Below, in pieces: positions 1-64,000 of a DNA stretch of 64,000 nucleotides. The stretch is from an uncultured Roseburia sp. (GTDB taxonomy: Bacteria > Bacillota > Clostridia > Lachnospirales > Lachnospiraceae). The notes under the pieces are model-generated. The model was not told the DNA's origin. It worked only from the letters and a program-made list of their open reading frames with translations, and ran no database searches. Positions within the stretch are counted from its first letter, which is position 1, and each line of letters starts with the position of its first letter. A program made the position numbers and the translations under genes. The stretch covers positions 62,001 through 126,000 of the forward strand of contig CANRYS010000006.1 of NCBI GenBank assembly GCA_947644305.1. The letters run 5' to 3'.

Positions 1-265
1 GTATTTTATCCATATTGATCAAAAATTTACAAGTATAAAAGCTAGAAATCCTATTCTATTATACTACAATACAACAGCTAAAAGCAACACAATATGTAAA
101 TGTTTCTTAAAATTTGGTAGCATTATTGACACATTTTTATCTTTTCAAAGATTAACCAAACGAAAAAGAACTTCATTTTCAGCCACTGCGAAAAACAAAA
201 TGTTATTCCAGCAGTGAAAGAACATGAAGTCCTGTTTTGATTCCATAAAGATTTGGATTAGGTTT

Positions 266-535
266 TTACTCTGCCTTCTCCACCTCTACAATTGCTTCTT
301 TTTTCATAGGAATACGGCAGTTTTTGTTGCTTCCGAACTCAACGATCACGACATCGTCGGTCATGTCGATGACAACACCATAGAAGCCGCTGGTTGTCAG
401 AATACTGTCACCAACTGCCACAGCGGATACCATCGCTTCGTGCTCCTTCTCTTTTTTTCTCTGTGGACGGATCATCAAGAAATAAAATACTGCGATGATA
501 ACCACCCATGCAAAAAGCATGTAATACGTCTCCAT
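266..535 (-). CDS. yajC: Preprotein translocase subunit YajC
   Basis: 89 aa, N-terminal TM helix followed by FLMIRPQRKKEKEH motif typical of YajC; downstream of tgt. Confidence 0.93.
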   Translation of the reverse strand: METYYMLFAWVVIIAVFYFLMIRPQRKKEKEHEAMVSAVAVGDSILTTSGFYGVVIDMTDDVVIVEFGSNKNCRIPMKKEAIVEVEKAE

Positions 536-563
536 TTTCGTACCTCCTGAATACTGTTCAGAT

Positions 564-1703
564 TTAATATCCTTCGGAACTCATTAAATCTATCTTTTTC
601 TTCTTATATTCTGCAAAACGGTTATTCTCGATCGCTTCGCGAACCTCATTCATCATTGTATTATAAAAATACAGATTATGCAAGACCAATAATCGAAGTC
701 CCAGCATTTCTTTTGCTTTCAGCAGATGCCGGATATAACTTCTGGAATAATGGCGGCACGTCGGACACTGGCATCCCTCTTCCACTGGGCGCTCGTCCAG
801 TTCAAACCGCTTATTCATCAGGTTCATTTTTCCCAGATTGGTATAGGCGTGACCGTGCCGGCCATTTCTTGCAGGGTAGACGCAGTCAAAGAAGTCTACA
901 CCTCTCTCCACACCCTCCAGTATATTTTCCGGCGTCCCCACTCCCATCAGATACACCGGCTTGTTCTGGGGAAGCGCCGGCACCACCTCATCCAATATGC
1001 GGTACATCTCCTCATGGCTTTCTCCCACTGCCAGACCTCCCACTGCATAGCCGTCCAGATCCATTTCTCCGATCTGCTGGGCATGACGGACACGGATGTC
1101 CTCGAAGGTGCCGCCCTGATTGATGCCAAAGAGCAACTGCTCTTTGTTCAACGTGTCCTCTCTGGCATTCAGCCGCTCCATCTCTTTTTTGCAGCGCTCC
1201 AGCCACCTGGAAGTCCTCGCCACAGAGGCCTCCATATAATCTCTGGTAGCAGGGTGGGGCGGGCACTCATCAAATGCCATGGCAATGGTGGAAGCAAGAT
1301 TGGACTGGATTTGCATGCTTTCCTCCGGTCCCATAAATATCTTTCTACCGTCAATATGAGAATTAAAATAAACTCCCTCTTCTTTGATCTTTCGCAGCCC
1401 CGCCAGGGAAAACACCTGAAAGCCGCCGGAGTCCGTCAAGATCGGACGGTCCCAGTTCATAAACCGATGAAGTCCTCCCATTTTCCTCACCACGTCATCT
1501 CCCGGTCTCACATGAAGATGATAGGTGTTGGACAGCTCCACCTGGGTGCCAATCTCTTTCAGATCCACCGTGGACACTGCCCCTTTGATGGCAGCCGCCG
1601 TCCCCACATTCATAAATACTGGCGTCAGGATATCACCATGAGGCGTTCGCATCACTCCGCTGCGTGCCTTCCCCTCCTGAGCCTTTACTGTAAATCGTTT
1701 CAT
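564..1703 (-). CDS. tgt: Queuine tRNA-ribosyltransferase
   Basis: MKRFTVKAQEGKARSG start, DSGGFQVFSL and zinc-site CQCPTCRHYSRSYIRHL motifs; ORF track extends upstream to 1787 but the start is likely at 1703. Confidence 0.96.
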   Translation of the reverse strand: MKRFTVKAQEGKARSGVMRTPHGDILTPVFMNVGTAAAIKGAVSTVDLKEIGTQVELSNTYHLHVRPGDDVVRKMGGLHRFMNWDRPILTDSGGFQVFSLAGLRKIKEEGVYFNSHIDGRKIFMGPEESMQIQSNLASTIAMAFDECPPHPATRDYMEASVARTSRWLERCKKEMERLNAREDTLNKEQLLFGINQGGTFEDIRVRHAQQIGEMDLDGYAVGGLAVGESHEEMYRILDEVVPALPQNKPVYLMGVGTPENILEGVERGVDFFDCVYPARNGRHGHAYTNLGKMNLMNKRFELDERPVEEGCQCPTCRHYSRSYIRHLLKAKEMLGLRLLVLHNLYFYNTMMNEVREAIENNRFAEYKKKKIDLMSSEGY

Positions 1704-1948
1704 TTGTCTCTCTTTCCTCCCAAAAGTTTCGCAAAGCGTATATATAACCACAGCATAATGGGGATCAGGATCGATGCCCCCAGACATGCTTTGAACAATC
1801 CCCCGGATGTGGGTGACGTTGTCAGCGCCGCAATCAGTGTAACAATGTAGAGCAGCACCAGAAGTACCACACCTGCGATAGCGAAGATACGGACTCCTCT
1901 GGGATAGGAGCTAGTCGGTGTTTCCTGTTCTTTTTTCTTTTCATTCAT
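1700..1948 (-). CDS. Small membrane protein, two predicted TM segments
   Basis: 82 aa ORF with hydrophobic segments, coupled to rarA (overlap) and tgt. Confidence 0.7.
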   Translation of the reverse strand: MNEKKKEQETPTSSYPRGVRIFAIAGVVLLVLLYIVTLIAALTTSPTSGGLFKACLGASILIPIMLWLYIRFAKLLGGKRDK

Positions 1949-3281
1949 GTTCCAGTGCTTCCTTTCCGCCTTTTATATTCATTAAATGCTGTTTTAACTT
2001 TTTTTCATACCCTTGATCAGACAGCACATAAAACCTTTCATCCTTTGCCTCATCCGGTAAATATTGCTGATCTACATAATGGTTCTCGTAGCTGTGGGCA
2101 TATTTGTAACCGATCCCATGTCCCAGCTTTGCCGCTCCCTTGTAATGGGAATCCTGAAGATAGGATGGGATACGGTAATTAGGATGAGAAGCTACATATT
2201 CCATGGCGGCATCGATGGCCATAATCGCTGAATTGCTCTTCGGGGCACATGCCACATAACTTGCCGCCTGGGCCAGCACGATCCGCGCCTCCGGCATCCC
2301 CAGTCTCTCCACCGCCTGGGCCGCCTGAGTCGCTACTACCAGCGCCTGGGGATCGGCATTGGATACATCTTCGGAAGCACAGATCATGATCCTCCGGGCG
2401 ATAAAGCGGATATCCTCGCCGGCATAGAGCATTCGCGCCAGATAGTACACCGCCGCATCCGGATCTGATCCCCGCATACTCTTGATGAATGCCGAGATGG
2501 TATCGTAGTGGTTATCTCCGGTCTTGTCATACCGCAAGGTCCGCTTCTGAATACACTCCTCTGCCACTTCTGACGTAATATGGATCTTTCCGTCTCCGCT
2601 CCGCTCCGTGGTCAACACACCAAGCTCTATGGCATTTAGCGCGGTCCTGGCATCCCCTCCACTGATATCGGCAAGAAAATCCAGCGCCTCCTTATCAATC
2701 TCTGCCTGATAACTTCCCAACCCCCGTTCTTTGTCTTCCAGAGCCCGGCAGATCAGATCCCGGATATTTTCCTCCGACAATGGGTGAAGTTCAAAAATAA
2801 TCGAGCGGGAGATCAGCGCCCCATTAACCTCAAAATAAGGGTTTTCCGTCGTGGCGCCGATCAGAACTACCGTTCCATCCTCCACAAAGGGAAGTAGATA
2901 GTCCTGCTGCCCCTTATTGAATCGATGAATCTCGTCAATAAACAGAATGGTTTTTCTGGCATACATCCCGGAATTTTCTTTTGCCTTCCGAATTACCTCT
3001 TCCATGTCCTTCTTTCCGGCAGAGGTGGCGTTGATCTGAAGGAACTCGGCCTTCGTGGTTCCCGCGATCACTTTGGCCAATGTCGTCTTTCCTGTCCCCG
3101 GCGGTCCAAACAATAGAATAGAACTGAGTTTATCCGCCTGGATCGCCCGGTAAAGCAGCTTGTCCTTCCCGATGATATGCTCCTGTCCAACCACTTCATC
3201 CAGTGTCCTGGGACGGAGTCGGGAAGCAAGGGGAGATTCTTTCTCTTTATTTTTTTCATTCATGTATTCCAGTAGATCCAT
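1941..3281 (-). CDS. rarA: Replication-associated recombination protein A (AAA+ ATPase)
   Basis: Walker A GPPGTGKTTLAKVIA, Walker B FIDEIHRFNKGQQD, MgsA/RarA C-terminal region. Confidence 0.95.
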   Translation of the reverse strand: MDLLEYMNEKNKEKESPLASRLRPRTLDEVVGQEHIIGKDKLLYRAIQADKLSSILLFGPPGTGKTTLAKVIAGTTKAEFLQINATSAGKKDMEEVIRKAKENSGMYARKTILFIDEIHRFNKGQQDYLLPFVEDGTVVLIGATTENPYFEVNGALISRSIIFELHPLSEENIRDLICRALEDKERGLGSYQAEIDKEALDFLADISGGDARTALNAIELGVLTTERSGDGKIHITSEVAEECIQKRTLRYDKTGDNHYDTISAFIKSMRGSDPDAAVYYLARMLYAGEDIRFIARRIMICASEDVSNADPQALVVATQAAQAVERLGMPEARIVLAQAASYVACAPKSNSAIMAIDAAMEYVASHPNYRIPSYLQDSHYKGAAKLGHGIGYKYAHSYENHYVDQQYLPDEAKDERFYVLSDQGYEKKLKQHLMNIKGGKEALEHE

Positions 3282-3913
3282 GTCTCTTCCTCCCTGTCTA
3301 TCCCTGTTCTGCCGCCGGTCTTTTCCGTCACTTCCCGCTCCAACTGATCTACCTTTTGGGCAGGAACCAGATAGGTGATCTCCACCTTTTCTCCATATAC
3401 CGCATCTTTCTCCGGAAGCTCAAGCCCCGCCGCGATATGCTGGATCTTTCCCAATCCATTATAATCTGTCTCAAAATGCACCAGACAACCACGGATCTTC
3501 TCCTGGATCACACAGTTCTCCAGCCCGGCTTTCACAGCCGCTGAGTATGCCCGCACCAGTCCACCAGTGCCTAATAAGGTTCCCCCAAAGTACCGGGTCA
3601 CCACCACAAGGACATTGTGCAGTCCCTGTCCCGTCAACACATCCATCATTGGCCTCCCAGCCGTACCAGAGGGTTCCCCGTCATCACTACAGCGCTCTGT
3701 CTCGTTCTTCTCTCCCACCACATAGGCAAAGCAGTTGTGTCTCGCATCGTAATATCTTTTCCGCACCTGAGAAAGATACGTCAGCGCCTCTTCCTCTGTC
3801 TGTATGGGAAAAACGCTGGCAATAAAACGGGATTTTTTTTCCACCACTTCGCCAGTGCCCCCCTCGGTCACAATTTTCAGGGATCCTTCCATGTCGCACC
3901 TGTCCTTTCCCAA
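3260..3913 (-). CDS. YigZ/IMPACT family protein
   Basis: EKKSRFIASVFP...ARHNCFAYVVG...DDGEPSGTAGRPMMDVL...VVTRYFGGTLLGTGGLVRAY motifs. Confidence 0.93.
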   Translation of the reverse strand: MGKDRCDMEGSLKIVTEGGTGEVVEKKSRFIASVFPIQTEEEALTYLSQVRKRYYDARHNCFAYVVGEKNETERCSDDGEPSGTAGRPMMDVLTGQGLHNVLVVVTRYFGGTLLGTGGLVRAYSAAVKAGLENCVIQEKIRGCLVHFETDYNGLGKIQHIAAGLELPEKDAVYGEKVEITYLVPAQKVDQLEREVTEKTGGRTGIDREEETWIYWNT

Positions 3914-4050
3914 ATAAAATTCATTAATATCACTAGTTTACTAATTTTTCTTTTCCTTTGCAAGAGTTTTTGGTATACTATCCTTAGAACTTGTCAATCA
4001 TCCCAGCCTATCCCTTTGGCTGGATCCCCATAGAAAGGTTTGATTATCCT

Positions 4051-6456
4051 ATGAATTTTAGCCAAAAAAGTGTGCTGGCGAAAGCAAAATCTCTCAAATC
4101 GCCTGCCACTCACCGTATACACAAGCTAAAAGTACTAGCTGCCAGACTGATCCTGATCTTCCTGGTGGTTTGTGCTTTCACAGGCATTAGCGGGCTCGCT
4201 GGAATCATCAACGGACTGATGGAGACGGCCCCCAGTATCGAATCCATCAACGTAGTGCCGGAAGGATATGCTACTACAATCCTGAACGCCAAGGGAAAAG
4301 TGGTTCAGACGCTGGTGGGAAGAGAGGCGAACCGGGAATATGCCACACTGGATCAGATCCCTGTTCATCTGCAGAATGCTTTCGTGGCGATCGAGGACGA
4401 ACGCTTCTGGACCCACGACGGCATTGACTTAAGGGGTATCTTCCGTGCCATTTACAGCGCGCTGACAAATGGGGGTGAATTCCGCCAGGGCGCCAGCACT
4501 CTCACTCAGCAGCTCCTGAAAAACCAGGTTTTTGGCGGTGGAGAGGAACACACACTGGTGCAGAAGATCGAGCGAAAGATTCAGGAGCAGTATCTGGCGA
4601 TACAGCTCGAGAATAAACTGACGAAAAATCAGATTTTGGAATATTACCTAAACACGATCAACCTTGGCCAGAACACCCTTGGGGTGCAGGCTGCCTCAAA
4701 ACGGTATTTTAATAAAGATGTTTCGGAATTGACCATCTCCGAATCCGCTGTTTTGGCTGGCATCACCCAAAACCCTACCGGGTACAATCCCATCACCCAT
4801 CCTAAGAAAAATGCGAAGAAACGTGCTACCGTTCTTTCTTATATGAAGGAACAGGGGCGTATCACCTCCGCAGAATACGATATCGCCATGGCAGATAAGG
4901 TATATGCTCGGATCAAATCCGTGAACAAGGAAACGGTGGCTCTCTCCGGTCCCACATCTTATTTTACCGATTCCCTGATCGACCAGGTGATCGCCGACAT
5001 GAAAGAAGAACTGGGATATACCGAAACCCAGGCCTACAATGCCCTGTACCGGGGAGGATTGACGATCCACTCCACCCAGGATTCTTCCATGCAGAAAATC
5101 TGCGACAAGGTAATGAACAACAATGCCTATTATCCAGCAGATTCTACCTATCAACTGAATTATCAACTCACGGTGACAGACTCCAAAGGGAAGGCCAGCA
5201 ATTATAATGCCGGAACGATGAAAAACTGGTTTGCCAAAGAGAAAAAGAAGGACATCAGCCTATATTATAATGACAAAAAAGGCGCCAAAAAGTATATCGA
5301 AACTTATAAAAAGGCAATGAGCAAAGGGAAAAATGTAGAGGGGGAAAAGATCGAATATGTGATTCAGCCCCAGGCTTCTTTCGTTGTCATGGACCAGCAC
5401 ACCGGCCAGGTCAAAGCCATCACCGGGGGCAGAGGAAAAAAGACAGCCAGCCGGACACTAAACCGCGCCACTTTATCCCTGCGTCAGCCCGGTTCCACCT
5501 TTAAGGTCCTCTCTACCTACCTGCCGGCGCTGGACACCTCCGGCATGAGCCTTGCCACAGTCCAGGTAGACGAGCCATATTACTATCCAGGCACAAAACG
5601 GCTTGTGAAAAACTGGTATCCTGGATACCGCGGTCCCAGTACGATCCGTAAGGCCATCGCAAACTCCATGAATGTAATTGCGGTGAAGACACTGGAGCAG
5701 GTCACGCCAAAGATCGGCTATGATTATTTATTAAATTTAGGATTTACCTCTCTCGTGGACAGCTATACCGACCCTTCCGGGAAAATATTTACTGATATTT
5801 CCCTTCCTATGGCGCTGGGTGGATTAACAAAGGGAGTGTCAAATCTGGAATTAACCTCCGCCTTTGCCTGTGTGGCCAACAACGGCGTTTACAACAAACC
5901 CACTTTCTACACAAAAGTGATCGATCACAACGGAAATGTTTTGTTGTCCAATTTACCAAAAAAAGAGAAAAAGACTTCGGAAGAAAAGACAACGACTATC
6001 ATCACAACACCTACCAGCAAGCAGGTCATGAAGGATTCCACTGCATGGCTTCTAACGGATGCCATGAAGGACGTGATCAACGCCGGCACCGGAACAGCAC
6101 TGAGATTTTCAGAAATTGATATGCCACTGGCAGGAAAAACTGGTACCACCACCGATAATAAGGATCTCTGGTTTGTGGGATATACACCTTATCTGACTGC
6201 CGGAGTCTGGGGCGGCTTTGACGCCAGCGAGAAACAAAATAATACCACGTATCATAAGACGATCTGGAAAGCGATCATGGAAAAAATAAACAAACGTTAC
6301 GAAAAAATAGATTTTGAGAAACCGGATTCGGTGGTTTCCGCCTACGTTTGCCTCCAATGCGGAAAGCTGGTGACAGACGGAACCCACACTTCCACCAGAA
6401 TAAAAGAATACTTTGCCAAAGGCAGCATACCATCAGAGACCTGCACCGGTCACTAA
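4051..6456 (+). CDS. Class A penicillin-binding protein (transglycosylase/transpeptidase)
   Basis: GT51 motifs EDERFWTHDGID and QGASTLTQQLLKN; transpeptidase AGKTGTTTDNKD; ORF track start 3991, likely start 4051. Confidence 0.95.
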   Translation: MNFSQKSVLAKAKSLKSPATHRIHKLKVLAARLILIFLVVCAFTGISGLAGIINGLMETAPSIESINVVPEGYATTILNAKGKVVQTLVGREANREYATLDQIPVHLQNAFVAIEDERFWTHDGIDLRGIFRAIYSALTNGGEFRQGASTLTQQLLKNQVFGGGEEHTLVQKIERKIQEQYLAIQLENKLTKNQILEYYLNTINLGQNTLGVQAASKRYFNKDVSELTISESAVLAGITQNPTGYNPITHPKKNAKKRATVLSYMKEQGRITSAEYDIAMADKVYARIKSVNKETVALSGPTSYFTDSLIDQVIADMKEELGYTETQAYNALYRGGLTIHSTQDSSMQKICDKVMNNNAYYPADSTYQLNYQLTVTDSKGKASNYNAGTMKNWFAKEKKKDISLYYNDKKGAKKYIETYKKAMSKGKNVEGEKIEYVIQPQASFVVMDQHTGQVKAITGGRGKKTASRTLNRATLSLRQPGSTFKVLSTYLPALDTSGMSLATVQVDEPYYYPGTKRLVKNWYPGYRGPSTIRKAIANSMNVIAVKTLEQVTPKIGYDYLLNLGFTSLVDSYTDPSGKIFTDISLPMALGGLTKGVSNLELTSAFACVANNGVYNKPTFYTKVIDHNGNVLLSNLPKKEKKTSEEKTTTIITTPTSKQVMKDSTAWLLTDAMKDVINAGTGTALRFSEIDMPLAGKTGTTTDNKDLWFVGYTPYLTAGVWGGFDASEKQNNTTYHKTIWKAIMEKINKRYEKIDFEKPDSVVSAYVCLQCGKLVTDGTHTSTRIKEYFAKGSIPSETCTGH

Positions 6457-6549
6457 AACAATAAATACTAAGTTTCTGATACATTTACGCAGTGCAATCG
6501 TGTCAGTATTCAGCTCGACGGGTTTATATTGGCGCCAACGAGCTGGTAT

Positions 6550-7395
6550 TTATTGTACCAGCGGCACATACCGTTTTACCGCATCCTGCCAGGAAGGGAG
6601 CTTGTTAAATCCATTTTTAACAAGCTCTTCTTTGCTCATACGGCTGTTTTTCGGACGTTTTGCCTTCGCTGGAAATTCCTCACTTGACACCGGCGTTACT
6701 TCTACCTCATTCATCCCCGCTGCCGCAAAGATCTCTTTGGCAAATTCATACCAACTGCAGATGCCCTCATTGGAGGCATGATATTCTCCATATCTCTCCG
6801 TTTCGATCATATCTACTAAAAGTACTGCCAGATCATAGGTATAGGTGGGAGAACCAATCTGGTCATCCACCACACGGACAGCGCCATTTTCTCTGCCGAG
6901 ACGAAGCATGGTTTTGATAAAATTGTTGCCATTGACACCAAACACCCAGGAGATCCGCACGATAAAATATTTTTTCAGCCTTGATTTTATTTCCTGTTCT
7001 CCCTCAAATTTCGTCAATCCGTAGACATTGAGGGGATCTGGCTCATCTCCTGGCTCCCATGGCCTCTCTCCCTCCCCGGAAAAGATATAATCTGTACTCA
7101 GATATAGAAGTTTACAATCCAGCCTGGCACATACCTCCGCTACATTTTTTGTCCCCTCAGCGTTTACTCGCCGGCACAACTCCACCTCTTCTTCTGCCCG
7201 GTCCACCGCCGTATAAGCGCTGCAATGAATGACCGCATCCGGCGCCGTCTGGGTCATGACTCTTTTGACACATTCGGCATCTGTGATATCCATTTCCTCA
7301 ATATCTACTCCCACTGCCTCATGTCCACGCTTATTAAGTTCTCCCATTACATCGTGTCCCAGTTGTCCATTGATCCCCGTTACTAATACCTTCAT
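6550..7395 (-). CDS. rfbD: dTDP-4-dehydrorhamnose reductase
   Basis: Rossmann GINGQLGHDV, STDYIFSGEG, RISWVFGVNGNNFIKTML. Confidence 0.95.
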   Translation of the reverse strand: MKVLVTGINGQLGHDVMGELNKRGHEAVGVDIEEMDITDAECVKRVMTQTAPDAVIHCSAYTAVDRAEEEVELCRRVNAEGTKNVAEVCARLDCKLLYLSTDYIFSGEGERPWEPGDEPDPLNVYGLTKFEGEQEIKSRLKKYFIVRISWVFGVNGNNFIKTMLRLGRENGAVRVVDDQIGSPTYTYDLAVLLVDMIETERYGEYHASNEGICSWYEFAKEIFAAAGMNEVEVTPVSSEEFPAKAKRPKNSRMSKEELVKNGFNKLPSWQDAVKRYVPLVQ

Positions 7396-8420
7396 TTTGT
7401 CAGATCCTTTCCATACATTTTATCAAAATAACCGGCATACTCACCACTGATAATATTCTCCCACCACTCCCTGTTATTCAGATACCACTGAATGGTCTGC
7501 CTGATCCCTGTCTCGAAGTTGTATTTTGGCTTCCATCCCAATTCTGTCTCCAACTTTGTCGGATCGATGGCATAGCGCAGGTCATGACCCGGGCGGTCTG
7601 TCACGAATTCGATCAAGCTCTCCGGCTTCTCAAGCGCTTTCAAAATTGTCTTTACCACTTCAAGATTCGTCTTTTCATTGTGGCCGCCCACATTGTACAC
7701 CTCGCCCACCCTTCCTTTTTGAAGAATAAGGTCAATAGCCTCACAGTGGTCTGACACATGCAGCCAGTCTCTCACATTTTCTCCTTTTCCATAGACAGGC
7801 AGTTTTTCATCTGCCAGAGCCCGCGAAATAATAAGGGGAATCAATTTTTCCGGAAAATGGTAGGGGCCATAATTATTGGAACAGCGGGAGATGGTCACCG
7901 GAAGCCCATAAGTCCGGTAATAAGCCAGAACAAAAAGGTCCGCGCTGGCCTTACTGGAAGAATAGGGGCTGGAAGTATGCAGCGGCGTATCCTCGCGGAA
8001 AAACAGATCCGGGCGATCCAGAGGAAGATCCCCGTAGACCTCATCTGTGGAAACCTGATGATAACGCTTTACCCCGTACTCTTTAGACGCATCCAGAAGC
8101 ACCTGGGTTCCCATAACATTCGTCTGTACGAAAATACCCGGATCGGTGATGGAGCGGTCTACATGGCTCTCCGCCGCAAAATTTACGACAACATCCGGTC
8201 TCTCCTTTTCAAACAGAGCCATGATAAAGCCCCGGTCCGCGATATCCCCCCGGACAAATTTATAATTCGGCTTATCTTCTACCGGTTTCAATGTCTCCAG
8301 ATTTCCGGCATAGGTTAGTAGATCAAGATTGATGACCGTATGCTCGGGATACTTATTTACCATATGATGCACAAAATTTCCGCCGATAAATCCGGCTCCG
8401 CCTGTAACTAATATTTTCAT
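7392..8420 (-). CDS. rfbB: dTDP-glucose 4,6-dehydratase
   Basis: TGGAGFIGGNFVHHM, STDEVYGDL, SRCSNNYGPYHFPEKLIP. Confidence 0.96.
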   Translation of the reverse strand: MKILVTGGAGFIGGNFVHHMVNKYPEHTVINLDLLTYAGNLETLKPVEDKPNYKFVRGDIADRGFIMALFEKERPDVVVNFAAESHVDRSITDPGIFVQTNVMGTQVLLDASKEYGVKRYHQVSTDEVYGDLPLDRPDLFFREDTPLHTSSPYSSSKASADLFVLAYYRTYGLPVTISRCSNNYGPYHFPEKLIPLIISRALADEKLPVYGKGENVRDWLHVSDHCEAIDLILQKGRVGEVYNVGGHNEKTNLEVVKTILKALEKPESLIEFVTDRPGHDLRYAIDPTKLETELGWKPKYNFETGIRQTIQWYLNNREWWENIISGEYAGYFDKMYGKDLTK

Positions 8421-8450
8421 CGTATTCCTCCATTCCAAAGCGCCAAACGC

Positions 8451-9653
8451 TTATTTTTCCCTTTCTGCTGAAACCGCAATAAACAGCCCTGCCTGTTTTG
8501 TGATGCGGATATAACCCTTCTTCTTTAGCTTTCCCCTTAGGAATGCCTTAAATTCATCGTATTCCGGGATCAGATACTCTCTCTGGTTCCCATGGCATGA
8601 CATGATGTAGTCCGCCAGCAGGTCGATGTCTGTCACCCGGAGTTCATCGGAATATTCTCTCTTCTCCACCCGGGCAAAACATTGAGACAGCAGCGCCTCT
8701 CCGTTTTCCAGACCAAAATTTTCATAGAGCCTCACCGCCGAGAGGCGGATCTTCGGATTGAATTCCTTCACCAGCTCCTCCACCTCCTGCATATGCCGCT
8801 CCCCATAGGTGGCACAAATAAAGGTTCCCCCCGGTCGCAAAACTCTGGCAATTCCGGCCACAGCTTTCTTTATATCCCTGAGATAGAACAAAAGAAAATT
8901 CGCTACCACCATATCAAAGGCCTTATCCGCGCCCCGGATATCACAACAGTCCATTACTTCATATGAAAATTTCTTCGAACTGGCCCCGGACAAATTCTTT
9001 TTCGTGTCCTCCAGCATCCCCGTGGAAATATCTGTTAGTAAAATCTGACACCCATCCGGGATCTTCTCCTGGTTTTCTTTCCAGAGCATTCCGCTGCCAC
9101 ATCCCAGCTCCAGCACCTTCATTCCCGGCATCAGATTCATTTGTTCGTAGATCCACGAAAACCAGCTCTGGGGATTCCTGGAACATTTGCTGTGCAGGGT
9201 GATCCTTGCATCAATATTTTTCCCATTCTGGTATTGTTCCACCAAATCCCGATCCATATTAATGATTCGGATCAATTTCGTGATCTCATCCCAATCCGGC
9301 ACATCCTCCTCCGCAAACATTTCAGACACATTCTGGATCGACTCTTCTACCGCCTTTAGATGTTCTATCTTTTTGCGCACCAGAGAAAGCTGCATCGCAA
9401 AGGATCGCTGCAGAAAATCCCTGTCATTCTCATTAAGGGAAAATTCCTGGATCTCTTCCAGCGAAAATCCCAGAAGCTTCAAAGTCAAGATCCGCTGTAA
9501 TCTAGCAAACTCCTGCTGCCCATAATACCGGTAACCGTTCTCGCTGATCATTTCAGGCTGAATGAGACCTTTTTTCTCATAATAATGAATCGTCCGCACA
9601 GTTACATTTGCCCGCCTGGCAAACTCACCCGTAGAAAATAATTGTCCCGCCAC
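8451..9653 (-). CDS. MerR-family HTH regulator fused to class I SAM-dependent methyltransferase
   Basis: N-term FSTGEFARRANVTVRTIHYYEKKGLI (MerR HTH); C-term VLELGCGSGMLWKENQ, AGIARVLRPGGTFICATYG (MTase). Confidence 0.9.
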   Translation of the reverse strand: MAGQLFSTGEFARRANVTVRTIHYYEKKGLIQPEMISENGYRYYGQQEFARLQRILTLKLLGFSLEEIQEFSLNENDRDFLQRSFAMQLSLVRKKIEHLKAVEESIQNVSEMFAEEDVPDWDEITKLIRIINMDRDLVEQYQNGKNIDARITLHSKCSRNPQSWFSWIYEQMNLMPGMKVLELGCGSGMLWKENQEKIPDGCQILLTDISTGMLEDTKKNLSGASSKKFSYEVMDCCDIRGADKAFDMVVANFLLFYLRDIKKAVAGIARVLRPGGTFICATYGERHMQEVEELVKEFNPKIRLSAVRLYENFGLENGEALLSQCFARVEKREYSDELRVTDIDLLADYIMSCHGNQREYLIPEYDEFKAFLRGKLKKKGYIRITKQAGLFIAVSAEREK

Positions 9654-9697
9654 AATATCCCCATCCTTGTACGGTGAACTTCTTCCACCTTTTCCTC

Positions 9698-9728
9698 ATT
9701 ATAAACCACAACGTAAGGTAACAGTCAA
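9698..9728 (-). promoter_or_regulatory. MerR-type promoter: -35 TTGACT, 19-bp spacer with imperfect dyad, -10 TATAAT
   Basis: Minus strand TTGACT-GTTACCTTACGTTGTGGTT-TATAAT upstream of the MerR fusion gene; the -35 overlaps the stop codon of the upstream ygiQ-like gene. Confidence 0.7.
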
Positions 9729-11575
9729 TGCCCTTTTTTCCTTTTTTTCAATTTCCTGGGCGGAATCAGGCATTTTTCTCCAAAACCGATCAGATCCTGC
9801 CGCCCCGCCCGGCTCAACGCCTCCTTCACCAGTTCATAGTTTTCCGAACGTTTATACTGGATCAGGGCACGCTGCATCTCTTTTTCATGGCGGGATCTGG
9901 GCACATAGATCTTTTTCATGGTCCGGGGATCCAGTCCCGTGTAATACATACAGGTAGAAATGGTGGCGGGAGTGGGATAAAAATCCTGCACCTGCTCCGG
10001 TGTATAGCCAAGATCTCTCACATATTCCGCCAATTTTATGGCTTCCTTTAAGGTAGAACCGGGGTGGGAAGACATAAGATAGGGAACGGCATACTGCTGT
10101 TTTCCCGTAAGACGATTGACTCTGGCATATCGTTTTAAAAAAGCCTCATAGACCTGGTTTTCCGGCTTGCCCATCGCCTGGAGCACCACATCCGACACAT
10201 GTTCCGGCGCCACCCGAAGCTGGCCACTGATGTGATGAAGACATAGTTCTTTTAAAAAGGTGTCCTCTTTATCCGCCATTACATAGTCAAAACGGATTCC
10301 TGACCGCACAAATACTTTTTTTACTTTTGGAAGACTGCGAAGCTTTCGCAGAAGAGCCACATAATCTTTGTGGCTCACCTTCATATTGGAACAGGGCTTC
10401 GGAAAGAGGCATTGCTTTTTTACACAAACCCCCTTCTTCATCTGTTTGTCACAGGAAGGCTTCCTGAAATTCCCCGTGGGGCCTCCCACATCGTGAATAT
10501 ATCCCTTAAAGCCCTTTTCCTGCGTCATCTTCTCCGCCTCTGCCAGAATGGATTCATGACTTCGGGCCTGGACGATTCGCCCCTGATGAAAGGTCAGGGC
10601 ACAAAAATTGCAGCCGCCAAAACATCCCCGGCAACTGGTCAGACTGAATCGGATCTCCTGGATCGCTGGAACCCCTCCAGCTTTCTCATAAGAGGGATGA
10701 TAGGTTCCCACATAGGGGTAGGCATATACATCATCCAGTTCCTGGGTCGTCAGCGGCGCCGCTGGCGGATTCTGTACTACTAGTATTTTTCCAGGATACC
10801 TTTCCACCAATGGCTTTGCAGTAAAGGGATCTGTATTTTCATACTGTATCATGAAACTCTCCGCATATTTCCTCTTATCTTCCGAGATCTCTTCAAAGGA
10901 AGGAAGATACTGCCCGTCATAAATATCTGCTCCCTCCCTGCTGCGGTACACCGTTCCAGCCACATAGGTGATATCTCTCACATCCATTCCGCTGTCCAGT
11001 GCATCCGCGATCTCCAATATACTGTGCTCTCCCATCCCATAAGAGATCAGGTCCGCCCCTGAATCCAGCAGAATAGAACGCTTCAGCTTGTCCGACCAAT
11101 AATCATAATGCGCCATCCTGCGCAGGCTTGCCTCAATTCCTCCAAGGATCACAGGCGTTTTTTTAAAGGTTCGCCGAATTAGGTTAGCGTATACTACTAC
11201 CGCGTAATCTGGCCGCTTTCCATATACTCCCCCCGGTGTATAGGCATCCTGCTTTCTTCTCTTCTTGTTTACGGTGTAATGGTTCACCATAGAATCCATA
11301 TTCCCGCTGCTCACCAAAAATCCCAGCCTGGGTTCCCCCAGAACGGCAATGCTGGAATCATCCCGCCAATCCGGCTGGGCGATAATCCCAACTCTATAGC
11401 CGTGGGCTTCCAGATGCCGGCTTATGATCGCCGTACCAAAAGAAGAGTGATCCACATAGGCATCCCCTGTGACATAGACGAAATCACACTGATCCCATCC
11501 TCTTTTCTTCATATCACTCCTGGAAACCGGCAAAAATTCTTGTTTTTCACTTTTCCTGTCCTTCGCCTCTGCCAT
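9725..11575 (-). CDS. YgiQ family radical SAM protein
   Basis: CRGCFGGCNFCALTFHQGR radical SAM motif; KKRGWDQCDFVYVTGDAYVDHSSFGTAII N-term. Confidence 0.95.
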   Translation of the reverse strand: MAEAKDRKSEKQEFLPVSRSDMKKRGWDQCDFVYVTGDAYVDHSSFGTAIISRHLEAHGYRVGIIAQPDWRDDSSIAVLGEPRLGFLVSSGNMDSMVNHYTVNKKRRKQDAYTPGGVYGKRPDYAVVVYANLIRRTFKKTPVILGGIEASLRRMAHYDYWSDKLKRSILLDSGADLISYGMGEHSILEIADALDSGMDVRDITYVAGTVYRSREGADIYDGQYLPSFEEISEDKRKYAESFMIQYENTDPFTAKPLVERYPGKILVVQNPPAAPLTTQELDDVYAYPYVGTYHPSYEKAGGVPAIQEIRFSLTSCRGCFGGCNFCALTFHQGRIVQARSHESILAEAEKMTQEKGFKGYIHDVGGPTGNFRKPSCDKQMKKGVCVKKQCLFPKPCSNMKVSHKDYVALLRKLRSLPKVKKVFVRSGIRFDYVMADKEDTFLKELCLHHISGQLRVAPEHVSDVVLQAMGKPENQVYEAFLKRYARVNRLTGKQQYAVPYLMSSHPGSTLKEAIKLAEYVRDLGYTPEQVQDFYPTPATISTCMYYTGLDPRTMKKIYVPRSRHEKEMQRALIQYKRSENYELVKEALSRAGRQDLIGFGEKCLIPPRKLKKRKKGH

Positions 11576-11603
11576 ATCTTTTTCCCCGATCCGTCTCTCT
11601 TTC

Positions 11604-11646
11604 TAGGGCGTGCAGAACGTAAGAATGAGTTTTCAGAAACGCCCTA
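11604..11646. repeat. Intergenic hairpin (TAGGGCGT / ACGCCCTA arms)
   Basis: Perfect 8-bp arms around a ~27-nt loop. Confidence 0.5.
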
Positions 11647-11649
11647 AGC

Positions 11650-11682
11650 AAAAAGGCCAGACAAATCCTCATCTGACCTTTG
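11650..11682 (-). terminator. Rho-independent terminator downstream of FGGY kinase
   Basis: AAAGGTCAGATGAGGATTTGTCTGGCCTTTTT on minus strand with T tract. Confidence 0.75.
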
Positions 11683-11716
11683 TTATTATAAGCTGACAAA
11701 CTATTATTATTTATAA

Positions 11717-13324
11717 TTACTGCAGATTCTCCACTGCTGCCCGTTCGATCGGCAGACCAGCTTTATATCTCACAATAAATTCGTCAAAGCCTTTTACATC
11801 TGCTTCATCTGGCGACATCTCCACGCCCTCATATCCAGCAAAAACCTTCTCTGCCAGATATTTGTCCAGAGTTTCATCTGCTCCCTTGTTTTTCATGAAG
11901 GAGGCGAGAAGCGCAATTCCCCAGGCTCCACCTTCTCCTGCTGTCTCCATAACGGATACCGGCGCATTCATCGCTGCCGCCATGATCTTCTGGCCTACAC
12001 CCTCGGTTTTAAAGAGACCGCCATGTCCCAGAATGCGATCCAGCTTAACACCCTCTTCTTTTAACAGGATATCCAGACCAACCTTCAACGCACCCAGTGA
12101 TGTAAAGAGGTTCACCCGCATAAAATTCGCCAGATTAAACTTACTGTCAGGTGTTCTCACGATCATCGGACGTCCCTGCTCAAATCCTGTGATGTGCTCA
12201 CCGGAAAAATAGTTGTAAGCAAGCAGTCCACCGCCGTCAGCATCACCTTCCAGCGCCTTATTGTAAAGGGTACCAAACAATTGGTCCATATCTGCTTTGA
12301 TACCAAAAGCCTCCGCAAATTCTTTGAATATATTAACCCAGGCATTCAGATCCGAGGTACAGTTGTTGCAGTGAACCATTCCCACCGGCTCTCCTGTCGG
12401 TGTCGTCACCAGATCAATCTCCTCATATACCTTGGACAATGCTTTCTCCAATACGATCATAGCAAATACCGAAGTTCCAGCAGATACATTTCCTGTTCGC
12501 ACTGCAACACTATTTGTAGCTGTCATACCGGTTCCCGCATCACCTTCCGGTGGACAGAGAGGAATTCCTGCCTGAAGATTTCCTGACACATCCAGAAGTC
12601 CGGCTCCCTCTTCCGTCAGCGTTCCCGCCGTTTCTCCTGCCACGAGCACTTTCGGAAGAATATCCTCAAGCTTCCAGGCAAAGCCTTTGTCCGCTATCGC
12701 TTCATTGAATTTATGTATCATATCACGGTCAAAATCTTTTGCATCGCTATCGATCGGAAACATTCCGGATGCCTCACCGATGCCCAGCACCTTTTCTCCT
12801 GTCAGCTTCCAGTGGATATACCCAGCGAGAGTGGTCTGGAACACAATATCCTTAACATGATCCTCACCGTTCAGGATCGCCTGATACAGATGGGAAATAC
12901 TCCATCTCTGCGGGATGTTAAAGTTAAATAACTTTGTCAACTTCTCCGATGCTTCCGCCGTAATGGTATTTCTCCATGTACGGAAAGGCACAAGCAGCTC
13001 ACCTTTCTGATCAAATGCCATATATCCGTGCATCATGGCACTAAAACCGATGGCTCCGATCTTCGTCAGAGTCACATCATACTGATCTTTTACTTCTTGA
13101 GCCATCTTTGTATAACTATCCTGAAGTCCGGTCCAGATATCCTCCAGTGTATAGGTCCAAATACCATTTTCCAGACGGTTTTCCCAGTCATGGCTTCCTG
13201 ATGCGATCGGTGCGTTATCCTCACCCACCAGCACTGCTTTGATCCGGGTAGATCCAAATTCGATTCCTAATGCTGTTTTTCCTGCTTCAATCGCTGCCTT
13301 TGCTTCTGTCTTCGCAATTCCCAT
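11717..13324 (-). CDS. FGGY-family carbohydrate kinase
   Basis: [53 protein letters not shown] before MGIAKTEAK at 13324. Confidence 0.9.
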
Positions 13325-13469
13325 GAAATACATCCTCCTAATCTTTACAAATGACCCAATGATCACCGTTATTTCTATATCTTTGGGGTATAGTCCCTGC
13401 TCCCAGTACAATGGATATTAAGTTGTTTGATGTTAAACGCAGGATAGGATTTCATCTGCTATTCAAGAC

Positions 13470-13490
13470 AAGTTTAACGTAAACAAACTT
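13470..13490. promoter_or_regulatory. Candidate operator palindrome upstream of FGGY kinase
   Basis: AAGTTTAACGTAAACAAACTT: AAGTTT/AAACTT outer arms, GTTTA-ACG-TAAAC inner palindrome. Confidence 0.35.
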
Positions 13491-13667
13491 AGTATTCATT
13501 GTACAATATCTTCATTTATTATAGTACATTGTTCCCTATATTACAATCCGCAAAATTTACAAAATTATCTACTGTGAAAGTAAAGCCGATTGTATGACAA
13601 TACACCATGCCCTGCATGGGGATATTCCCATACATTTTGGTGGTGCTGCTGAAAGTGGCATATCAGT

Positions 13668-13707
13668 TTAGCTCGACGGCGGGTTCAAATTCGTGCCGTC
13701 GAGCTAA
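13668..13707 (-). repeat. 3'-end palindrome (AGCTCGACGGC family), contains stop codon of helicase gene
   Basis: TTAGCTCGACGGC / GCCGTCGAGCTAA perfect 13-bp arms, loop GGGTTCAAATTCGT. Confidence 0.85.
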
Positions 13708-15554
13708 TGTGAAATGATCTCCTCTAGAAAACGGGACGGATCTACATCCTTCTGAAACCGCCGGTGGCTGCAGGAAATATGAAGATGATTCCTCGCCCGG
13801 GTCATCGCCACATACATCAGACGCCGCTCCTCCTCTACATGCCCGCTTTCTACTGCCTTCTGGTATGGCACAACCCCTTCATTCACATCGGGGATAAATA
13901 CCACATCAAATTCCAGCCCTTTGGAACCGTGCATGGTCATAAGTGATACCCCATGTCTTTCTTCCTCTGGCTCAGATCTGCCGCCTGAGCGCTTTTGGCG
14001 CTCCTCCAACTGGCGTCCATAATCCTCAATATGGGCAAACCATTCCCCTACTGTCTCATAACCAGCGGCATCCTCTTTGAGTTCATCCAGGATCTCTTCC
14101 CAATCCTTTGGACTGACTCCCCGCTCAGCCGCATATTCACTGAGAAAATCCTGATATCCTACACTGTGATACAGATAATCTATGGCACTGTAGGGTGCCA
14201 TCTGCTTCATGGCAAACAGATCGTTTTGGAGCGTATTGATGCGCTCACACATATAGGATTTATCACGATAATATTCATACAAACCAGCAAAAGAAATAGA
14301 TTCGTTATCAAATGCCGCTCGGCTCAAATAGCGTTTGGGACGGTTGGCAATCTTTAAAAATGCCCCTCTGGAACGATCCCCATGTGCCAACTGCAGATAG
14401 GTGATGATATCCTTTGCCACCCAGTGCTCGAACAGATTCTGCACACTGTCCTTCATAATAAAAGGTATGTTGTACTCCATAAATTTTCTGGAAAATACAT
14501 TCATTTGTCTGGCAGTGCGAAACAATATAGCGATCTCGTCCACATCCGTTCCAAACCGGATATATTCCTGGATCTTATCTGTGATCCCCTGTGTCTGGGC
14601 AATCATATCCGGGTACTGGGTCACATGCACCCGATCTCCCCTCCCCTTATGCGCTTTTAACTTCTTACAATAACGCTTTCTGTTGTTACCGATGAGCGTA
14701 GAGGCTGCTGTCAAAATCTGACTGGTACAGCGGTAGTTTCCACCTACCGTCACCTGTTTCAGCTCTTTAAACTCTTTGGGAAAGGCAAGCATGATGTCCG
14801 GTCTCGCTCCCCGGAAACCATAGATCGACTGATCGTCATCTCCTACGATAAAAAGATTGTTCTCCGGCAACGCCAGCAGTTTGATATTGGCATACTGGAG
14901 CCGGTTGATATCCTGGAATTCGTCAACCAGTATGTAACGGAACCGTTTCTGCCAGTTCTGCAGTATGTCGGGTCTCGCCTGAAACAGCTCATAGGTATAC
15001 ATCACCATATCATCAAAATCCAGACAATGGTTTTTCTGCACCCGGCTCTGGTATCCACAGTAAATCTGCCGGAAAATCTCTTCTGGGCAGAGGGCGGAAT
15101 AATAGTGTTCAATATCCGTCCCCTCTCCTTTAATCCGGCTGATCTCCTTCTCAATTTCCTCTAAGAACTCTTTTTTGTCCTCTATATCATCATACTCTGT
15201 CTCAAGAAGAGCTTCTTCCATGAAACGATATTTCAATCTCTGTGATAGTATATCCTTTGCCGTATAGCCGTAGGCCGCTTTCAATACCTGAAAAAACAGA
15301 GAATGAAATGTCCCAAAGCGCACCGGCAGACGTCTGCTTCCAGTGTTTTTTTCAAACCGCTCCCGCATCTCCAGGGATGCCGCCTTAGAAAATGTTACCA
15401 CCAGGATCTGTGCGGGATTCACCCCCTGTTTGTCAATCAAATATTTCACCCGATGAGTGATCACCGTAGTCTTTCCCGCCCCGGGACCGGCGAGGACCAT
15501 CATAGGGCCGTCGCCGTGCTCCACTGCTTTTTTCTGTTCCTCACTGAGCTCCAT
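13704..15554 (-). CDS. UvrD/PcrA-like superfamily 1 ATP-dependent DNA helicase
   Basis: [15 protein letters not shown] Walker [38 protein letters not shown]. Confidence 0.93.
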
Positions 15555-17004
15555 TCAGTAATTCTATTCCCTTTCGGATTCTCCGAAGAGATTCATCCTT
15601 TCCAATAATTTCCATAATCTCATAAGCGCCGCCCGGTGTCATCTGCTTCCCTGACACAGCGGTACGCAGCGGCCACAATGCCTGTCCGTTTTTGCAGCCT
15701 TTTTCTGCCACATAATCCATCGCCACCTTCTCAATGGCGGAAATAGAATAGTCTTCCAATTCTTCATACAATGGCAGAAGTTCCTTTAATACCTCCAATG
15801 AATTCTCTGAATTGGTCTTCATCTTCTTATGAGTATACATCGCGGTATCATACTCTGGAAGCTCATCAAAAAAGTCGATCTTCTCCGTAATATCCGGGAA
15901 CACTTCGATCCTTGTCTTGACCAGATCCGCAATCTTTCTCAGATCAAGATCTTTCTTCACAGTTTCACGTATGACGGGAAGCGCATATTCATAATAGGCT
16001 TCATTTTCCATCGCCTTAATGTACTCGCCATTCATCCAGCGAAGTTTCACCATATCAAATACCGCCGGCGATTTGCTGATCCGGGTATAGTCAAAGGAAT
16101 CGATCAGCTCCTGAAGACTGAATATCTCTCGGTCATCCGAAGGGCTCCAGCCCAGCAAAGCCACGAAGTTCACGATCGCTTCCGGCAGAAATCCTAGTTC
16201 AGTTAAATCTTCAAAGGAAGAGGCTCCGTTTCTTTTGGATAATTTTTTATGGTTTTCATCCGTAATGGTGGGGCAGTGTACATAAACCGGAATGTCCCAA
16301 CCGAATGCCTTGTAAAGACGGTTGTACTTCGGTGCACTGGACAGGTACTCATTGCCACGGACCACGTGGGTGATCTCCATAAGATGATCATCTACTACAT
16401 TGGCAAAATTATAGGTGGGATATCCGTCTGCCTTGATCAGTACCATATCATCCAGCTCTTCATTGGGAGCTGTTATTTTTCCATAGATCACATCATCAAA
16501 TGCAGTCTCTCCCTCTACCGGATTGTTCTGGCGGATCACATAGGGCTCGCCGGCCGCAAGCCGTTTCTCAACTTCTTCCTGAGAAAGCGACAGACAGCGC
16601 TTATCATATTTGACCGCTGACTCTCCCCGTTCCTCTGCCTCCTTGTGAAGCTGATCAAGACGGTCTTTCGTACAGAAACAGTAATATGCCTCCCCCTTTT
16701 CTATCAGTTCTTTGGCATATTTCAGATACATTCCTGTCTCCATCCGCTCACTCTGGACATAGGGCCCAAAACCGCCATCTTTATCTGGCCCCTCATCGTG
16801 CTCCAGCCCAGTTTCTTTCATGGTCTTATATATCAATTCCAATGCCCCTTCTACAAACCGTTCCTGATCGGTATCTTCGATCCGCAGAAGAAAATCTCCT
16901 CCTTCATGCTTTGCAATAAGGTAGGCATAGAGTGCTGTTCTCAAATTTCCAACATGCATACGCCCCGTTGGACTCGGCGCAAATCTGGTTCTGATCTTTT
17001 TCAT
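15541..17004 (-). CDS. gltX: Glutamate--tRNA ligase
   Basis: [23 protein letters not shown] (HIGH-type) and KLSKRNG (KMSKS-type). Confidence 0.95.
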
Positions 17005-17205
17005 TTTTTCCTCATTTCCGCAGGGAACTATCGTTCCATGGCTTTTTAAGTATAATAATTTTTTTAGAAGGCAGCACGCAGGCACACCCCCATCATGTTT
17101 ATACATCTTAAATTATGATGATACACGGATTTATTATAAATTGTGACACAAGATTTGTAAAGGTATTTTATAGTAACCGGGCATAAAATAACTGTTCAAA
17201 AACTT

Positions 17206-17667
17206 TCATCCTCGATGAATATACATCCTCGTCAAATCGGACTCTCCCTCTCCCTGTACCATACAAAGAAATTCCCAGCCGTAACGCTCATAAAAAGAAG
17301 TATGGTCTGTTACAAGATATAGTATGTCGATTCCCTTCTTTTTCAGATCATCACATACATAATTCAACAAAGCGCCAGCTACGCCATTACAGCGCTTATC
17401 TTCTTCCGTATATACAGCACAAACATTTGGTGTAAGATCTTTTCTATCGTGAAAGTCATTCTCAATCACACCCAATCCGCCAATAATTCTATTACCCTCC
17501 ATTGCCATATACCATTGAGGAATTTTCCCCTTTTTATTCAAACAATCCTCCATGCTTTTAGTATATTCCTTTAAAGGAATGTCCCATTTATTATGAAACC
17601 ACTGTGCTGCCATTTCCTTTATCTCTGGTTTATCTATGAGCCGTACTATTCCAAAATTCATTTGCAT
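17206..17667 (-). CDS. GNAT family N-acetyltransferase
   Basis: EDKRCNGVAGALLNYVCDDLKKKGIDILYLVTDHTSFYERYGWEF. Confidence 0.85.
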   Translation of the reverse strand: MQMNFGIVRLIDKPEIKEMAAQWFHNKWDIPLKEYTKSMEDCLNKKGKIPQWYMAMEGNRIIGGLGVIENDFHDRKDLTPNVCAVYTEEDKRCNGVAGALLNYVCDDLKKKGIDILYLVTDHTSFYERYGWEFLCMVQGEGESDLTRMYIHRG

Positions 17668-17789
17668 ATTCACCTTTCTAAAGATCACTTGCCTTGCCGC
17701 ACTGTTATACAATTTCTAATGAATATTTTTTATTTCTCTGCCTGTTTCAACATGTGAATTTCTTCGTCTTTCTCATATCTCATTATATT

Positions 17790-18483
17790 TTAAACTGTGC
17801 CAGCCTCCCAATATTTTTTTACTTCGAGTTCTGCCTCATTTACTGTTAGCTCAAAATTGGCAGCTACCCTGCCGATGGTATCCGAAATAGATGCACCAAA
17901 TTCATGGCGGGTTCCTACCATCACACGAATACCATGTGCCATCTCCTCACCTCTGCCCTCAATTTTTCCCTTCTCTATACCACTCTCTTCCAGCATATCC
18001 AGCTAATGCACATATTGATCTCCTCGCTCTCTTTTCCATATTCCTGCAGACTCTCTGCAATTTTCACGTATCGGCTGTCATTCGTAAAGGCATGCATCAA
18101 ATCCAGGTATTCCATAGGATAAACTACCTTTCTCCTTTTATCTCCCATGTATTCTTTCAGCTTTTGTCTTTCTTTGTTGCGGACATATGCCAGATAATCT
18201 ACAATATGGCGAAAATCACTCTGGTACTTTTTACGGGTCTTTTCATCCTGTGCAGCCAGATAAACGATCCGGATAGGATAGCCTGCAATCAATGGTTCTA
18301 ATCTTTTTCGCCATTCTTCAGGTATGTCTAACAAATCGATGAGTGACCTGGGAGTCTCCCAGTCATCTGTCCCATAATATAACACCAGACTGATCACCGG
18401 TTTCAGCTTTTGGCTGTCCCCAATCTCTTTTGTATAATAAGAGATTCCCTTTAAAAGATTCTGCTCCTTAATCTTTTGAATCT
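17790..18483 (-). pseudogene. Rpn-type (PD-(D/E)XK) recombination-promoting nuclease/transposase-like remnant, truncated and frameshifted
   Basis: Open frame KPVISLVLYYGTDDWETPRSLIDLLDIPEEWR... breaks near 17995 and resumes in another frame as MLEESGIEKGKIEGRGEE; N-terminal part missing. Confidence 0.65.
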
Positions 18484-18685
18484 AAAGACAGACAGCTAAA
18501 CACTGCCCGATAAAAGATATATCAGAAGTTTACTTGTTTGTATAGTTATGTTATCACATGACAAAAATAAAATCAAGTGTTGTTTATACGTGAAAACGGT
18601 CGTTTGTACGTAAAAAAGAATAGTAAAAAAGGTGCGCCAGAGAAACACGCACCTCCCCCATGGATTGAGAACTTTCCTATCAAAT

Positions 18686-18713
18686 AAAAAAGCACCCATT
18701 GGGATGCTTTTTC
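18686..18713. terminator. Hairpin terminator
   Basis: AAAAAGCACCCATTGGGATGCTTTTT. Confidence 0.6.
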
Positions 18714-18739
18714 AATGCGTTTTTCCAAAATTTGTCTCT

Positions 18740-19063
18740 CTATCCCCTCAGCGCAAAAATATATATGCCTAAAATAATTCCGCTCAAAATCATTGAGAAT
18801 AGAAATATAAATAAGTTTCGCTTTTTTCTACTCAAAAACAATAATACCACGGCAAATAACATTGCATATAAAATGAGCCCTATTAGTCCATAGATACGCA
18901 TTGCATCGCCCTCATATTCATAATCAAGTGACCCTGGTTCTTCTATAAGATTACCTAGAGTTAAAACGCTATATCCCAACCAAAAAAAACTAATAGCTCC
19001 CCAAATAAGTCCTGTCAATATAACTGTAATCCGGCTTATGATCGGGTAGAAACCTTTCATCAC
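18740..19063 (-). CDS. Hypothetical membrane protein
   Basis: 107 aa, three hydrophobic segments. Confidence 0.6.
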   Translation of the reverse strand: MMKGFYPIISRITVILTGLIWGAISFFWLGYSVLTLGNLIEEPGSLDYEYEGDAMRIYGLIGLILYAMLFAVVLLFLSRKKRNLFIFLFSMILSGIILGIYIFALRG

Positions 19064-19112
19064 TCATTCTCCTCAATTGTACTTATTATATTTTGCAAAC
19101 CATTTATTATAC

Positions 19113-19474
19113 TTATATATTTTCTTTCCAATTATCATAATTTATATTAGTTTCTTTCAAATAATTTGTCGCATTTATTGATGTCTTTGCGTACATCTGT
19201 CCAATTCCCGTACTAGAGTCTTCTCGCTCAGGAAATAACAGATTAGGTTGACCAAATAAAATCTGTTTCCACCAACTTAAGGACATATAATGTTCTAGTG
19301 CTTGTCTATTATAATAATAATTTGTAACAGCAGTATCTGCAACTGCATCCTGAGCCCAAATACAAATTAACTCTCTTGCTAGTATAGATTGAATTACTTC
19401 CTTTTTCACCTTATATTTTCTTGCAGCGCCAGAAATTTCCAAATCATGTTTTAAAACTATGTCAACAGCCTCAG
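19113..19474 (-). pseudogene. 5'-truncated remnant of an uncharacterised protein (SSTGIGQ...KTSINA motif)
   Basis: Frame is open upstream of the first Met (GLAEAVDIVLKHDLEISGAARKYKVKKEV) and runs into the xth 3' end with no start codon seen. Confidence 0.45.
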
Positions 19475-20233
19475 CTAATCCCCCCGCACCTCCAGCTCCA
19501 CCGGGCAGTGATCCGATCCCATCACCGTCTTATGAATCTTAACGTCCACCAGCTTGTCTTTTAATCGCTCCGAGGCTAGAAAATAATCGATGCGCCATCC
19601 AGCATCCTTTTCTCTAGCCCGGAACCGATAACTCCACCAGGTGTAGGCGCCTTCCAGTTTCGGATAAAAATAACGAAATGTATCCACAAAACCCGCTGCC
19701 AGAAGATCCGCGAATTTCCCTCTCTCCTCATCTGAAAATCCAGCGTTTCCGCGATTGTTCCTGGGATTTTTCAGATCGATCTCCTGGTGCGCCACATTCA
19801 GGTCCCCGCAGAAAACAACCGGTTTCTTCTGATCCAGCCCACAGATATAGTTGCGGAAATCATCTTCCCATTTCATACGGTAATCAATACGTTTCAACTC
19901 GCTCTGGGCATTGGGAATATAACCATTGATCAGATAAAGATCTTCAAATTCTAATGTGATCAGCCTGCCTTCATGATCGTGCTCGTCAATCCCCATGCCG
20001 TACATCACCTGAAGCGGCTCTTCTTTCGTGAATACCGCCGTCCCCGAATATCCTTTTTTGTCCGCATAGTTCCAGTATTGGTGATACCCTTCCAGTTCCA
20101 GTTCGATCTGCCCGCTCTGCAGCTTTGTCTCCTGGACGCAGAAAATATCTGCCTGCACTTCCTTAAAGAAATCTACAAATCCTTTTGTCACACAGGCACG
20201 CAGCCCATTTACATTCCATGATATGATCTTCAT
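19475..20233 (-). CDS. xth: Exodeoxyribonuclease III
   Basis: MKIISWNVNGLRACV, CVQETKLQ, GDLNVAHQEIDL, GSDHCPVELEV. Confidence 0.95.
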   Translation of the reverse strand: MKIISWNVNGLRACVTKGFVDFFKEVQADIFCVQETKLQSGQIELELEGYHQYWNYADKKGYSGTAVFTKEEPLQVMYGMGIDEHDHEGRLITLEFEDLYLINGYIPNAQSELKRIDYRMKWEDDFRNYICGLDQKKPVVFCGDLNVAHQEIDLKNPRNNRGNAGFSDEERGKFADLLAAGFVDTFRYFYPKLEGAYTWWSYRFRAREKDAGWRIDYFLASERLKDKLVDVKIHKTVMGSDHCPVELEVRGD

Positions 20234-20272
20234 TTTTATTGCCCTCTCTTTTCATTTTTTCCTCGATTCACA

Positions 20273-20358
20273 CACGCTTTTTGTGCATCACAAGTTTGGG
20301 CGCGCGCACAAACTTGCCACACAAACATAGTTTGTGTTGTGAAACAATTTATTTTTCA
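20273..20358 (-). repeat. Multi-hairpin dispersed repeat, copy A (mutY 3' end / xth upstream)
   Basis: 68-bp core 20291-20358 near-identical to 48537-48606 (2-nt indel); mutY TAA stop lies inside the shared sequence. Confidence 0.85.
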
Positions 20359-21452
20359 TTTTTTCCTTCTATGATCTGTTTCAGATAAAAACGGAATGCT
20401 GTCGGCAGTGCATACTTTTGTGACAGCTCATCTTTTGAGACAAAGATCACATTGGGAGGAAGTTTTTGCCTCTCAAATGCCCGTTCCAACTGTACATAAA
20501 CTCCCTTCATATGCCATTCCACATGAGAAAACACATGCTTTGCCGCCCCCATAGAGCTAACCTTGGCATTTACAATCCCCTGCCTTTCTAGCTGTTCCCT
20601 AACCTCCTTCATAGTGAGTTTTTCTGTAACAGCCGGAAATTCATACAATCCTGCAAGAAGTCCGCTCTGCGGCCGCTTTTGGATACCGATATAGCCATCC
20701 AGCTCATAGATCAGCAGCGTCCTGTTTTCAATCCTTCTTGGCTTCTTCTCCGCCTTTTTCGGATATTCCTCCTGACAGCCAGCCGCCCTTGCCTGGCAAC
20801 TGTCCATCAGCGGGCATTTTTCACAGAGTGGTGCACCATTTGGGATACAGACCACTTCTCCAAGTTCCATCACCGCCTGGTTAAAATCCCCCGGCCTCTC
20901 TGGCATCACATCGAGAAGCATATGTTCCACCCGTCGCCTCACCGACATTTTACTGATGTCATCATCACATCTGAGATAGCGCATCAGTACCCGAAGCACA
21001 TTGCCGTCTACCGCCGGTGCCTTGATGCCATAGGAAATAGATGCGATCGCACCTGCTGTATAGGGACCGATCCCTGGCAAAGTCATAAGCTTATCATAAT
21101 CTGCCGGCAGACGGCCATCATATTCTTCCATCAGGATCTGCGCCGTCCTCTTTAGATTTCGCGCCCGGTTGTAATATCCAAGTCCCTCCCATAACTTCAT
21201 CAGACGTTCCTCCGGTACCTGTGCCAGACTCTGAATGTCTGGCAGTTCTTCGGTAAAACGTATAAAATAACCCGTCGCCGCCTCGATGCGTGTCTGCTGA
21301 AGCATGATCTCAGAAATCCACGTATAATAAGGATTCATCCGGTCTCTCCAGACCATGTCACGCTTATTCCTGTCATACCAGTCCAGAAGAGGAATCGAAA
21401 AATGTTCGATATCTATATTGTTCATCACTATTCTCCCTAAAGCACAGCACAT
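20349..21452 (-). CDS. mutY: A/G-specific adenine glycosylase
   Basis: HhH LMTLPGIGPYTAGAIASI, Fe-S C-terminus CEKCPLMDSCQARAAGC, MutT-like C-terminal domain. Confidence 0.94.
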   Translation of the reverse strand: MCCALGRIVMNNIDIEHFSIPLLDWYDRNKRDMVWRDRMNPYYTWISEIMLQQTRIEAATGYFIRFTEELPDIQSLAQVPEERLMKLWEGLGYYNRARNLKRTAQILMEEYDGRLPADYDKLMTLPGIGPYTAGAIASISYGIKAPAVDGNVLRVLMRYLRCDDDISKMSVRRRVEHMLLDVMPERPGDFNQAVMELGEVVCIPNGAPLCEKCPLMDSCQARAAGCQEEYPKKAEKKPRRIENRTLLIYELDGYIGIQKRPQSGLLAGLYEFPAVTEKLTMKEVREQLERQGIVNAKVSSMGAAKHVFSHVEWHMKGVYVQLERAFERQKLPPNVIFVSKDELSQKYALPTAFRFYLKQIIEGKNEK

Positions 21453-21729
21453 TTTTGTGCCGGCAGTCTTTTGATTTCAGTCACAAATAACGCAACTGCT
21501 ATACTAGTTTAACATATTCTTAAACACTTAACAATCACCAGCAAGTGGTAATCAGCCATCACTTTTTGCCAACAGGATAAAAGCGAAGACGCGGGATATT
21601 TTCCCCTTTATCTATTGGAACTTTTCTTTTTCAAGAAATTATGCTAAAATAAGTTCTAGCAAACTTATTTGTGCAAAAAGCATGTACAGAAATTACGAAA
21701 AACTTTGCAAAAGAAGGAGATGAAAATAC

Positions 21730-22185
21730 ATGTCATTTTTCAAGAAGTTTTTACAAGAATTTAAAGAGTTTGCCCTCCGCGGCAATGTTATGGATCTGGC
21801 GATAGGTGTTATCATTGGTGCCGCCTTTCAGGCGATCATCAATTCCCTGGTAAACGATGTTCTTTCCCCGCTGATCGGTTTAGTGGCACAGACAGATCTA
21901 AGTTATCTCGTCCTCACGCTAAACGGCGTAGATATAAAATACGGCGCCTTCCTTACCGCAGTGATCAATTTTATCATCATGGTGTTTGTGATCTTCTTAC
22001 TGGTAAAAGGAATGAATGCCCTGGGAAGCCTGGGGAAAAAGAAAGAAGAACCGGCGGCGCCGACCACAAAAAAATGTATTTACTGTTTCAGTGAGATTGA
22101 CATCAACGCCACAAGATGCCCCCACTGTACTTCTGAGTTTATATTAGAAGAATCTATCGAAGAGGCTCAAAATGAAGAACTATAA
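21730..22185 (+). CDS. mscL: Large-conductance mechanosensitive channel with C-terminal zinc-ribbon-like motif
   Basis: FKEFALRGNVMDLAIGVIIGAAFQAIINSLVNDVLSPLIG; C-term CIYCFSEIDINATRCPHC. Confidence 0.95.
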   Translation: MSFFKKFLQEFKEFALRGNVMDLAIGVIIGAAFQAIINSLVNDVLSPLIGLVAQTDLSYLVLTLNGVDIKYGAFLTAVINFIIMVFVIFLLVKGMNALGSLGKKKEEPAAPTTKKCIYCFSEIDINATRCPHCTSEFILEESIEEAQNEEL

Positions 22186-22879
22186 ATATGGAATTCAAAA
22201 AGGAATTCCCATCTTTTTAGGATATCTGCCCGTCTCCTTTACCTTTGGGTTCATGGCAGTGTCCGGCGGCCTTCCGGTATGGCTGGCCGTTTTTATTTCC
22301 GTGACGAATTTGACCTCCGCGGGACAGTTTGCCGGAACCAACCTGATCTTTGCCCAGGCAGGGTATCTGGAGATCGCTCTGACTACCTTCGTGATCAACC
22401 TGCGCTACTCCCTGATGTCCCTGTCTCTTTCCCAGAAAATAGATCACAAGACTCCTATTTGGAAACGCCTCATCTTTTCCTTCGGGATCACCGATGAGAC
22501 CTTTGTCGTGGCTTCCATGGAAAATGGAACGCTGTCCGCCGGCTATCTTCTGGGGCTTATGACCCTGCCTTTTGTGGGCTGGTCCCTGGGCACCTTCCTG
22601 GGAGGCTCTGTCTCCACTCTGCTTCCCCCATCCCTGCAGAATGCCATGGGAATCGGTCTTTATGCTATGTTTATCGCCCTGATCGTCCCGGCATCCCGCG
22701 AAAAAAAGGAAGTCTTTCTGGTGGTTCTGATGGCAGTTCTCTTCGCCTGCCTGCTCAAATATACCCCGGTTCTAAGACAGATTTCCTCTGGTTTTCGTGT
22801 CATCATTGCCACGATATTAGCCGCCGGCATTGGCGCTTTTCTATTTCCTAAAGAAGAAGAAGAGGAGGAAAGCTCATGA
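22172..22879 (+). CDS. azlC: AzlC family branched-chain amino acid exporter subunit
   Basis: GIQKGIPIFLGYLPVSFTFGFMAV, LRYSLMSLSLS; overlaps AzlD-like ORF. Confidence 0.92.
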   Translation: MKNYKYGIQKGIPIFLGYLPVSFTFGFMAVSGGLPVWLAVFISVTNLTSAGQFAGTNLIFAQAGYLEIALTTFVINLRYSLMSLSLSQKIDHKTPIWKRLIFSFGITDETFVVASMENGTLSAGYLLGLMTLPFVGWSLGTFLGGSVSTLLPPSLQNAMGIGLYAMFIALIVPASREKKEVFLVVLMAVLFACLLKYTPVLRQISSGFRVIIATILAAGIGAFLFPKEEEEEESS

Positions 22880-23181
22880 GTCTCAAATACTGCCTGACTG
22901 CCATACTAATCATGGCTCTCGTCACCTACCTGCCGAGAGTACTACCCATTACAATCTTTCGGGGGCGCATCCGTTCCCGCTATATCCAGACCTTTCTGGA
23001 CTACACTCCTTATGCGGTGCTAGGGGCACTGACCTTTCCCGAAATCTTCTATTCCACGGGTAATGTCCTCTCTGCCGTAGCAGGAACGTCGGTGGCCCTA
23101 ATCTTAGCCTACTTCAAGAGAGGTCTCGTCATCGTGGCACTGGCGGCGATCCTTACCGTATATATCGTCCAGCTCATATAG
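22876..23181 (+). CDS. azlD: AzlD family branched-chain amino acid transport subunit
   Basis: LVTYLPRVLPITIFRGR...FLDYTPYAVLGALTFPEIF; ATGA overlap with azlC. Confidence 0.92.
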   Translation: MSLKYCLTAILIMALVTYLPRVLPITIFRGRIRSRYIQTFLDYTPYAVLGALTFPEIFYSTGNVLSAVAGTSVALILAYFKRGLVIVALAAILTVYIVQLI

Positions 23182-23851
23182 CATCCCGGCGTTGGATCAC
23201 CTTCACCGATGCAAAAATACATCCGGCAAAGATCAGCAGCGCTGCGGCAGCCATAGAAACTAGACATATGAATTTATTTTCAGCAAAAAAATCTGCTAAC
23301 CAAAAAATACTGCTTTCTACCTGTTCTTCTTTTCCCTTCTCTCCGATATAATTTATCAAAAAGAAAAAGGTAAAACTTGGTATCATTCTCAAGATGTTCA
23401 TCCACTGGGTACTCTTTCCTTTACCTGCAATATACAGGATAAGAAACTGCACAGAACCCACAATGAGGCTCATCGCCACCGCCACAGCACTAAAATACAT
23501 ATTGTAATCCGTGACAGGAAACCCTTTGATCCAGCTCACCGCTATCACCACGCCGATCCCATATGCTACGGCCGCTAACAGAATCGCCCCAAAACACATA
23601 TAACGGCCCACAACCCGTTCCCTGTCACTGCCAGGGAGCATCTGAATAAAAGTGGACATATTTTTGTTTTCCAGAAAGTAAGGCGTTGTAGAGACGATGA
23701 GCACCCCAAAACAAAGGTAGGAAATAATAAATATCATATCTTTAGAATAATATATGGCCATCAGGATCACTAATACTGGAAAAGCCATCATTACTACTTT
23801 CTGGTATTTATAAAATAAAAAATCTGTCTTCATGAATTTAACCCAGTTCAT
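23174..23851 (-). CDS. ABC-2 type transporter permease
   Basis: Multi-TM 225 aa protein adjacent to ABC ATPase and GntR regulator. Confidence 0.8.
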   Translation of the reverse strand: MNWVKFMKTDFLFYKYQKVVMMAFPVLVILMAIYYSKDMIFIISYLCFGVLIVSTTPYFLENKNMSTFIQMLPGSDRERVVGRYMCFGAILLAAVAYGIGVVIAVSWIKGFPVTDYNMYFSAVAVAMSLIVGSVQFLILYIAGKGKSTQWMNILRMIPSFTFFFLINYIGEKGKEEQVESSIFWLADFFAENKFICLVSMAAAALLIFAGCIFASVKVIQRRDAI

Positions 23852-24720
23852 GCCATCCCCGCCTTTCTTCTATTTGCATCCTTTTGAAATGCCACAATGA
23901 TCTGATTCACCGTTGCTTTCTCAACCAGTATCTCTTTGGGCAGCCCCGCTGCCTCATCCACTGGAAGCACTCCGTAAAACCCGAATTCCGATTCAGAAAA
24001 GCCGATCACCGCCTTTTTCTTTACCCTCTCCGCCTCTTCTTTTCCGCCCTTTACCACCACATAGTTTTCAAGAAGATCATCCTTTGCCTCACAGAAGACT
24101 TTTTTCCCATTTTCGATATAGAAAATATAATCCGCGATCTGCTCCAGATCCTCCATGATATGGGTAGAAAACAATACACTGTGCTCCCCATCTTCGATAT
24201 AATTCTGCAGTATTTCCATGATCTCTTCCCTGGTCACCGGGTCCAGCCCGCTGGTGGCCTCATCCAGAAGAAGAACCTTCGTGGAGCGGGATAATACCCC
24301 GGCAAACATCAGCTTGATCTTCATTCCCCTGGAAAAATCACCGATCTTTTTATTTTCTGGAAGTTTCCACCGCTTTACGCATTCATCAAAATGTCTGCTG
24401 TCAAAATCCTTATAAAATATTTTCATGATTCCCCGCACATCCCGTATACGGAACTCCGGATAATAATAGGATTCATCCCCGATGTATCCTATACTCTCTT
24501 TTACTGCTGCCGGGTCCTCCTTCATGGACACTCCGTCCACCAGCACCAATCCCTCCGTCAGTTTATACAGCCCTGTGATCAGATTGATACTGGTGGTCTT
24601 CCCCGCGCCATTCTGCCCCACATACCCCATGATGTACCCTTTGGGCAGGGAAAAGCAGATATCCTGCAGAGAAAAATCTTTAAAATGTTTACTCATATGG
24701 TTGACTTCAATCGCATTCAT
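23848..24720 (-). CDS. ABC transporter ATP-binding protein
   Basis: GQNGAGKTTSINLITGL, FSRGMKIKLMFAGVLSRSTKVLLLDEATSGLDP. Confidence 0.95.
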   Translation of the reverse strand: MNAIEVNHMSKHFKDFSLQDICFSLPKGYIMGYVGQNGAGKTTSINLITGLYKLTEGLVLVDGVSMKEDPAAVKESIGYIGDESYYYPEFRIRDVRGIMKIFYKDFDSRHFDECVKRWKLPENKKIGDFSRGMKIKLMFAGVLSRSTKVLLLDEATSGLDPVTREEIMEILQNYIEDGEHSVLFSTHIMEDLEQIADYIFYIENGKKVFCEAKDDLLENYVVVKGGKEEAERVKKKAVIGFSESEFGFYGVLPVDEAAGLPKEILVEKATVNQIIVAFQKDANRRKAGMA

Positions 24721-24721
24721 A

Positions 24722-25087
24722 CTATAAATGTTCCTCCACATATCTTATAATTTCTTCATCCGACATTTCCAGATACTTTGCATTCACCTTCATAACCGCA
24801 AAGGCTTCCTCCATGCGTTTCTGATATTGTTCCCTGACAACGGAATTATTTTTACCGAGAACGATACTTCCCTTTCCCTGTCTAGAAACAATATACCCTT
24901 CACTCTCCAGCTCATTGTATGCCCTGGTGGTGGTGATCACACTGATCCCAAGTTCCTTCGCCAGTTTCCGGATGGACGGTAGAACCTCTCCTTCCGGGAT
25001 CGCTCCAGAAAGAATTTGCTCCTGGATCTGGTCAAAAATCTGCCGGTATATAGGCAGTTCTGACTCATTTGATAAAATAATGTTCAT
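24722..25087 (-). CDS. GntR family transcriptional regulator (YtrA-like)
   Basis: LPIYRQIFDQIQEQILSGAIPEGEVLPSIRKLAKELGISVITTTRAYNELESEGYI. Confidence 0.93.
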   Translation of the reverse strand: MNIILSNESELPIYRQIFDQIQEQILSGAIPEGEVLPSIRKLAKELGISVITTTRAYNELESEGYIVSRQGKGSIVLGKNNSVVREQYQKRMEEAFAVMKVNAKYLEMSDEEIIRYVEEHL

Positions 25088-25107
25088 ATTTTTCTCTTTC
25101 CTTTTTG

Positions 25108-25148
25108 CCATACTGTATATACTGTATATATCCCATTATATACACTTA
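25108..25148 (-). promoter_or_regulatory. Candidate GntR/YtrA operator-promoter region
   Basis: Repeated ACTGTATATACTGTATATA and TATATACA motifs directly upstream of gntR. Confidence 0.5.
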
Positions 25149-25256
25149 GGCTAAATTGTCAATTGTTTTTTACGTTTCGGATAAAAAATTCTTGTGGTTT
25201 TCGGTTTTTGCGTTATAATATATAGTTAGAGATAAAGAACAAGGAGGAAACAACTT

Positions 25257-28200
25257 ATGCCTAAAAGAACTGATATTCACAAAGTGCTCATTATCGGCTC
25301 CGGTCCGATCATCATTGGGCAGGCATGTGAATTCGACTATTCCGGAACTCAAGCATGTAAGGCACTGAAAAAACTAGGATATGAAATCGTATTGGTAAAT
25401 TCCAATCCGGCTACGATCATGACTGATCCAGAGACAGCAGATGTTACATATATCGAACCGCTGAACGTAGACCGTCTGGAACAGATCATTGCAAAGGAGC
25501 GTCCAGACGCCCTGCTTCCCAATCTGGGAGGACAATCTGGACTGAACCTGTGTGCCGAATTGAATAAGAAGGGCATTCTTGACAAATATAATGTTAAAGT
25601 CATTGGTGTTCAGGTGGATGCCATTGAGCGCGGAGAAGACCGCATCGAATTTAAGAAGACCATGGACAAGCTCGGGATCGAGATGGCACGCAGTGAGGTT
25701 GCCTACAGCGTGGATGAGGCACTCTCCATCGCCGACAAGCTCGGATACCCTGTAGTACTCCGTCCCGCTTATACGATGGGAGGCGCAGGAGGCGGTCTTG
25801 TTTATAATAAAGAAGAATTAAAAACCGTCTGTGCCCGTGGCCTGCAAGCAAGTCTTGTAGGACAGGTTCTTGTAGAAGAGTCCATTCTCGGCTGGGAAGA
25901 ACTGGAACTTGAAGTTGTCCGGGATGCAGAAAACAATATTATCACTGTCTGCTTTATCGAGAATATTGATCCTCTTGGTGTTCATACCGGAGATTCCTTC
26001 TGTTCTGCACCGATGCTGACCATCTCTGAGGAATGTCAGAAACGACTTCAAGAACAGGCATATAAAATAGTAGAATCTGTACAGGTTATCGGCGGAACCA
26101 ATGTGCAGTTTGCCCATGATCCCGTATCTGACCGTATCATCGTTATCGAAATCAATCCCCGTACCTCTCGTTCTTCTGCCCTTGCTTCCAAGGCGACCGG
26201 CTTCCCGATTGCCCTTGTATCAGCGATGCTGGCATCCGGGCTGACACTAAAAGATATCCCCTGCGGAAAATACGGCACCTTGGACAAATACGTTCCCGAC
26301 GGCGATTATGTCGTGATCAAATTTGCCCGCTGGGCATTTGAAAAATTCAAAGGCGTGGAAGACAAGCTGGGAACACAGATGCGTGCAGTTGGAGAGGTTA
26401 TGAGTATCGGTAAGACCTACAAAGAGGCGTTCCAGAAGGCCATCCGAAGCCTGGAAACGGGACGTTATGGTCTCGGACACGCTAAAAATTTTGACTCCAT
26501 GACAAAAGAACAGCTGCTGCAACTGCTGATCACCCCTTCCAGTGAGCGCCATTTTATCATGTATGAGGCACTCCGCAAGGGAGCTTCCGTGGATGAGATC
26601 TTTGAGATCACAAAGGTAAAGACTTATTTTATCGAGCAGATGAAAGAACTTGTGGAAGAGGAAGAAGAACTTCTGAAATCCAAAGGAAAACTGCCATCGG
26701 ATGACCTGCTGATCAAAGCGAAAAAGGATGGTTTTTCTGACAAATATTTGAGCCTGCTGCTGGAGATCCCAGAAGAGGATATCCGCGGCCATCGCATTGA
26801 ACTGGGCGTGGAAGAGGCTTGGGAAGGAGTACACGTAAGTGGTACGGAAAACAGCGCTTATTACTACTCCACCTACAACGCGTCGGACAAAAATCCAGTA
26901 AACACAGACAAACAGAAGATTATGATCCTGGGCGGTGGTCCAAACCGAATCGGCCAGGGTATCGAATTTGATTACTGTTGTGTCCACGCGGCTATCGCAC
27001 TGAAAAAGCTCGGTTTTGAGACGATCATTGTCAACTGTAATCCAGAAACGGTGTCCACAGACTATGACACTTCTGATAAACTGTATTTTGAGCCGCTGAC
27101 GCTGGAAGATGTGCTTTCTATCTATAAGAAAGAGAAACCACTGGGTGTCATCGCTCAGTTTGGCGGCCAGACTCCTCTGAACCTCGCCGCAGAGCTGGAG
27201 AAAAATGGTGTCCGTATCCTTGGAACCTCTCCTTCCGTCATTGATCTGGCAGAAGACCGTGATCTGTTCCGTGACATGATGGATAAACTGGAGATCCCGA
27301 TGCCGGAGTCCGGCATGGCGACCACTGTAGAAGAAGCGATTTCCATCGCGGAAAAAATTGGCTATCCGGTTATGGTTCGCCCTTCTTATGTACTTGGCGG
27401 CCGAGGCATGGAAGTCGTATATGATAATGAGAGTATGACAGAATACATGAAAGCAGCGGTAGGCGTCACACCAGATCGTCCGATCCTCATCGACCGCTTC
27501 TTAAATCATGCTTTGGAGTGTGAGGCGGACGCCATCAGCGACGGTACAAATGCCTTCGTCCCTGCTGTTATGGAACACATCGAACTGGCAGGCGTACATT
27601 CTGGAGATTCTGCCTGCATCATTCCATCCGTCCACATCACGCCGGAAAATGTGGAGACGATCAAAGAATATACAAGAAAGATCGCTGAGGAAATGCATGT
27701 CAAAGGTCTTATGAATATGCAGTATGCCATCGAGAACGGAAAGGTTTATGTGCTGGAGGCAAATCCGAGAGCATCCCGTACCGTGCCTCTCGTATCCAAG
27801 GTCTGCAACATCCGCATGGTTCCTCTGGCCACAGAGATCATCACTGCCGAACTGACAGGACGTCCTTCACCGGTTCCAGAATTAAAGGAACAGAACATTC
27901 CGAACTACGGTGTGAAGGAAGCCGCATTCCCATTCAATATGTTCCAGGAAGTGGATCCGGTTCTCGGACCAGAAATGCGCTCCACAGGCGAAGTTCTCGG
28001 CCTGTCCCGCTCCTACGGCGAAGCTTTCTTCAAGGCGCAGGAAGCAGTACAGTCCAAACTTCCTCTGGAGGGAACGGTTCTGATCTCCGTCAATGCCAAA
28101 GACCGGCCGGAAGTGACTGGGATAGCCAGAAGCCTCTCCGAAGATGGCTTCAAGATCATTGCTACAGGAAGCACCTATGACTTGATCTCTTCCTCCGGAA

Positions 28201-28481
28201 TTCCTGCGGAAAAGGTGAAAAAGCTCTACGAGGGACGTCCAAACATTCTGGATATGATCACCAACGGAGACATCCAACTGATCATTAACTCCCCGGTGGG
28301 CAAGGAAAGCGTACATGACGACAGCTATCTGCGAAAGGCAGCCATCAAGGCAAAGATTCCTTATATGACGACCATTGCTGCTGCCAAAGCTACCGCTGAC
28401 GGCATCCACTATGTGAAGACTCATGAAAGAAGTGAAGTGAAATCTCTGCAGACACTGCATAGTGAGATTACGGATAAATAA
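25257..28481 (+). CDS. carB: Carbamoyl-phosphate synthase large subunit
   Basis: 1074 aa, duplicated ATP-grasp halves, IIGSGPIIIGQACEFDYSGTQACKAL and ILGGGPNRIGQGIEFDYCCVHA. Confidence 0.97.
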   Translation: MPKRTDIHKVLIIGSGPIIIGQACEFDYSGTQACKALKKLGYEIVLVNSNPATIMTDPETADVTYIEPLNVDRLEQIIAKERPDALLPNLGGQSGLNLCAELNKKGILDKYNVKVIGVQVDAIERGEDRIEFKKTMDKLGIEMARSEVAYSVDEALSIADKLGYPVVLRPAYTMGGAGGGLVYNKEELKTVCARGLQASLVGQVLVEESILGWEELELEVVRDAENNIITVCFIENIDPLGVHTGDSFCSAPMLTISEECQKRLQEQAYKIVESVQVIGGTNVQFAHDPVSDRIIVIEINPRTSRSSALASKATGFPIALVSAMLASGLTLKDIPCGKYGTLDKYVPDGDYVVIKFARWAFEKFKGVEDKLGTQMRAVGEVMSIGKTYKEAFQKAIRSLETGRYGLGHAKNFDSMTKEQLLQLLITPSSERHFIMYEALRKGASVDEIFEITKVKTYFIEQMKELVEEEEELLKSKGKLPSDDLLIKAKKDGFSDKYLSLLLEIPEEDIRGHRIELGVEEAWEGVHVSGTENSAYYYSTYNASDKNPVNTDKQKIMILGGGPNRIGQGIEFDYCCVHAAIALKKLGFETIIVNCNPETVSTDYDTSDKLYFEPLTLEDVLSIYKKEKPLGVIAQFGGQTPLNLAAELEKNGVRILGTSPSVIDLAEDRDLFRDMMDKLEIPMPESGMATTVEEAISIAEKIGYPVMVRPSYVLGGRGMEVVYDNESMTEYMKAAVGVTPDRPILIDRFLNHALECEADAISDGTNAFVPAVMEHIELAGVHSGDSACIIPSVHITPENVETIKEYTRKIAEEMHVKGLMNMQYAIENGKVYVLEANPRASRTVPLVSKVCNIRMVPLATEIITAELTGRPSPVPELKEQNIPNYGVKEAAFPFNMFQEVDPVLGPEMRSTGEVLGLSRSYGEAFFKAQEAVQSKLPLEGTVLISVNAKDRPEVTGIARSLSEDGFKIIATGSTYDLISSSGIPAEKVKKLYEGRPNILDMITNGDIQLIINSPVGKESVHDDSYLRKAAIKAKIPYMTTIAAAKATADGIHYVKTHERSEVKSLQTLHSEITDK

Positions 28482-28493
28482 GTTTAAATGATA

Positions 28494-28529
28494 TTAGCCA
28501 GGTGGCGGGAATTTGAACCCGCCATCTAA
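28494..28529 (+). repeat. 3'-end palindrome (TTAGCCAGGTGGCGGG family) after carB
   Basis: TTAG-ccagg-TGGCGGG-aatttgaa-CCCGCCA-t-CTAA. Confidence 0.8.
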
Positions 28530-28542
28530 CTAAAATAAAAAC

Positions 28543-28597
28543 ACAAACCCCAGCGGGGATTTCAAGAATGTTTATTGAAATCCATGCTGGGTTTGTT
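28543..28597. terminator. Bidirectional terminator between convergent carB and sfsA
   Basis: AAACCCCAGC...GGATTTCAA/TTGAAATCC...GCTGGGTTT nested arms. Confidence 0.8.
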
Positions 28598-29262
28598 TAC
28601 TTATTCCTTACCACCGCGATCTCCAGCGTGTCCTCCGTCACTGCACAACCCAGATACAAAACCTTTACTCCGGCATTTTCTGCCTCTTCCAATGCCTCTC
28701 CAAACTCCTTGTGGGTTTCTATATTGGGGCGAACCTCCGTAATCCCCTCCATCTGGATCACAAATGCAGCATAACACTGGTATCCTTCCTGCGCCGCCTT
28801 TTTCAACTCTCTCAGATGTTTGATCCCCCGCTCGGTGGGGGCATCCGGGAAATAGCCGATGTCGTCGATCTCCAGCGTGCAGCCCTTGACTTCCATCAGA
28901 TATTTTTGCTCTCCCTTTTCCATATAAAAGTCGATACGGGAGTCTCCAATGGTATATTCTGGTCGCACGACATCGTAATCCTGTCCCTCCAGCCATGCCC
29001 TTACGATCTTATTGGGCGCCTGGCTGTCTATATTTACCCAGCCCAGACTTTCCTTATAGACACTAATCAGATCGTACTTCGTCTTGCGGGAGGGGTTGCC
29101 AGCCCGTCCTAACACCACCTCGGCGCCGGGCAGCAACAGCTCCCGGCACCGGCTCGTATTTTTCACATGTACTGTTTCCTGCCTGCCTTCGATCATCACC
29201 TCTGCCACAAAACGGTTCTTCCGGCTGCAGAAGCTGCCGTGTGTGGTATTTTTGTATATCAT
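28597..29262 (-). CDS. sfsA: DNA/RNA nuclease SfsA
   Basis: RKNRFVAEVMIEGRQETVHVKNTSRCRELLLPGAEV, YLMEVKGCTLE, FPDAPTERGIKHL. Confidence 0.94.
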   Translation of the reverse strand: MIYKNTTHGSFCSRKNRFVAEVMIEGRQETVHVKNTSRCRELLLPGAEVVLGRAGNPSRKTKYDLISVYKESLGWVNIDSQAPNKIVRAWLEGQDYDVVRPEYTIGDSRIDFYMEKGEQKYLMEVKGCTLEIDDIGYFPDAPTERGIKHLRELKKAAQEGYQCYAAFVIQMEGITEVRPNIETHKEFGEALEEAENAGVKVLYLGCAVTEDTLEIAVVRNK

Positions 29263-29316
29263 ATTTGTATTCTGAATCCTCCTGCGTCAGACTTTTGGAA
29301 TCTTGATCCTGTTTCA

Positions 29317-29937
29317 CTAGCGGATAAAACTGGTATGGATCTTTGCCTCATATTCTGGTGCTTCGATGCCTGCCTCAATCCCCGCTTTTCTGTTTTTCAG
29401 AGCCCACGCCATATTTTCTCCCAACGTCCGCATCGTCTGTAAGCCCTCTTCATCCTTTTTCACATCCTCCGGGCAGGAACCATGAACCTGATTCCAGTAC
29501 TGGGAGCCGATAACGTTCATACTACAGATCGTAAAGTATTTGTTCAGGCGGTCGAAGGCCGCACTGGCTCCGCCCCGCCGGCAGGACACCACTGCCGCAC
29601 CAACTTTGCCCTTCATCCGGGAGCCGCCACAGTAAAAGAGCCGGTCTAAAAACGCCTGCACCTGCCCGGATGGTCCCGCATAGTACACAGGAGACCCCAC
29701 CAGGATCCCGTCGTATTCATCCAAATGCTCCAGAATCTCGTTCACTTTGTCATCGAAAATGCAGCGCCCCTTTCCGGCGCATTTGCCACAGGCGATGCAG
29801 CCTGCCACCGGCTGATTACCCACCCAGGCAAATTCTGTCTCAATTCCATTTTTCTCCAGCGCGTCCGCCACCTCTCTCAGCGCCGTATAGGTGCAGCTGT
29901 GTTCCCGCGGACTTCCATTTAAACATAAAACTTTCAT
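29317..29937 (-). CDS. Flavodoxin family / NADPH-dependent FMN reductase
   Basis: LCLNGSPREHSCTYTAL, GCIACGKCAGKGRCIFDD, GSPVYYAGPSGQVQAFLDR. Confidence 0.92.
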   Translation of the reverse strand: MKVLCLNGSPREHSCTYTALREVADALEKNGIETEFAWVGNQPVAGCIACGKCAGKGRCIFDDKVNEILEHLDEYDGILVGSPVYYAGPSGQVQAFLDRLFYCGGSRMKGKVGAAVVSCRRGGASAAFDRLNKYFTICSMNVIGSQYWNQVHGSCPEDVKKDEEGLQTMRTLGENMAWALKNRKAGIEAGIEAPEYEAKIHTSFIR

Positions 29938-30073
29938 ATGACATATCCTCCATACTCTAACGTATTCCTTTTAGCTAAAGTATATACCCTGGTCCTGTTA
30001 AAAGCAACCATTGAAATTCTGATCCATTAATGCTACAATCATTATAATTTTAAAAATCTTTTTGGAGGACGCT

Positions 30074-30961
30074 ATGGGAAACTATGTGATCAGTTGCTGT
30101 TCCACAGCAGATTTAAGCGAAGAACACTTTACAGAAAGAGAAATTTCATATATTTGTTTTCATTTTGAACTGGATGGAAAAGAATATCCCGACGATCTTG
30201 GAAAATCCATTTCATTTGATAAATTTTACCAGTCCATGCTGGAGGGTGCAGATACAAAAACTTCTCAGATCAACGCAGACGAGTTTGAAACTTATTTCGA
30301 ATCATTTTTAAAAGAGGGGCTCGATATTCTTCATGTTACCCTCTCCTCCGGTATCTCCGGCGTGATTGGCTCCGCCAATATCGCCTGCAGCAATCTCTCA
30401 GAAAAATATCCCGAACGAAAAATATTGATCGTGGATTCCCTGGGAGCATCTTCTGGCTATGGTCTTTTGATGGATCGGTTGGCAGATCTCCGGGACGAAG
30501 GAAAAACTCTGGAAGAAGTTTATGACTGGGCAGTCTCCCACCGCCTGAATGTGAATCACTGGTTCTTCTCCACTGACCTGACTTTTTATATCAAGGGTGG
30601 CCGAATCTCTAAAACCGCCGGCGTTGTTGGCGGCCTATTGAATATCTGCCCGCTGCTCGACATGAACCACCTGGGGCAGCTGATTCCCCGATATAAAATA
30701 AGGACAAAGAAAAAGGTCATTCGCGCCATTGTGGATAAGATGGAAGAATTGGCAGAAAACGGAACAAACTATGACGGAAAATGTTACATCTCTCAGTCCG
30801 CCTGCCTGGATGATGCAAAAGCTGTAGCTGCCCTGGTAGAAGCCCGCTTTCCTCACTTGAAAGGAAAAGTGGAGATCAACCACATCGGCACTACCATCGG
30901 AAGCCACACCGGCCCCGGCACCATCGCACTGTTTTTCTGGGGAAAGGAGCGGGTGGAGTAA
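30074..30961 (+). CDS. DegV family fatty-acid-binding protein
   Basis: YVISCCSTADL, LHVTLSSGISG, VDSLGASSGYGLL, FYIKGGRISK, IGSHTGPGTIALFFWG. Confidence 0.94.
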   Translation: MGNYVISCCSTADLSEEHFTEREISYICFHFELDGKEYPDDLGKSISFDKFYQSMLEGADTKTSQINADEFETYFESFLKEGLDILHVTLSSGISGVIGSANIACSNLSEKYPERKILIVDSLGASSGYGLLMDRLADLRDEGKTLEEVYDWAVSHRLNVNHWFFSTDLTFYIKGGRISKTAGVVGGLLNICPLLDMNHLGQLIPRYKIRTKKKVIRAIVDKMEELAENGTNYDGKCYISQSACLDDAKAVAALVEARFPHLKGKVEINHIGTTIGSHTGPGTIALFFWGKERVE

Positions 30962-31611
30962 TGAAAATTATCAGTACAAATGAAATAGTAACTCTTTATC
31001 ACGGTTCAAAGTCGGGAATTCATGGCGCTATTGCACCTATAAGCCGGGAACACTGCGATTTTGGAAAAGGATTTTACATGGGAACTGACCGAAATCAGCC
31101 TCTTACTTTAATTTGCAATTATCCGAAAGCAAAACTATATACATTAAGTGTTAATCTAACGGATCTCAAAATCCTTGAAATTGAAGTAGGATTAGATTGG
31201 GCATTGTTAGTCGCATATAATCGTGGCAAAATGGAGGCTGCGAAACATTCAACTATCTACAATCGTATTAAAAGTTTAAATAAAGACTGTGACATGATTG
31301 TTGGCTATATAGCAAATGACAGAATGTTCGTTGTTTTGGATCGCTTTTTCAATGGAGAGATCACGGATCTTGCACTTATTAACAGTCTTTCAGCGTTGAA
31401 ACTTGGCAGGCAGTACGTCGCTTTAACAGAAAAGGCTTGCAAAAAAATAAAAATTCTTGATAAACAAGAACTCACTGGGAATGATCGTGGTAAACTAAAA
31501 CAAGATAGTGAAGCAAATCGTTCGAAAGGAATCGCAATGGCAGATGAAATCTGCCGGAAATATCGCCGTGACGGTCAATTCTTTGATGAAATCTTAGAGG
31601 CAGGTGAATAA
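30961..31611 (+). CDS. DUF3990-like protein (possible ADP-ribosyltransferase-fold toxin)
   Basis: LYHGSKSGIHG..REHCDFGKGFYMGTDRNQPLTLIC motif; paired with overlapping downstream ORF. Confidence 0.75.
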   Translation: MKIISTNEIVTLYHGSKSGIHGAIAPISREHCDFGKGFYMGTDRNQPLTLICNYPKAKLYTLSVNLTDLKILEIEVGLDWALLVAYNRGKMEAAKHSTIYNRIKSLNKDCDMIVGYIANDRMFVVLDRFFNGEITDLALINSLSALKLGRQYVALTEKACKKIKILDKQELTGNDRGKLKQDSEANRSKGIAMADEICRKYRRDGQFFDEILEAGE

Positions 31612-31612
31612 C

Positions 31613-32059
31613 ATGGATAATTTTACACTTGAAAAACGTCAACTATGCGACATACAGGGGCGTTTGTTTGAACTTGCGCTACGATCTGGACTGGATTGTC
31701 CATCCTTTATAGAATCTTTTATGAACAGCAAAACTGCTGCTTCCCTTGACGATGTTTACGATCGATTACAATGGGCTGGCGAAGAATATATTCTTGAAGA
31801 ATTAAATGATGAAGTAAAGGGACTTAAAAAGGCTGGCGCAACCTATACCGTGGAAGTAATGTACTGGACAGGTTATACCTATCGCTACTGGCATTATTAC
31901 ACAAACGAATACAGCCACGAAATATATAAAATCGCTGATGCCAAAAGAATGAATGAATGTTGGCCTGGCTTCCATACTTTTGACGTTGAGATGGCCATTG
32001 ATGATTTAAAAGATATTTATAAACAAAATTGTGAAGAACAAAAATCGGAGGTCTTTTGA
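31613..32059 (+). CDS. Hypothetical protein coupled to the DUF3990-like gene
   Basis: 149 aa, FIESFMNSKTAASLD...YTYRYWHYYTNEYSHEIYKIA; adjacent to upstream ORF end. Confidence 0.7.
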   Translation: MDNFTLEKRQLCDIQGRLFELALRSGLDCPSFIESFMNSKTAASLDDVYDRLQWAGEEYILEELNDEVKGLKKAGATYTVEVMYWTGYTYRYWHYYTNEYSHEIYKIADAKRMNECWPGFHTFDVEMAIDDLKDIYKQNCEEQKSEVF

Positions 32060-32110
32060 GTAATTCTAGAATTATCAGTAAACAGTACTAGACAGCACTT
32101 TGGGCAGTTA

Positions 32111-32137
32111 CAAGCGGGGTGGGGGTTACCCCACTTG
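32111..32137. terminator. Hairpin between convergent genes
   Basis: CAAGcGGGGT...ACCCCaCTTG. Confidence 0.5.
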
Positions 32138-32174
32138 CAATTGTTTGCCAGGTAGAAAACCCAAATTTTACTGA

Positions 32175-32780
32175 CTATACACCAGCACATGTCACAGCCC
32201 CAAACGCATTTATATCTCCTGCTACAGAGGCGCAGGTGACAGAACCTCTCGCGTTTATATCTCCCGCCACATTGGCGCAGGTAACGGAATATCCCGCATT
32301 TATATCTCCCTGGACACCTTCGCAGGTGACCGAAGTTCCCGCCGATACATCGCCTTGTATCGATCCTTCGATCTGCGCCGATCCCCAGATTTCTATACAG
32401 AAATTTCCTTCTGGCATTTGATCTGCCTCAATGGCGAGATGAATTACTGGTACATCCTTTTTGGATTTACCCTCGAGCTCGTTCTGAGTAATCACACGGT
32501 TCCCTATACATTGGAAAATCCTTACCTTCCCATCATCCGGCAAATCAATCTTCTCCAGTCTCTGCGACCTTACAAATTCACTTGTCTCTTCCCGCAACAG
32601 ATCATCCAGACTTACCCCGAGATAATCTGCGATACGTGGAAGATACATAATATCCGGGCAGGACTGGCCACACTCCCATTTACTGACTGCCTGAACCGAG
32701 ATGCCAATTTCCTCTGCAAGATCATCCTGACTTAAATTCTGTACTTTTCTTGCTTCCCTGATCTTTTCACCAATCCTCAT
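32175..32780 (-). CDS. XRE-family HTH regulator with C-terminal 15-aa tandem repeats
   Basis: IREARKVQNLSQDDLAEEIGISVQAVSKWECGQSCPDI; repeats GD(I/V)xAxxSVTCxxVx x4. Confidence 0.88.
   Translation of the reverse strand: MRIGEKIREARKVQNLSQDDLAEEIGISVQAVSKWECGQSCPDIMYLPRIADYLGVSLDDLLREETSEFVRSQRLEKIDLPDDGKVRIFQCIGNRVITQNELEGKSKKDVPVIHLAIEADQMPEGNFCIEIWGSAQIEGSIQGDVSAGTSVTCEGVQGDINAGYSVTCANVAGDINARGSVTCASVAGDINAFGAVTCAGV
32178..32352 (-). repeat. In-frame 45-bp tandem repeats
   Basis: Four units GDVSAGTSVTCEGVQ / GDINAGYSVTCANVA / GDINARGSVTCASVA / GDINAFGAVTCAGV. Confidence 0.8.
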
Positions 32781-32890
32781 ATTTTCTGCCTCCTTTTTCT
32801 ACGGAATAATATCATTATAACTTCCCGATCCTGACAGTAACAGCAACCATCCGTAGATATCATATCAACCATTGGTTGAATGCCCCTGCA

Positions 32891-32928
32891 TAGCTCGATG
32901 GCGGCTTCAAATTCGCGCCGTCGAGCTA
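32891..32928 (-). repeat. 3'-end palindrome (AGCTCGACGGC family)
   Basis: TAGCTCGATGGCG / CGCCGTCGAGCTA arms, loop GCTTCAAATTCG. Confidence 0.85.
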
Positions 32929-32931
32929 GCT

Positions 32932-34521
32932 CTACAGTCCTTTTAGCAGCCCCTCTACACCCTCTCTTTCATATATCCCCCGGTAATACTCCACCTCATC
33001 CCGGATCAGGCTGTCGATGACCCGCATCCCCAGAAGCTCCACCGGCGCCTTGTCATCTGTCATCACAAGATTTCCAGCTTCATAGAGCTGCATTCCGTTC
33101 AGTATTTCTTCCATAAGACCCGTGAGATCTACATCGGTCTCAGCAGCGATCCCTTTTCGGAAACGATCCAAGATCTCCCCGGAATTAAAGGCGTATAAAG
33201 CACGGTTTGTACATCCGGCCACATCTATCGTGTATACATTTTTAAATACGCTGCCAATGGTATCCGACAGGTATTGGTTGATATTTCCCTCCTCGCTTCC
33301 CTTCATATTCAGATTCACAGCCATTACCCCACCCTCCTTCAAATGAGCTTGTACAAGGGTAAAAAATTCAACGGAGGACATCTGGAAGGGAATGGTGATA
33401 TCCTGAAATGCATCCACCAGGATCACATCATATTTTTTATCCACAGCATTTAAATACGCCCTGCCATCATAAGTGGCCACCGGTATATCTTCTGGTTGCT
33501 GAAAGTACTGTTTCGCAAGTTTTGTGATCTTTTCATCAATTTCAACACCCTCGATGTGAATGTTATCAAAATATCTCTCACACTGGAGAGCAAAGGTTCC
33601 CGTCCCCATGCCAAGGACCAGCACCTCTAGATCTTCTTTTTCATTCACTCCTGCCATGACCGGTGCCGCCATCATATAATCATAATACATCCCCGACAGG
33701 CTGGCATCTTTTCGCAGGATCGACTGCACGCCAAACAGCACATTGGTAGAGAGGATCACATTATTTTTGTCCTCTTTAACCTGCAGATAATTATATACGG
33801 ACTCCCCCTCGTAGATCAGTCCGGTCTCCCAGAAAGCTAAACGGTCGGAGAAACCTCCGGCGCAGCACAAAGCAAACAGGATCATTCCCACAACGACACT
33901 TCTGCCCATGATTTTTTTACTTGCAAAATAAATCAAGGCAAGCAGCAGAAGGATTCCCGCAAAGACCAAAAATGTCACAGAGGTTCCAAAGGCCGGAATC
34001 GTAACAAAGGTTGGCACAAATGTTCCGATAATACTGCCGATGGTATTGGAAGCATTCAGCGTACCTACAGTCTTTCCGCTGTCCTCCAAACTGTCTACAG
34101 TATATTTTACCAGGGAAGGAGTCACGGTCCCCAGAAGAAACAGAGGAAATACAAAGATCACCATACAGGCGGCAAAGGCGGCCCAGATCAGAAAATTACT
34201 GCTCACTGAAAATATAAGCAGCGCAGAGATTCCCAGAATGATATATTTTCCCACCACGGGAATGGCGGCAATCCACACTGCCGCAACGATCATACGTCGG
34301 TACAGCCTGTCCGGATCTGGGTTCTTATCGGCGGCTCTTCCGCCATAAATATTTCCCAGCGCCATGGCGATCATAATCGTTCCGATGATGATCGTCCACA
34401 CGATCTGAGAAGAGCTAAAATAGGGAGCCAGCAGACGACTCGCACCAAGCTCCACGGCCATCACGGACATTCCCGCAAAAAATTCTGTCACGTATAAATA
34501 GATCTTATTTTTTAAAATCAT
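32932..34521 (-). CDS. Fused-type membrane spermidine synthase-like protein
   Basis: N-terminal multi-TM; C-term VLVLGMGTGTFALQCERYFDNIHIEGVEIDEKI, YDVILVDAFQD. Confidence 0.9.
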   Translation of the reverse strand: MILKNKIYLYVTEFFAGMSVMAVELGASRLLAPYFSSSQIVWTIIIGTIMIAMALGNIYGGRAADKNPDPDRLYRRMIVAAVWIAAIPVVGKYIILGISALLIFSVSSNFLIWAAFAACMVIFVFPLFLLGTVTPSLVKYTVDSLEDSGKTVGTLNASNTIGSIIGTFVPTFVTIPAFGTSVTFLVFAGILLLLALIYFASKKIMGRSVVVGMILFALCCAGGFSDRLAFWETGLIYEGESVYNYLQVKEDKNNVILSTNVLFGVQSILRKDASLSGMYYDYMMAAPVMAGVNEKEDLEVLVLGMGTGTFALQCERYFDNIHIEGVEIDEKITKLAKQYFQQPEDIPVATYDGRAYLNAVDKKYDVILVDAFQDITIPFQMSSVEFFTLVQAHLKEGGVMAVNLNMKGSEEGNINQYLSDTIGSVFKNVYTIDVAGCTNRALYAFNSGEILDRFRKGIAAETDVDLTGLMEEILNGMQLYEAGNLVMTDDKAPVELLGMRVIDSLIRDEVEYYRGIYEREGVEGLLKGL

Positions 34522-34534
34522 CTTTTCTCCTCTC

Positions 34535-34575
34535 AAAAAACAGAAGGGCAGTTAAATACTGCCCCACTGTTTATT
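34535..34575 (-). terminator. Terminator downstream of MATE gene
   Basis: AAACAGTGGGGCAGTATTTAACTGCCCTTCTGTTTTTT on minus strand. Confidence 0.8.
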
Positions 34576-34583
34576 CAAAAACA

Positions 34584-35963
34584 CTAACTCAGCGCCTTCT
34601 CTCTCCATTTACCCATGCGGTAGAAAATCGCCGTCACCACAGCGCCGATCACCCAGGAACATAACAGGGAAATAAAGATACATTCCTGTCTTCCATTGGG
34701 AAGTTCTGCACTTCTGGTCAGATAGGCGATGCCATATGCCACAGGCACGCGCACTACAACTGTAGTAAACAAAGAGATCCACATCGGCGTCATGGTGTCA
34801 CCAGCTCCACGCATGACACCGGATAGGCTCTGGGTTACCGCCATCGCTATATATCCGAATGCGATGATCCCCATCATACGACGGCTTAGGTCCACCAACT
34901 CTGAGGTATCGGTAAAGATCCCCATAAGCTGCTTTCCAAAAATAAGAATGGCTCCTGTGATCACGGATGTGGTGAGCACAGCGATCAAGGTACCCTGCTT
35001 TGCTCCCTGGCTCACACGGTCCTGTTTTCTGGCTCCCACATTCTGCCCGGCGTATGTAGTCATGGCAGTTCCAAAAGAAAAGTTGGGCAGCATCGCAAAA
35101 CCATCCACTCTCATGACGATTACATTCGCCGCAATAAACATCTCACCGAAACTATTGGTCAGTGACTGTACAATGATCATAGCCATGGAAAAGATCGCCT
35201 GGGTCAAACCGGAGGGAAGTCCCAGACGGACGATATTTTTCGCGTATTTTTTATGGAGCTTCATATAACAGAGCTTTAGGTCAAATATCTCTGTCATCTT
35301 AGCCAGACGCCAAAAACACAGGACTGCCGATACCGCCTGGGCGATCACCGTAGCCAGCGCCACGCCGCTGACTCCCATCCCCAGCTTAGCCACAAAAAGC
35401 AGATCAAGTGCAATATTCAGCACAGTAGATACCAGGAGATACAACAATGCGGAAAAGGAATCCCCCAGTCCTCTCAAAACACCGCTGAGAATATTGTAGT
35501 AGGCACATCCCACGATGCCGATAAACATGATCATGAGATACGAAGTACACCAGCCAATGATACTTTCCGGCGTCTTCAAAAGTACCAGCAGCGGCTTTAC
35601 AATGATCAATGACAGAAGCATAATGATAGCCACCGCTGCCGCCGTCAACAGAATACAGTTGCCTATGGTGCAGGAGAGATCCTTTCTCTGCTTTGCTCCA
35701 TAGTATTGAGCCACCATAATGCTGGCTCCCATACTGATACCGATAAATAATACCAGCAGCAGGTTCAGGATCGGCCCGGCACTTCCCACAGCAGCCAACG
35801 CATTGTCCCCTACGTATTTACCTACGACGATACTGTCCACAGTATTATAAAGCTGCTGCGCAATGTTCCCGATCAGCATAGGAAGCGTAAATGCAACGAT
35901 CTTTTCCCATGGTCTTCCCACTGTCATATCTGTTGCCTGAAATAACTCTCTGATTTGTTTCAT
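34584..35963 (-). CDS. MATE family efflux transporter
   Basis: FTLPMLIGNIAQQLYNTVDSIVVGKYVGDNALAAVGSAGPI. Confidence 0.95.
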   Translation of the reverse strand: MKQIRELFQATDMTVGRPWEKIVAFTLPMLIGNIAQQLYNTVDSIVVGKYVGDNALAAVGSAGPILNLLLVLFIGISMGASIMVAQYYGAKQRKDLSCTIGNCILLTAAAVAIIMLLSLIIVKPLLVLLKTPESIIGWCTSYLMIMFIGIVGCAYYNILSGVLRGLGDSFSALLYLLVSTVLNIALDLLFVAKLGMGVSGVALATVIAQAVSAVLCFWRLAKMTEIFDLKLCYMKLHKKYAKNIVRLGLPSGLTQAIFSMAMIIVQSLTNSFGEMFIAANVIVMRVDGFAMLPNFSFGTAMTTYAGQNVGARKQDRVSQGAKQGTLIAVLTTSVITGAILIFGKQLMGIFTDTSELVDLSRRMMGIIAFGYIAMAVTQSLSGVMRGAGDTMTPMWISLFTTVVVRVPVAYGIAYLTRSAELPNGRQECIFISLLCSWVIGAVVTAIFYRMGKWREKALS

Positions 35964-35982
35964 TATGGTTCATCTCCATTTA

Positions 35983-37887
35983 TTAGGATGTGTAAAATTT
36001 AAAACGTTTAATCAATTTCTCCAACTGCATAATCAATTTCCTGTTGTCCTCCGACTGAAGCCGAATTTTATCCGCAATCTGGGAAGTGTTCCCATTCTTT
36101 TGTCCGATCATTCCGATGGCAGTACTATTCTCCCGCGTAACTTCCTTGACAGAGGTGACGCTACTGGTGATCTGCTGAAGTGAATTGCTCAGTACATCCG
36201 ATGATTCGTTTAGATCCATAATATCATGGCGAATCTGATCTGCTGAAACACTGTACTGGCGGGCATTTTCTGCAAAGATTTCAAACTGCCCCATAACCGT
36301 CTGCTCTAAAAACTGTATGATCGTATCAAAACATTTTTTAACGTCTTCTATACTAGTATTGGCATCGTCACATATACTCTGGATATCACCAGCCGTCGCC
36401 GTCGTCGTCTGTGCCAGCTCGCCAATCTCCTCCGCCACCACTTCAAACCCTTTTCCAGCCTTTCCGGCTCTTGCCGCCTCCAGGGACGCATTTAATGAAA
36501 GTAGCTTTGTCTGGGAAGCAATGTCCACAATCTCACCTGTCATCTTGTTGATCCTGGTAATTTCTTCCAAGCGTTGCATAACATCCTTAACTACCTCTTT
36601 GGTTTCCTCGAAAGTTTTACGACTGTTCTCATAGGCATCCTGCGCCTGTTCATTCATCTCACTGGAACGACGGATCAGTCCCTCACTGGACTTGACACTC
36701 ATCCCCAGATGTTCCATCGTATTTTCCATCCACTTGCCAATATCGGTAACCTTCTCATGCACATCTTCCACGATATCATCTGTATGTACCTGGCTCGCCG
36801 TCAACTCTTCGATAATTGAGGTGTTTTCTGTCACGCAGCCCACAAGATTCTGGGCGTGTGTACTCAGGTCATCGGTCTTAGAATTCAGGGAACCGCTGCA
36901 TAATCCCAGCGTTTTCACAACCTCTTTCAGCGACTTTATCAATCGATCGATAATCTTATATGTAAACGCCATCAGAATGGCTACGCCGACGATACAGATG
37001 AGGACCAGCATAAACCGAATCCTTCCCAGGGAACTAAAAACCTCTGATGAGGGATCTGTAATGACAAATGCCCAGTCTCTTCCATCCATAAACTGATAGG
37101 ATGCCAGATACTCTGTATCTCCTTCTTCAAACGTCAATGACCCAGAACGATCGCCATCCTTGATCTGCTGTAAAATATCCTTTATGTACTGTTCTTCTGC
37201 AACCTTTGTTATTTTATCTTTGTCCGAATGGAAAATGTATTCCCCTGTCTTTGTATTCACAAGGTAATAATTTAACTGCTTCATTCCCTCTGCCGGCAGA
37301 CTATCTAATATATTTACCAGACCTTCCGTAAAAATACCGCCACCTACCAGTCCAATAGGATTGTTGTTCTCATCATAACACGCCCGGTAGATAGAGATGA
37401 TCTGCGTTTTACTGGCAGGAGAAATGATGATTCCCGCATTATACACCTTTTCCGAATCCAACAACAGTTTCTGCAGCGCCGATAACGCCTCACCCTCTCT
37501 CGTGGTTATGCCCACGACTTTGGGATTGGTGTGTGCCAGCACATTGGTTTCCCAGTTACTTGTATAAATACCTTCCAGGTACTCCCGGTCCTCGCTGAAC
37601 CGCTCTGTATATTCCTGGGCTTCCCTGACAATATCTTCATCTGAAGGGTTCTCCAAAAGTGCTTTAATTTCCCCTGCACGGCTGTATGCCGTCAGATAGT
37701 TTTCCGTATCAACAATATAATTCTCGATTATCTGTGAACGTTCCTGAGAAACGGTTTCCATCGTCTTCACAGCATTTTCTTTCATTGACCCTGTCACAGA
37801 AAAATCCACAAAATAATACACGATCGCCATCACAATGATCTGCGCAATTAAAATAATAGTTATTATTCCAATACTTTTATTCTTCAC
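35983..37887 (-). CDS. Methyl-accepting chemotaxis protein with Cache-type sensor
   Basis: Two TMs, extracytoplasmic Cache-like domain, signalling EIVDIASQTKLLSLNASLEAARAGKAGKGFEVVAEEIGELA. Confidence 0.95.
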   Translation of the reverse strand: MKNKSIGIITIILIAQIIVMAIVYYFVDFSVTGSMKENAVKTMETVSQERSQIIENYIVDTENYLTAYSRAGEIKALLENPSDEDIVREAQEYTERFSEDREYLEGIYTSNWETNVLAHTNPKVVGITTREGEALSALQKLLLDSEKVYNAGIIISPASKTQIISIYRACYDENNNPIGLVGGGIFTEGLVNILDSLPAEGMKQLNYYLVNTKTGEYIFHSDKDKITKVAEEQYIKDILQQIKDGDRSGSLTFEEGDTEYLASYQFMDGRDWAFVITDPSSEVFSSLGRIRFMLVLICIVGVAILMAFTYKIIDRLIKSLKEVVKTLGLCSGSLNSKTDDLSTHAQNLVGCVTENTSIIEELTASQVHTDDIVEDVHEKVTDIGKWMENTMEHLGMSVKSSEGLIRRSSEMNEQAQDAYENSRKTFEETKEVVKDVMQRLEEITRINKMTGEIVDIASQTKLLSLNASLEAARAGKAGKGFEVVAEEIGELAQTTTATAGDIQSICDDANTSIEDVKKCFDTIIQFLEQTVMGQFEIFAENARQYSVSADQIRHDIMDLNESSDVLSNSLQQITSSVTSVKEVTRENSTAIGMIGQKNGNTSQIADKIRLQSEDNRKLIMQLEKLIKRFKFYTS

Positions 37888-37939
37888 TTTTTCTGCCTCC
37901 CTATCTGAGATTTCTTTTGTCAGATATTATACATTATTA

Positions 37940-37960
37940 AAGCCCTTTAGGGCTTATTTT
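37940..37960 (-). terminator. Hairpin downstream of NUDIX gene
   Basis: AAGCCCTTTAGGGCTT. Confidence 0.6.
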
Positions 37961-37999
37961 ACCATGATTTAAAATAATTTTCCAGCTATTTTCTGCGCT

Positions 38000-38560
38000 T
38001 TATTCCTTGCTCCACAAATAGCAGTATGCCTGGGTTCTACCGGCAAATAGCCCATTCTGCAGAAGTTGCTGGACCTCTTTCTTCGTGTACCAGCCTGCCT
38101 CAATCTCTTCCACCGGGGAATCACTCTTCTGGATCCTGCCCTCCGCTGTGCCCACGATACAGAGATTGGTCTCGTTGGAAAATCCCACCGCACTATAACT
38201 GATGGGCAGAATTTCTTTGATGCTCACCAGTTTAAGTCCCGTCTCTTCCTTCAATTCTCTGGCGGCGCTCTCCTCCGGCGTTTCCTCCGGCTCGATCAGA
38301 CCCGCCGGAAAATTGTACACCCACTCCCCGGGCGCCAGACGAAATTCCCGGTTAAGAAGCAGCTTTTCCCCACTCACATCGTGCATGATCAGCACCACCG
38401 CATCTGCTTCTTTCTTCTGTAGATCCTCCAGTCTCTTCACTTCTGGATTCCGGCTGATCATCTCATATATCTTTTCCCTTCCCTCTTCTGTCTCATAGGT
38501 AATATCATAGCGATGAATAAATCTACCGCTCAGAATCTTTCTGACCGAGATATACTTCAT
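38000..38560 (-). CDS. NUDIX hydrolase
   Basis: GLIEPEETPEESAARELKEETGL Nudix box. Confidence 0.94.
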   Translation of the reverse strand: MKYISVRKILSGRFIHRYDITYETEEGREKIYEMISRNPEVKRLEDLQKKEADAVVLIMHDVSGEKLLLNREFRLAPGEWVYNFPAGLIEPEETPEESAARELKEETGLKLVSIKEILPISYSAVGFSNETNLCIVGTAEGRIQKSDSPVEEIEAGWYTKKEVQQLLQNGLFAGRTQAYCYLWSKE

Positions 38561-39396
38561 ATTTTATTTCCCCCTGCATTTCTCCATACCGACGGAGACA
38601 TACCCGTCTGTTTTTTGAATACCTTTGAAAAGGAAAATGGATCGTTGTAGCCGACGGAATAAGAGACGTGCTGCACCGGCATCCCGGTCTCCCGGAGCAG
38701 TTGCTTCGCCTTCTTGATCCGAAACTGAATCAAATACTCCTGTATGGTATAGCCCGTGGCGTATTTGAATACCTTGCTAAGATAAGATCTGTCAATTCCG
38801 CAAAAATCGGCGATGCTCTGCACACAGATCGGCTCTGAATACTTTTGATTGATATAATCAATAACCCATTGAACGTAACGAAGGGCCGGTTCCGTCTGCT
38901 CCCCTTCCTCCGGCTTATGCGGAGAGTGGTCGATCAGAAGTTGGAAAAAATAATACAATTTCCCCATACAGGTATACTCCTGTTCGTGACAGTCACATAT
39001 TTCCTGCAGAATCCCCCCCAGCCGCGCACCTACCTCCGGCAGCCACAACACCGGTGTCTTTCTTGTCAGTCCTGCCTTCTGCAGCAGCTCCACCACTTTG
39101 AATCCATGAATATGAATCCATATATAATGCCAGGGTCTTATTTCATCTGCCTGATAGCGAACCAGTGTATTAGGGGGCAGCAAAAAAAGACTCTGCTCTT
39201 TTACCGCAAACTCTTTTTGATCTAAATATAACGTCCCCGCTCCATTGAAAACATAGTGCAGGATATATTTATCCCGGATAATAGGGCCGAATTCATAGCC
39301 CGTGGGACATTTCTGCCTGCCCACCTCATAGAGCCTTAAATCTTCATATTGACTGAAATTCAGCCACCAGGCTCCATCCTGCCACTCTTCTTTCAT
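38557..39396 (-). CDS. AraC family transcriptional regulator
   Basis: C-terminal IADFCGIDRSYLSKVFKYATGYTIQEYLIQFRIKKAKQLL...YNDPFSFSKVFKKQTGMSPSVWR. Confidence 0.93.
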   Translation of the reverse strand: MKEEWQDGAWWLNFSQYEDLRLYEVGRQKCPTGYEFGPIIRDKYILHYVFNGAGTLYLDQKEFAVKEQSLFLLPPNTLVRYQADEIRPWHYIWIHIHGFKVVELLQKAGLTRKTPVLWLPEVGARLGGILQEICDCHEQEYTCMGKLYYFFQLLIDHSPHKPEEGEQTEPALRYVQWVIDYINQKYSEPICVQSIADFCGIDRSYLSKVFKYATGYTIQEYLIQFRIKKAKQLLRETGMPVQHVSYSVGYNDPFSFSKVFKKQTGMSPSVWRNAGGNKI

Positions 39397-39460
39397 GATT
39401 GACCCCCTCATCATGCCAATTAGCTCTATACTATCACCTCTTTTCCGGCACGTCAAGCCA

Positions 39461-39542
39461 GAAAGAAAAAGTACTATCAACCGGGGAACCATTTCACAAT
39501 ATGTCTGTGCTGGTTCTCCTATGATTGATAGTACTTTCTTTA
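39461..39542 (-). terminator. Long-loop hairpin downstream of GH97 gene
   Basis: AAGTACTATCAA / TTGATAGTACTT 12-bp perfect arms, followed by T-rich sequence on minus strand. Confidence 0.7.
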
Positions 39543-39605
39543 TTTCACTTCACGACACCGCCGGATTTACCCTGGCAGTCAGGAGTCTCTATTATGACAA
39601 TCCTG

Positions 39606-42600
39606 TTATTTTATCTTAACTTTTTTTACTTTGCTCCATGCACCGTATACTTTTTTTGTACCTGATTTGCGGAGTGCACGCACACGAACATAGTACACTT
39701 TCTTTGATTTCAATTTCTTGATAACCTTCTTGGAAACAGATTTCTTTACAGCGATGGTCTTCGCTTTTTTCCATTTCTTATTCGTGCTATAAGAGATCTG
39801 ATAAGATGACACATTTTTCAGTTTCTTAAAGCTTACTGTCATCGTCTTTTTCTTCTTGCTCTTAACCGTAACACCCTGAACTTTTCCTGGTTTCTTTACC
39901 GTAGCTTTCGGTGCAGTAGTCGGAACGGACGGCGCTGGTGTTGCCTGTGTTCCATTTCCAGATGGATTCTGGGGTGCCGGTGTCACCTGCGGCGGCTCCG
40001 GAGCCTTCTTGATCAGATATGTTTTCTGCACCTTGCCGGCATACTCACCAATTCCCACAACCGTCACTGTCGCCGTACCTGCCTGTTTGCAGTTGGAATA
40101 ATAAACCTGATAGTCCTCTCCATCGGTCAGTGTGACGCCATTTCTTACAACGGTTACTGCCGGTGTATTTCTCTCTCCGTTATAATCATATTCTTCTTTT
40201 GACAAAGTCACCTCAGACATGGAAAGGTCTGCCTTGGAAATAGCAATCCGATCGATGCCCGGCGCCCCCGCCTTATCATTATACAGACAGATCGTATTGG
40301 AGCCTGCCTCCAGGTTTACGTTGATGGACTTAGCGGCAACCGCGTTACCATCGCCAGCCACAGCAACCATACTGCTTAGCTCGATGGGCTCCCCATCGTT
40401 CACCTTTACATACAGATTCTTGGCAGTAGGGGATACAAAGAACAGCCTGAGTTCATGCTCGCCCTCTTCCAGAGCCTCCACTTCAAAGGTTAAATTTTTC
40501 TTACTGTTTCCACCTATATTCACAAACTTTTTGCCAGAAACATAATCCGTCTGGGAAATAGTGGTTCCCTCTCCCATCTGTGCCTCTTCTGCCTCATAGT
40601 ATTTGTATCCATCATACACCGTCATACCGATCGGATCATTTTTACTGAATTTGATCGCACAGCCTCCGGCTTTCATCAAACTGAGATCCATCACGGTATC
40701 AGATGTCACCTGACGGGTTTCTACAGCGATGCCGCCTTCTTCTTTATCGGTGTAAATATATGCATAATAGGTCTCGCCCTCATCTAGGAAGTCTAAAGAG
40801 ATCTCATAATCACTGGCCGCATCCGTCATAGCGCCTACATACCAGTTCTCCCCACTTCTTCTTGCCCGGATCACAGAACTTCCTGGAGTCCCTGCCAACA
40901 ACTTACTTTCATCCCATGAACTTGGCAGATTCGCCAGCAGGGAAGAACCACCATATCCCGGATATACGTAGGCAGAATGTGCCAGAGTCTGCATCGCAGA
41001 TTCATATACAACCGTCATACCCAGCATAAATCCATCGGTGGCAGTTACGTTTTTAACGCTCATTCCCACCGGCGTAAACTCCATGGAGCCAATGACATTT
41101 CTCGTATATGGCAGCATCAGGAGCGATTGAACTGGGGAGCCGCTTCCCCACTTAAAGTACTCAGAACCCATAACGGCTTCGCTGGATAAGATATTTGGAA
41201 ATGTCCGGTTCTCTCCATTCGGATCGGTACAACCATGATAATTCAATACCAGCTTATGTTTGGCAGCGATAGATGCCAGATCATACATGATCTTCATGGC
41301 AAACTGGCTGTCACTGTTAATATAATCTACTTTTACACCTTTGATTCCCAGTTCTTCACACCAGGCAAATTCCTCTTCAATAGTCTCTGGATTATCCAGG
41401 TCGAATTTATGAGGTTGGTCAAACTTATTCACACCGTACCACAGAAGCAGTTTAACGCCCTTTGGCTCTGCATAGGCAACCAACTCCCTGATCTTGGTCT
41501 CATAATCCTTCCACACTTCCCAGCCAAAATCGATGAGACAATATTTCTGTCCCGTCTCCTCGGCATAATCAATATAGTCAAACATGGTATCATAGTCAAT
41601 GACATCACTGGTAGTTGACCACCAGGACCAGGATGAGGTTCCCGGCTCTACCCAGCTATAATCTCCCTCTGCCGGCGGATTCAGATCCGAAATCAGAGAA
41701 CTGTTTACCAGCTTTTCCAGATTGTCCGTCATAATAGCTACACGCCATGGTGTATGGAATACATCGGTCATCTTCACGCTAGAAATGCCTTTGTAGGAAG
41801 CTTGATATGTCTGCCCGTTCTTGGAGTCGTCCTGTTCCTGCTCCAAATACAGACCGAAATTAACCTGCAGCGCCGTACTTCCTGACTTCGTCTTGAAACC
41901 GGATGCACAGTAAGGCTCTTCTTCATTATACACGTTTGCCTCTGCGAGAAGCACCCAATAATCCCCATTATTCGTCGGCACTTTTCCCAGGATCGGAGGT
42001 CCATAACTGCTGTTTGCGCTCTTAATGCTAGAGACCTTCCGCGGGGTGTAGGTACTTGCCTCATAAGTTGCCGATACGCCCATCGTCCATATATTAGCCG
42101 CATCTGGAAGCACGAAGGAGCTTGCCTCTTCGGTTATCTCTGTCACTTCATCGCTGCTGCCAGTATCACCGTCTACCTCATAGCGATATGCCATTCCGTC
42201 CTCAAATAAACGGAAGATCATAGTAATTTTACTATTTCCCCGAGTGAGGGTAAAAGCCGTCTCCTGATATTCTTTGGACACATGGCTGGAACTTCCCTGG
42301 ATCCAGTCATACTCTTCTTTTCCCTTTGTCTTTCGGATAGAATCCTCATCCAACTCAAGACTGCGGGACAGATCTACTCCTTTTGTAATCAGCCCCAGAG
42401 GTGCACATTTCATGACAACCTCTCCGTTGCGATATGCAGAATAGTAGTACTTCTGGGAAGAGTCTGTCCAGATCCGTACCACATTGCTTCCATCTACGGA
42501 AGCTGTCTCCAGCTCTTTTATCTCTGTCATACCGGCAGAGCCGTCATCCTGCACGATCTCTTCTACCGGTGGTTTCTGCTGGCTCACATCAATCCCGTAT

Positions 42601-43406
42601 CCCTCTGCTATAGCTTTCACCTGATCAGAAGTCAAAGCCTTGTCATACAGGCTTACATCGTCCAACTGCACAGCGCAGTCTCCATCGCTCCATGTAGAGC
42701 AGGTCTTACCCAGCGCATTGTTTACAAGGCTGCTGATGGAACTCAACCGGCTGGTCAAAACCTGGGAGTCGCCTCCACCGCAGGTGGACTCCGCCAGAGC
42801 TCCGTTTACATAAAACTTTACTTCATCTGCAGATACTGAAATCGTCACCAGATTCCAGGCATTCTTTTCTGGTTCAGAATTAAAGATATGCCGGTAACTG
42901 GAATTGTCATCAAAAATAAGATTCCACACGCTGTCACTGGAATGTGGGGCAAAGGCAAACTCATTTTTATTCTGACTGTCCGCAGAACTAAATAGTCTGG
43001 AATAGCTGGCTATACCAGAATCCGGTTTCATCCAGAAAGACCATGTCAGCCCCGTCTTTTCATTTATTCCCTCATATAAATTGTTGGGAAGCTCTACATA
43101 GGAACTACCTTTTGCCCCGCCGGAAAGCTTCAGAACATGGTTCGTATCAGAGGAATATTTTTTCCCAGCCATCTCTACCACCGCTGGATCTACCTTCGCT
43201 GAGCCCTTCAACAGTGCGCTGCCCCGAGACGCCGTTCCGGCATTTTCCACCGTCTCCCCTTCTACTGTTTCAAAATTCCATTGATAGACAGGCTGCAGCA
43301 CCTCCGCTGCCTCTGCGGTACTTCCAGAAGTACCTGTACTGCACATCGGTATGACCAGTGCAGCAGAGAGAACACCTGTCAAAATACGTCGCAATGTTCG
43401 CTTCAT
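39606..43406 (-). CDS. Secreted multidomain GH97-family glycoside hydrolase
   Basis: Signal peptide, LamG-like domain, GH97 N-domain, catalytic W-W-S-TTSDVIDYDTMFDYIDYAEETGQKYCLIDFGWE..GIKGVKVDYI, CBM6/35-like, Ig-like, P/T linker, Lys-rich FN3-like C-term. Confidence 0.88.
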   Translation of the reverse strand: MKRTLRRILTGVLSAALVIPMCSTGTSGSTAEAAEVLQPVYQWNFETVEGETVENAGTASRGSALLKGSAKVDPAVVEMAGKKYSSDTNHVLKLSGGAKGSSYVELPNNLYEGINEKTGLTWSFWMKPDSGIASYSRLFSSADSQNKNEFAFAPHSSDSVWNLIFDDNSSYRHIFNSEPEKNAWNLVTISVSADEVKFYVNGALAESTCGGGDSQVLTSRLSSISSLVNNALGKTCSTWSDGDCAVQLDDVSLYDKALTSDQVKAIAEGYGIDVSQQKPPVEEIVQDDGSAGMTEIKELETASVDGSNVVRIWTDSSQKYYYSAYRNGEVVMKCAPLGLITKGVDLSRSLELDEDSIRKTKGKEEYDWIQGSSSHVSKEYQETAFTLTRGNSKITMIFRLFEDGMAYRYEVDGDTGSSDEVTEITEEASSFVLPDAANIWTMGVSATYEASTYTPRKVSSIKSANSSYGPPILGKVPTNNGDYWVLLAEANVYNEEEPYCASGFKTKSGSTALQVNFGLYLEQEQDDSKNGQTYQASYKGISSVKMTDVFHTPWRVAIMTDNLEKLVNSSLISDLNPPAEGDYSWVEPGTSSWSWWSTTSDVIDYDTMFDYIDYAEETGQKYCLIDFGWEVWKDYETKIRELVAYAEPKGVKLLLWYGVNKFDQPHKFDLDNPETIEEEFAWCEELGIKGVKVDYINSDSQFAMKIMYDLASIAAKHKLVLNYHGCTDPNGENRTFPNILSSEAVMGSEYFKWGSGSPVQSLLMLPYTRNVIGSMEFTPVGMSVKNVTATDGFMLGMTVVYESAMQTLAHSAYVYPGYGGSSLLANLPSSWDESKLLAGTPGSSVIRARRSGENWYVGAMTDAASDYEISLDFLDEGETYYAYIYTDKEEGGIAVETRQVTSDTVMDLSLMKAGGCAIKFSKNDPIGMTVYDGYKYYEAEEAQMGEGTTISQTDYVSGKKFVNIGGNSKKNLTFEVEALEEGEHELRLFFVSPTAKNLYVKVNDGEPIELSSMVAVAGDGNAVAAKSINVNLEAGSNTICLYNDKAGAPGIDRIAISKADLSMSEVTLSKEEYDYNGERNTPAVTVVRNGVTLTDGEDYQVYYSNCKQAGTATVTVVGIGEYAGKVQKTYLIKKAPEPPQVTPAPQNPSGNGTQATPAPSVPTTAPKATVKKPGKVQGVTVKSKKKKTMTVSFKKLKNVSSYQISYSTNKKWKKAKTIAVKKSVSKKVIKKLKSKKVYYVRVRALRKSGTKKVYGAWSKVKKVKIK

Positions 43407-43532
43407 TTCACTACCTCCATTCGCAATTTCCGTCCATATAATACAATTTCTTCTACGGTATTCTATAACAATATGATATCAAAAAAGCAAAAATAAAGAA
43501 TGTCCTTATGTCATATAAACATGTCAAAATGC

Positions 43533-43588
43533 GTTAGGCAAATGACGGGGATCTGAAACATTGTCCAAATCCCCGCCACCTGGCTAAC
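43533..43588 (-). repeat. 3'-end palindrome (TTAGCCAGGTGGCGGG family) after HD-GYP gene
   Basis: GTTAGGCAAATGACGGGGAT / ATCCCCGCCACCTGGCTAAC, 16 of 20 paired; shares TTAGCCAGGTGGCGGG exactly with the carB copy. Confidence 0.8.
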
Positions 43589-43590
43589 AT

Positions 43591-44256
43591 CTATTTATTT
43601 TCTACACGATAGATCCTTTCAATCTCATCCTGAACATCTTCGAGATCCATTCTCACCAGAGAAAAGATCTCCATGAGACGCGGGTTAAAGATCCCGCATT
43701 CTCCCTTCATAATCATCTCAAATGCCTCCGCTCTGCCATAAGCGGGTTTATAAATCCTCTCACTGATCAGTGAATCATAGGCGTCCGCCAGCCCGACGAT
43801 CTGTGCGGAGATCGGAATCTCATCTTTCGCCAATCCTTTCGGATAACCGCCTCCGTCAAACCGCTCATGATGATACATGCACACCTCGGCACAACAGCGG
43901 AACAATTCATATTCTATATTTTCCTTCTTCAAAGTATGACGAATATGTTCAAAAATCTGCCGTCCCTTTCTTGTGTGGTTCCGCATGATCTGCTTTTCTT
44001 CAAAAGTCAACTTTCCAGGCTTATGAAGGATATGATCCGGTATCGTCATCTTACCCAGATCGTGCATCATGGCAGCAAAAGCAATATGCTCACAATCCCT
44101 GACAGATAATTTGTATTCCGGACAGAACTGGCGGATCTTCACCAGCATGATCTCCGTAAACTTTCTCACTTTCTCACAGTGGTGTTCCGCAAAAAAATCT
44201 CTGCTCTCTATCATAGAAATGAGATATTCAAGCAATAACCCTGTTCCTTTCTGCAT
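43591..44256 (-). CDS. HD-GYP domain protein
   Basis: MMHDLGKMTIPDHIL, HHERFDGGGYPKGL, ADAYDSLISERIYK. Confidence 0.92.
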   Translation of the reverse strand: MQKGTGLLLEYLISMIESRDFFAEHHCEKVRKFTEIMLVKIRQFCPEYKLSVRDCEHIAFAAMMHDLGKMTIPDHILHKPGKLTFEEKQIMRNHTRKGRQIFEHIRHTLKKENIEYELFRCCAEVCMYHHERFDGGGYPKGLAKDEIPISAQIVGLADAYDSLISERIYKPAYGRAEAFEMIMKGECGIFNPRLMEIFSLVRMDLEDVQDEIERIYRVENK

Positions 44257-44270
44257 ACCATTACACCTCC

Positions 44271-46778
44271 TTATCGTGGTATCATATCCACTTTATTGTC
44301 CTGAGCCACAAAATCCACATTATAAAATGCCTCTTTTAATGCCAGCGGCGCGGTATTCAGATACAATAAAGTTCCCGGAAAAGCTCTTCCTGACACCCGG
44401 ACGCGTGCGCCTCTTTGTTTGGTCATCTTATCCATCTTCACCGACTGTTCTTTCAAAAGATCTTTCTTCTGCTTCTTTTGCGTATAGACTGCCTTGGTAA
44501 GTCGTGCCAAAAACTCTGTTGACTTCTCATCCCGAGATGGCTTCTCCATCAATTTCTGCAGTGCAGACTCACAGGTTTTAAGCTCGGCATCTACTTTATC
44601 TATCATTTTTACCAATTCTTGGTATTCCATCATATCGTCTTTATCAATACCCACTTCCACAACGGTCTTGATCTCTGCGATATTTCCTACCCCAAAACAG
44701 GATACCCCCTGTTTGGCACAGGTATATCCTCCGATGATGACGCCTCTGCGTCCTTCTACCAAAAGCTTGCCCTGGGTCCGCAGCTCACAGTTCAGAAGAT
44801 AGCTTGCCTCCACATCACCTTCTGCTTCCAAGGTAGCCGACTCAAAAAATTTGCCCATGATCTCTCCGCCGGAAACAATTTTTCCGATTCCTTTGCCTTG
44901 GTATCCTTTGCGGATGATCACATCTTTTCCGGCATGGATCTGGCAGCCCTCACAGTGTCCGTCTATAACCACGCTTCCCGTCGCCGTAATGGTAAATCCA
45001 GACTGCACATTTCCCAATATATTGATATCACCGTTAAAATCGATATTCCCAACGGAAGCGTCCACATCTCCAGGCACCGTATACAGGTTTCGTATAATCA
45101 GCTTATGATTGTAAGCGTCCAACTCAACAATACCATCCAGCAGGGAATAGTACTGCTTTTTGTCCTCCGTCATCATAAAGCCTTCTCCCGTCAAAGGTGG
45201 CAGCTCTTTCCCCTGTTTGGGTGCGATCTTCTTTCCTGTCACATCAAATCCGTATTCACCCTGTGTGGCAGGCCGGTATTCGGCAAGCAGCATATCTTTT
45301 TTTACAACTTCAAACAGCTCCATACTCTTGTAATCCACAGAACCATCCTGCAGCACCCTTGGTTTGCGGTTTAACTCTTTTCTAAAGTAAAATGTGAATT
45401 TTCCATCCTCACCATTCACCGCTGCTTTTCCCTCCGCCACAACGACAGATTTATGAAACTGCTTATTTTCTACAATCTCCCTAATACGGTCACTGTGTAC
45501 TCCCTGCCTGACTTCATTATGTCTTAGCAGACGAATCAAGGCCGGTACCGTAAGCGCTTCCAGTTTTTCCTGCATCTCGCCGCTTACCAGTGAGAAATCC
45601 ATGGAAACCGTCATCTTATCTTCTGATATAACAACACATGGGTTAAGGACATAATCTTCGTCCGTTGTCTCTTCCCTTATTGTCTCTGCCGGCTTCACCG
45701 GTGTTTCCTTCTCTTCTAATGAATCCTGCAGCAGCCGCTCGATTTCCTCGGAAAACTCATCGTTGGATTCGCCCAGTTCATGCCGGATGTCTTCCATCTG
45801 TTCCGGCTCAAAATATATTTTCGCATACTTGGTTACATCCAGACCCTCTAAGAGTCCCTTTCGGATCACCTCCATCTGCTTCGCCGTAAAATCCGGCGAG
45901 GCATAGACAGAAACATCTACCTTCCGCTCCAGCCCATAGCGGATCTCACGCATCTGGAACCAGTTAAACCGGATATCTGCATACCGGGACACATCCAGTC
46001 CCTCTTTCAGACCAGTGATGATCTCCTGTAGCTGTACACCATGAATTCCCTTGCGCAAATATGGCACTAGGTTCACGCCATACTCATGGGCGTTGTTGAT
46101 CTGCCTGAGTTGTTCCGCATCATAGCCCTGTTTCAGATATTCACTGATATCATAATTCATACGGATACCCCGGCTGATCTCATTGAGAATGGTACCGGTA
46201 TAGCCCTTTTCGATAAAAGGTATGAGATTGATGCCATCTGCCAGGCCCAGGCGGATGGCGCGCATCGTCGTATATGTATATTCTGGTTTGGCAAAAATAG
46301 ACACATTCATCTTTTTTTCCAATCCCAGACGAATCTCCTTCATCTGAAACCAGTCAAATTTGGGGGAAGCATACTGGGAAACATCCAGTTTCTGCTGAAG
46401 CCCTTTCCGAATCTCCCTCATCTGAGCTGCCAGATAACTGACATCCAGATATTTTGCAACACTTACTCCCGCCTGCATACCTGCCCGGATCTCATTGCAC
46501 TGCATCCAATCAAACCCTTGATCGATGTACTTGCGCATATCAAAACCGGTCTCCATCGAAACACGGGTCTCCTCCATCTCTAACCAGCTCTTATGGGGAT
46601 CCAGATATACCTCCACATCTACTCCGCTTTCCAGACCTCTTCTGATCTGTTCCAACTGCAATACGTCGAATGAAAGGCGGCGATACCTGTCGATATCACC
46701 GCCGGCCTTTTGGCACAACAATAACTCCTTCTGATAATTCTTTCTTTGGATCTCTAAATCTATTTCCCGTCTGGTCAT
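44271..46778 (-). CDS. FapA family (DUF342) protein with N-terminal ~23-aa repeats
   Basis: DUF342 region GKFTFYFRKELNRKPRVLQDGSVDYKSMELFEVVKKDMLLAEY...GDVDASVGNIDFNGDINILGNV; N-term repeats QMxEIRxGLExxxDVSxYAxPxF. Confidence 0.85.
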   Translation of the reverse strand: MTRREIDLEIQRKNYQKELLLCQKAGGDIDRYRRLSFDVLQLEQIRRGLESGVDVEVYLDPHKSWLEMEETRVSMETGFDMRKYIDQGFDWMQCNEIRAGMQAGVSVAKYLDVSYLAAQMREIRKGLQQKLDVSQYASPKFDWFQMKEIRLGLEKKMNVSIFAKPEYTYTTMRAIRLGLADGINLIPFIEKGYTGTILNEISRGIRMNYDISEYLKQGYDAEQLRQINNAHEYGVNLVPYLRKGIHGVQLQEIITGLKEGLDVSRYADIRFNWFQMREIRYGLERKVDVSVYASPDFTAKQMEVIRKGLLEGLDVTKYAKIYFEPEQMEDIRHELGESNDEFSEEIERLLQDSLEEKETPVKPAETIREETTDEDYVLNPCVVISEDKMTVSMDFSLVSGEMQEKLEALTVPALIRLLRHNEVRQGVHSDRIREIVENKQFHKSVVVAEGKAAVNGEDGKFTFYFRKELNRKPRVLQDGSVDYKSMELFEVVKKDMLLAEYRPATQGEYGFDVTGKKIAPKQGKELPPLTGEGFMMTEDKKQYYSLLDGIVELDAYNHKLIIRNLYTVPGDVDASVGNIDFNGDINILGNVQSGFTITATGSVVIDGHCEGCQIHAGKDVIIRKGYQGKGIGKIVSGGEIMGKFFESATLEAEGDVEASYLLNCELRTQGKLLVEGRRGVIIGGYTCAKQGVSCFGVGNIAEIKTVVEVGIDKDDMMEYQELVKMIDKVDAELKTCESALQKLMEKPSRDEKSTEFLARLTKAVYTQKKQKKDLLKEQSVKMDKMTKQRGARVRVSGRAFPGTLLYLNTAPLALKEAFYNVDFVAQDNKVDMIPR

Positions 46779-46901
46779 AAGATCCCCCCTTTTGGTATCA
46801 TCGCTTCACTTTAACCGCTTAATGTATATTAAAATTATATTAATTCTAGTACCTTTTGTCAAGTGCCACCACTTGCCAAATGCCAGTTTTTTATGGTTCT
46901 T

Positions 46902-47936
46902 TTATTTTAACATGTCCCAGGTCAATTGTACATCCCTACCTATATCAATACGTGCTTTTTTCCCGAGAATTGCCTCATATTGTTCCGCTGGAATCTCTCC
47001 TGTCCCCGGCCGCTTCACCCATAGATTTTCTCTGGTAAATACTTCCCCCGCTCTCACTGGTGCGATGGTGACCGCAGTGGCAAAAGCAAAGTCGATCGTT
47101 ACCTGCTCTTCTTTCAAAGCCTCTTTTGTGCCTCCCAGCATATCAGGGACCTCACTGGCTGCCTGCAATAGCTCACGAAGCTCCCTCTCATCCATGGAAC
47201 ACACGATATCTGGTCCCTGTCTGTCCATTCGGTCGGTATAATGCCGTTCTACCACTTTCGCGCCAAGGGCCATCGCTGAGATGCAGGCATTGTTATTTAA
47301 CGTATGATCGGATAGCCCCACCGGTATATCGGGATATGCCGCCATCATTTGCTGCATTGCCCCTAACCTCACCTGCCCCGGCGTGGTGGGATAGAGATTC
47401 GTGGTGTGCAGAAGAGCATAATCCACACCATGTTTTTCCAGTATCCCAATGGCTTTATCTATGCTGTTTAGATCATTCATACCAGTGGAAACGATCATTG
47501 GCTTACCAAAAGCAGCCACGTGTTCTAGCAGGGGATAATTGTTCATCTCTCCAGAGCCAATCTTATATGCCTTCACACCCATTTTCTCCAACCGGTCTGC
47601 CGCTGCCCTGGAAAATGGCGTACTTAGAAATACCATTCCCAGCTCCTCGGTATAGCGCATCATTTCCCGCTCTTCTTCCTCATCCAGCGCACAGTTCGCC
47701 ATCACCTCATAGATCGAGATATCTGCATTTCCAGGAATTACTTTTTTGGCTGCTCCTGTCATCTCATCTGTCACGATGTGGGTCTGGTGCTTGATCAGTC
47801 TCGCTCCGGCGCGATGTGCCGACAATACCATCTCTTTCGCTGTCTCCAGACTCCCATTGTGATTGATGCCAATCTCCGGTATCACAAGCGGCCTCGCAGA
47901 CCCACCGATCTCGATCTCTCCAATCTTAAATGATTT
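46902..47936 (-). CDS. N-acetylneuraminate synthase family protein (NeuB/LegI-like)
   Basis: VIPEIGINHNGSLETAKEMV, KIGSGEMNNYPLLEHVA, STGMNDLNSI, GLSDHTLNN, C-terminal SAF-like domain. Confidence 0.92.
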   Translation of the reverse strand, partial: KSFKIGEIEIGGSARPLVIPEIGINHNGSLETAKEMVLSAHRAGARLIKHQTHIVTDEMTGAAKKVIPGNADISIYEVMANCALDEEEEREMMRYTEELGMVFLSTPFSRAAADRLEKMGVKAYKIGSGEMNNYPLLEHVAAFGKPMIVSTGMNDLNSIDKAIGILEKHGVDYALLHTTNLYPTTPGQVRLGAMQQMMAAYPDIPVGLSDHTLNNNACISAMALGAKVVERHYTDRMDRQGPDIVCSMDERELRELLQAASEVPDMLGGTKEALKEEQVTIDFAFATAVTIAPVRAGEVFTRENLWVKRPGTGEIPAEQYEAILGKKARIDIGRDVQLTWDMLK

Positions 47937-47987
47937 CATATGTGTTTTCCCCCTCATTTTGCTCAATGATTCTAATAAACTGGACAA

Positions 47988-48048
47988 AAAAGTAATTTCA
48001 GATATTCTTTGGGTCGATAAACCACATAGAAATCTGAAATTACTTTTC
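47988..48048 (-). terminator. Terminator of ATP synthase operon
   Basis: AAAAGTAATTTCAGAT / ATCTGAAATTACTTTT 16-bp arms followed by T tract on minus strand. Confidence 0.8.
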
Positions 48049-48052
48049 GTTA

Positions 48053-48481
48053 TTATAGCTTCCGCGCCTGCTCGGCCAGGTTGATCCGAACCAGTGACTT
48101 ACGAAGCGCCTGCTCGGCTCTTGCCATATTTACATTTGCATCTGTGCTCTTAATTCTTCTCTCTGCCCTTGCCTTCGCCTCCAGTGCCCGGTTCATGTCG
48201 ATTTCTTCCGGCCATTCACAGGACTGGGCAAGAATCGTCACCTGATCCGGCAGGATTTCCAGAAACCCTTCCAGAACAGCGGCCTCTTTTATCCCTTTCT
48301 CACCTGATGATTCCGTGATCGTCAGAACTCCGGGAGCTACAATAGAGGTCAAGGGTATATGATCTGCATAGACGCCGATCTCTCCTTCTATGGTCGTGAG
48401 TTCCACCATCTCCACATCTCCGGTGTAAAACACCCTCTCCGGTGAAATCACTTCCAGACGGAATTTTTTCAACTCTGCCAT
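48053..48481 (-). CDS. atpC: ATP synthase epsilon subunit
   Basis: FRLEVISPERVFYTGDVEMVELTTIEGEIGVYADHIPLTSIVAPGVL; GGAGGG RBS. Confidence 0.95.
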   Translation of the reverse strand: MAELKKFRLEVISPERVFYTGDVEMVELTTIEGEIGVYADHIPLTSIVAPGVLTITESSGEKGIKEAAVLEGFLEILPDQVTILAQSCEWPEEIDMNRALEAKARAERRIKSTDANVNMARAEQALRKSLVRINLAEQARKL

Positions 48482-48499
48482 ATTTTCCCTCCATGCGCG

Positions 48500-48606
48500 C
48501 ACGCCTTTTGCGCATTAAAGAACTAAAAGTTCTTACCAAGTTTGGGCGTGCGCGCACAAACTTGCCACACAAACATAGTTTGTGTTGTGAAACAATTTAT
48601 TTTTCA
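48500..48606 (-). repeat. Multi-hairpin dispersed repeat, copy B, in atpD-atpC gap
   Basis: Shares a 70-bp core with 20291-20358; carries an extra AAGAACTAAAAGTTCTT palindromic module. Confidence 0.85.
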
Positions 48607-48675
48607 CTCTTTCCACGACTTCACAACCCACTACCATGTTCTTTATCACAGTACGTAAGTAGTGGCCGCAGCATG

Positions 48676-51064
<2,389 letters not shown>

Positions 51065-51072
51065 CCCTCCAT

Positions 51073-52587
51073 TCAGGCATCATGAGCCCATTGCTTTTTG
51101 TATTCTTCAATCGCCTGAATCAGTTTCTTCTCGGTATCATCACTGATCTCTTTTTCATCACGGATGGCCGCTGGAACTTCTGGATATTTTGTATCCATAA
51201 ACTCAAAAAGTCCCTTCTCAAAGTTAAGAATATCCTCAACTGCTATATCCAGCAGATATTTTTTCGTAGCTGCATAAATGATGATAACCTGATACCATAC
51301 TGGAAGCGGTGCATATTGTCCCTGTTTCAAAATCTCACGGATACGTTCTCCCTGATCCAGCTTCTGCTTTGTATCGGCATCCAGATCCGAACCAAACTGT
51401 GAAAACGCCGCCAGCTCACGGTACTGGGCAAGCTCAATACGAATCGGTCCGGCGATCTTTTTCATCGCCTTGATCTGCGCGGAACCACCTACTCTCGACA
51501 CACTGAGTCCCGGATTTACCGCAGGACGAAATCCTGAATTGAACATCTCCGTCTCCAGATAGATCTGACCGTCTGTAATGGAGATTACATTCGTCGGAAT
51601 GTACGCAGATACGTCGCCTGCCTGGGTCTCAATAATTGGCAGCGCGGTCAGAGAACCGCCGCCTAATTTATCCGAAAGCTTCGCCGCACGCTCTAACAGT
51701 CTGGAGTGCAGATAAAATACATCTCCCGGATATGCCTCACGTCCCGGCGGACGGCGGAGCAGCAGAGCAAGGGTACGATAAGCCGCTGCATGTTTTGTCA
51801 GATCGTCATAAACGATCAGTACGTCCTTTCCAGCTTCCATCCATTCCTCACCGATGGCACAACCCGCATAAGGGGCAATGTACTGGAGCGGAGCCAATTC
51901 GCTGGCAGTAGATGCCACAACTGTCGTATAATCCATGGCTCCATTGTCTTCTAAAGTCTTCACAATATTGGCCACCGTAGAAGCTTTCTGTCCAATCGCT
52001 ACGTAGATACACAAAACATCCTGGTCCTTCTGATTCAGGATCGTATCCACTGCGATGGCGGTCTTTCCTGTCTGACGGTCACCGATGATCAGCTCTCGCT
52101 GCCCTCTTCCGATGGGTACCATGGAATCGATGGCCTTGATCCCAGTCTGCAGCGGTGTATCTACTGATTTACGGGAAATAACACCACTTGCCACTCTCTC
52201 TACCGGCCGAACCTTCGTCGTGTGGATCGGTCCCTTGCCGTCGATGGGCTGTCCCAGTGCGTTGACAACACGTCCCAGCATAGCGTCACCAACTGGTACC
52301 GTCGCCACGCGTCCGGTGGTCTTTACGGTGTCTCCCTCGTTAATGTTAGATGTATCTCCCAACAGAACGGCACCTACGTTATCTTCTTCCAGATTCAGCA
52401 CCATTCCGTAGATCTCATTCGGAAATTCCAGAAGTTCACCCTGCATCGCCTTTTCCAGACCATGAATACGGGCAATTCCATCTGCTACCTGAATTACGGT
52501 TCCCACATCTGATACTTCAAACTCAGTACTATATTTTTTTATTTCTTCCTTGATCACTGAACTGATTTCTTCAGGTCTTAAATTCAT
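51073..52587 (-). CDS. atpA: ATP synthase alpha subunit
   Basis: [62 protein letters not shown]. Confidence 0.97.
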
Positions 52588-52615
52588 GTTTACCAAACAC
52601 CTTCTTTCCTTGAAG

Positions 52616-53161
52616 TCAGACTCTGACCTTCGCTAAGCTTCTAGTCATCTCTTCTAACTTCGTCTGAATACTGTTGTCCACAACCCTGTCACCAATGCGG
52701 ATACGGATACCTCCCAAAAGCTTCGGCTCCACAATATAATTCATCTCCAGGCTATCATATCCAGAAGTCGCTCTCAGACGCTCTTCCACATCGGATCTCT
52801 GGCCCTGAGTTAGCTCTGTAGGCGTCGTCACATAGACAACCCCGATCTTTTTATATTCCTTTGCCTCACTCTGAAAATGATCCAGCACAGGCAGGATTTC
52901 CCCAAAACGTCCTTTCTTCACAAGAATCTGAAGAAATCCCATCATGGTCTCTGACAGCTTGCCGTGAAAGGCACTTTCCACCAGCTCCCTGCTCTTCTCC
53001 TGCGTCATCTCAGGATGTGCCATAATTTCCATAAACTCTTTATTCTCTTCCAGTGCGACTTGGAGTTCTTTCACCTCATCCCAGATCTCATCCAGGCAGT
53101 CTTCCTCCAGCGCCAGCGAAAATAAAGCGTCTCCGTATACCTTAGAAACTAACTTTGCCAT
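52616..53161 (-). CDS. atpH: ATP synthase delta subunit
   Basis: OSCP-type protein, [12 protein letters not shown]...[27 protein letters not shown]. Confidence 0.94.
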
Positions 53162-53667
53162 GTCTCATCACCCATTTCCTTCAATGTCTCGTCAATGAGC
53201 TGCGCCTGTTTATCCTTGTCCATGGATGCTTCCACGAATTTGCCAGCCATGGCAGATGCAACCTGAACCATTTCCTGTTTCATCTCGTCGCGAACCTTAT
53301 TCTTCTCAAGCTCTACTTCCTTCTCAGCACGCACCTTAATCTGGTGTGCCTCCTCCGATGCCTTTTCCACAATCTCTTTTTCCTTGTCTAGAGCCTTGCG
53401 CCTCGCATCGGCAAGAAGTTCTGCCGTCTCCGCCTCCACCTGGGCAAGCTTCTCATCGTACTGGATCTTCATCTCTTTGGCATCGGACTGCGCCTTCGCG
53501 GCCTCCTCCAACTGCCCCTGGATAAAATCCTTTCGTTTCTGAATCAGCTTTCTCGCCGGATTGAAAAGCAGATAGGAAAGCAGGATAAACAAAACCAACA
53601 TGGCGATCAACGTAATTCCCGTGTCCACTAATAACTGGGAGTCAAGTCCAAATATTTTATCACCCAT
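53149..53667 (-). CDS. atpF: ATP synthase b subunit
   Basis: N-term TM, LFNPARKLIQKRKDFIQGQLEEA coiled coil; overlaps atpH. Confidence 0.95.
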   Translation of the reverse strand: MGDKIFGLDSQLLVDTGITLIAMLVLFILLSYLLFNPARKLIQKRKDFIQGQLEEAAKAQSDAKEMKIQYDEKLAQVEAETAELLADARRKALDKEKEIVEKASEEAHQIKVRAEKEVELEKNKVRDEMKQEMVQVASAMAGKFVEASMDKDKQAQLIDETLKEMGDETWQS

Positions 53668-53683
53668 GTCTTCTCACCTTTCC

Positions 53684-53729
53684 TGCACAGATAGCTGTGC
53701 ATCATTCTTTTCTTGCACACAAATCTGTG

Positions 53730-53730
<1 letters not shown>
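53684..53730 (-). repeat. Two tandem hairpins in atpE-atpF gap
   Basis: TGCACAG-atag-CTGTGCA and ACACA-aatc-TGTGT. Confidence 0.65.
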
Positions 53731-54005
<275 letters not shown>

Positions 54006-54063
54006 TTATTTTAATGTTATACATAAAACTACAGTAAAAACTATACTTATACTGTCGGATGGT

Positions 54064-54777
54064 CTATTCCTGCGCCGCATCTCCGGCTGCATTGGAGATA
54101 AATACCATCGTCAACATGGCAAATACGTATGCCTGAAGACATCCGGAAAATACATCCAGATATGCATGCAGTGCCGCCGGCCAGATGATCGCGATCTTCT
54201 GCATCAGTCCGTAGATCAGCGCCATCATCATCGTTCCCGATAAGATATTGGCGAACAGACGAAGGGACATAGAGATCGGCGTGGCAAACTCACTGATGAT
54301 ATTCACAGGCAAAAACAGAAAGAATGGTTCAAACAATCCTTTGATCTTGCCCATCTTCTGCCACTTAAAGCCTTGATACTGGATCATAAAGAAGGTGATC
54401 AGCGCCAGCGGAAGTGTTACCCCGTAATCCGCTGTAGGCGGCCGAAGGCCAAACAGACCGGACAAGTTACAGGTAAGAATAAGTAAAAACAGCGCGCTGA
54501 CATAATTTCTAAATACCGGCGCCAGCTTTCTTCCCATGTTGTCAAGGATCAGCTTATCCAGCGTCTCCACCAGCATCTCCAGCACATTCAGGAAACCGGT
54601 GGGGGCTTTGCGGTAATCCGCTTTTTTTATCACACGGTTGGCCACGATGGCAAAAGCAATGAGTACCACCATGACGATCGCCAGGCACACGTGGGTCGTG
54701 GTGATCCAAAACGAAAAATCGCCGATATGGACTTCCTGGTAACCATGTATATAAAAATCTACCTTATTTTCACCCAA
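54064..54777 (-). CDS. atpB: ATP synthase a subunit
   Basis: ATPISMSLRLFANILSGTMMMALIYGL. Confidence 0.95.
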   Translation of the reverse strand: MGENKVDFYIHGYQEVHIGDFSFWITTTHVCLAIVMVVLIAFAIVANRVIKKADYRKAPTGFLNVLEMLVETLDKLILDNMGRKLAPVFRNYVSALFLLILTCNLSGLFGLRPPTADYGVTLPLALITFFMIQYQGFKWQKMGKIKGLFEPFFLFLPVNIISEFATPISMSLRLFANILSGTMMMALIYGLMQKIAIIWPAALHAYLDVFSGCLQAYVFAMLTMVFISNAAGDAAQE

Positions 54778-54809
54778 TGTTTTCTCCTTTCCAGGCAGTT
54801 TTAAATGCC

Positions 54810-55232
54810 TTAATATTTATTCTCTGACAGTGAACTGTCGGAAATGCTTTTTTCCCTGAATATCACAGGGTATAATAACGCTGCTGCCTTTGTGGCAAAC
54901 AATCCTGCAAAGGTAGTCGCCGGATGAAACAGCCACGGAAACCGAAAACCGGCAAACAGTGCAGCCAGCGCAGCGATCGAGCGAAGCGTCGCCATGACTT
55001 TAGAGTGATTTACAGCACTCTTGCGTTCCAGATCCAGTTCTAGATCCAGCGTAGAAAACCGATGCAGCATGAGCAGGGTAGATACCCCGCTTCCCAGCAC
55101 CTCGCCCAGCACGTAGGGCAGTATAGAAAAGGGATGAAAGATCCAGACCACCAGCCCTGCTGCCAAAACGACAGCCGCCAGAAGCCATATGATGCCGATC
55201 ACCCTATGGAGTGTCTGTTTTGCTTCCTTCAT
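54810..55232 (-). CDS. ATP synthase subunit I-like membrane protein
   Basis: Multi-TM protein directly upstream of atpB. Confidence 0.75.
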   Translation of the reverse strand: MKEAKQTLHRVIGIIWLLAAVVLAAGLVVWIFHPFSILPYVLGEVLGSGVSTLLMLHRFSTLDLELDLERKSAVNHSKVMATLRSIAALAALFAGFRFPWLFHPATTFAGLFATKAAALLYPVIFREKSISDSSLSENKY

Positions 55233-55539
55233 CCGAATCCTCCTTCGGTGTGGTCGTGACCTCCGCCGCAACATCCTTTTTCGCAGTCTCTTCCGATGAC
55301 TGCAATCTGCCAGTCAGGATAAATAAGCTTCGGATGGAAGCCAGAATCCCAATGAGCAGAAATATCATGACCCAGTACCGGGTGCCAGCCAGCCGGTCGA
55401 TATAATATCCGATGCCAAAGCTGATTCCCATACAGGTCATCATCGCCAGACCGATTTGGGTGAGCATGGCAAGTGCACGAAGGATCTCTTTATTTTCTCT
55501 TTTTTTATCTCTCTTTTTCATAGATCTGTCCCCTGCCAT
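55204..55539 (-). CDS. AtpZ/AtpI family protein
   Basis: LRALAMLTQIGLAMMTCMGISFGIGYYIDRLAGT. Confidence 0.85.
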   Translation of the reverse strand: MAGDRSMKKRDKKRENKEILRALAMLTQIGLAMMTCMGISFGIGYYIDRLAGTRYWVMIFLLIGILASIRSLFILTGRLQSSEETAKKDVAAEVTTTPKEDSDEGSKTDTP

Positions 55540-55554
55540 CCCTCCCGGCGATTC

Positions 55555-56346
55555 TTACATTTCCCGCGCCTTTTTTACACAGGCTTTCATCGCCTCGATC
55601 ACAGCGCTCCGAAGACCTTCTTTCTCCAGAACTCTCACAGCCTCTATGGTCGTACCCCCTGGAGAGCACACCATATCTTTCAATTCTCCCGGATGCCTGC
55701 CGGTCTCAAGAACCATCTTGGCGCTTCCCAGCACACTCTGTGCTGCCAGCTCATAGGCCTGCGCCCTGGGCATCCCATCTGCCACTGCCGCATCTGCCAT
55801 CGCCTCGATAAACATAAACACATAAGCCGGGGAACTTCCACTCACACCAATCACCGTATCGATCATGGTCTCAGACACCTCATGGGCGATACCAAAGCTG
55901 GAGAATATTTCCATGGTCTTTTTTTTATCTTCTGCCGTTATATTTTCATTAAAGCATATGCCAGCCGCTCCTTCTAGCACCAGAGCTGGAGTATTTGGCA
56001 TACTTCTTACTAATTTGATATTCTTGCCAAAAAGACGCTCGATATTCTTCATCGTCTGTCCGGCAGCGATGGAAATGATCAAGGCATCCTTTCTAACCTC
56101 ATCCCGGATGTTCGGAATCACCGTCTCAAACTGAAAGGGTTTCACTGCCAGAATGAGCACATCTGCCTCTGCCGCAACTTTTTTGTTATCTGGTGTCACG
56201 TGTACGCCAAACTGATCCTTCAGTTTGGAAAGTGCTTCTTGATTTCTTCGGGATACTATAATATCTTCCGCTGCATACAGCTTTTTATCCAGTATTCCCT
56301 TTATCATAGCCTGCGCCATATTACCGCAGCCAATAAAACCTAACAT
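55555..56346 (-). CDS. proC: Pyrroline-5-carboxylate reductase
   Basis: GFIGCGNMAQAMIKGI, VRSMPNTPALVLEGAAG, SGSSPAYVFMFIEAMADAAV, SPGGTTIEAVRVLE. Confidence 0.96.
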   Translation of the reverse strand: MLGFIGCGNMAQAMIKGILDKKLYAAEDIIVSRRNQEALSKLKDQFGVHVTPDNKKVAAEADVLILAVKPFQFETVIPNIRDEVRKDALIISIAAGQTMKNIERLFGKNIKLVRSMPNTPALVLEGAAGICFNENITAEDKKKTMEIFSSFGIAHEVSETMIDTVIGVSGSSPAYVFMFIEAMADAAVADGMPRAQAYELAAQSVLGSAKMVLETGRHPGELKDMVCSPGGTTIEAVRVLEKEGLRSAVIEAMKACVKKAREM

Positions 56347-56385
56347 ATTTTTCACTCTTTTCTTCATTTAACTTCCAACATAGCT

Positions 56386-56817
56386 TTATTCGTCTTCCAG
56401 CATGGCGATCCGCCTCGCATGGCGCTCTGCCCCGGAAAATTCTGTATTTAAGAAAGTGTCCACGATCTTTACCGCGAGCCCTGGACCGACAACCCTTGCC
56501 CCCATGGCCACGATATTGGCATCGTTATGTAGTCTGGTCGCTTCCGCGCTAAAACAATCATGACACTGCGCGGCGCGGATTCCCTTCACCTTATTGGCGG
56601 CGATGGAGATGCCAATGCCAGTGCCGCAGATCAGGATACCCTTTTCACATTCTCCGTCTGCCACCGCGTGGGCCACTTTTTTCCCATACACCGGATAGTC
56701 CACCGGATCTTCGCTGAAAGAGCCATAATCTTTATATTCCAGCCCCTTTTCATCCAGATATTTAATAATTTCCTGTTTCAAATTGTAACCTGCCTGGTCA
56801 CTTCCCAATGCTATCAT
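56386..56817 (-). CDS. rpiB: Ribose 5-phosphate isomerase B
   Basis: IALGSDQAGYNLKQEI, CGTGIGISIAANKVKGIRAAQC, RLHNDANIVAMGARVVG. Confidence 0.95.
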   Translation of the reverse strand: MIALGSDQAGYNLKQEIIKYLDEKGLEYKDYGSFSEDPVDYPVYGKKVAHAVADGECEKGILICGTGIGISIAANKVKGIRAAQCHDCFSAEATRLHNDANIVAMGARVVGPGLAVKIVDTFLNTEFSGAERHARRIAMLEDE

Positions 56818-56849
56818 TTTTTTCCTCCATTCAAAGGAGTGGTATTGTA

Positions 56850-57296
56850 CTAGTTCCACTCCAGTTTTTTCTTGATCTTATAAAGCAAGTCCTTTATCTC
56901 TACATAACTTGCCTCATACACCGTTTCATCTCCCCCGTGGGGCGGCAGTACCTCTCCCTCTTCGCCGGCAAACTCATGGAGAGTATACACGTTGTCAGAT
57001 ATGCCAAAATCCTCAACCACCTTCACCTTTTCCACAAAATTCATGGTGATGATCAAGGTATCCTCCGTCACTTCTTCCGGCCGAAACTCCGTCGAAACCT
57101 GCTCCTCACAGGGAACCGCATGATTCATGAGAATATCCGTCACCTTCATGTTGCGCGGTTCCGGAAACAAAACCACAAGCCCGCGGGACAGGATCTCCTT
57201 ATCCTTGTCCATCAAAATACTTTTGAACATCCACTCCGCCATCGGACTTAATGTCACATTTTCCTTGCTTACAAAAATTACTTTCTTATAATCCAT
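56850..57296 (-). CDS. Low-molecular-weight phosphatase (YwlE-like) homologue with degenerate active site
   Basis: KKVIFVSKENVTLSPMAEWMF aligns to the LMW-PTP P-loop but lacks Cys and Arg; located between rpiB and sua5. Confidence 0.85.
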   Translation of the reverse strand: MDYKKVIFVSKENVTLSPMAEWMFKSILMDKDKEILSRGLVVLFPEPRNMKVTDILMNHAVPCEEQVSTEFRPEEVTEDTLIITMNFVEKVKVVEDFGISDNVYTLHEFAGEEGEVLPPHGGDETVYEASYVEIKDLLYKIKKKLEWN

Positions 57297-58377
57297 CCCC
57301 GACTCCATCTCCATTATCTACCTCGATTACCTGCTGCCCGGCGGCTTTCAACAGGCGGTTCATCACCGCTTCTTCCTTGGCAGAGTCATAAAAACTTTCA
57401 GATAAGATCATTTTTACGTGAAGTTCATCAAATCTGCGGAGCACTCCATAAAGATAGCGTCCCACGTCATCTCTCCGCCTGGAACCCGCTGTCACTACCT
57501 GTCCCACAGAGTACTGTGCCGCGGTCTCTTCGGTGGCAAGTATGCCGATCTCTTCCGGGCGAATTCCCTTCTCGTGAATCAGTCTCCTGGCCGCTTCATT
57601 GATTCCCGCAGTGACCGCCTCCTGCCTGCCACAAAATACTTTCATCTGTGCTTTCGGCGCATAATGCCTGTATTTCATACCGGGAGCTTTCGGCGCCACA
57701 TCTCCCTCCACACTGAGAAGAGCGGGGTCCATGGCTGCTTCTCCCACTACCTCCTCTACCATCTGTCTGGTAATATATCCGGGACGAAGGATCACCGGAA
57801 GTTCACCGGTCAGATCCACGATGGTGGACTCAAATCCGATCCCCACCTCACCGCCATCGATGATCATGTCAATCTTTCCCTCCAGATCTTCTCTCACATG
57901 CTCCGCCCTGGTAGGACTTGGCCGTCCCGACGTGTTGGCGCTGGGAGCTGCCACAGGTACGGATACCGCCTCCAGAAACTCCAGTGCTCCGGGGTGTTCT
58001 GGCATACGAACGGCCACCGTCTCCAAACCGCCAGTGATCTCATAGGGAACACAATCTGCCTTTTCAAATATCATCGTCAGCGGTCCCGGCCAGAAAGCCT
58101 CTGCCAGTCTCACTGCTGTATCTGGAATCCGTCTGGTGATCTCTTTTAATTGGGAGAACCGTCTGATGTGGAGGATCAGAGGATTATCCGACGGACGCCC
58201 TTTCGCCGTGTAGATCCTGCGGGCGGCTTCTTTTTGAAGCCCGTTCCCCCCCAAACCATACACGGTCTCCGTGGGAAATGCCACCAGGCCCCCCTGATCT
58301 ATAATCCTTTTTGCCTCTGCCAGTTCAGAGGGCTCATACCCTCTGTCTGGACTCCAGATAATGTATTTTGTATCCAT
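57286..58377 (-). CDS. L-threonylcarbamoyladenylate synthase (Sua5/YrdC/YwlC family)
   Basis: GGLVAFPTETVYGLGGNG, KGRPSDNPLILHI, PSANTSGRPSPTRAEHV, C-terminal Sua5 domain. Confidence 0.95.
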   Translation of the reverse strand: MDTKYIIWSPDRGYEPSELAEAKRIIDQGGLVAFPTETVYGLGGNGLQKEAARRIYTAKGRPSDNPLILHIRRFSQLKEITRRIPDTAVRLAEAFWPGPLTMIFEKADCVPYEITGGLETVAVRMPEHPGALEFLEAVSVPVAAPSANTSGRPSPTRAEHVREDLEGKIDMIIDGGEVGIGFESTIVDLTGELPVILRPGYITRQMVEEVVGEAAMDPALLSVEGDVAPKAPGMKYRHYAPKAQMKVFCGRQEAVTAGINEAARRLIHEKGIRPEEIGILATEETAAQYSVGQVVTAGSRRRDDVGRYLYGVLRRFDELHVKMILSESFYDSAKEEAVMNRLLKAAGQQVIEVDNGDGVGDGL

Positions 58378-58431
58378 AGCCTTTTGTCTGCCTTCATCCA
58401 TAAAATCCATATAGAATATATTACCACAAGA

Positions 58432-59130
58432 TCATTGGTTATACAAGAAATTTTCGATCCCTTCCGCGATGGCATTTGCCATTTTTTGTTGATATTCACC
58501 AGATTTTAAGAGCTGCTCCTCTTGAGGATTGGAGAGAAAACCGCACTCGATGATGGCAAATATACCCTCTGTCTTCTTTAACATGTAATAACTATCGTTT
58601 CCCTTCTCCACCCGGTGATTTCCATCTGCTATTTTTTCCTTCACGGTCTCCTGAAGTACTGTGGCAAAGGCGTGGCTCTCTTCGGAATTATTGTAGTAAA
58701 ATACCTGAGCCCCCTTCGTCCCGGCGGAATAACTATTTTGATGAATACTCACAGTCAGAGCAGGTTTATTTTCATTGATCATGCTCACCCTGGATTTTAG
58801 ATCTGAGAGCTTTTTCCCCGATGCCTTTTCATGACACAGAGCCTGATCCTCTTCTCTGGTAAGGAGCACTTGATAACCACTATCTTCCAACACTTGTTTT
58901 AATTTGAGTGCTATGCTCAGGTTTATATCCTTTTCCAGCGTCCCTCCGACTCCCACTTTTCCGGGATCAAACCCTCCATGTCCGGGGTCCACCATGACCA
59001 GCTCCTTGGTATTTTTTCCTGTTATATTCAGCACCGCCTTGTCCTTTACCTGAATGGTGGCTAGGACGACTACCGCAAACAACAGAATCGTCACCGCCCA
59101 AACTTTCCATGTCCCTCTTTCTCTCTTCAT
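58432..59130 (-). CDS. N-acetylmuramoyl-L-alanine amidase (CwlD-like)
   Basis: VDPGHGGFDPGKVG, NLSIALKLKQVLE, SIHQNSYS, IIECGFLSNPQEEQLL. Confidence 0.92.
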   Translation of the reverse strand: MKRERGTWKVWAVTILLFAVVVLATIQVKDKAVLNITGKNTKELVMVDPGHGGFDPGKVGVGGTLEKDINLSIALKLKQVLEDSGYQVLLTREEDQALCHEKASGKKLSDLKSRVSMINENKPALTVSIHQNSYSAGTKGAQVFYYNNSEESHAFATVLQETVKEKIADGNHRVEKGNDSYYMLKKTEGIFAIIECGFLSNPQEEQLLKSGEYQQKMANAIAEGIENFLYNQ

Positions 59131-59184
59131 AAAAAATTCCACTCCATACATCTTTATTATCAATGTACGGAGTGGACAAAGTGT

Positions 59185-60900
59185 CTATTCCTGTTTTTGT
59201 ATATATTTTGCGATGGTTGTCCACGTGACAGGACGCTCAAAACCAAGCTTCCAGAAGGCTACACCAGCCGCTTTGTTTTCAAAGACCACTTCCAACTTTT
59301 TCTCCAATGAAGTCTCTTCCTCCAGCCATATCCGGTACTTATAATTATCTGCCTTATATTCTGCATAATACTGTCCAGTAGCTTCATCCCATTCCGAAGT
59401 CACTCCCTGGGACTGGAGAAGGCTCTCCGCGGAGCTCATGCCATAGACGGCAGGACGACTGGCCAGTTTGCCCTTTTTCGTCTCTTTCCAGAGTCTTGTA
59501 TAGAAGGGAAGGGCTACCACAACCCGCTCTGCTGGAATATATTTTAACCCCAGCTCGACACCATTTTTTACGAAAGGCAGTGATGAGACAGAACCACTCT
59601 CTGTGCTTCCAGAATAATGTTCATCGTATGCCATAAAGATCACATAATCCACAACCTTGCCCTGCTCTGCCCAGCTATAGAAGGATGAACTCTCTGTGGG
59701 AAGGTAATCATCCACCGACACAACGATATTGTTGGCGTGGCAGGCGAGAACCAGTTCCCTCAAAAATTCCAGGTATGCAGGTGCTGTCTTTGCCGTTATT
59801 TTCTCAAAATCCACATTGATTCCATCCAGGTTATAGCGCATCGCTGTAGTCACCAGATTGTTTATCAATTTAGATCGAATCGATGTCCTCCCCAATATCT
59901 TCTTTATATTAATGTTATTTTTCTTTTCATCGAAATCATTGACCAGTCCCCAGACCTTCATTCCTTTTGCATGAGCCGCCGACACGTAATCAGCGCTGGC
60001 CAGAGAAGAAATGTTTCCCTTGTTATCACTGAGCGCAAACCAGGTAGGCGAAATCACATTGAGGCCTGTAGCCTGTGACGTCTTGAACTGCAGGTCCGCA
60101 CTTCCCACTACCCCCGTCATCTGATGCCATCCCAGGCAGATCGTTTTGTCCATCTTGATCTGCGGAAAGATATCTTCCTGTTTCTCCGTAGTCCACGCCT
60201 TCTCCATCTTTTCTGTCAGATATTCTTCGGGAACATATCCCTCGATTCCCTCCAGCGTGAAGATCTTCTGATACCCATTTTCGGCTTTACTTGAAGTGTC
60301 TACCAGAACCTCTTTCGCTTTTTTCAGTTCCAGTAGATAATCATATTTTTTATTGGGCCCCACCCGAAGTCTTATGTCATCCGCCAGCACGGCAAATGTA
60401 TTGCTGCTCTCAAAATCCGACTGCACCAGGATTCGGTTCGGCTCCTGCATATAGGAATAATTGATCCTAGAATGCTGCGCCACAAATTCCATCGCCACGT
60501 AAGTGGTTCCACCGTCCTGATACAATGCCTGATAAGACATTTCTTTCGTCTCTTTTCCCAATGTATAGTGAAGGCTGTCCGCCATATTTACCGTGATCAG
60601 CCCCCCGGAAGTCGCCAGACACAAAACATCTTCTTTATCATCCCAATAAATCCGCTCATTCATATATCCGGTAGCGATCTCCACCGGAACATAAACGACG
60701 CCGCTGACCAGTTTTCCTCTCTCCTCTACCGGCTTTCCATTTATGATAAGCAATGCCTCTTCTTTGCCGATCTTATACTGCTCACTCATCGGTCTCTGGG
60801 TAAAACTTGGTGCAAACTTCTTAAACACGATCATACCCACCGCCGCAAAAAGTGCAAGTATGACAAATAGTATAAATATCACGGTCAGCTTCTTTTTCAT
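59185..60900 (-). CDS. GH18-family glycosyl hydrolase with SH3-like and copper-amine-oxidase-like N-terminal domains
   Basis: YNLDGINVDFEKI GH18 motif; VDYVIFMAYDEHY; RLRVGPNKKYDYLLELKKAKEV SH3b. Confidence 0.9.
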   Translation of the reverse strand: MKKKLTVIFILFVILALFAAVGMIVFKKFAPSFTQRPMSEQYKIGKEEALLIINGKPVEERGKLVSGVVYVPVEIATGYMNERIYWDDKEDVLCLATSGGLITVNMADSLHYTLGKETKEMSYQALYQDGGTTYVAMEFVAQHSRINYSYMQEPNRILVQSDFESSNTFAVLADDIRLRVGPNKKYDYLLELKKAKEVLVDTSSKAENGYQKIFTLEGIEGYVPEEYLTEKMEKAWTTEKQEDIFPQIKMDKTICLGWHQMTGVVGSADLQFKTSQATGLNVISPTWFALSDNKGNISSLASADYVSAAHAKGMKVWGLVNDFDEKKNNINIKKILGRTSIRSKLINNLVTTAMRYNLDGINVDFEKITAKTAPAYLEFLRELVLACHANNIVVSVDDYLPTESSSFYSWAEQGKVVDYVIFMAYDEHYSGSTESGSVSSLPFVKNGVELGLKYIPAERVVVALPFYTRLWKETKKGKLASRPAVYGMSSAESLLQSQGVTSEWDEATGQYYAEYKADNYKYRIWLEEETSLEKKLEVVFENKAAGVAFWKLGFERPVTWTTIAKYIQKQE

Positions 60901-61256
60901 CTGTTATACGTCCTTTCGTTTATCAATCGTTGTTTCATCATTCTTTTGTCATGGTATCATTATAACAGTTGTTATAATGGTTTTCAAGGGCTGGAAGCCC
61001 AGTTAAAAAAGAATATATACCGAATAAACGTATATCGTTCACCACTGCCTCTACTTTGAGAAATAAAAGTATCTATTTTGTAAGTTCTCATTTTTATTCA
61101 CTTCCAGATAATAGTATGATTTTTCTTTTCTGCTGCGAACCAGTGCGGGACTGTCAATCTCCGTCCCTCATATAATCAAAATAATCCGTTCCAACATAAA
61201 TCACATTATTGTTTTTTACAGCAAAGCCAACCACATCACCCCAGTCCCCTTCACCT

Positions 61257-61442
61257 TCAGATTTCATTTATCACGGACTCCGAAAGATTATTAAATGCTT
61301 CAACACATCTTTCGGCACATTCTTTCAAAGCAGCGCTTTTAACACCTACTCTCAGCTCATTGCCATTTTCATCATCACGAAAGAAATTACTTTTGAAACT
61401 TCCCTCACAGAATGCTTCTTCCTGGTGTATCCAATTAATCAT
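61257..61442 (-). CDS. Hypothetical small protein (possibly N-terminal part of a frameshifted gene)
   Basis: AGGAGG RBS upstream of MINWIHQEEAF; followed in another frame by MKSEGEGDWGDVVGFAVKNNNVIYVGTDYFDYMRDGD (61154-61267). Confidence 0.45.
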   Translation of the reverse strand: MINWIHQEEAFCEGSFKSNFFRDDENGNELRVGVKSAALKECAERCVEAFNNLSESVINEI

Positions 61443-61477
61443 CAAACGTTTCCTCCTGTTAAACCTTTTGGTCTCCA

Positions 61478-61510
61478 TAGCTCGATGGCGCTAAGTTTTG
61501 ATTCGCTTAT
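61478..61510 (-). repeat. Degenerate copy of AGCTCGA-family 3'-end palindrome
   Basis: TAGCTCGATGGCG identical to the 32891-32903 arm; opposite arm decayed. Confidence 0.5.
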
Positions 61511-61529
61511 CTACTAATGTTTTTGGTTC

Positions 61530-61565
61530 AAAAACAACATGCGGAGCAACAAACTGCCCCGCACA
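61530..61565 (-). terminator. Terminator downstream of rnfB
   Basis: TGCGGGGCAGTTTGTTGCTCCGCA then TGTTGTTTTT on minus strand. Confidence 0.65.
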
Positions 61566-61580
61566 TCATTTCGTATATAC

Positions 61581-62366
61581 TTACATAATAATCTTCTTCG
61601 GACATTTCTCCGCACATTTGCCACAGTTCTGGCATTTCTCGGGATCAATGACCGCCAGGTTGTTTTCCAGCGTAACCGCACCGAATTCACACTGTTTCAC
61701 GCAGAGTCCGCAGCCGATACATCCAGACTTACACACACTCATCACGTCTTTGCCCTTGTCGTGGGAATTACACTGTACCTGATATTTGGTGTCGTATGGC
61801 TCCAGGGAAATGACAGAATTCGGACAGGTGTCCACACATTTTCCGCAGGCCACACACTTTTCTTTATCCACCACAGCGATACCATCCTGGATCGAGAGCG
61901 CACCGAACTGACAGGCTGCCACACAAGAACCAAGTCCAAGACAGCCATAGGTACAAGACTTGTCGCCGCGCCCCGGTACCATTACCGCCTGGCGGCAGTC
62001 CTGGGCGCCGATGTAATTGTATTTCACAGAAGCCTGCTCGCAGGTTCCGGCACAGCGCACTTTGGCCACCATCTTCACAGCAGTTCCCGCCTCTACGCCG
62101 AGGATCGTTCCAATCTTTTCTGCCACCGGGGCTCCGCCTACAGGACAGCCGTTTACTTCCGCTGTACCAGCAACGATCGCCTCTGCCAGACCATCGCACC
62201 CCGGAAATCCGCATCCACCGCAGTTATTGCCCGGAAGGCATTCTCTAACCTGTTCTACCCGCTCATCCACTTCTACGGAGAAAAATTTTCCTGCCACTCC
62301 CAGAAGAAGACCGATGGCGATACCAAGCACTCCAAGGAGTACCACTGATATTATGATCGTATTCAT
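61581..62366 (-). CDS. rnfB: Rnf electron transport complex subunit B
   Basis: CLPGNNCGGCGFPGCDGLAEAI, ferredoxin motifs CVACGKCVDTCP and CQNCGKCAEKCP. Confidence 0.96.
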   Translation of the reverse strand: MNTIIISVVLLGVLGIAIGLLLGVAGKFFSVEVDERVEQVRECLPGNNCGGCGFPGCDGLAEAIVAGTAEVNGCPVGGAPVAEKIGTILGVEAGTAVKMVAKVRCAGTCEQASVKYNYIGAQDCRQAVMVPGRGDKSCTYGCLGLGSCVAACQFGALSIQDGIAVVDKEKCVACGKCVDTCPNSVISLEPYDTKYQVQCNSHDKGKDVMSVCKSGCIGCGLCVKQCEFGAVTLENNLAVIDPEKCQNCGKCAEKCPKKIIM

Positions 62367-62384
62367 ATGAGTGCCCTCCTTTTA

Positions 62385-62960
62385 TCAAAAGCCGACGCCG
62401 CCAAAGCCACAGAACGCAATCGCCATCAGACCAGCGGTGATCAGAACGATCGGTGTGCCTTTGAAGACCTCAGGAATATTACTGTTTTCAAGTTTCTCAC
62501 GAATACCTGCCATCAGAACAATGGCGATCAGGAATCCAATGGAGGCGCCAATACCGTTGATCACACTCTCCAGCACATTGTACTCGTTCTGTACGCTGAG
62601 AAGCGCCACACCGAGTACAGCACAGTTTGTAGTGATCAGAGGAAGGTACACACCCAGGGATTTGTAAAGCGCTGGCATCTTCTTTTTCAGCACCATCTCC
62701 ACAAACTGTACCAGGGCAGCGATCACGAGGATAAATACAATGGTATTCAGGTATTCCAGCTCAAAAGGTACCAGAAGATAATTATACAACAGACTGGTAC
62801 AAAGGGATGCAATGGTGATTACAAAAAGTACGGCACCACCCATTCCTGCCGCTGTCTCCACTTTCTTGCTGACGCCGAGGAACGGGCAGATACCCATAAA
62901 CTGGCTGAGCACAAAGTTGTTTACGAGAGCAGCGGTAAAGAGAATTGTAAATATACTCAT
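62385..62960 (-). CDS. rnfA: Rnf electron transport complex subunit A
   Basis: AALVNNFVLSQFMGICPFLGVSKKVETAAGMG, ITTNCAVLGVALL. Confidence 0.96.
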   Translation of the reverse strand: MSIFTILFTAALVNNFVLSQFMGICPFLGVSKKVETAAGMGGAVLFVITIASLCTSLLYNYLLVPFELEYLNTIVFILVIAALVQFVEMVLKKKMPALYKSLGVYLPLITTNCAVLGVALLSVQNEYNVLESVINGIGASIGFLIAIVLMAGIREKLENSNIPEVFKGTPIVLITAGLMAIAFCGFGGVGF

Positions 62961-63676
62961 TCTTTTTCATCCTCCTCTCTGCTGGCAGCCGCCTCCTCAG
63001 GAGCTTTTCCGCAGGTTTCCACATGACCTGCACAGGCTGCACAGTTACCGGTACAGGAGATCTCCTCTGCCTCCGGTGTATTGGTGGCGCATGGCATCTT
63101 CAGCTTGTTCTGAAGGGCGGTCAGCCCGGCAAGTACGAAAAATGCTCCTGGCGCCATAACGAACATTGCAATATGAAAATCATCGGGAATAAATTCAAAT
63201 CCGAAAACCGCACCACTTCCGAGAATCTCACGGAAAATACCGATGCAGGTAAGACCCAGGGTAAATCCAAGTCCCATGCCCACTCCGTCCAGCGCCGACA
63301 ACAGTACCGGGCTCTTCGAAGCATAAGCCTCCGCACGGCCAAGAATGATACAGTTTACCACGATCAGAGGAATGTATACACCCAGGGCGCTGTCCAAAAA
63401 TGGCAGATATGCCTTCAAAAGCAACTGTACGATCGTCACAAAGGACGCGATCACTACGATAAATGCCGGGATACGAACCCGATCTGGAATCACTTTACGA
63501 AGCGCCGAGATCATCATATTGGAGAGGATAAGCACTACAGTTGTAGACAATCCCATACCAATGGCGTTTACTGCACTGGATGTAACAGCAAGGGTCGGAC
63601 ACATTCCCAACATCATGACAAAGGTCGGGTTTTCTTTGATGATTCCGTTTTGAAGCCGTTCTGTGTATTTACTCAT
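62957..63676 (-). CDS. rnfE: Rnf electron transport complex subunit E with Cys-rich C-terminal tail
   Basis: NPTFVMMLGMCPTLAVTSSAVNAIGMG, IVVNCIILGRAEAYASK; tail ISCTGNCAACAGHVETCGK. Confidence 0.95.
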   Translation of the reverse strand: MSKYTERLQNGIIKENPTFVMMLGMCPTLAVTSSAVNAIGMGLSTTVVLILSNMMISALRKVIPDRVRIPAFIVVIASFVTIVQLLLKAYLPFLDSALGVYIPLIVVNCIILGRAEAYASKSPVLLSALDGVGMGLGFTLGLTCIGIFREILGSGAVFGFEFIPDDFHIAMFVMAPGAFFVLAGLTALQNKLKMPCATNTPEAEEISCTGNCAACAGHVETCGKAPEEAAASREEDEKE

Positions 63677-64000
63677 CCCTGAACACCCCCTTCCTTATCG
63701 TATAAGAGAATTCCTTTCACCGCGTTGGTGATGGCACGTGAGGTTACTGTCGCACCGGACATCGCCTCGATCTGCCCCTGAGGATCTTTCGGTGTCGTTC
63801 CCGATTTAAAATACATGGGCAGACTGTCCGAAGACGGGTACTGGATTCCCTTTTCAAAACTGAATTTCGACTTAAATTCATCACTGGTACAGTTGGCGCC
63901 AAGACCAGCCGTCTCCGACTGATTTGTAATCTCGATTCCTGTGACTACGCCGCCACAGACACCCATTACAAAGGAAATGCTTCCGCCATATCCTTTTTTC
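63673..64000 (-). CDS. rnfG: Rnf electron transport complex subunit G, partial (runs off window end)
   Basis: DPQGQIEAMSGATVTSRAITNAV FMN-binding motif; frame open to 64000 (KKGYGGSISFVMGVCGG). Confidence 0.92.
   Translation of the reverse strand, partial: KKGYGGSISFVMGVCGGVVTGIEITNQSETAGLGANCTSDEFKSKFSFEKGIQYPSSDSLPMYFKSGTTPKDPQGQIEAMSGATVTSRAITNAVKGILLYDKEGGVQG

Follow-up and report, generated by a model that had tools for sequence, protein, structure and literature searches.

A predicted YwlE-derived pseudophosphatase beside sua5 in Roseburia, and the repeated loss of phosphatase residues across Lachnospiraceae

The gene at 56850-57296 on the minus strand of the analysed window, a 64,000-nucleotide stretch from an uncultured Roseburia sp., encodes a protein of 148 residues which has the YwlE/LMW-PTP fold and lies at the position of ywlE, yet lacks the nucleophile Cys, the P-loop Arg and the general-acid Asp of catalytic members. 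Its product is predicted to be an inactive, YwlE-derived pseudophosphatase, which would be expected to have no phosphatase activity in the test tube. The explanation that we favour, with a probability of about 0.55, is that this protein has outlived arginine phosphorylation and is kept for another role, non-catalytic and linked to the neighbouring Sua5.

Both the sequence and the predicted fold place the protein, whose translation begins MDYKKVIFVSKENVTLSPMAEW, in the LMW-PTP superfamily. Its match to Pfam LMWPc reaches 46.8 bits (cut-off 23.2), and no NCBIfam model exceeds its own cut-off; the AlphaFold model (pLDDT 95, pTM 0.90) agrees with solved YwlE-type structures at TM 0.84-0.88, the best PDB relatives being the YwlE structures 4kk4, 1zgg and 4pic together with the LMW-PTP 4egs of T. 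tengcongensis. At about 24-30% identity to YwlE, the alignment to these four structures confirms the three substitutions that the original prediction had read from the sequence: Ser10 (codon AGC, 57267-57269, minus strand) stands for the catalytic Cys, Leu16 (TTA, 57249-57251, minus strand) for the phosphate-binding Arg of the P-loop, and Pro118 (CCG, 56943-56945, minus strand) for the general-acid Asp of DP(Y/F)G, a site which is still recognisable as PPHG. A displaced active site was ruled out, since the CX5R motif occurs nowhere in the protein, whose sole Cys is residue 63. Judged by fold, sequence and position, the protein is thus a YwlE homologue which should not carry the name phosphatase.

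The gene order at the locus is sua5, the pseudophosphatase gene, rpiB, proC and the atp operon, so that the ywlE-like setting between sua5 and rpiB proposed earlier holds, and the sua5-ywlE-rpiB order marks the gene as a positional orthologue of ywlE. The sua5 gene (57286-58410, minus strand), the sole copy in the genome, encodes the L-threonylcarbamoyladenylate synthase (threonylcarbamoyl-AMP synthase, Sua5/TsaC) with intact KxR and SxN motifs, and its end overlaps the start of the pseudophosphatase gene by 11 bases (57286-57296, minus strand); rpiB (56386-56817, minus strand) encodes ribose-5-phosphate isomerase B. Elsewhere in the same genome a second LMW-PTP was found (G000:C7:144106-144531), which is of the tyrosine-phosphatase type and fully canonical (CHGNICRSP...DPWYTG), and therefore the genome is predicted to have probably retained general LMW-PTP activity.

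The same Ser and Leu are carried by five other species, whose proteins are 97-99% identical and whose dS is about 0.25-0.49, and a sequencing error is thereby ruled out. Among the six near species, Nei-Gojobori estimates for the gene are dN 0.0125, dS 0.413 and dN/dS 0.030, as compared with dN/dS of 0.094 for sua5 and 0.012 for rpiB, which means that the ratio of the pseudophosphatase gene is one third of that of Sua5. Moreover, the gene is present in 26 of 26 near-complete genomes of the genus, and no internal stop is seen in its 36 genus copies; the frame is as intact as first described. A pseudogene was ruled out as well, because the replaced residues are common to the relatives and dN/dS is as low as 0.03. 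These observations show purifying selection, and support the earlier view that the gene is maintained as a pseudophosphatase and is not decaying. Within the genus the P-loop Arg is gone from all 36 copies and the Cys is retained in 22 of them, and the former P-loop has acquired new conserved residues, namely KEN at 94-97% and a Trp at 97%, and therefore this loop is not simply relaxed.

Beyond the genus, a profile search of 200 Lachnospiraceae genomes, sampled at about one per genus, detected the sua5-linked gene in 96, and its result was sharply bimodal (the 96 at E < 1e-34, the remainder at best about 1e-16). In the 94 copies that were scored, both Cys and Arg are kept in 20, Arg only in 47, which is the commonest state, Cys only in 14 and neither in 13; Arg is thus kept in 67 copies, and the full canonical CxGNTCR in 8. 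The first residue of the P-loop is Ser in 36 copies, Cys in 34, Asp in 12, Gly in 6, Ala in 5 and Glu in 1. When the P-loop and DP columns are left out of the alignment, the resulting tree, which is poorly resolved and gives rough counts, requires at least 18 changes of the Cys and at least 15 of the Arg. As read from these residues, catalytic loss is family-wide, repeated, and made in different residue combinations. The 44 homologues inspected from other families of the class (the 24 best-scoring and 20 picked lower in the ranking) all carry CxGN(T/I)CR, and Sua5 was detected in the fetched flank of 41 of them. In five genera (loci L072, L120, L124, L129 and L130) the former P-loop reads DxDxT, for example FLDADDTAR, which resembles motif I of HAD phosphatases; within an LMW-PTP fold this likeness may be due to chance.

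The part of the protein that is best conserved across the family lies outside the P-loop. The segment SRGLVVLFPEPRNMK (residues 37-51; 57144-57188, minus strand) takes the family form SRGLVVLFPEPxNxK, specific to the Lachnospiraceae copies, and has a mean entropy of 0.80 bits (P-loop 1.99, remaining positions 2.29); every row of an 84-row alignment has F44 and P47. In the model the strand spans residues 34-39, so the segment makes up the end of strand beta-2 and the loop that follows, and in LMW-PTPs this loop borders the active site. The segment is found in intact and in broken family copies alike, whereas most other Clostridia have a SAG-type sequence in its place; it is therefore probably older than the catalytic losses. 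Of all parts of the protein, we regard it as the likeliest to carry the function that has been retained.

Could the protein still be an enzyme whose chemistry has changed, such as one using a Ser or Asp nucleophile on a different substrate? The conservation of loop positions within the genus, the Asp at the nucleophile position of 12 family copies (5 of them DxDxT) and the place of the best-conserved segment beside the old active site would all suit such an enzyme. However, the nucleophile, the phosphate-binding Arg and the general acid are all three missing from the window copy, and the loop varies too much among family members to serve one new chemistry; besides, in PDB 4kk4, a structure of the C7S mutant of YwlE, the active-site serine is phosphorylated, and this looks like a trapped intermediate and not like turnover. 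We consider an altered enzyme quite unlikely. Slightly less so, though still improbable, is a relic in slow decay, useless after the loss of the arginine kinase McsB, whose frame survives through translational coupling to the essential sua5 and rpiB. The many combinations in which catalytic residues were lost, the absence of the gene from about half of the sampled genera and the family-wide variability of the P-loop are all as expected of a relic, but not so a dN/dS below that of Sua5, the stop-free copies of the genus, the intact predicted fold, the new residues of the former P-loop, the highly conserved segment of 15 residues, and the fusion to Sua5 described below.

The fate of McsB may bear on why catalysis was lost. 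By PF00217, McsB was not found in the window's genome, and neither was CtsR, a result to be read beside control genomes of which none matched PF00217 and only L. lactis matched CtsR (the B. subtilis record gave neither match though both were expected, and may lack that operon). A query with the McsB protein likewise found none in 39 genomes of the genus (0/39). As for the sensitivity of the PF00217 search, it matched 202 of 293 genomes in the class sample, mostly of other families, against 42 of the 200 in the family. Within the family, 7 canonical CxGNTCR copies come from McsB-positive genomes and 1 from a McsB-negative genome, whereas the other copies divide into 9 and 77 (Fisher p = 8e-6, kinship ignored); in 12 McsB-negative genomes Cys and Arg are both present, within a loop that is non-canonical. 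The sole canonical copy in a McsB-negative genome, L119 (G044), has a McsB-positive tree sister, L081, and its state would fit a recent loss of McsB.

The kinase itself appears to have been altered in a similar manner. Of the 42 family McsBs, 31 no longer have the first Glu of the NEED box, and at the Cys position of the CPTN motif most carry Phe or Tyr. We take this Cys and the NEED Glu to be the equivalents of the following catalytic residues. In S. aureus McsB, Cys157 has been described as catalytically essential (PMC12467219), and in arginine kinase Glu225, Glu314 and Cys271 hold the substrate guanidinium (PMC11075012). The homologues without the NEED Glu, most of which also lack the CPTN Cys, are thus apparent pseudo-arginine-kinases. 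Most of the genomes with these altered McsBs (among loci L136-L140 and L211-L247) have no sua5-linked YwlE. Where both genes are present, in 16 genomes, all 7 intact phosphatases pair with a McsB keeping the first NEED Glu, and 6 of the 9 broken ones pair with a McsB lacking it (p = 0.011, kinship ignored); an independent-pairs test of catalytic state against McsB had no power, with 2-3 well-supported pairs.

The same evidence bears on the earlier suggestion of a reader of phosphoarginine or phosphotyrosine, which would bind the phospho-residue without hydrolysis. Such a role is conceivable for the commonest family state, as a copy that has lost the Cys and kept the Arg could still bind phosphate, and the P-loop Thr of the YwlE type (Ile in the PTP type) is retained in 69 of the 94 copies, the window copy having Val at this position. 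In the genus of the window copy, however, the state is the reverse: the phosphate-binding side chain is removed in every copy, and with McsB absent the genus has no known source of protein phosphoarginine. A phosphoarginine reader is therefore unlikely, and for a phosphotyrosine reader no support was found; taken together, readers are a poor explanation, though the least improbable of the alternatives weighed here. Such a reader would resemble STYX. STYX-type pseudophosphatases are likewise phosphatase folds under selection after the loss of catalytic residues, but they belong to the classical PTP/dual-specificity superfamily and keep the P-loop Arg, unlike the window protein with its LMW-PTP fold and a genus that has lost this Arg.

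What the gene has kept in nearly all copies is its link to Sua5. For 91 of the 94 family copies the flank that was fetched contains Sua5 coding sequence, and in 14 of the 94 (11 of the 36 genus copies) the two form one open frame, with at least 8 changes of the fusion state on the poorly resolved tree. In the predicted Sua5-pseudophosphatase fusion both parts are retained, and their best matches are Sua5 and YwlE-type structures; its domain arrangement was discarded as not confident (pTM 0.55) and gives no firm sign of contact between the two. Fusions are also seen in other Clostridia families (L188, L201, L207, L256, L260, L261 and L262), with the same order of Sua5 and then the LMW-PTP domain in a single open frame, but with CxGNTCRSP intact and in genomes with McsB, unlike the window copy, and the sua5-ywlE-rpiB order, too, is seen with fully canonical phosphatases outside the family; hence neither synteny nor fusion is specific to the pseudoenzyme. 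Moreover, the gene occurs in only 96 of the 200 family genomes, and therefore Sua5 does not generally depend on it. A helper of RpiB or of another neighbour, instead of Sua5, would be suggested by rpiB directly following the gene and by the YwlE-type LMW-PTP chain in the PDB that is named RpiB (4egs). Yet RpiB lies in the fetched flank of 54 of the 94 copies against 91 for Sua5, flank lengths varying among loci, and all 25 aligned fusions have Sua5 as the partner, and we find this the least probable of the explanations considered. An independent functional tie of YwlE to t6A comes from B. subtilis, where TsaD, the t6A enzyme component downstream of Sua5, is a target of McsB/YwlE at Arg282 (PMC7546277); a paper on the Sua5/TsaC family leaves a phosphatase domain unmentioned (PMC10321239).

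Thus the retention of the pseudophosphatase is most likely explained by a Sua5-linked role, because the fold is kept, selection is strong, a non-catalytic face is conserved and fusion has recurred. The gene would descend vertically from that of the arginine phosphatase YwlE and still occupy the ancestral site between sua5 and rpiB. Protein-arginine phosphorylation would have been dismantled in most Lachnospiraceae genera, McsB being absent or altered in its active site, so that selection on YwlE catalysis ceased and Cys, Arg and general acid were repeatedly lost. The protein would then have been retained as a bound subunit or an appended domain, the most likely form of such a role, which may stabilise or regulate the synthesis of threonylcarbamoyl-AMP for tRNA t6A through the SRGLVVLFPEPxNxK face, which adjoins what was once the active site. 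Physical contact with Sua5 and an effect on t6A are what we infer from this pattern. A bolder proposal is held tentatively and at odds clearly short of even: on many separate occasions what was once a phosphatase domain would have become part of Sua5, either as a non-catalytic subunit or as its C-terminal domain, and would serve Lachnospiraceae as a dedicated t6A regulator inherited from the arginine-phosphorylation system, while McsB became a pseudokinase or was lost.

In a literature search that had subscription journals outside its reach, no description of a Sua5-linked pseudophosphatase was found. As a caution for annotation, the names 'arginine phosphatase' and 'tyrosine phosphatase' are not transferable to the sua5-linked genes of Lachnospiraceae. 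Pseudoenzymes are usually found singly; here the active sites of a phosphatase and of its kinase appear to be lost in a linked fashion across a large gut-bacterial family, while the phosphatase protein is retained, either next to Sua5 or fused with it. The many parallel losses offer a natural experiment on why dead enzymes persist, and the protein that remains may be a regulator of a universal tRNA modification.
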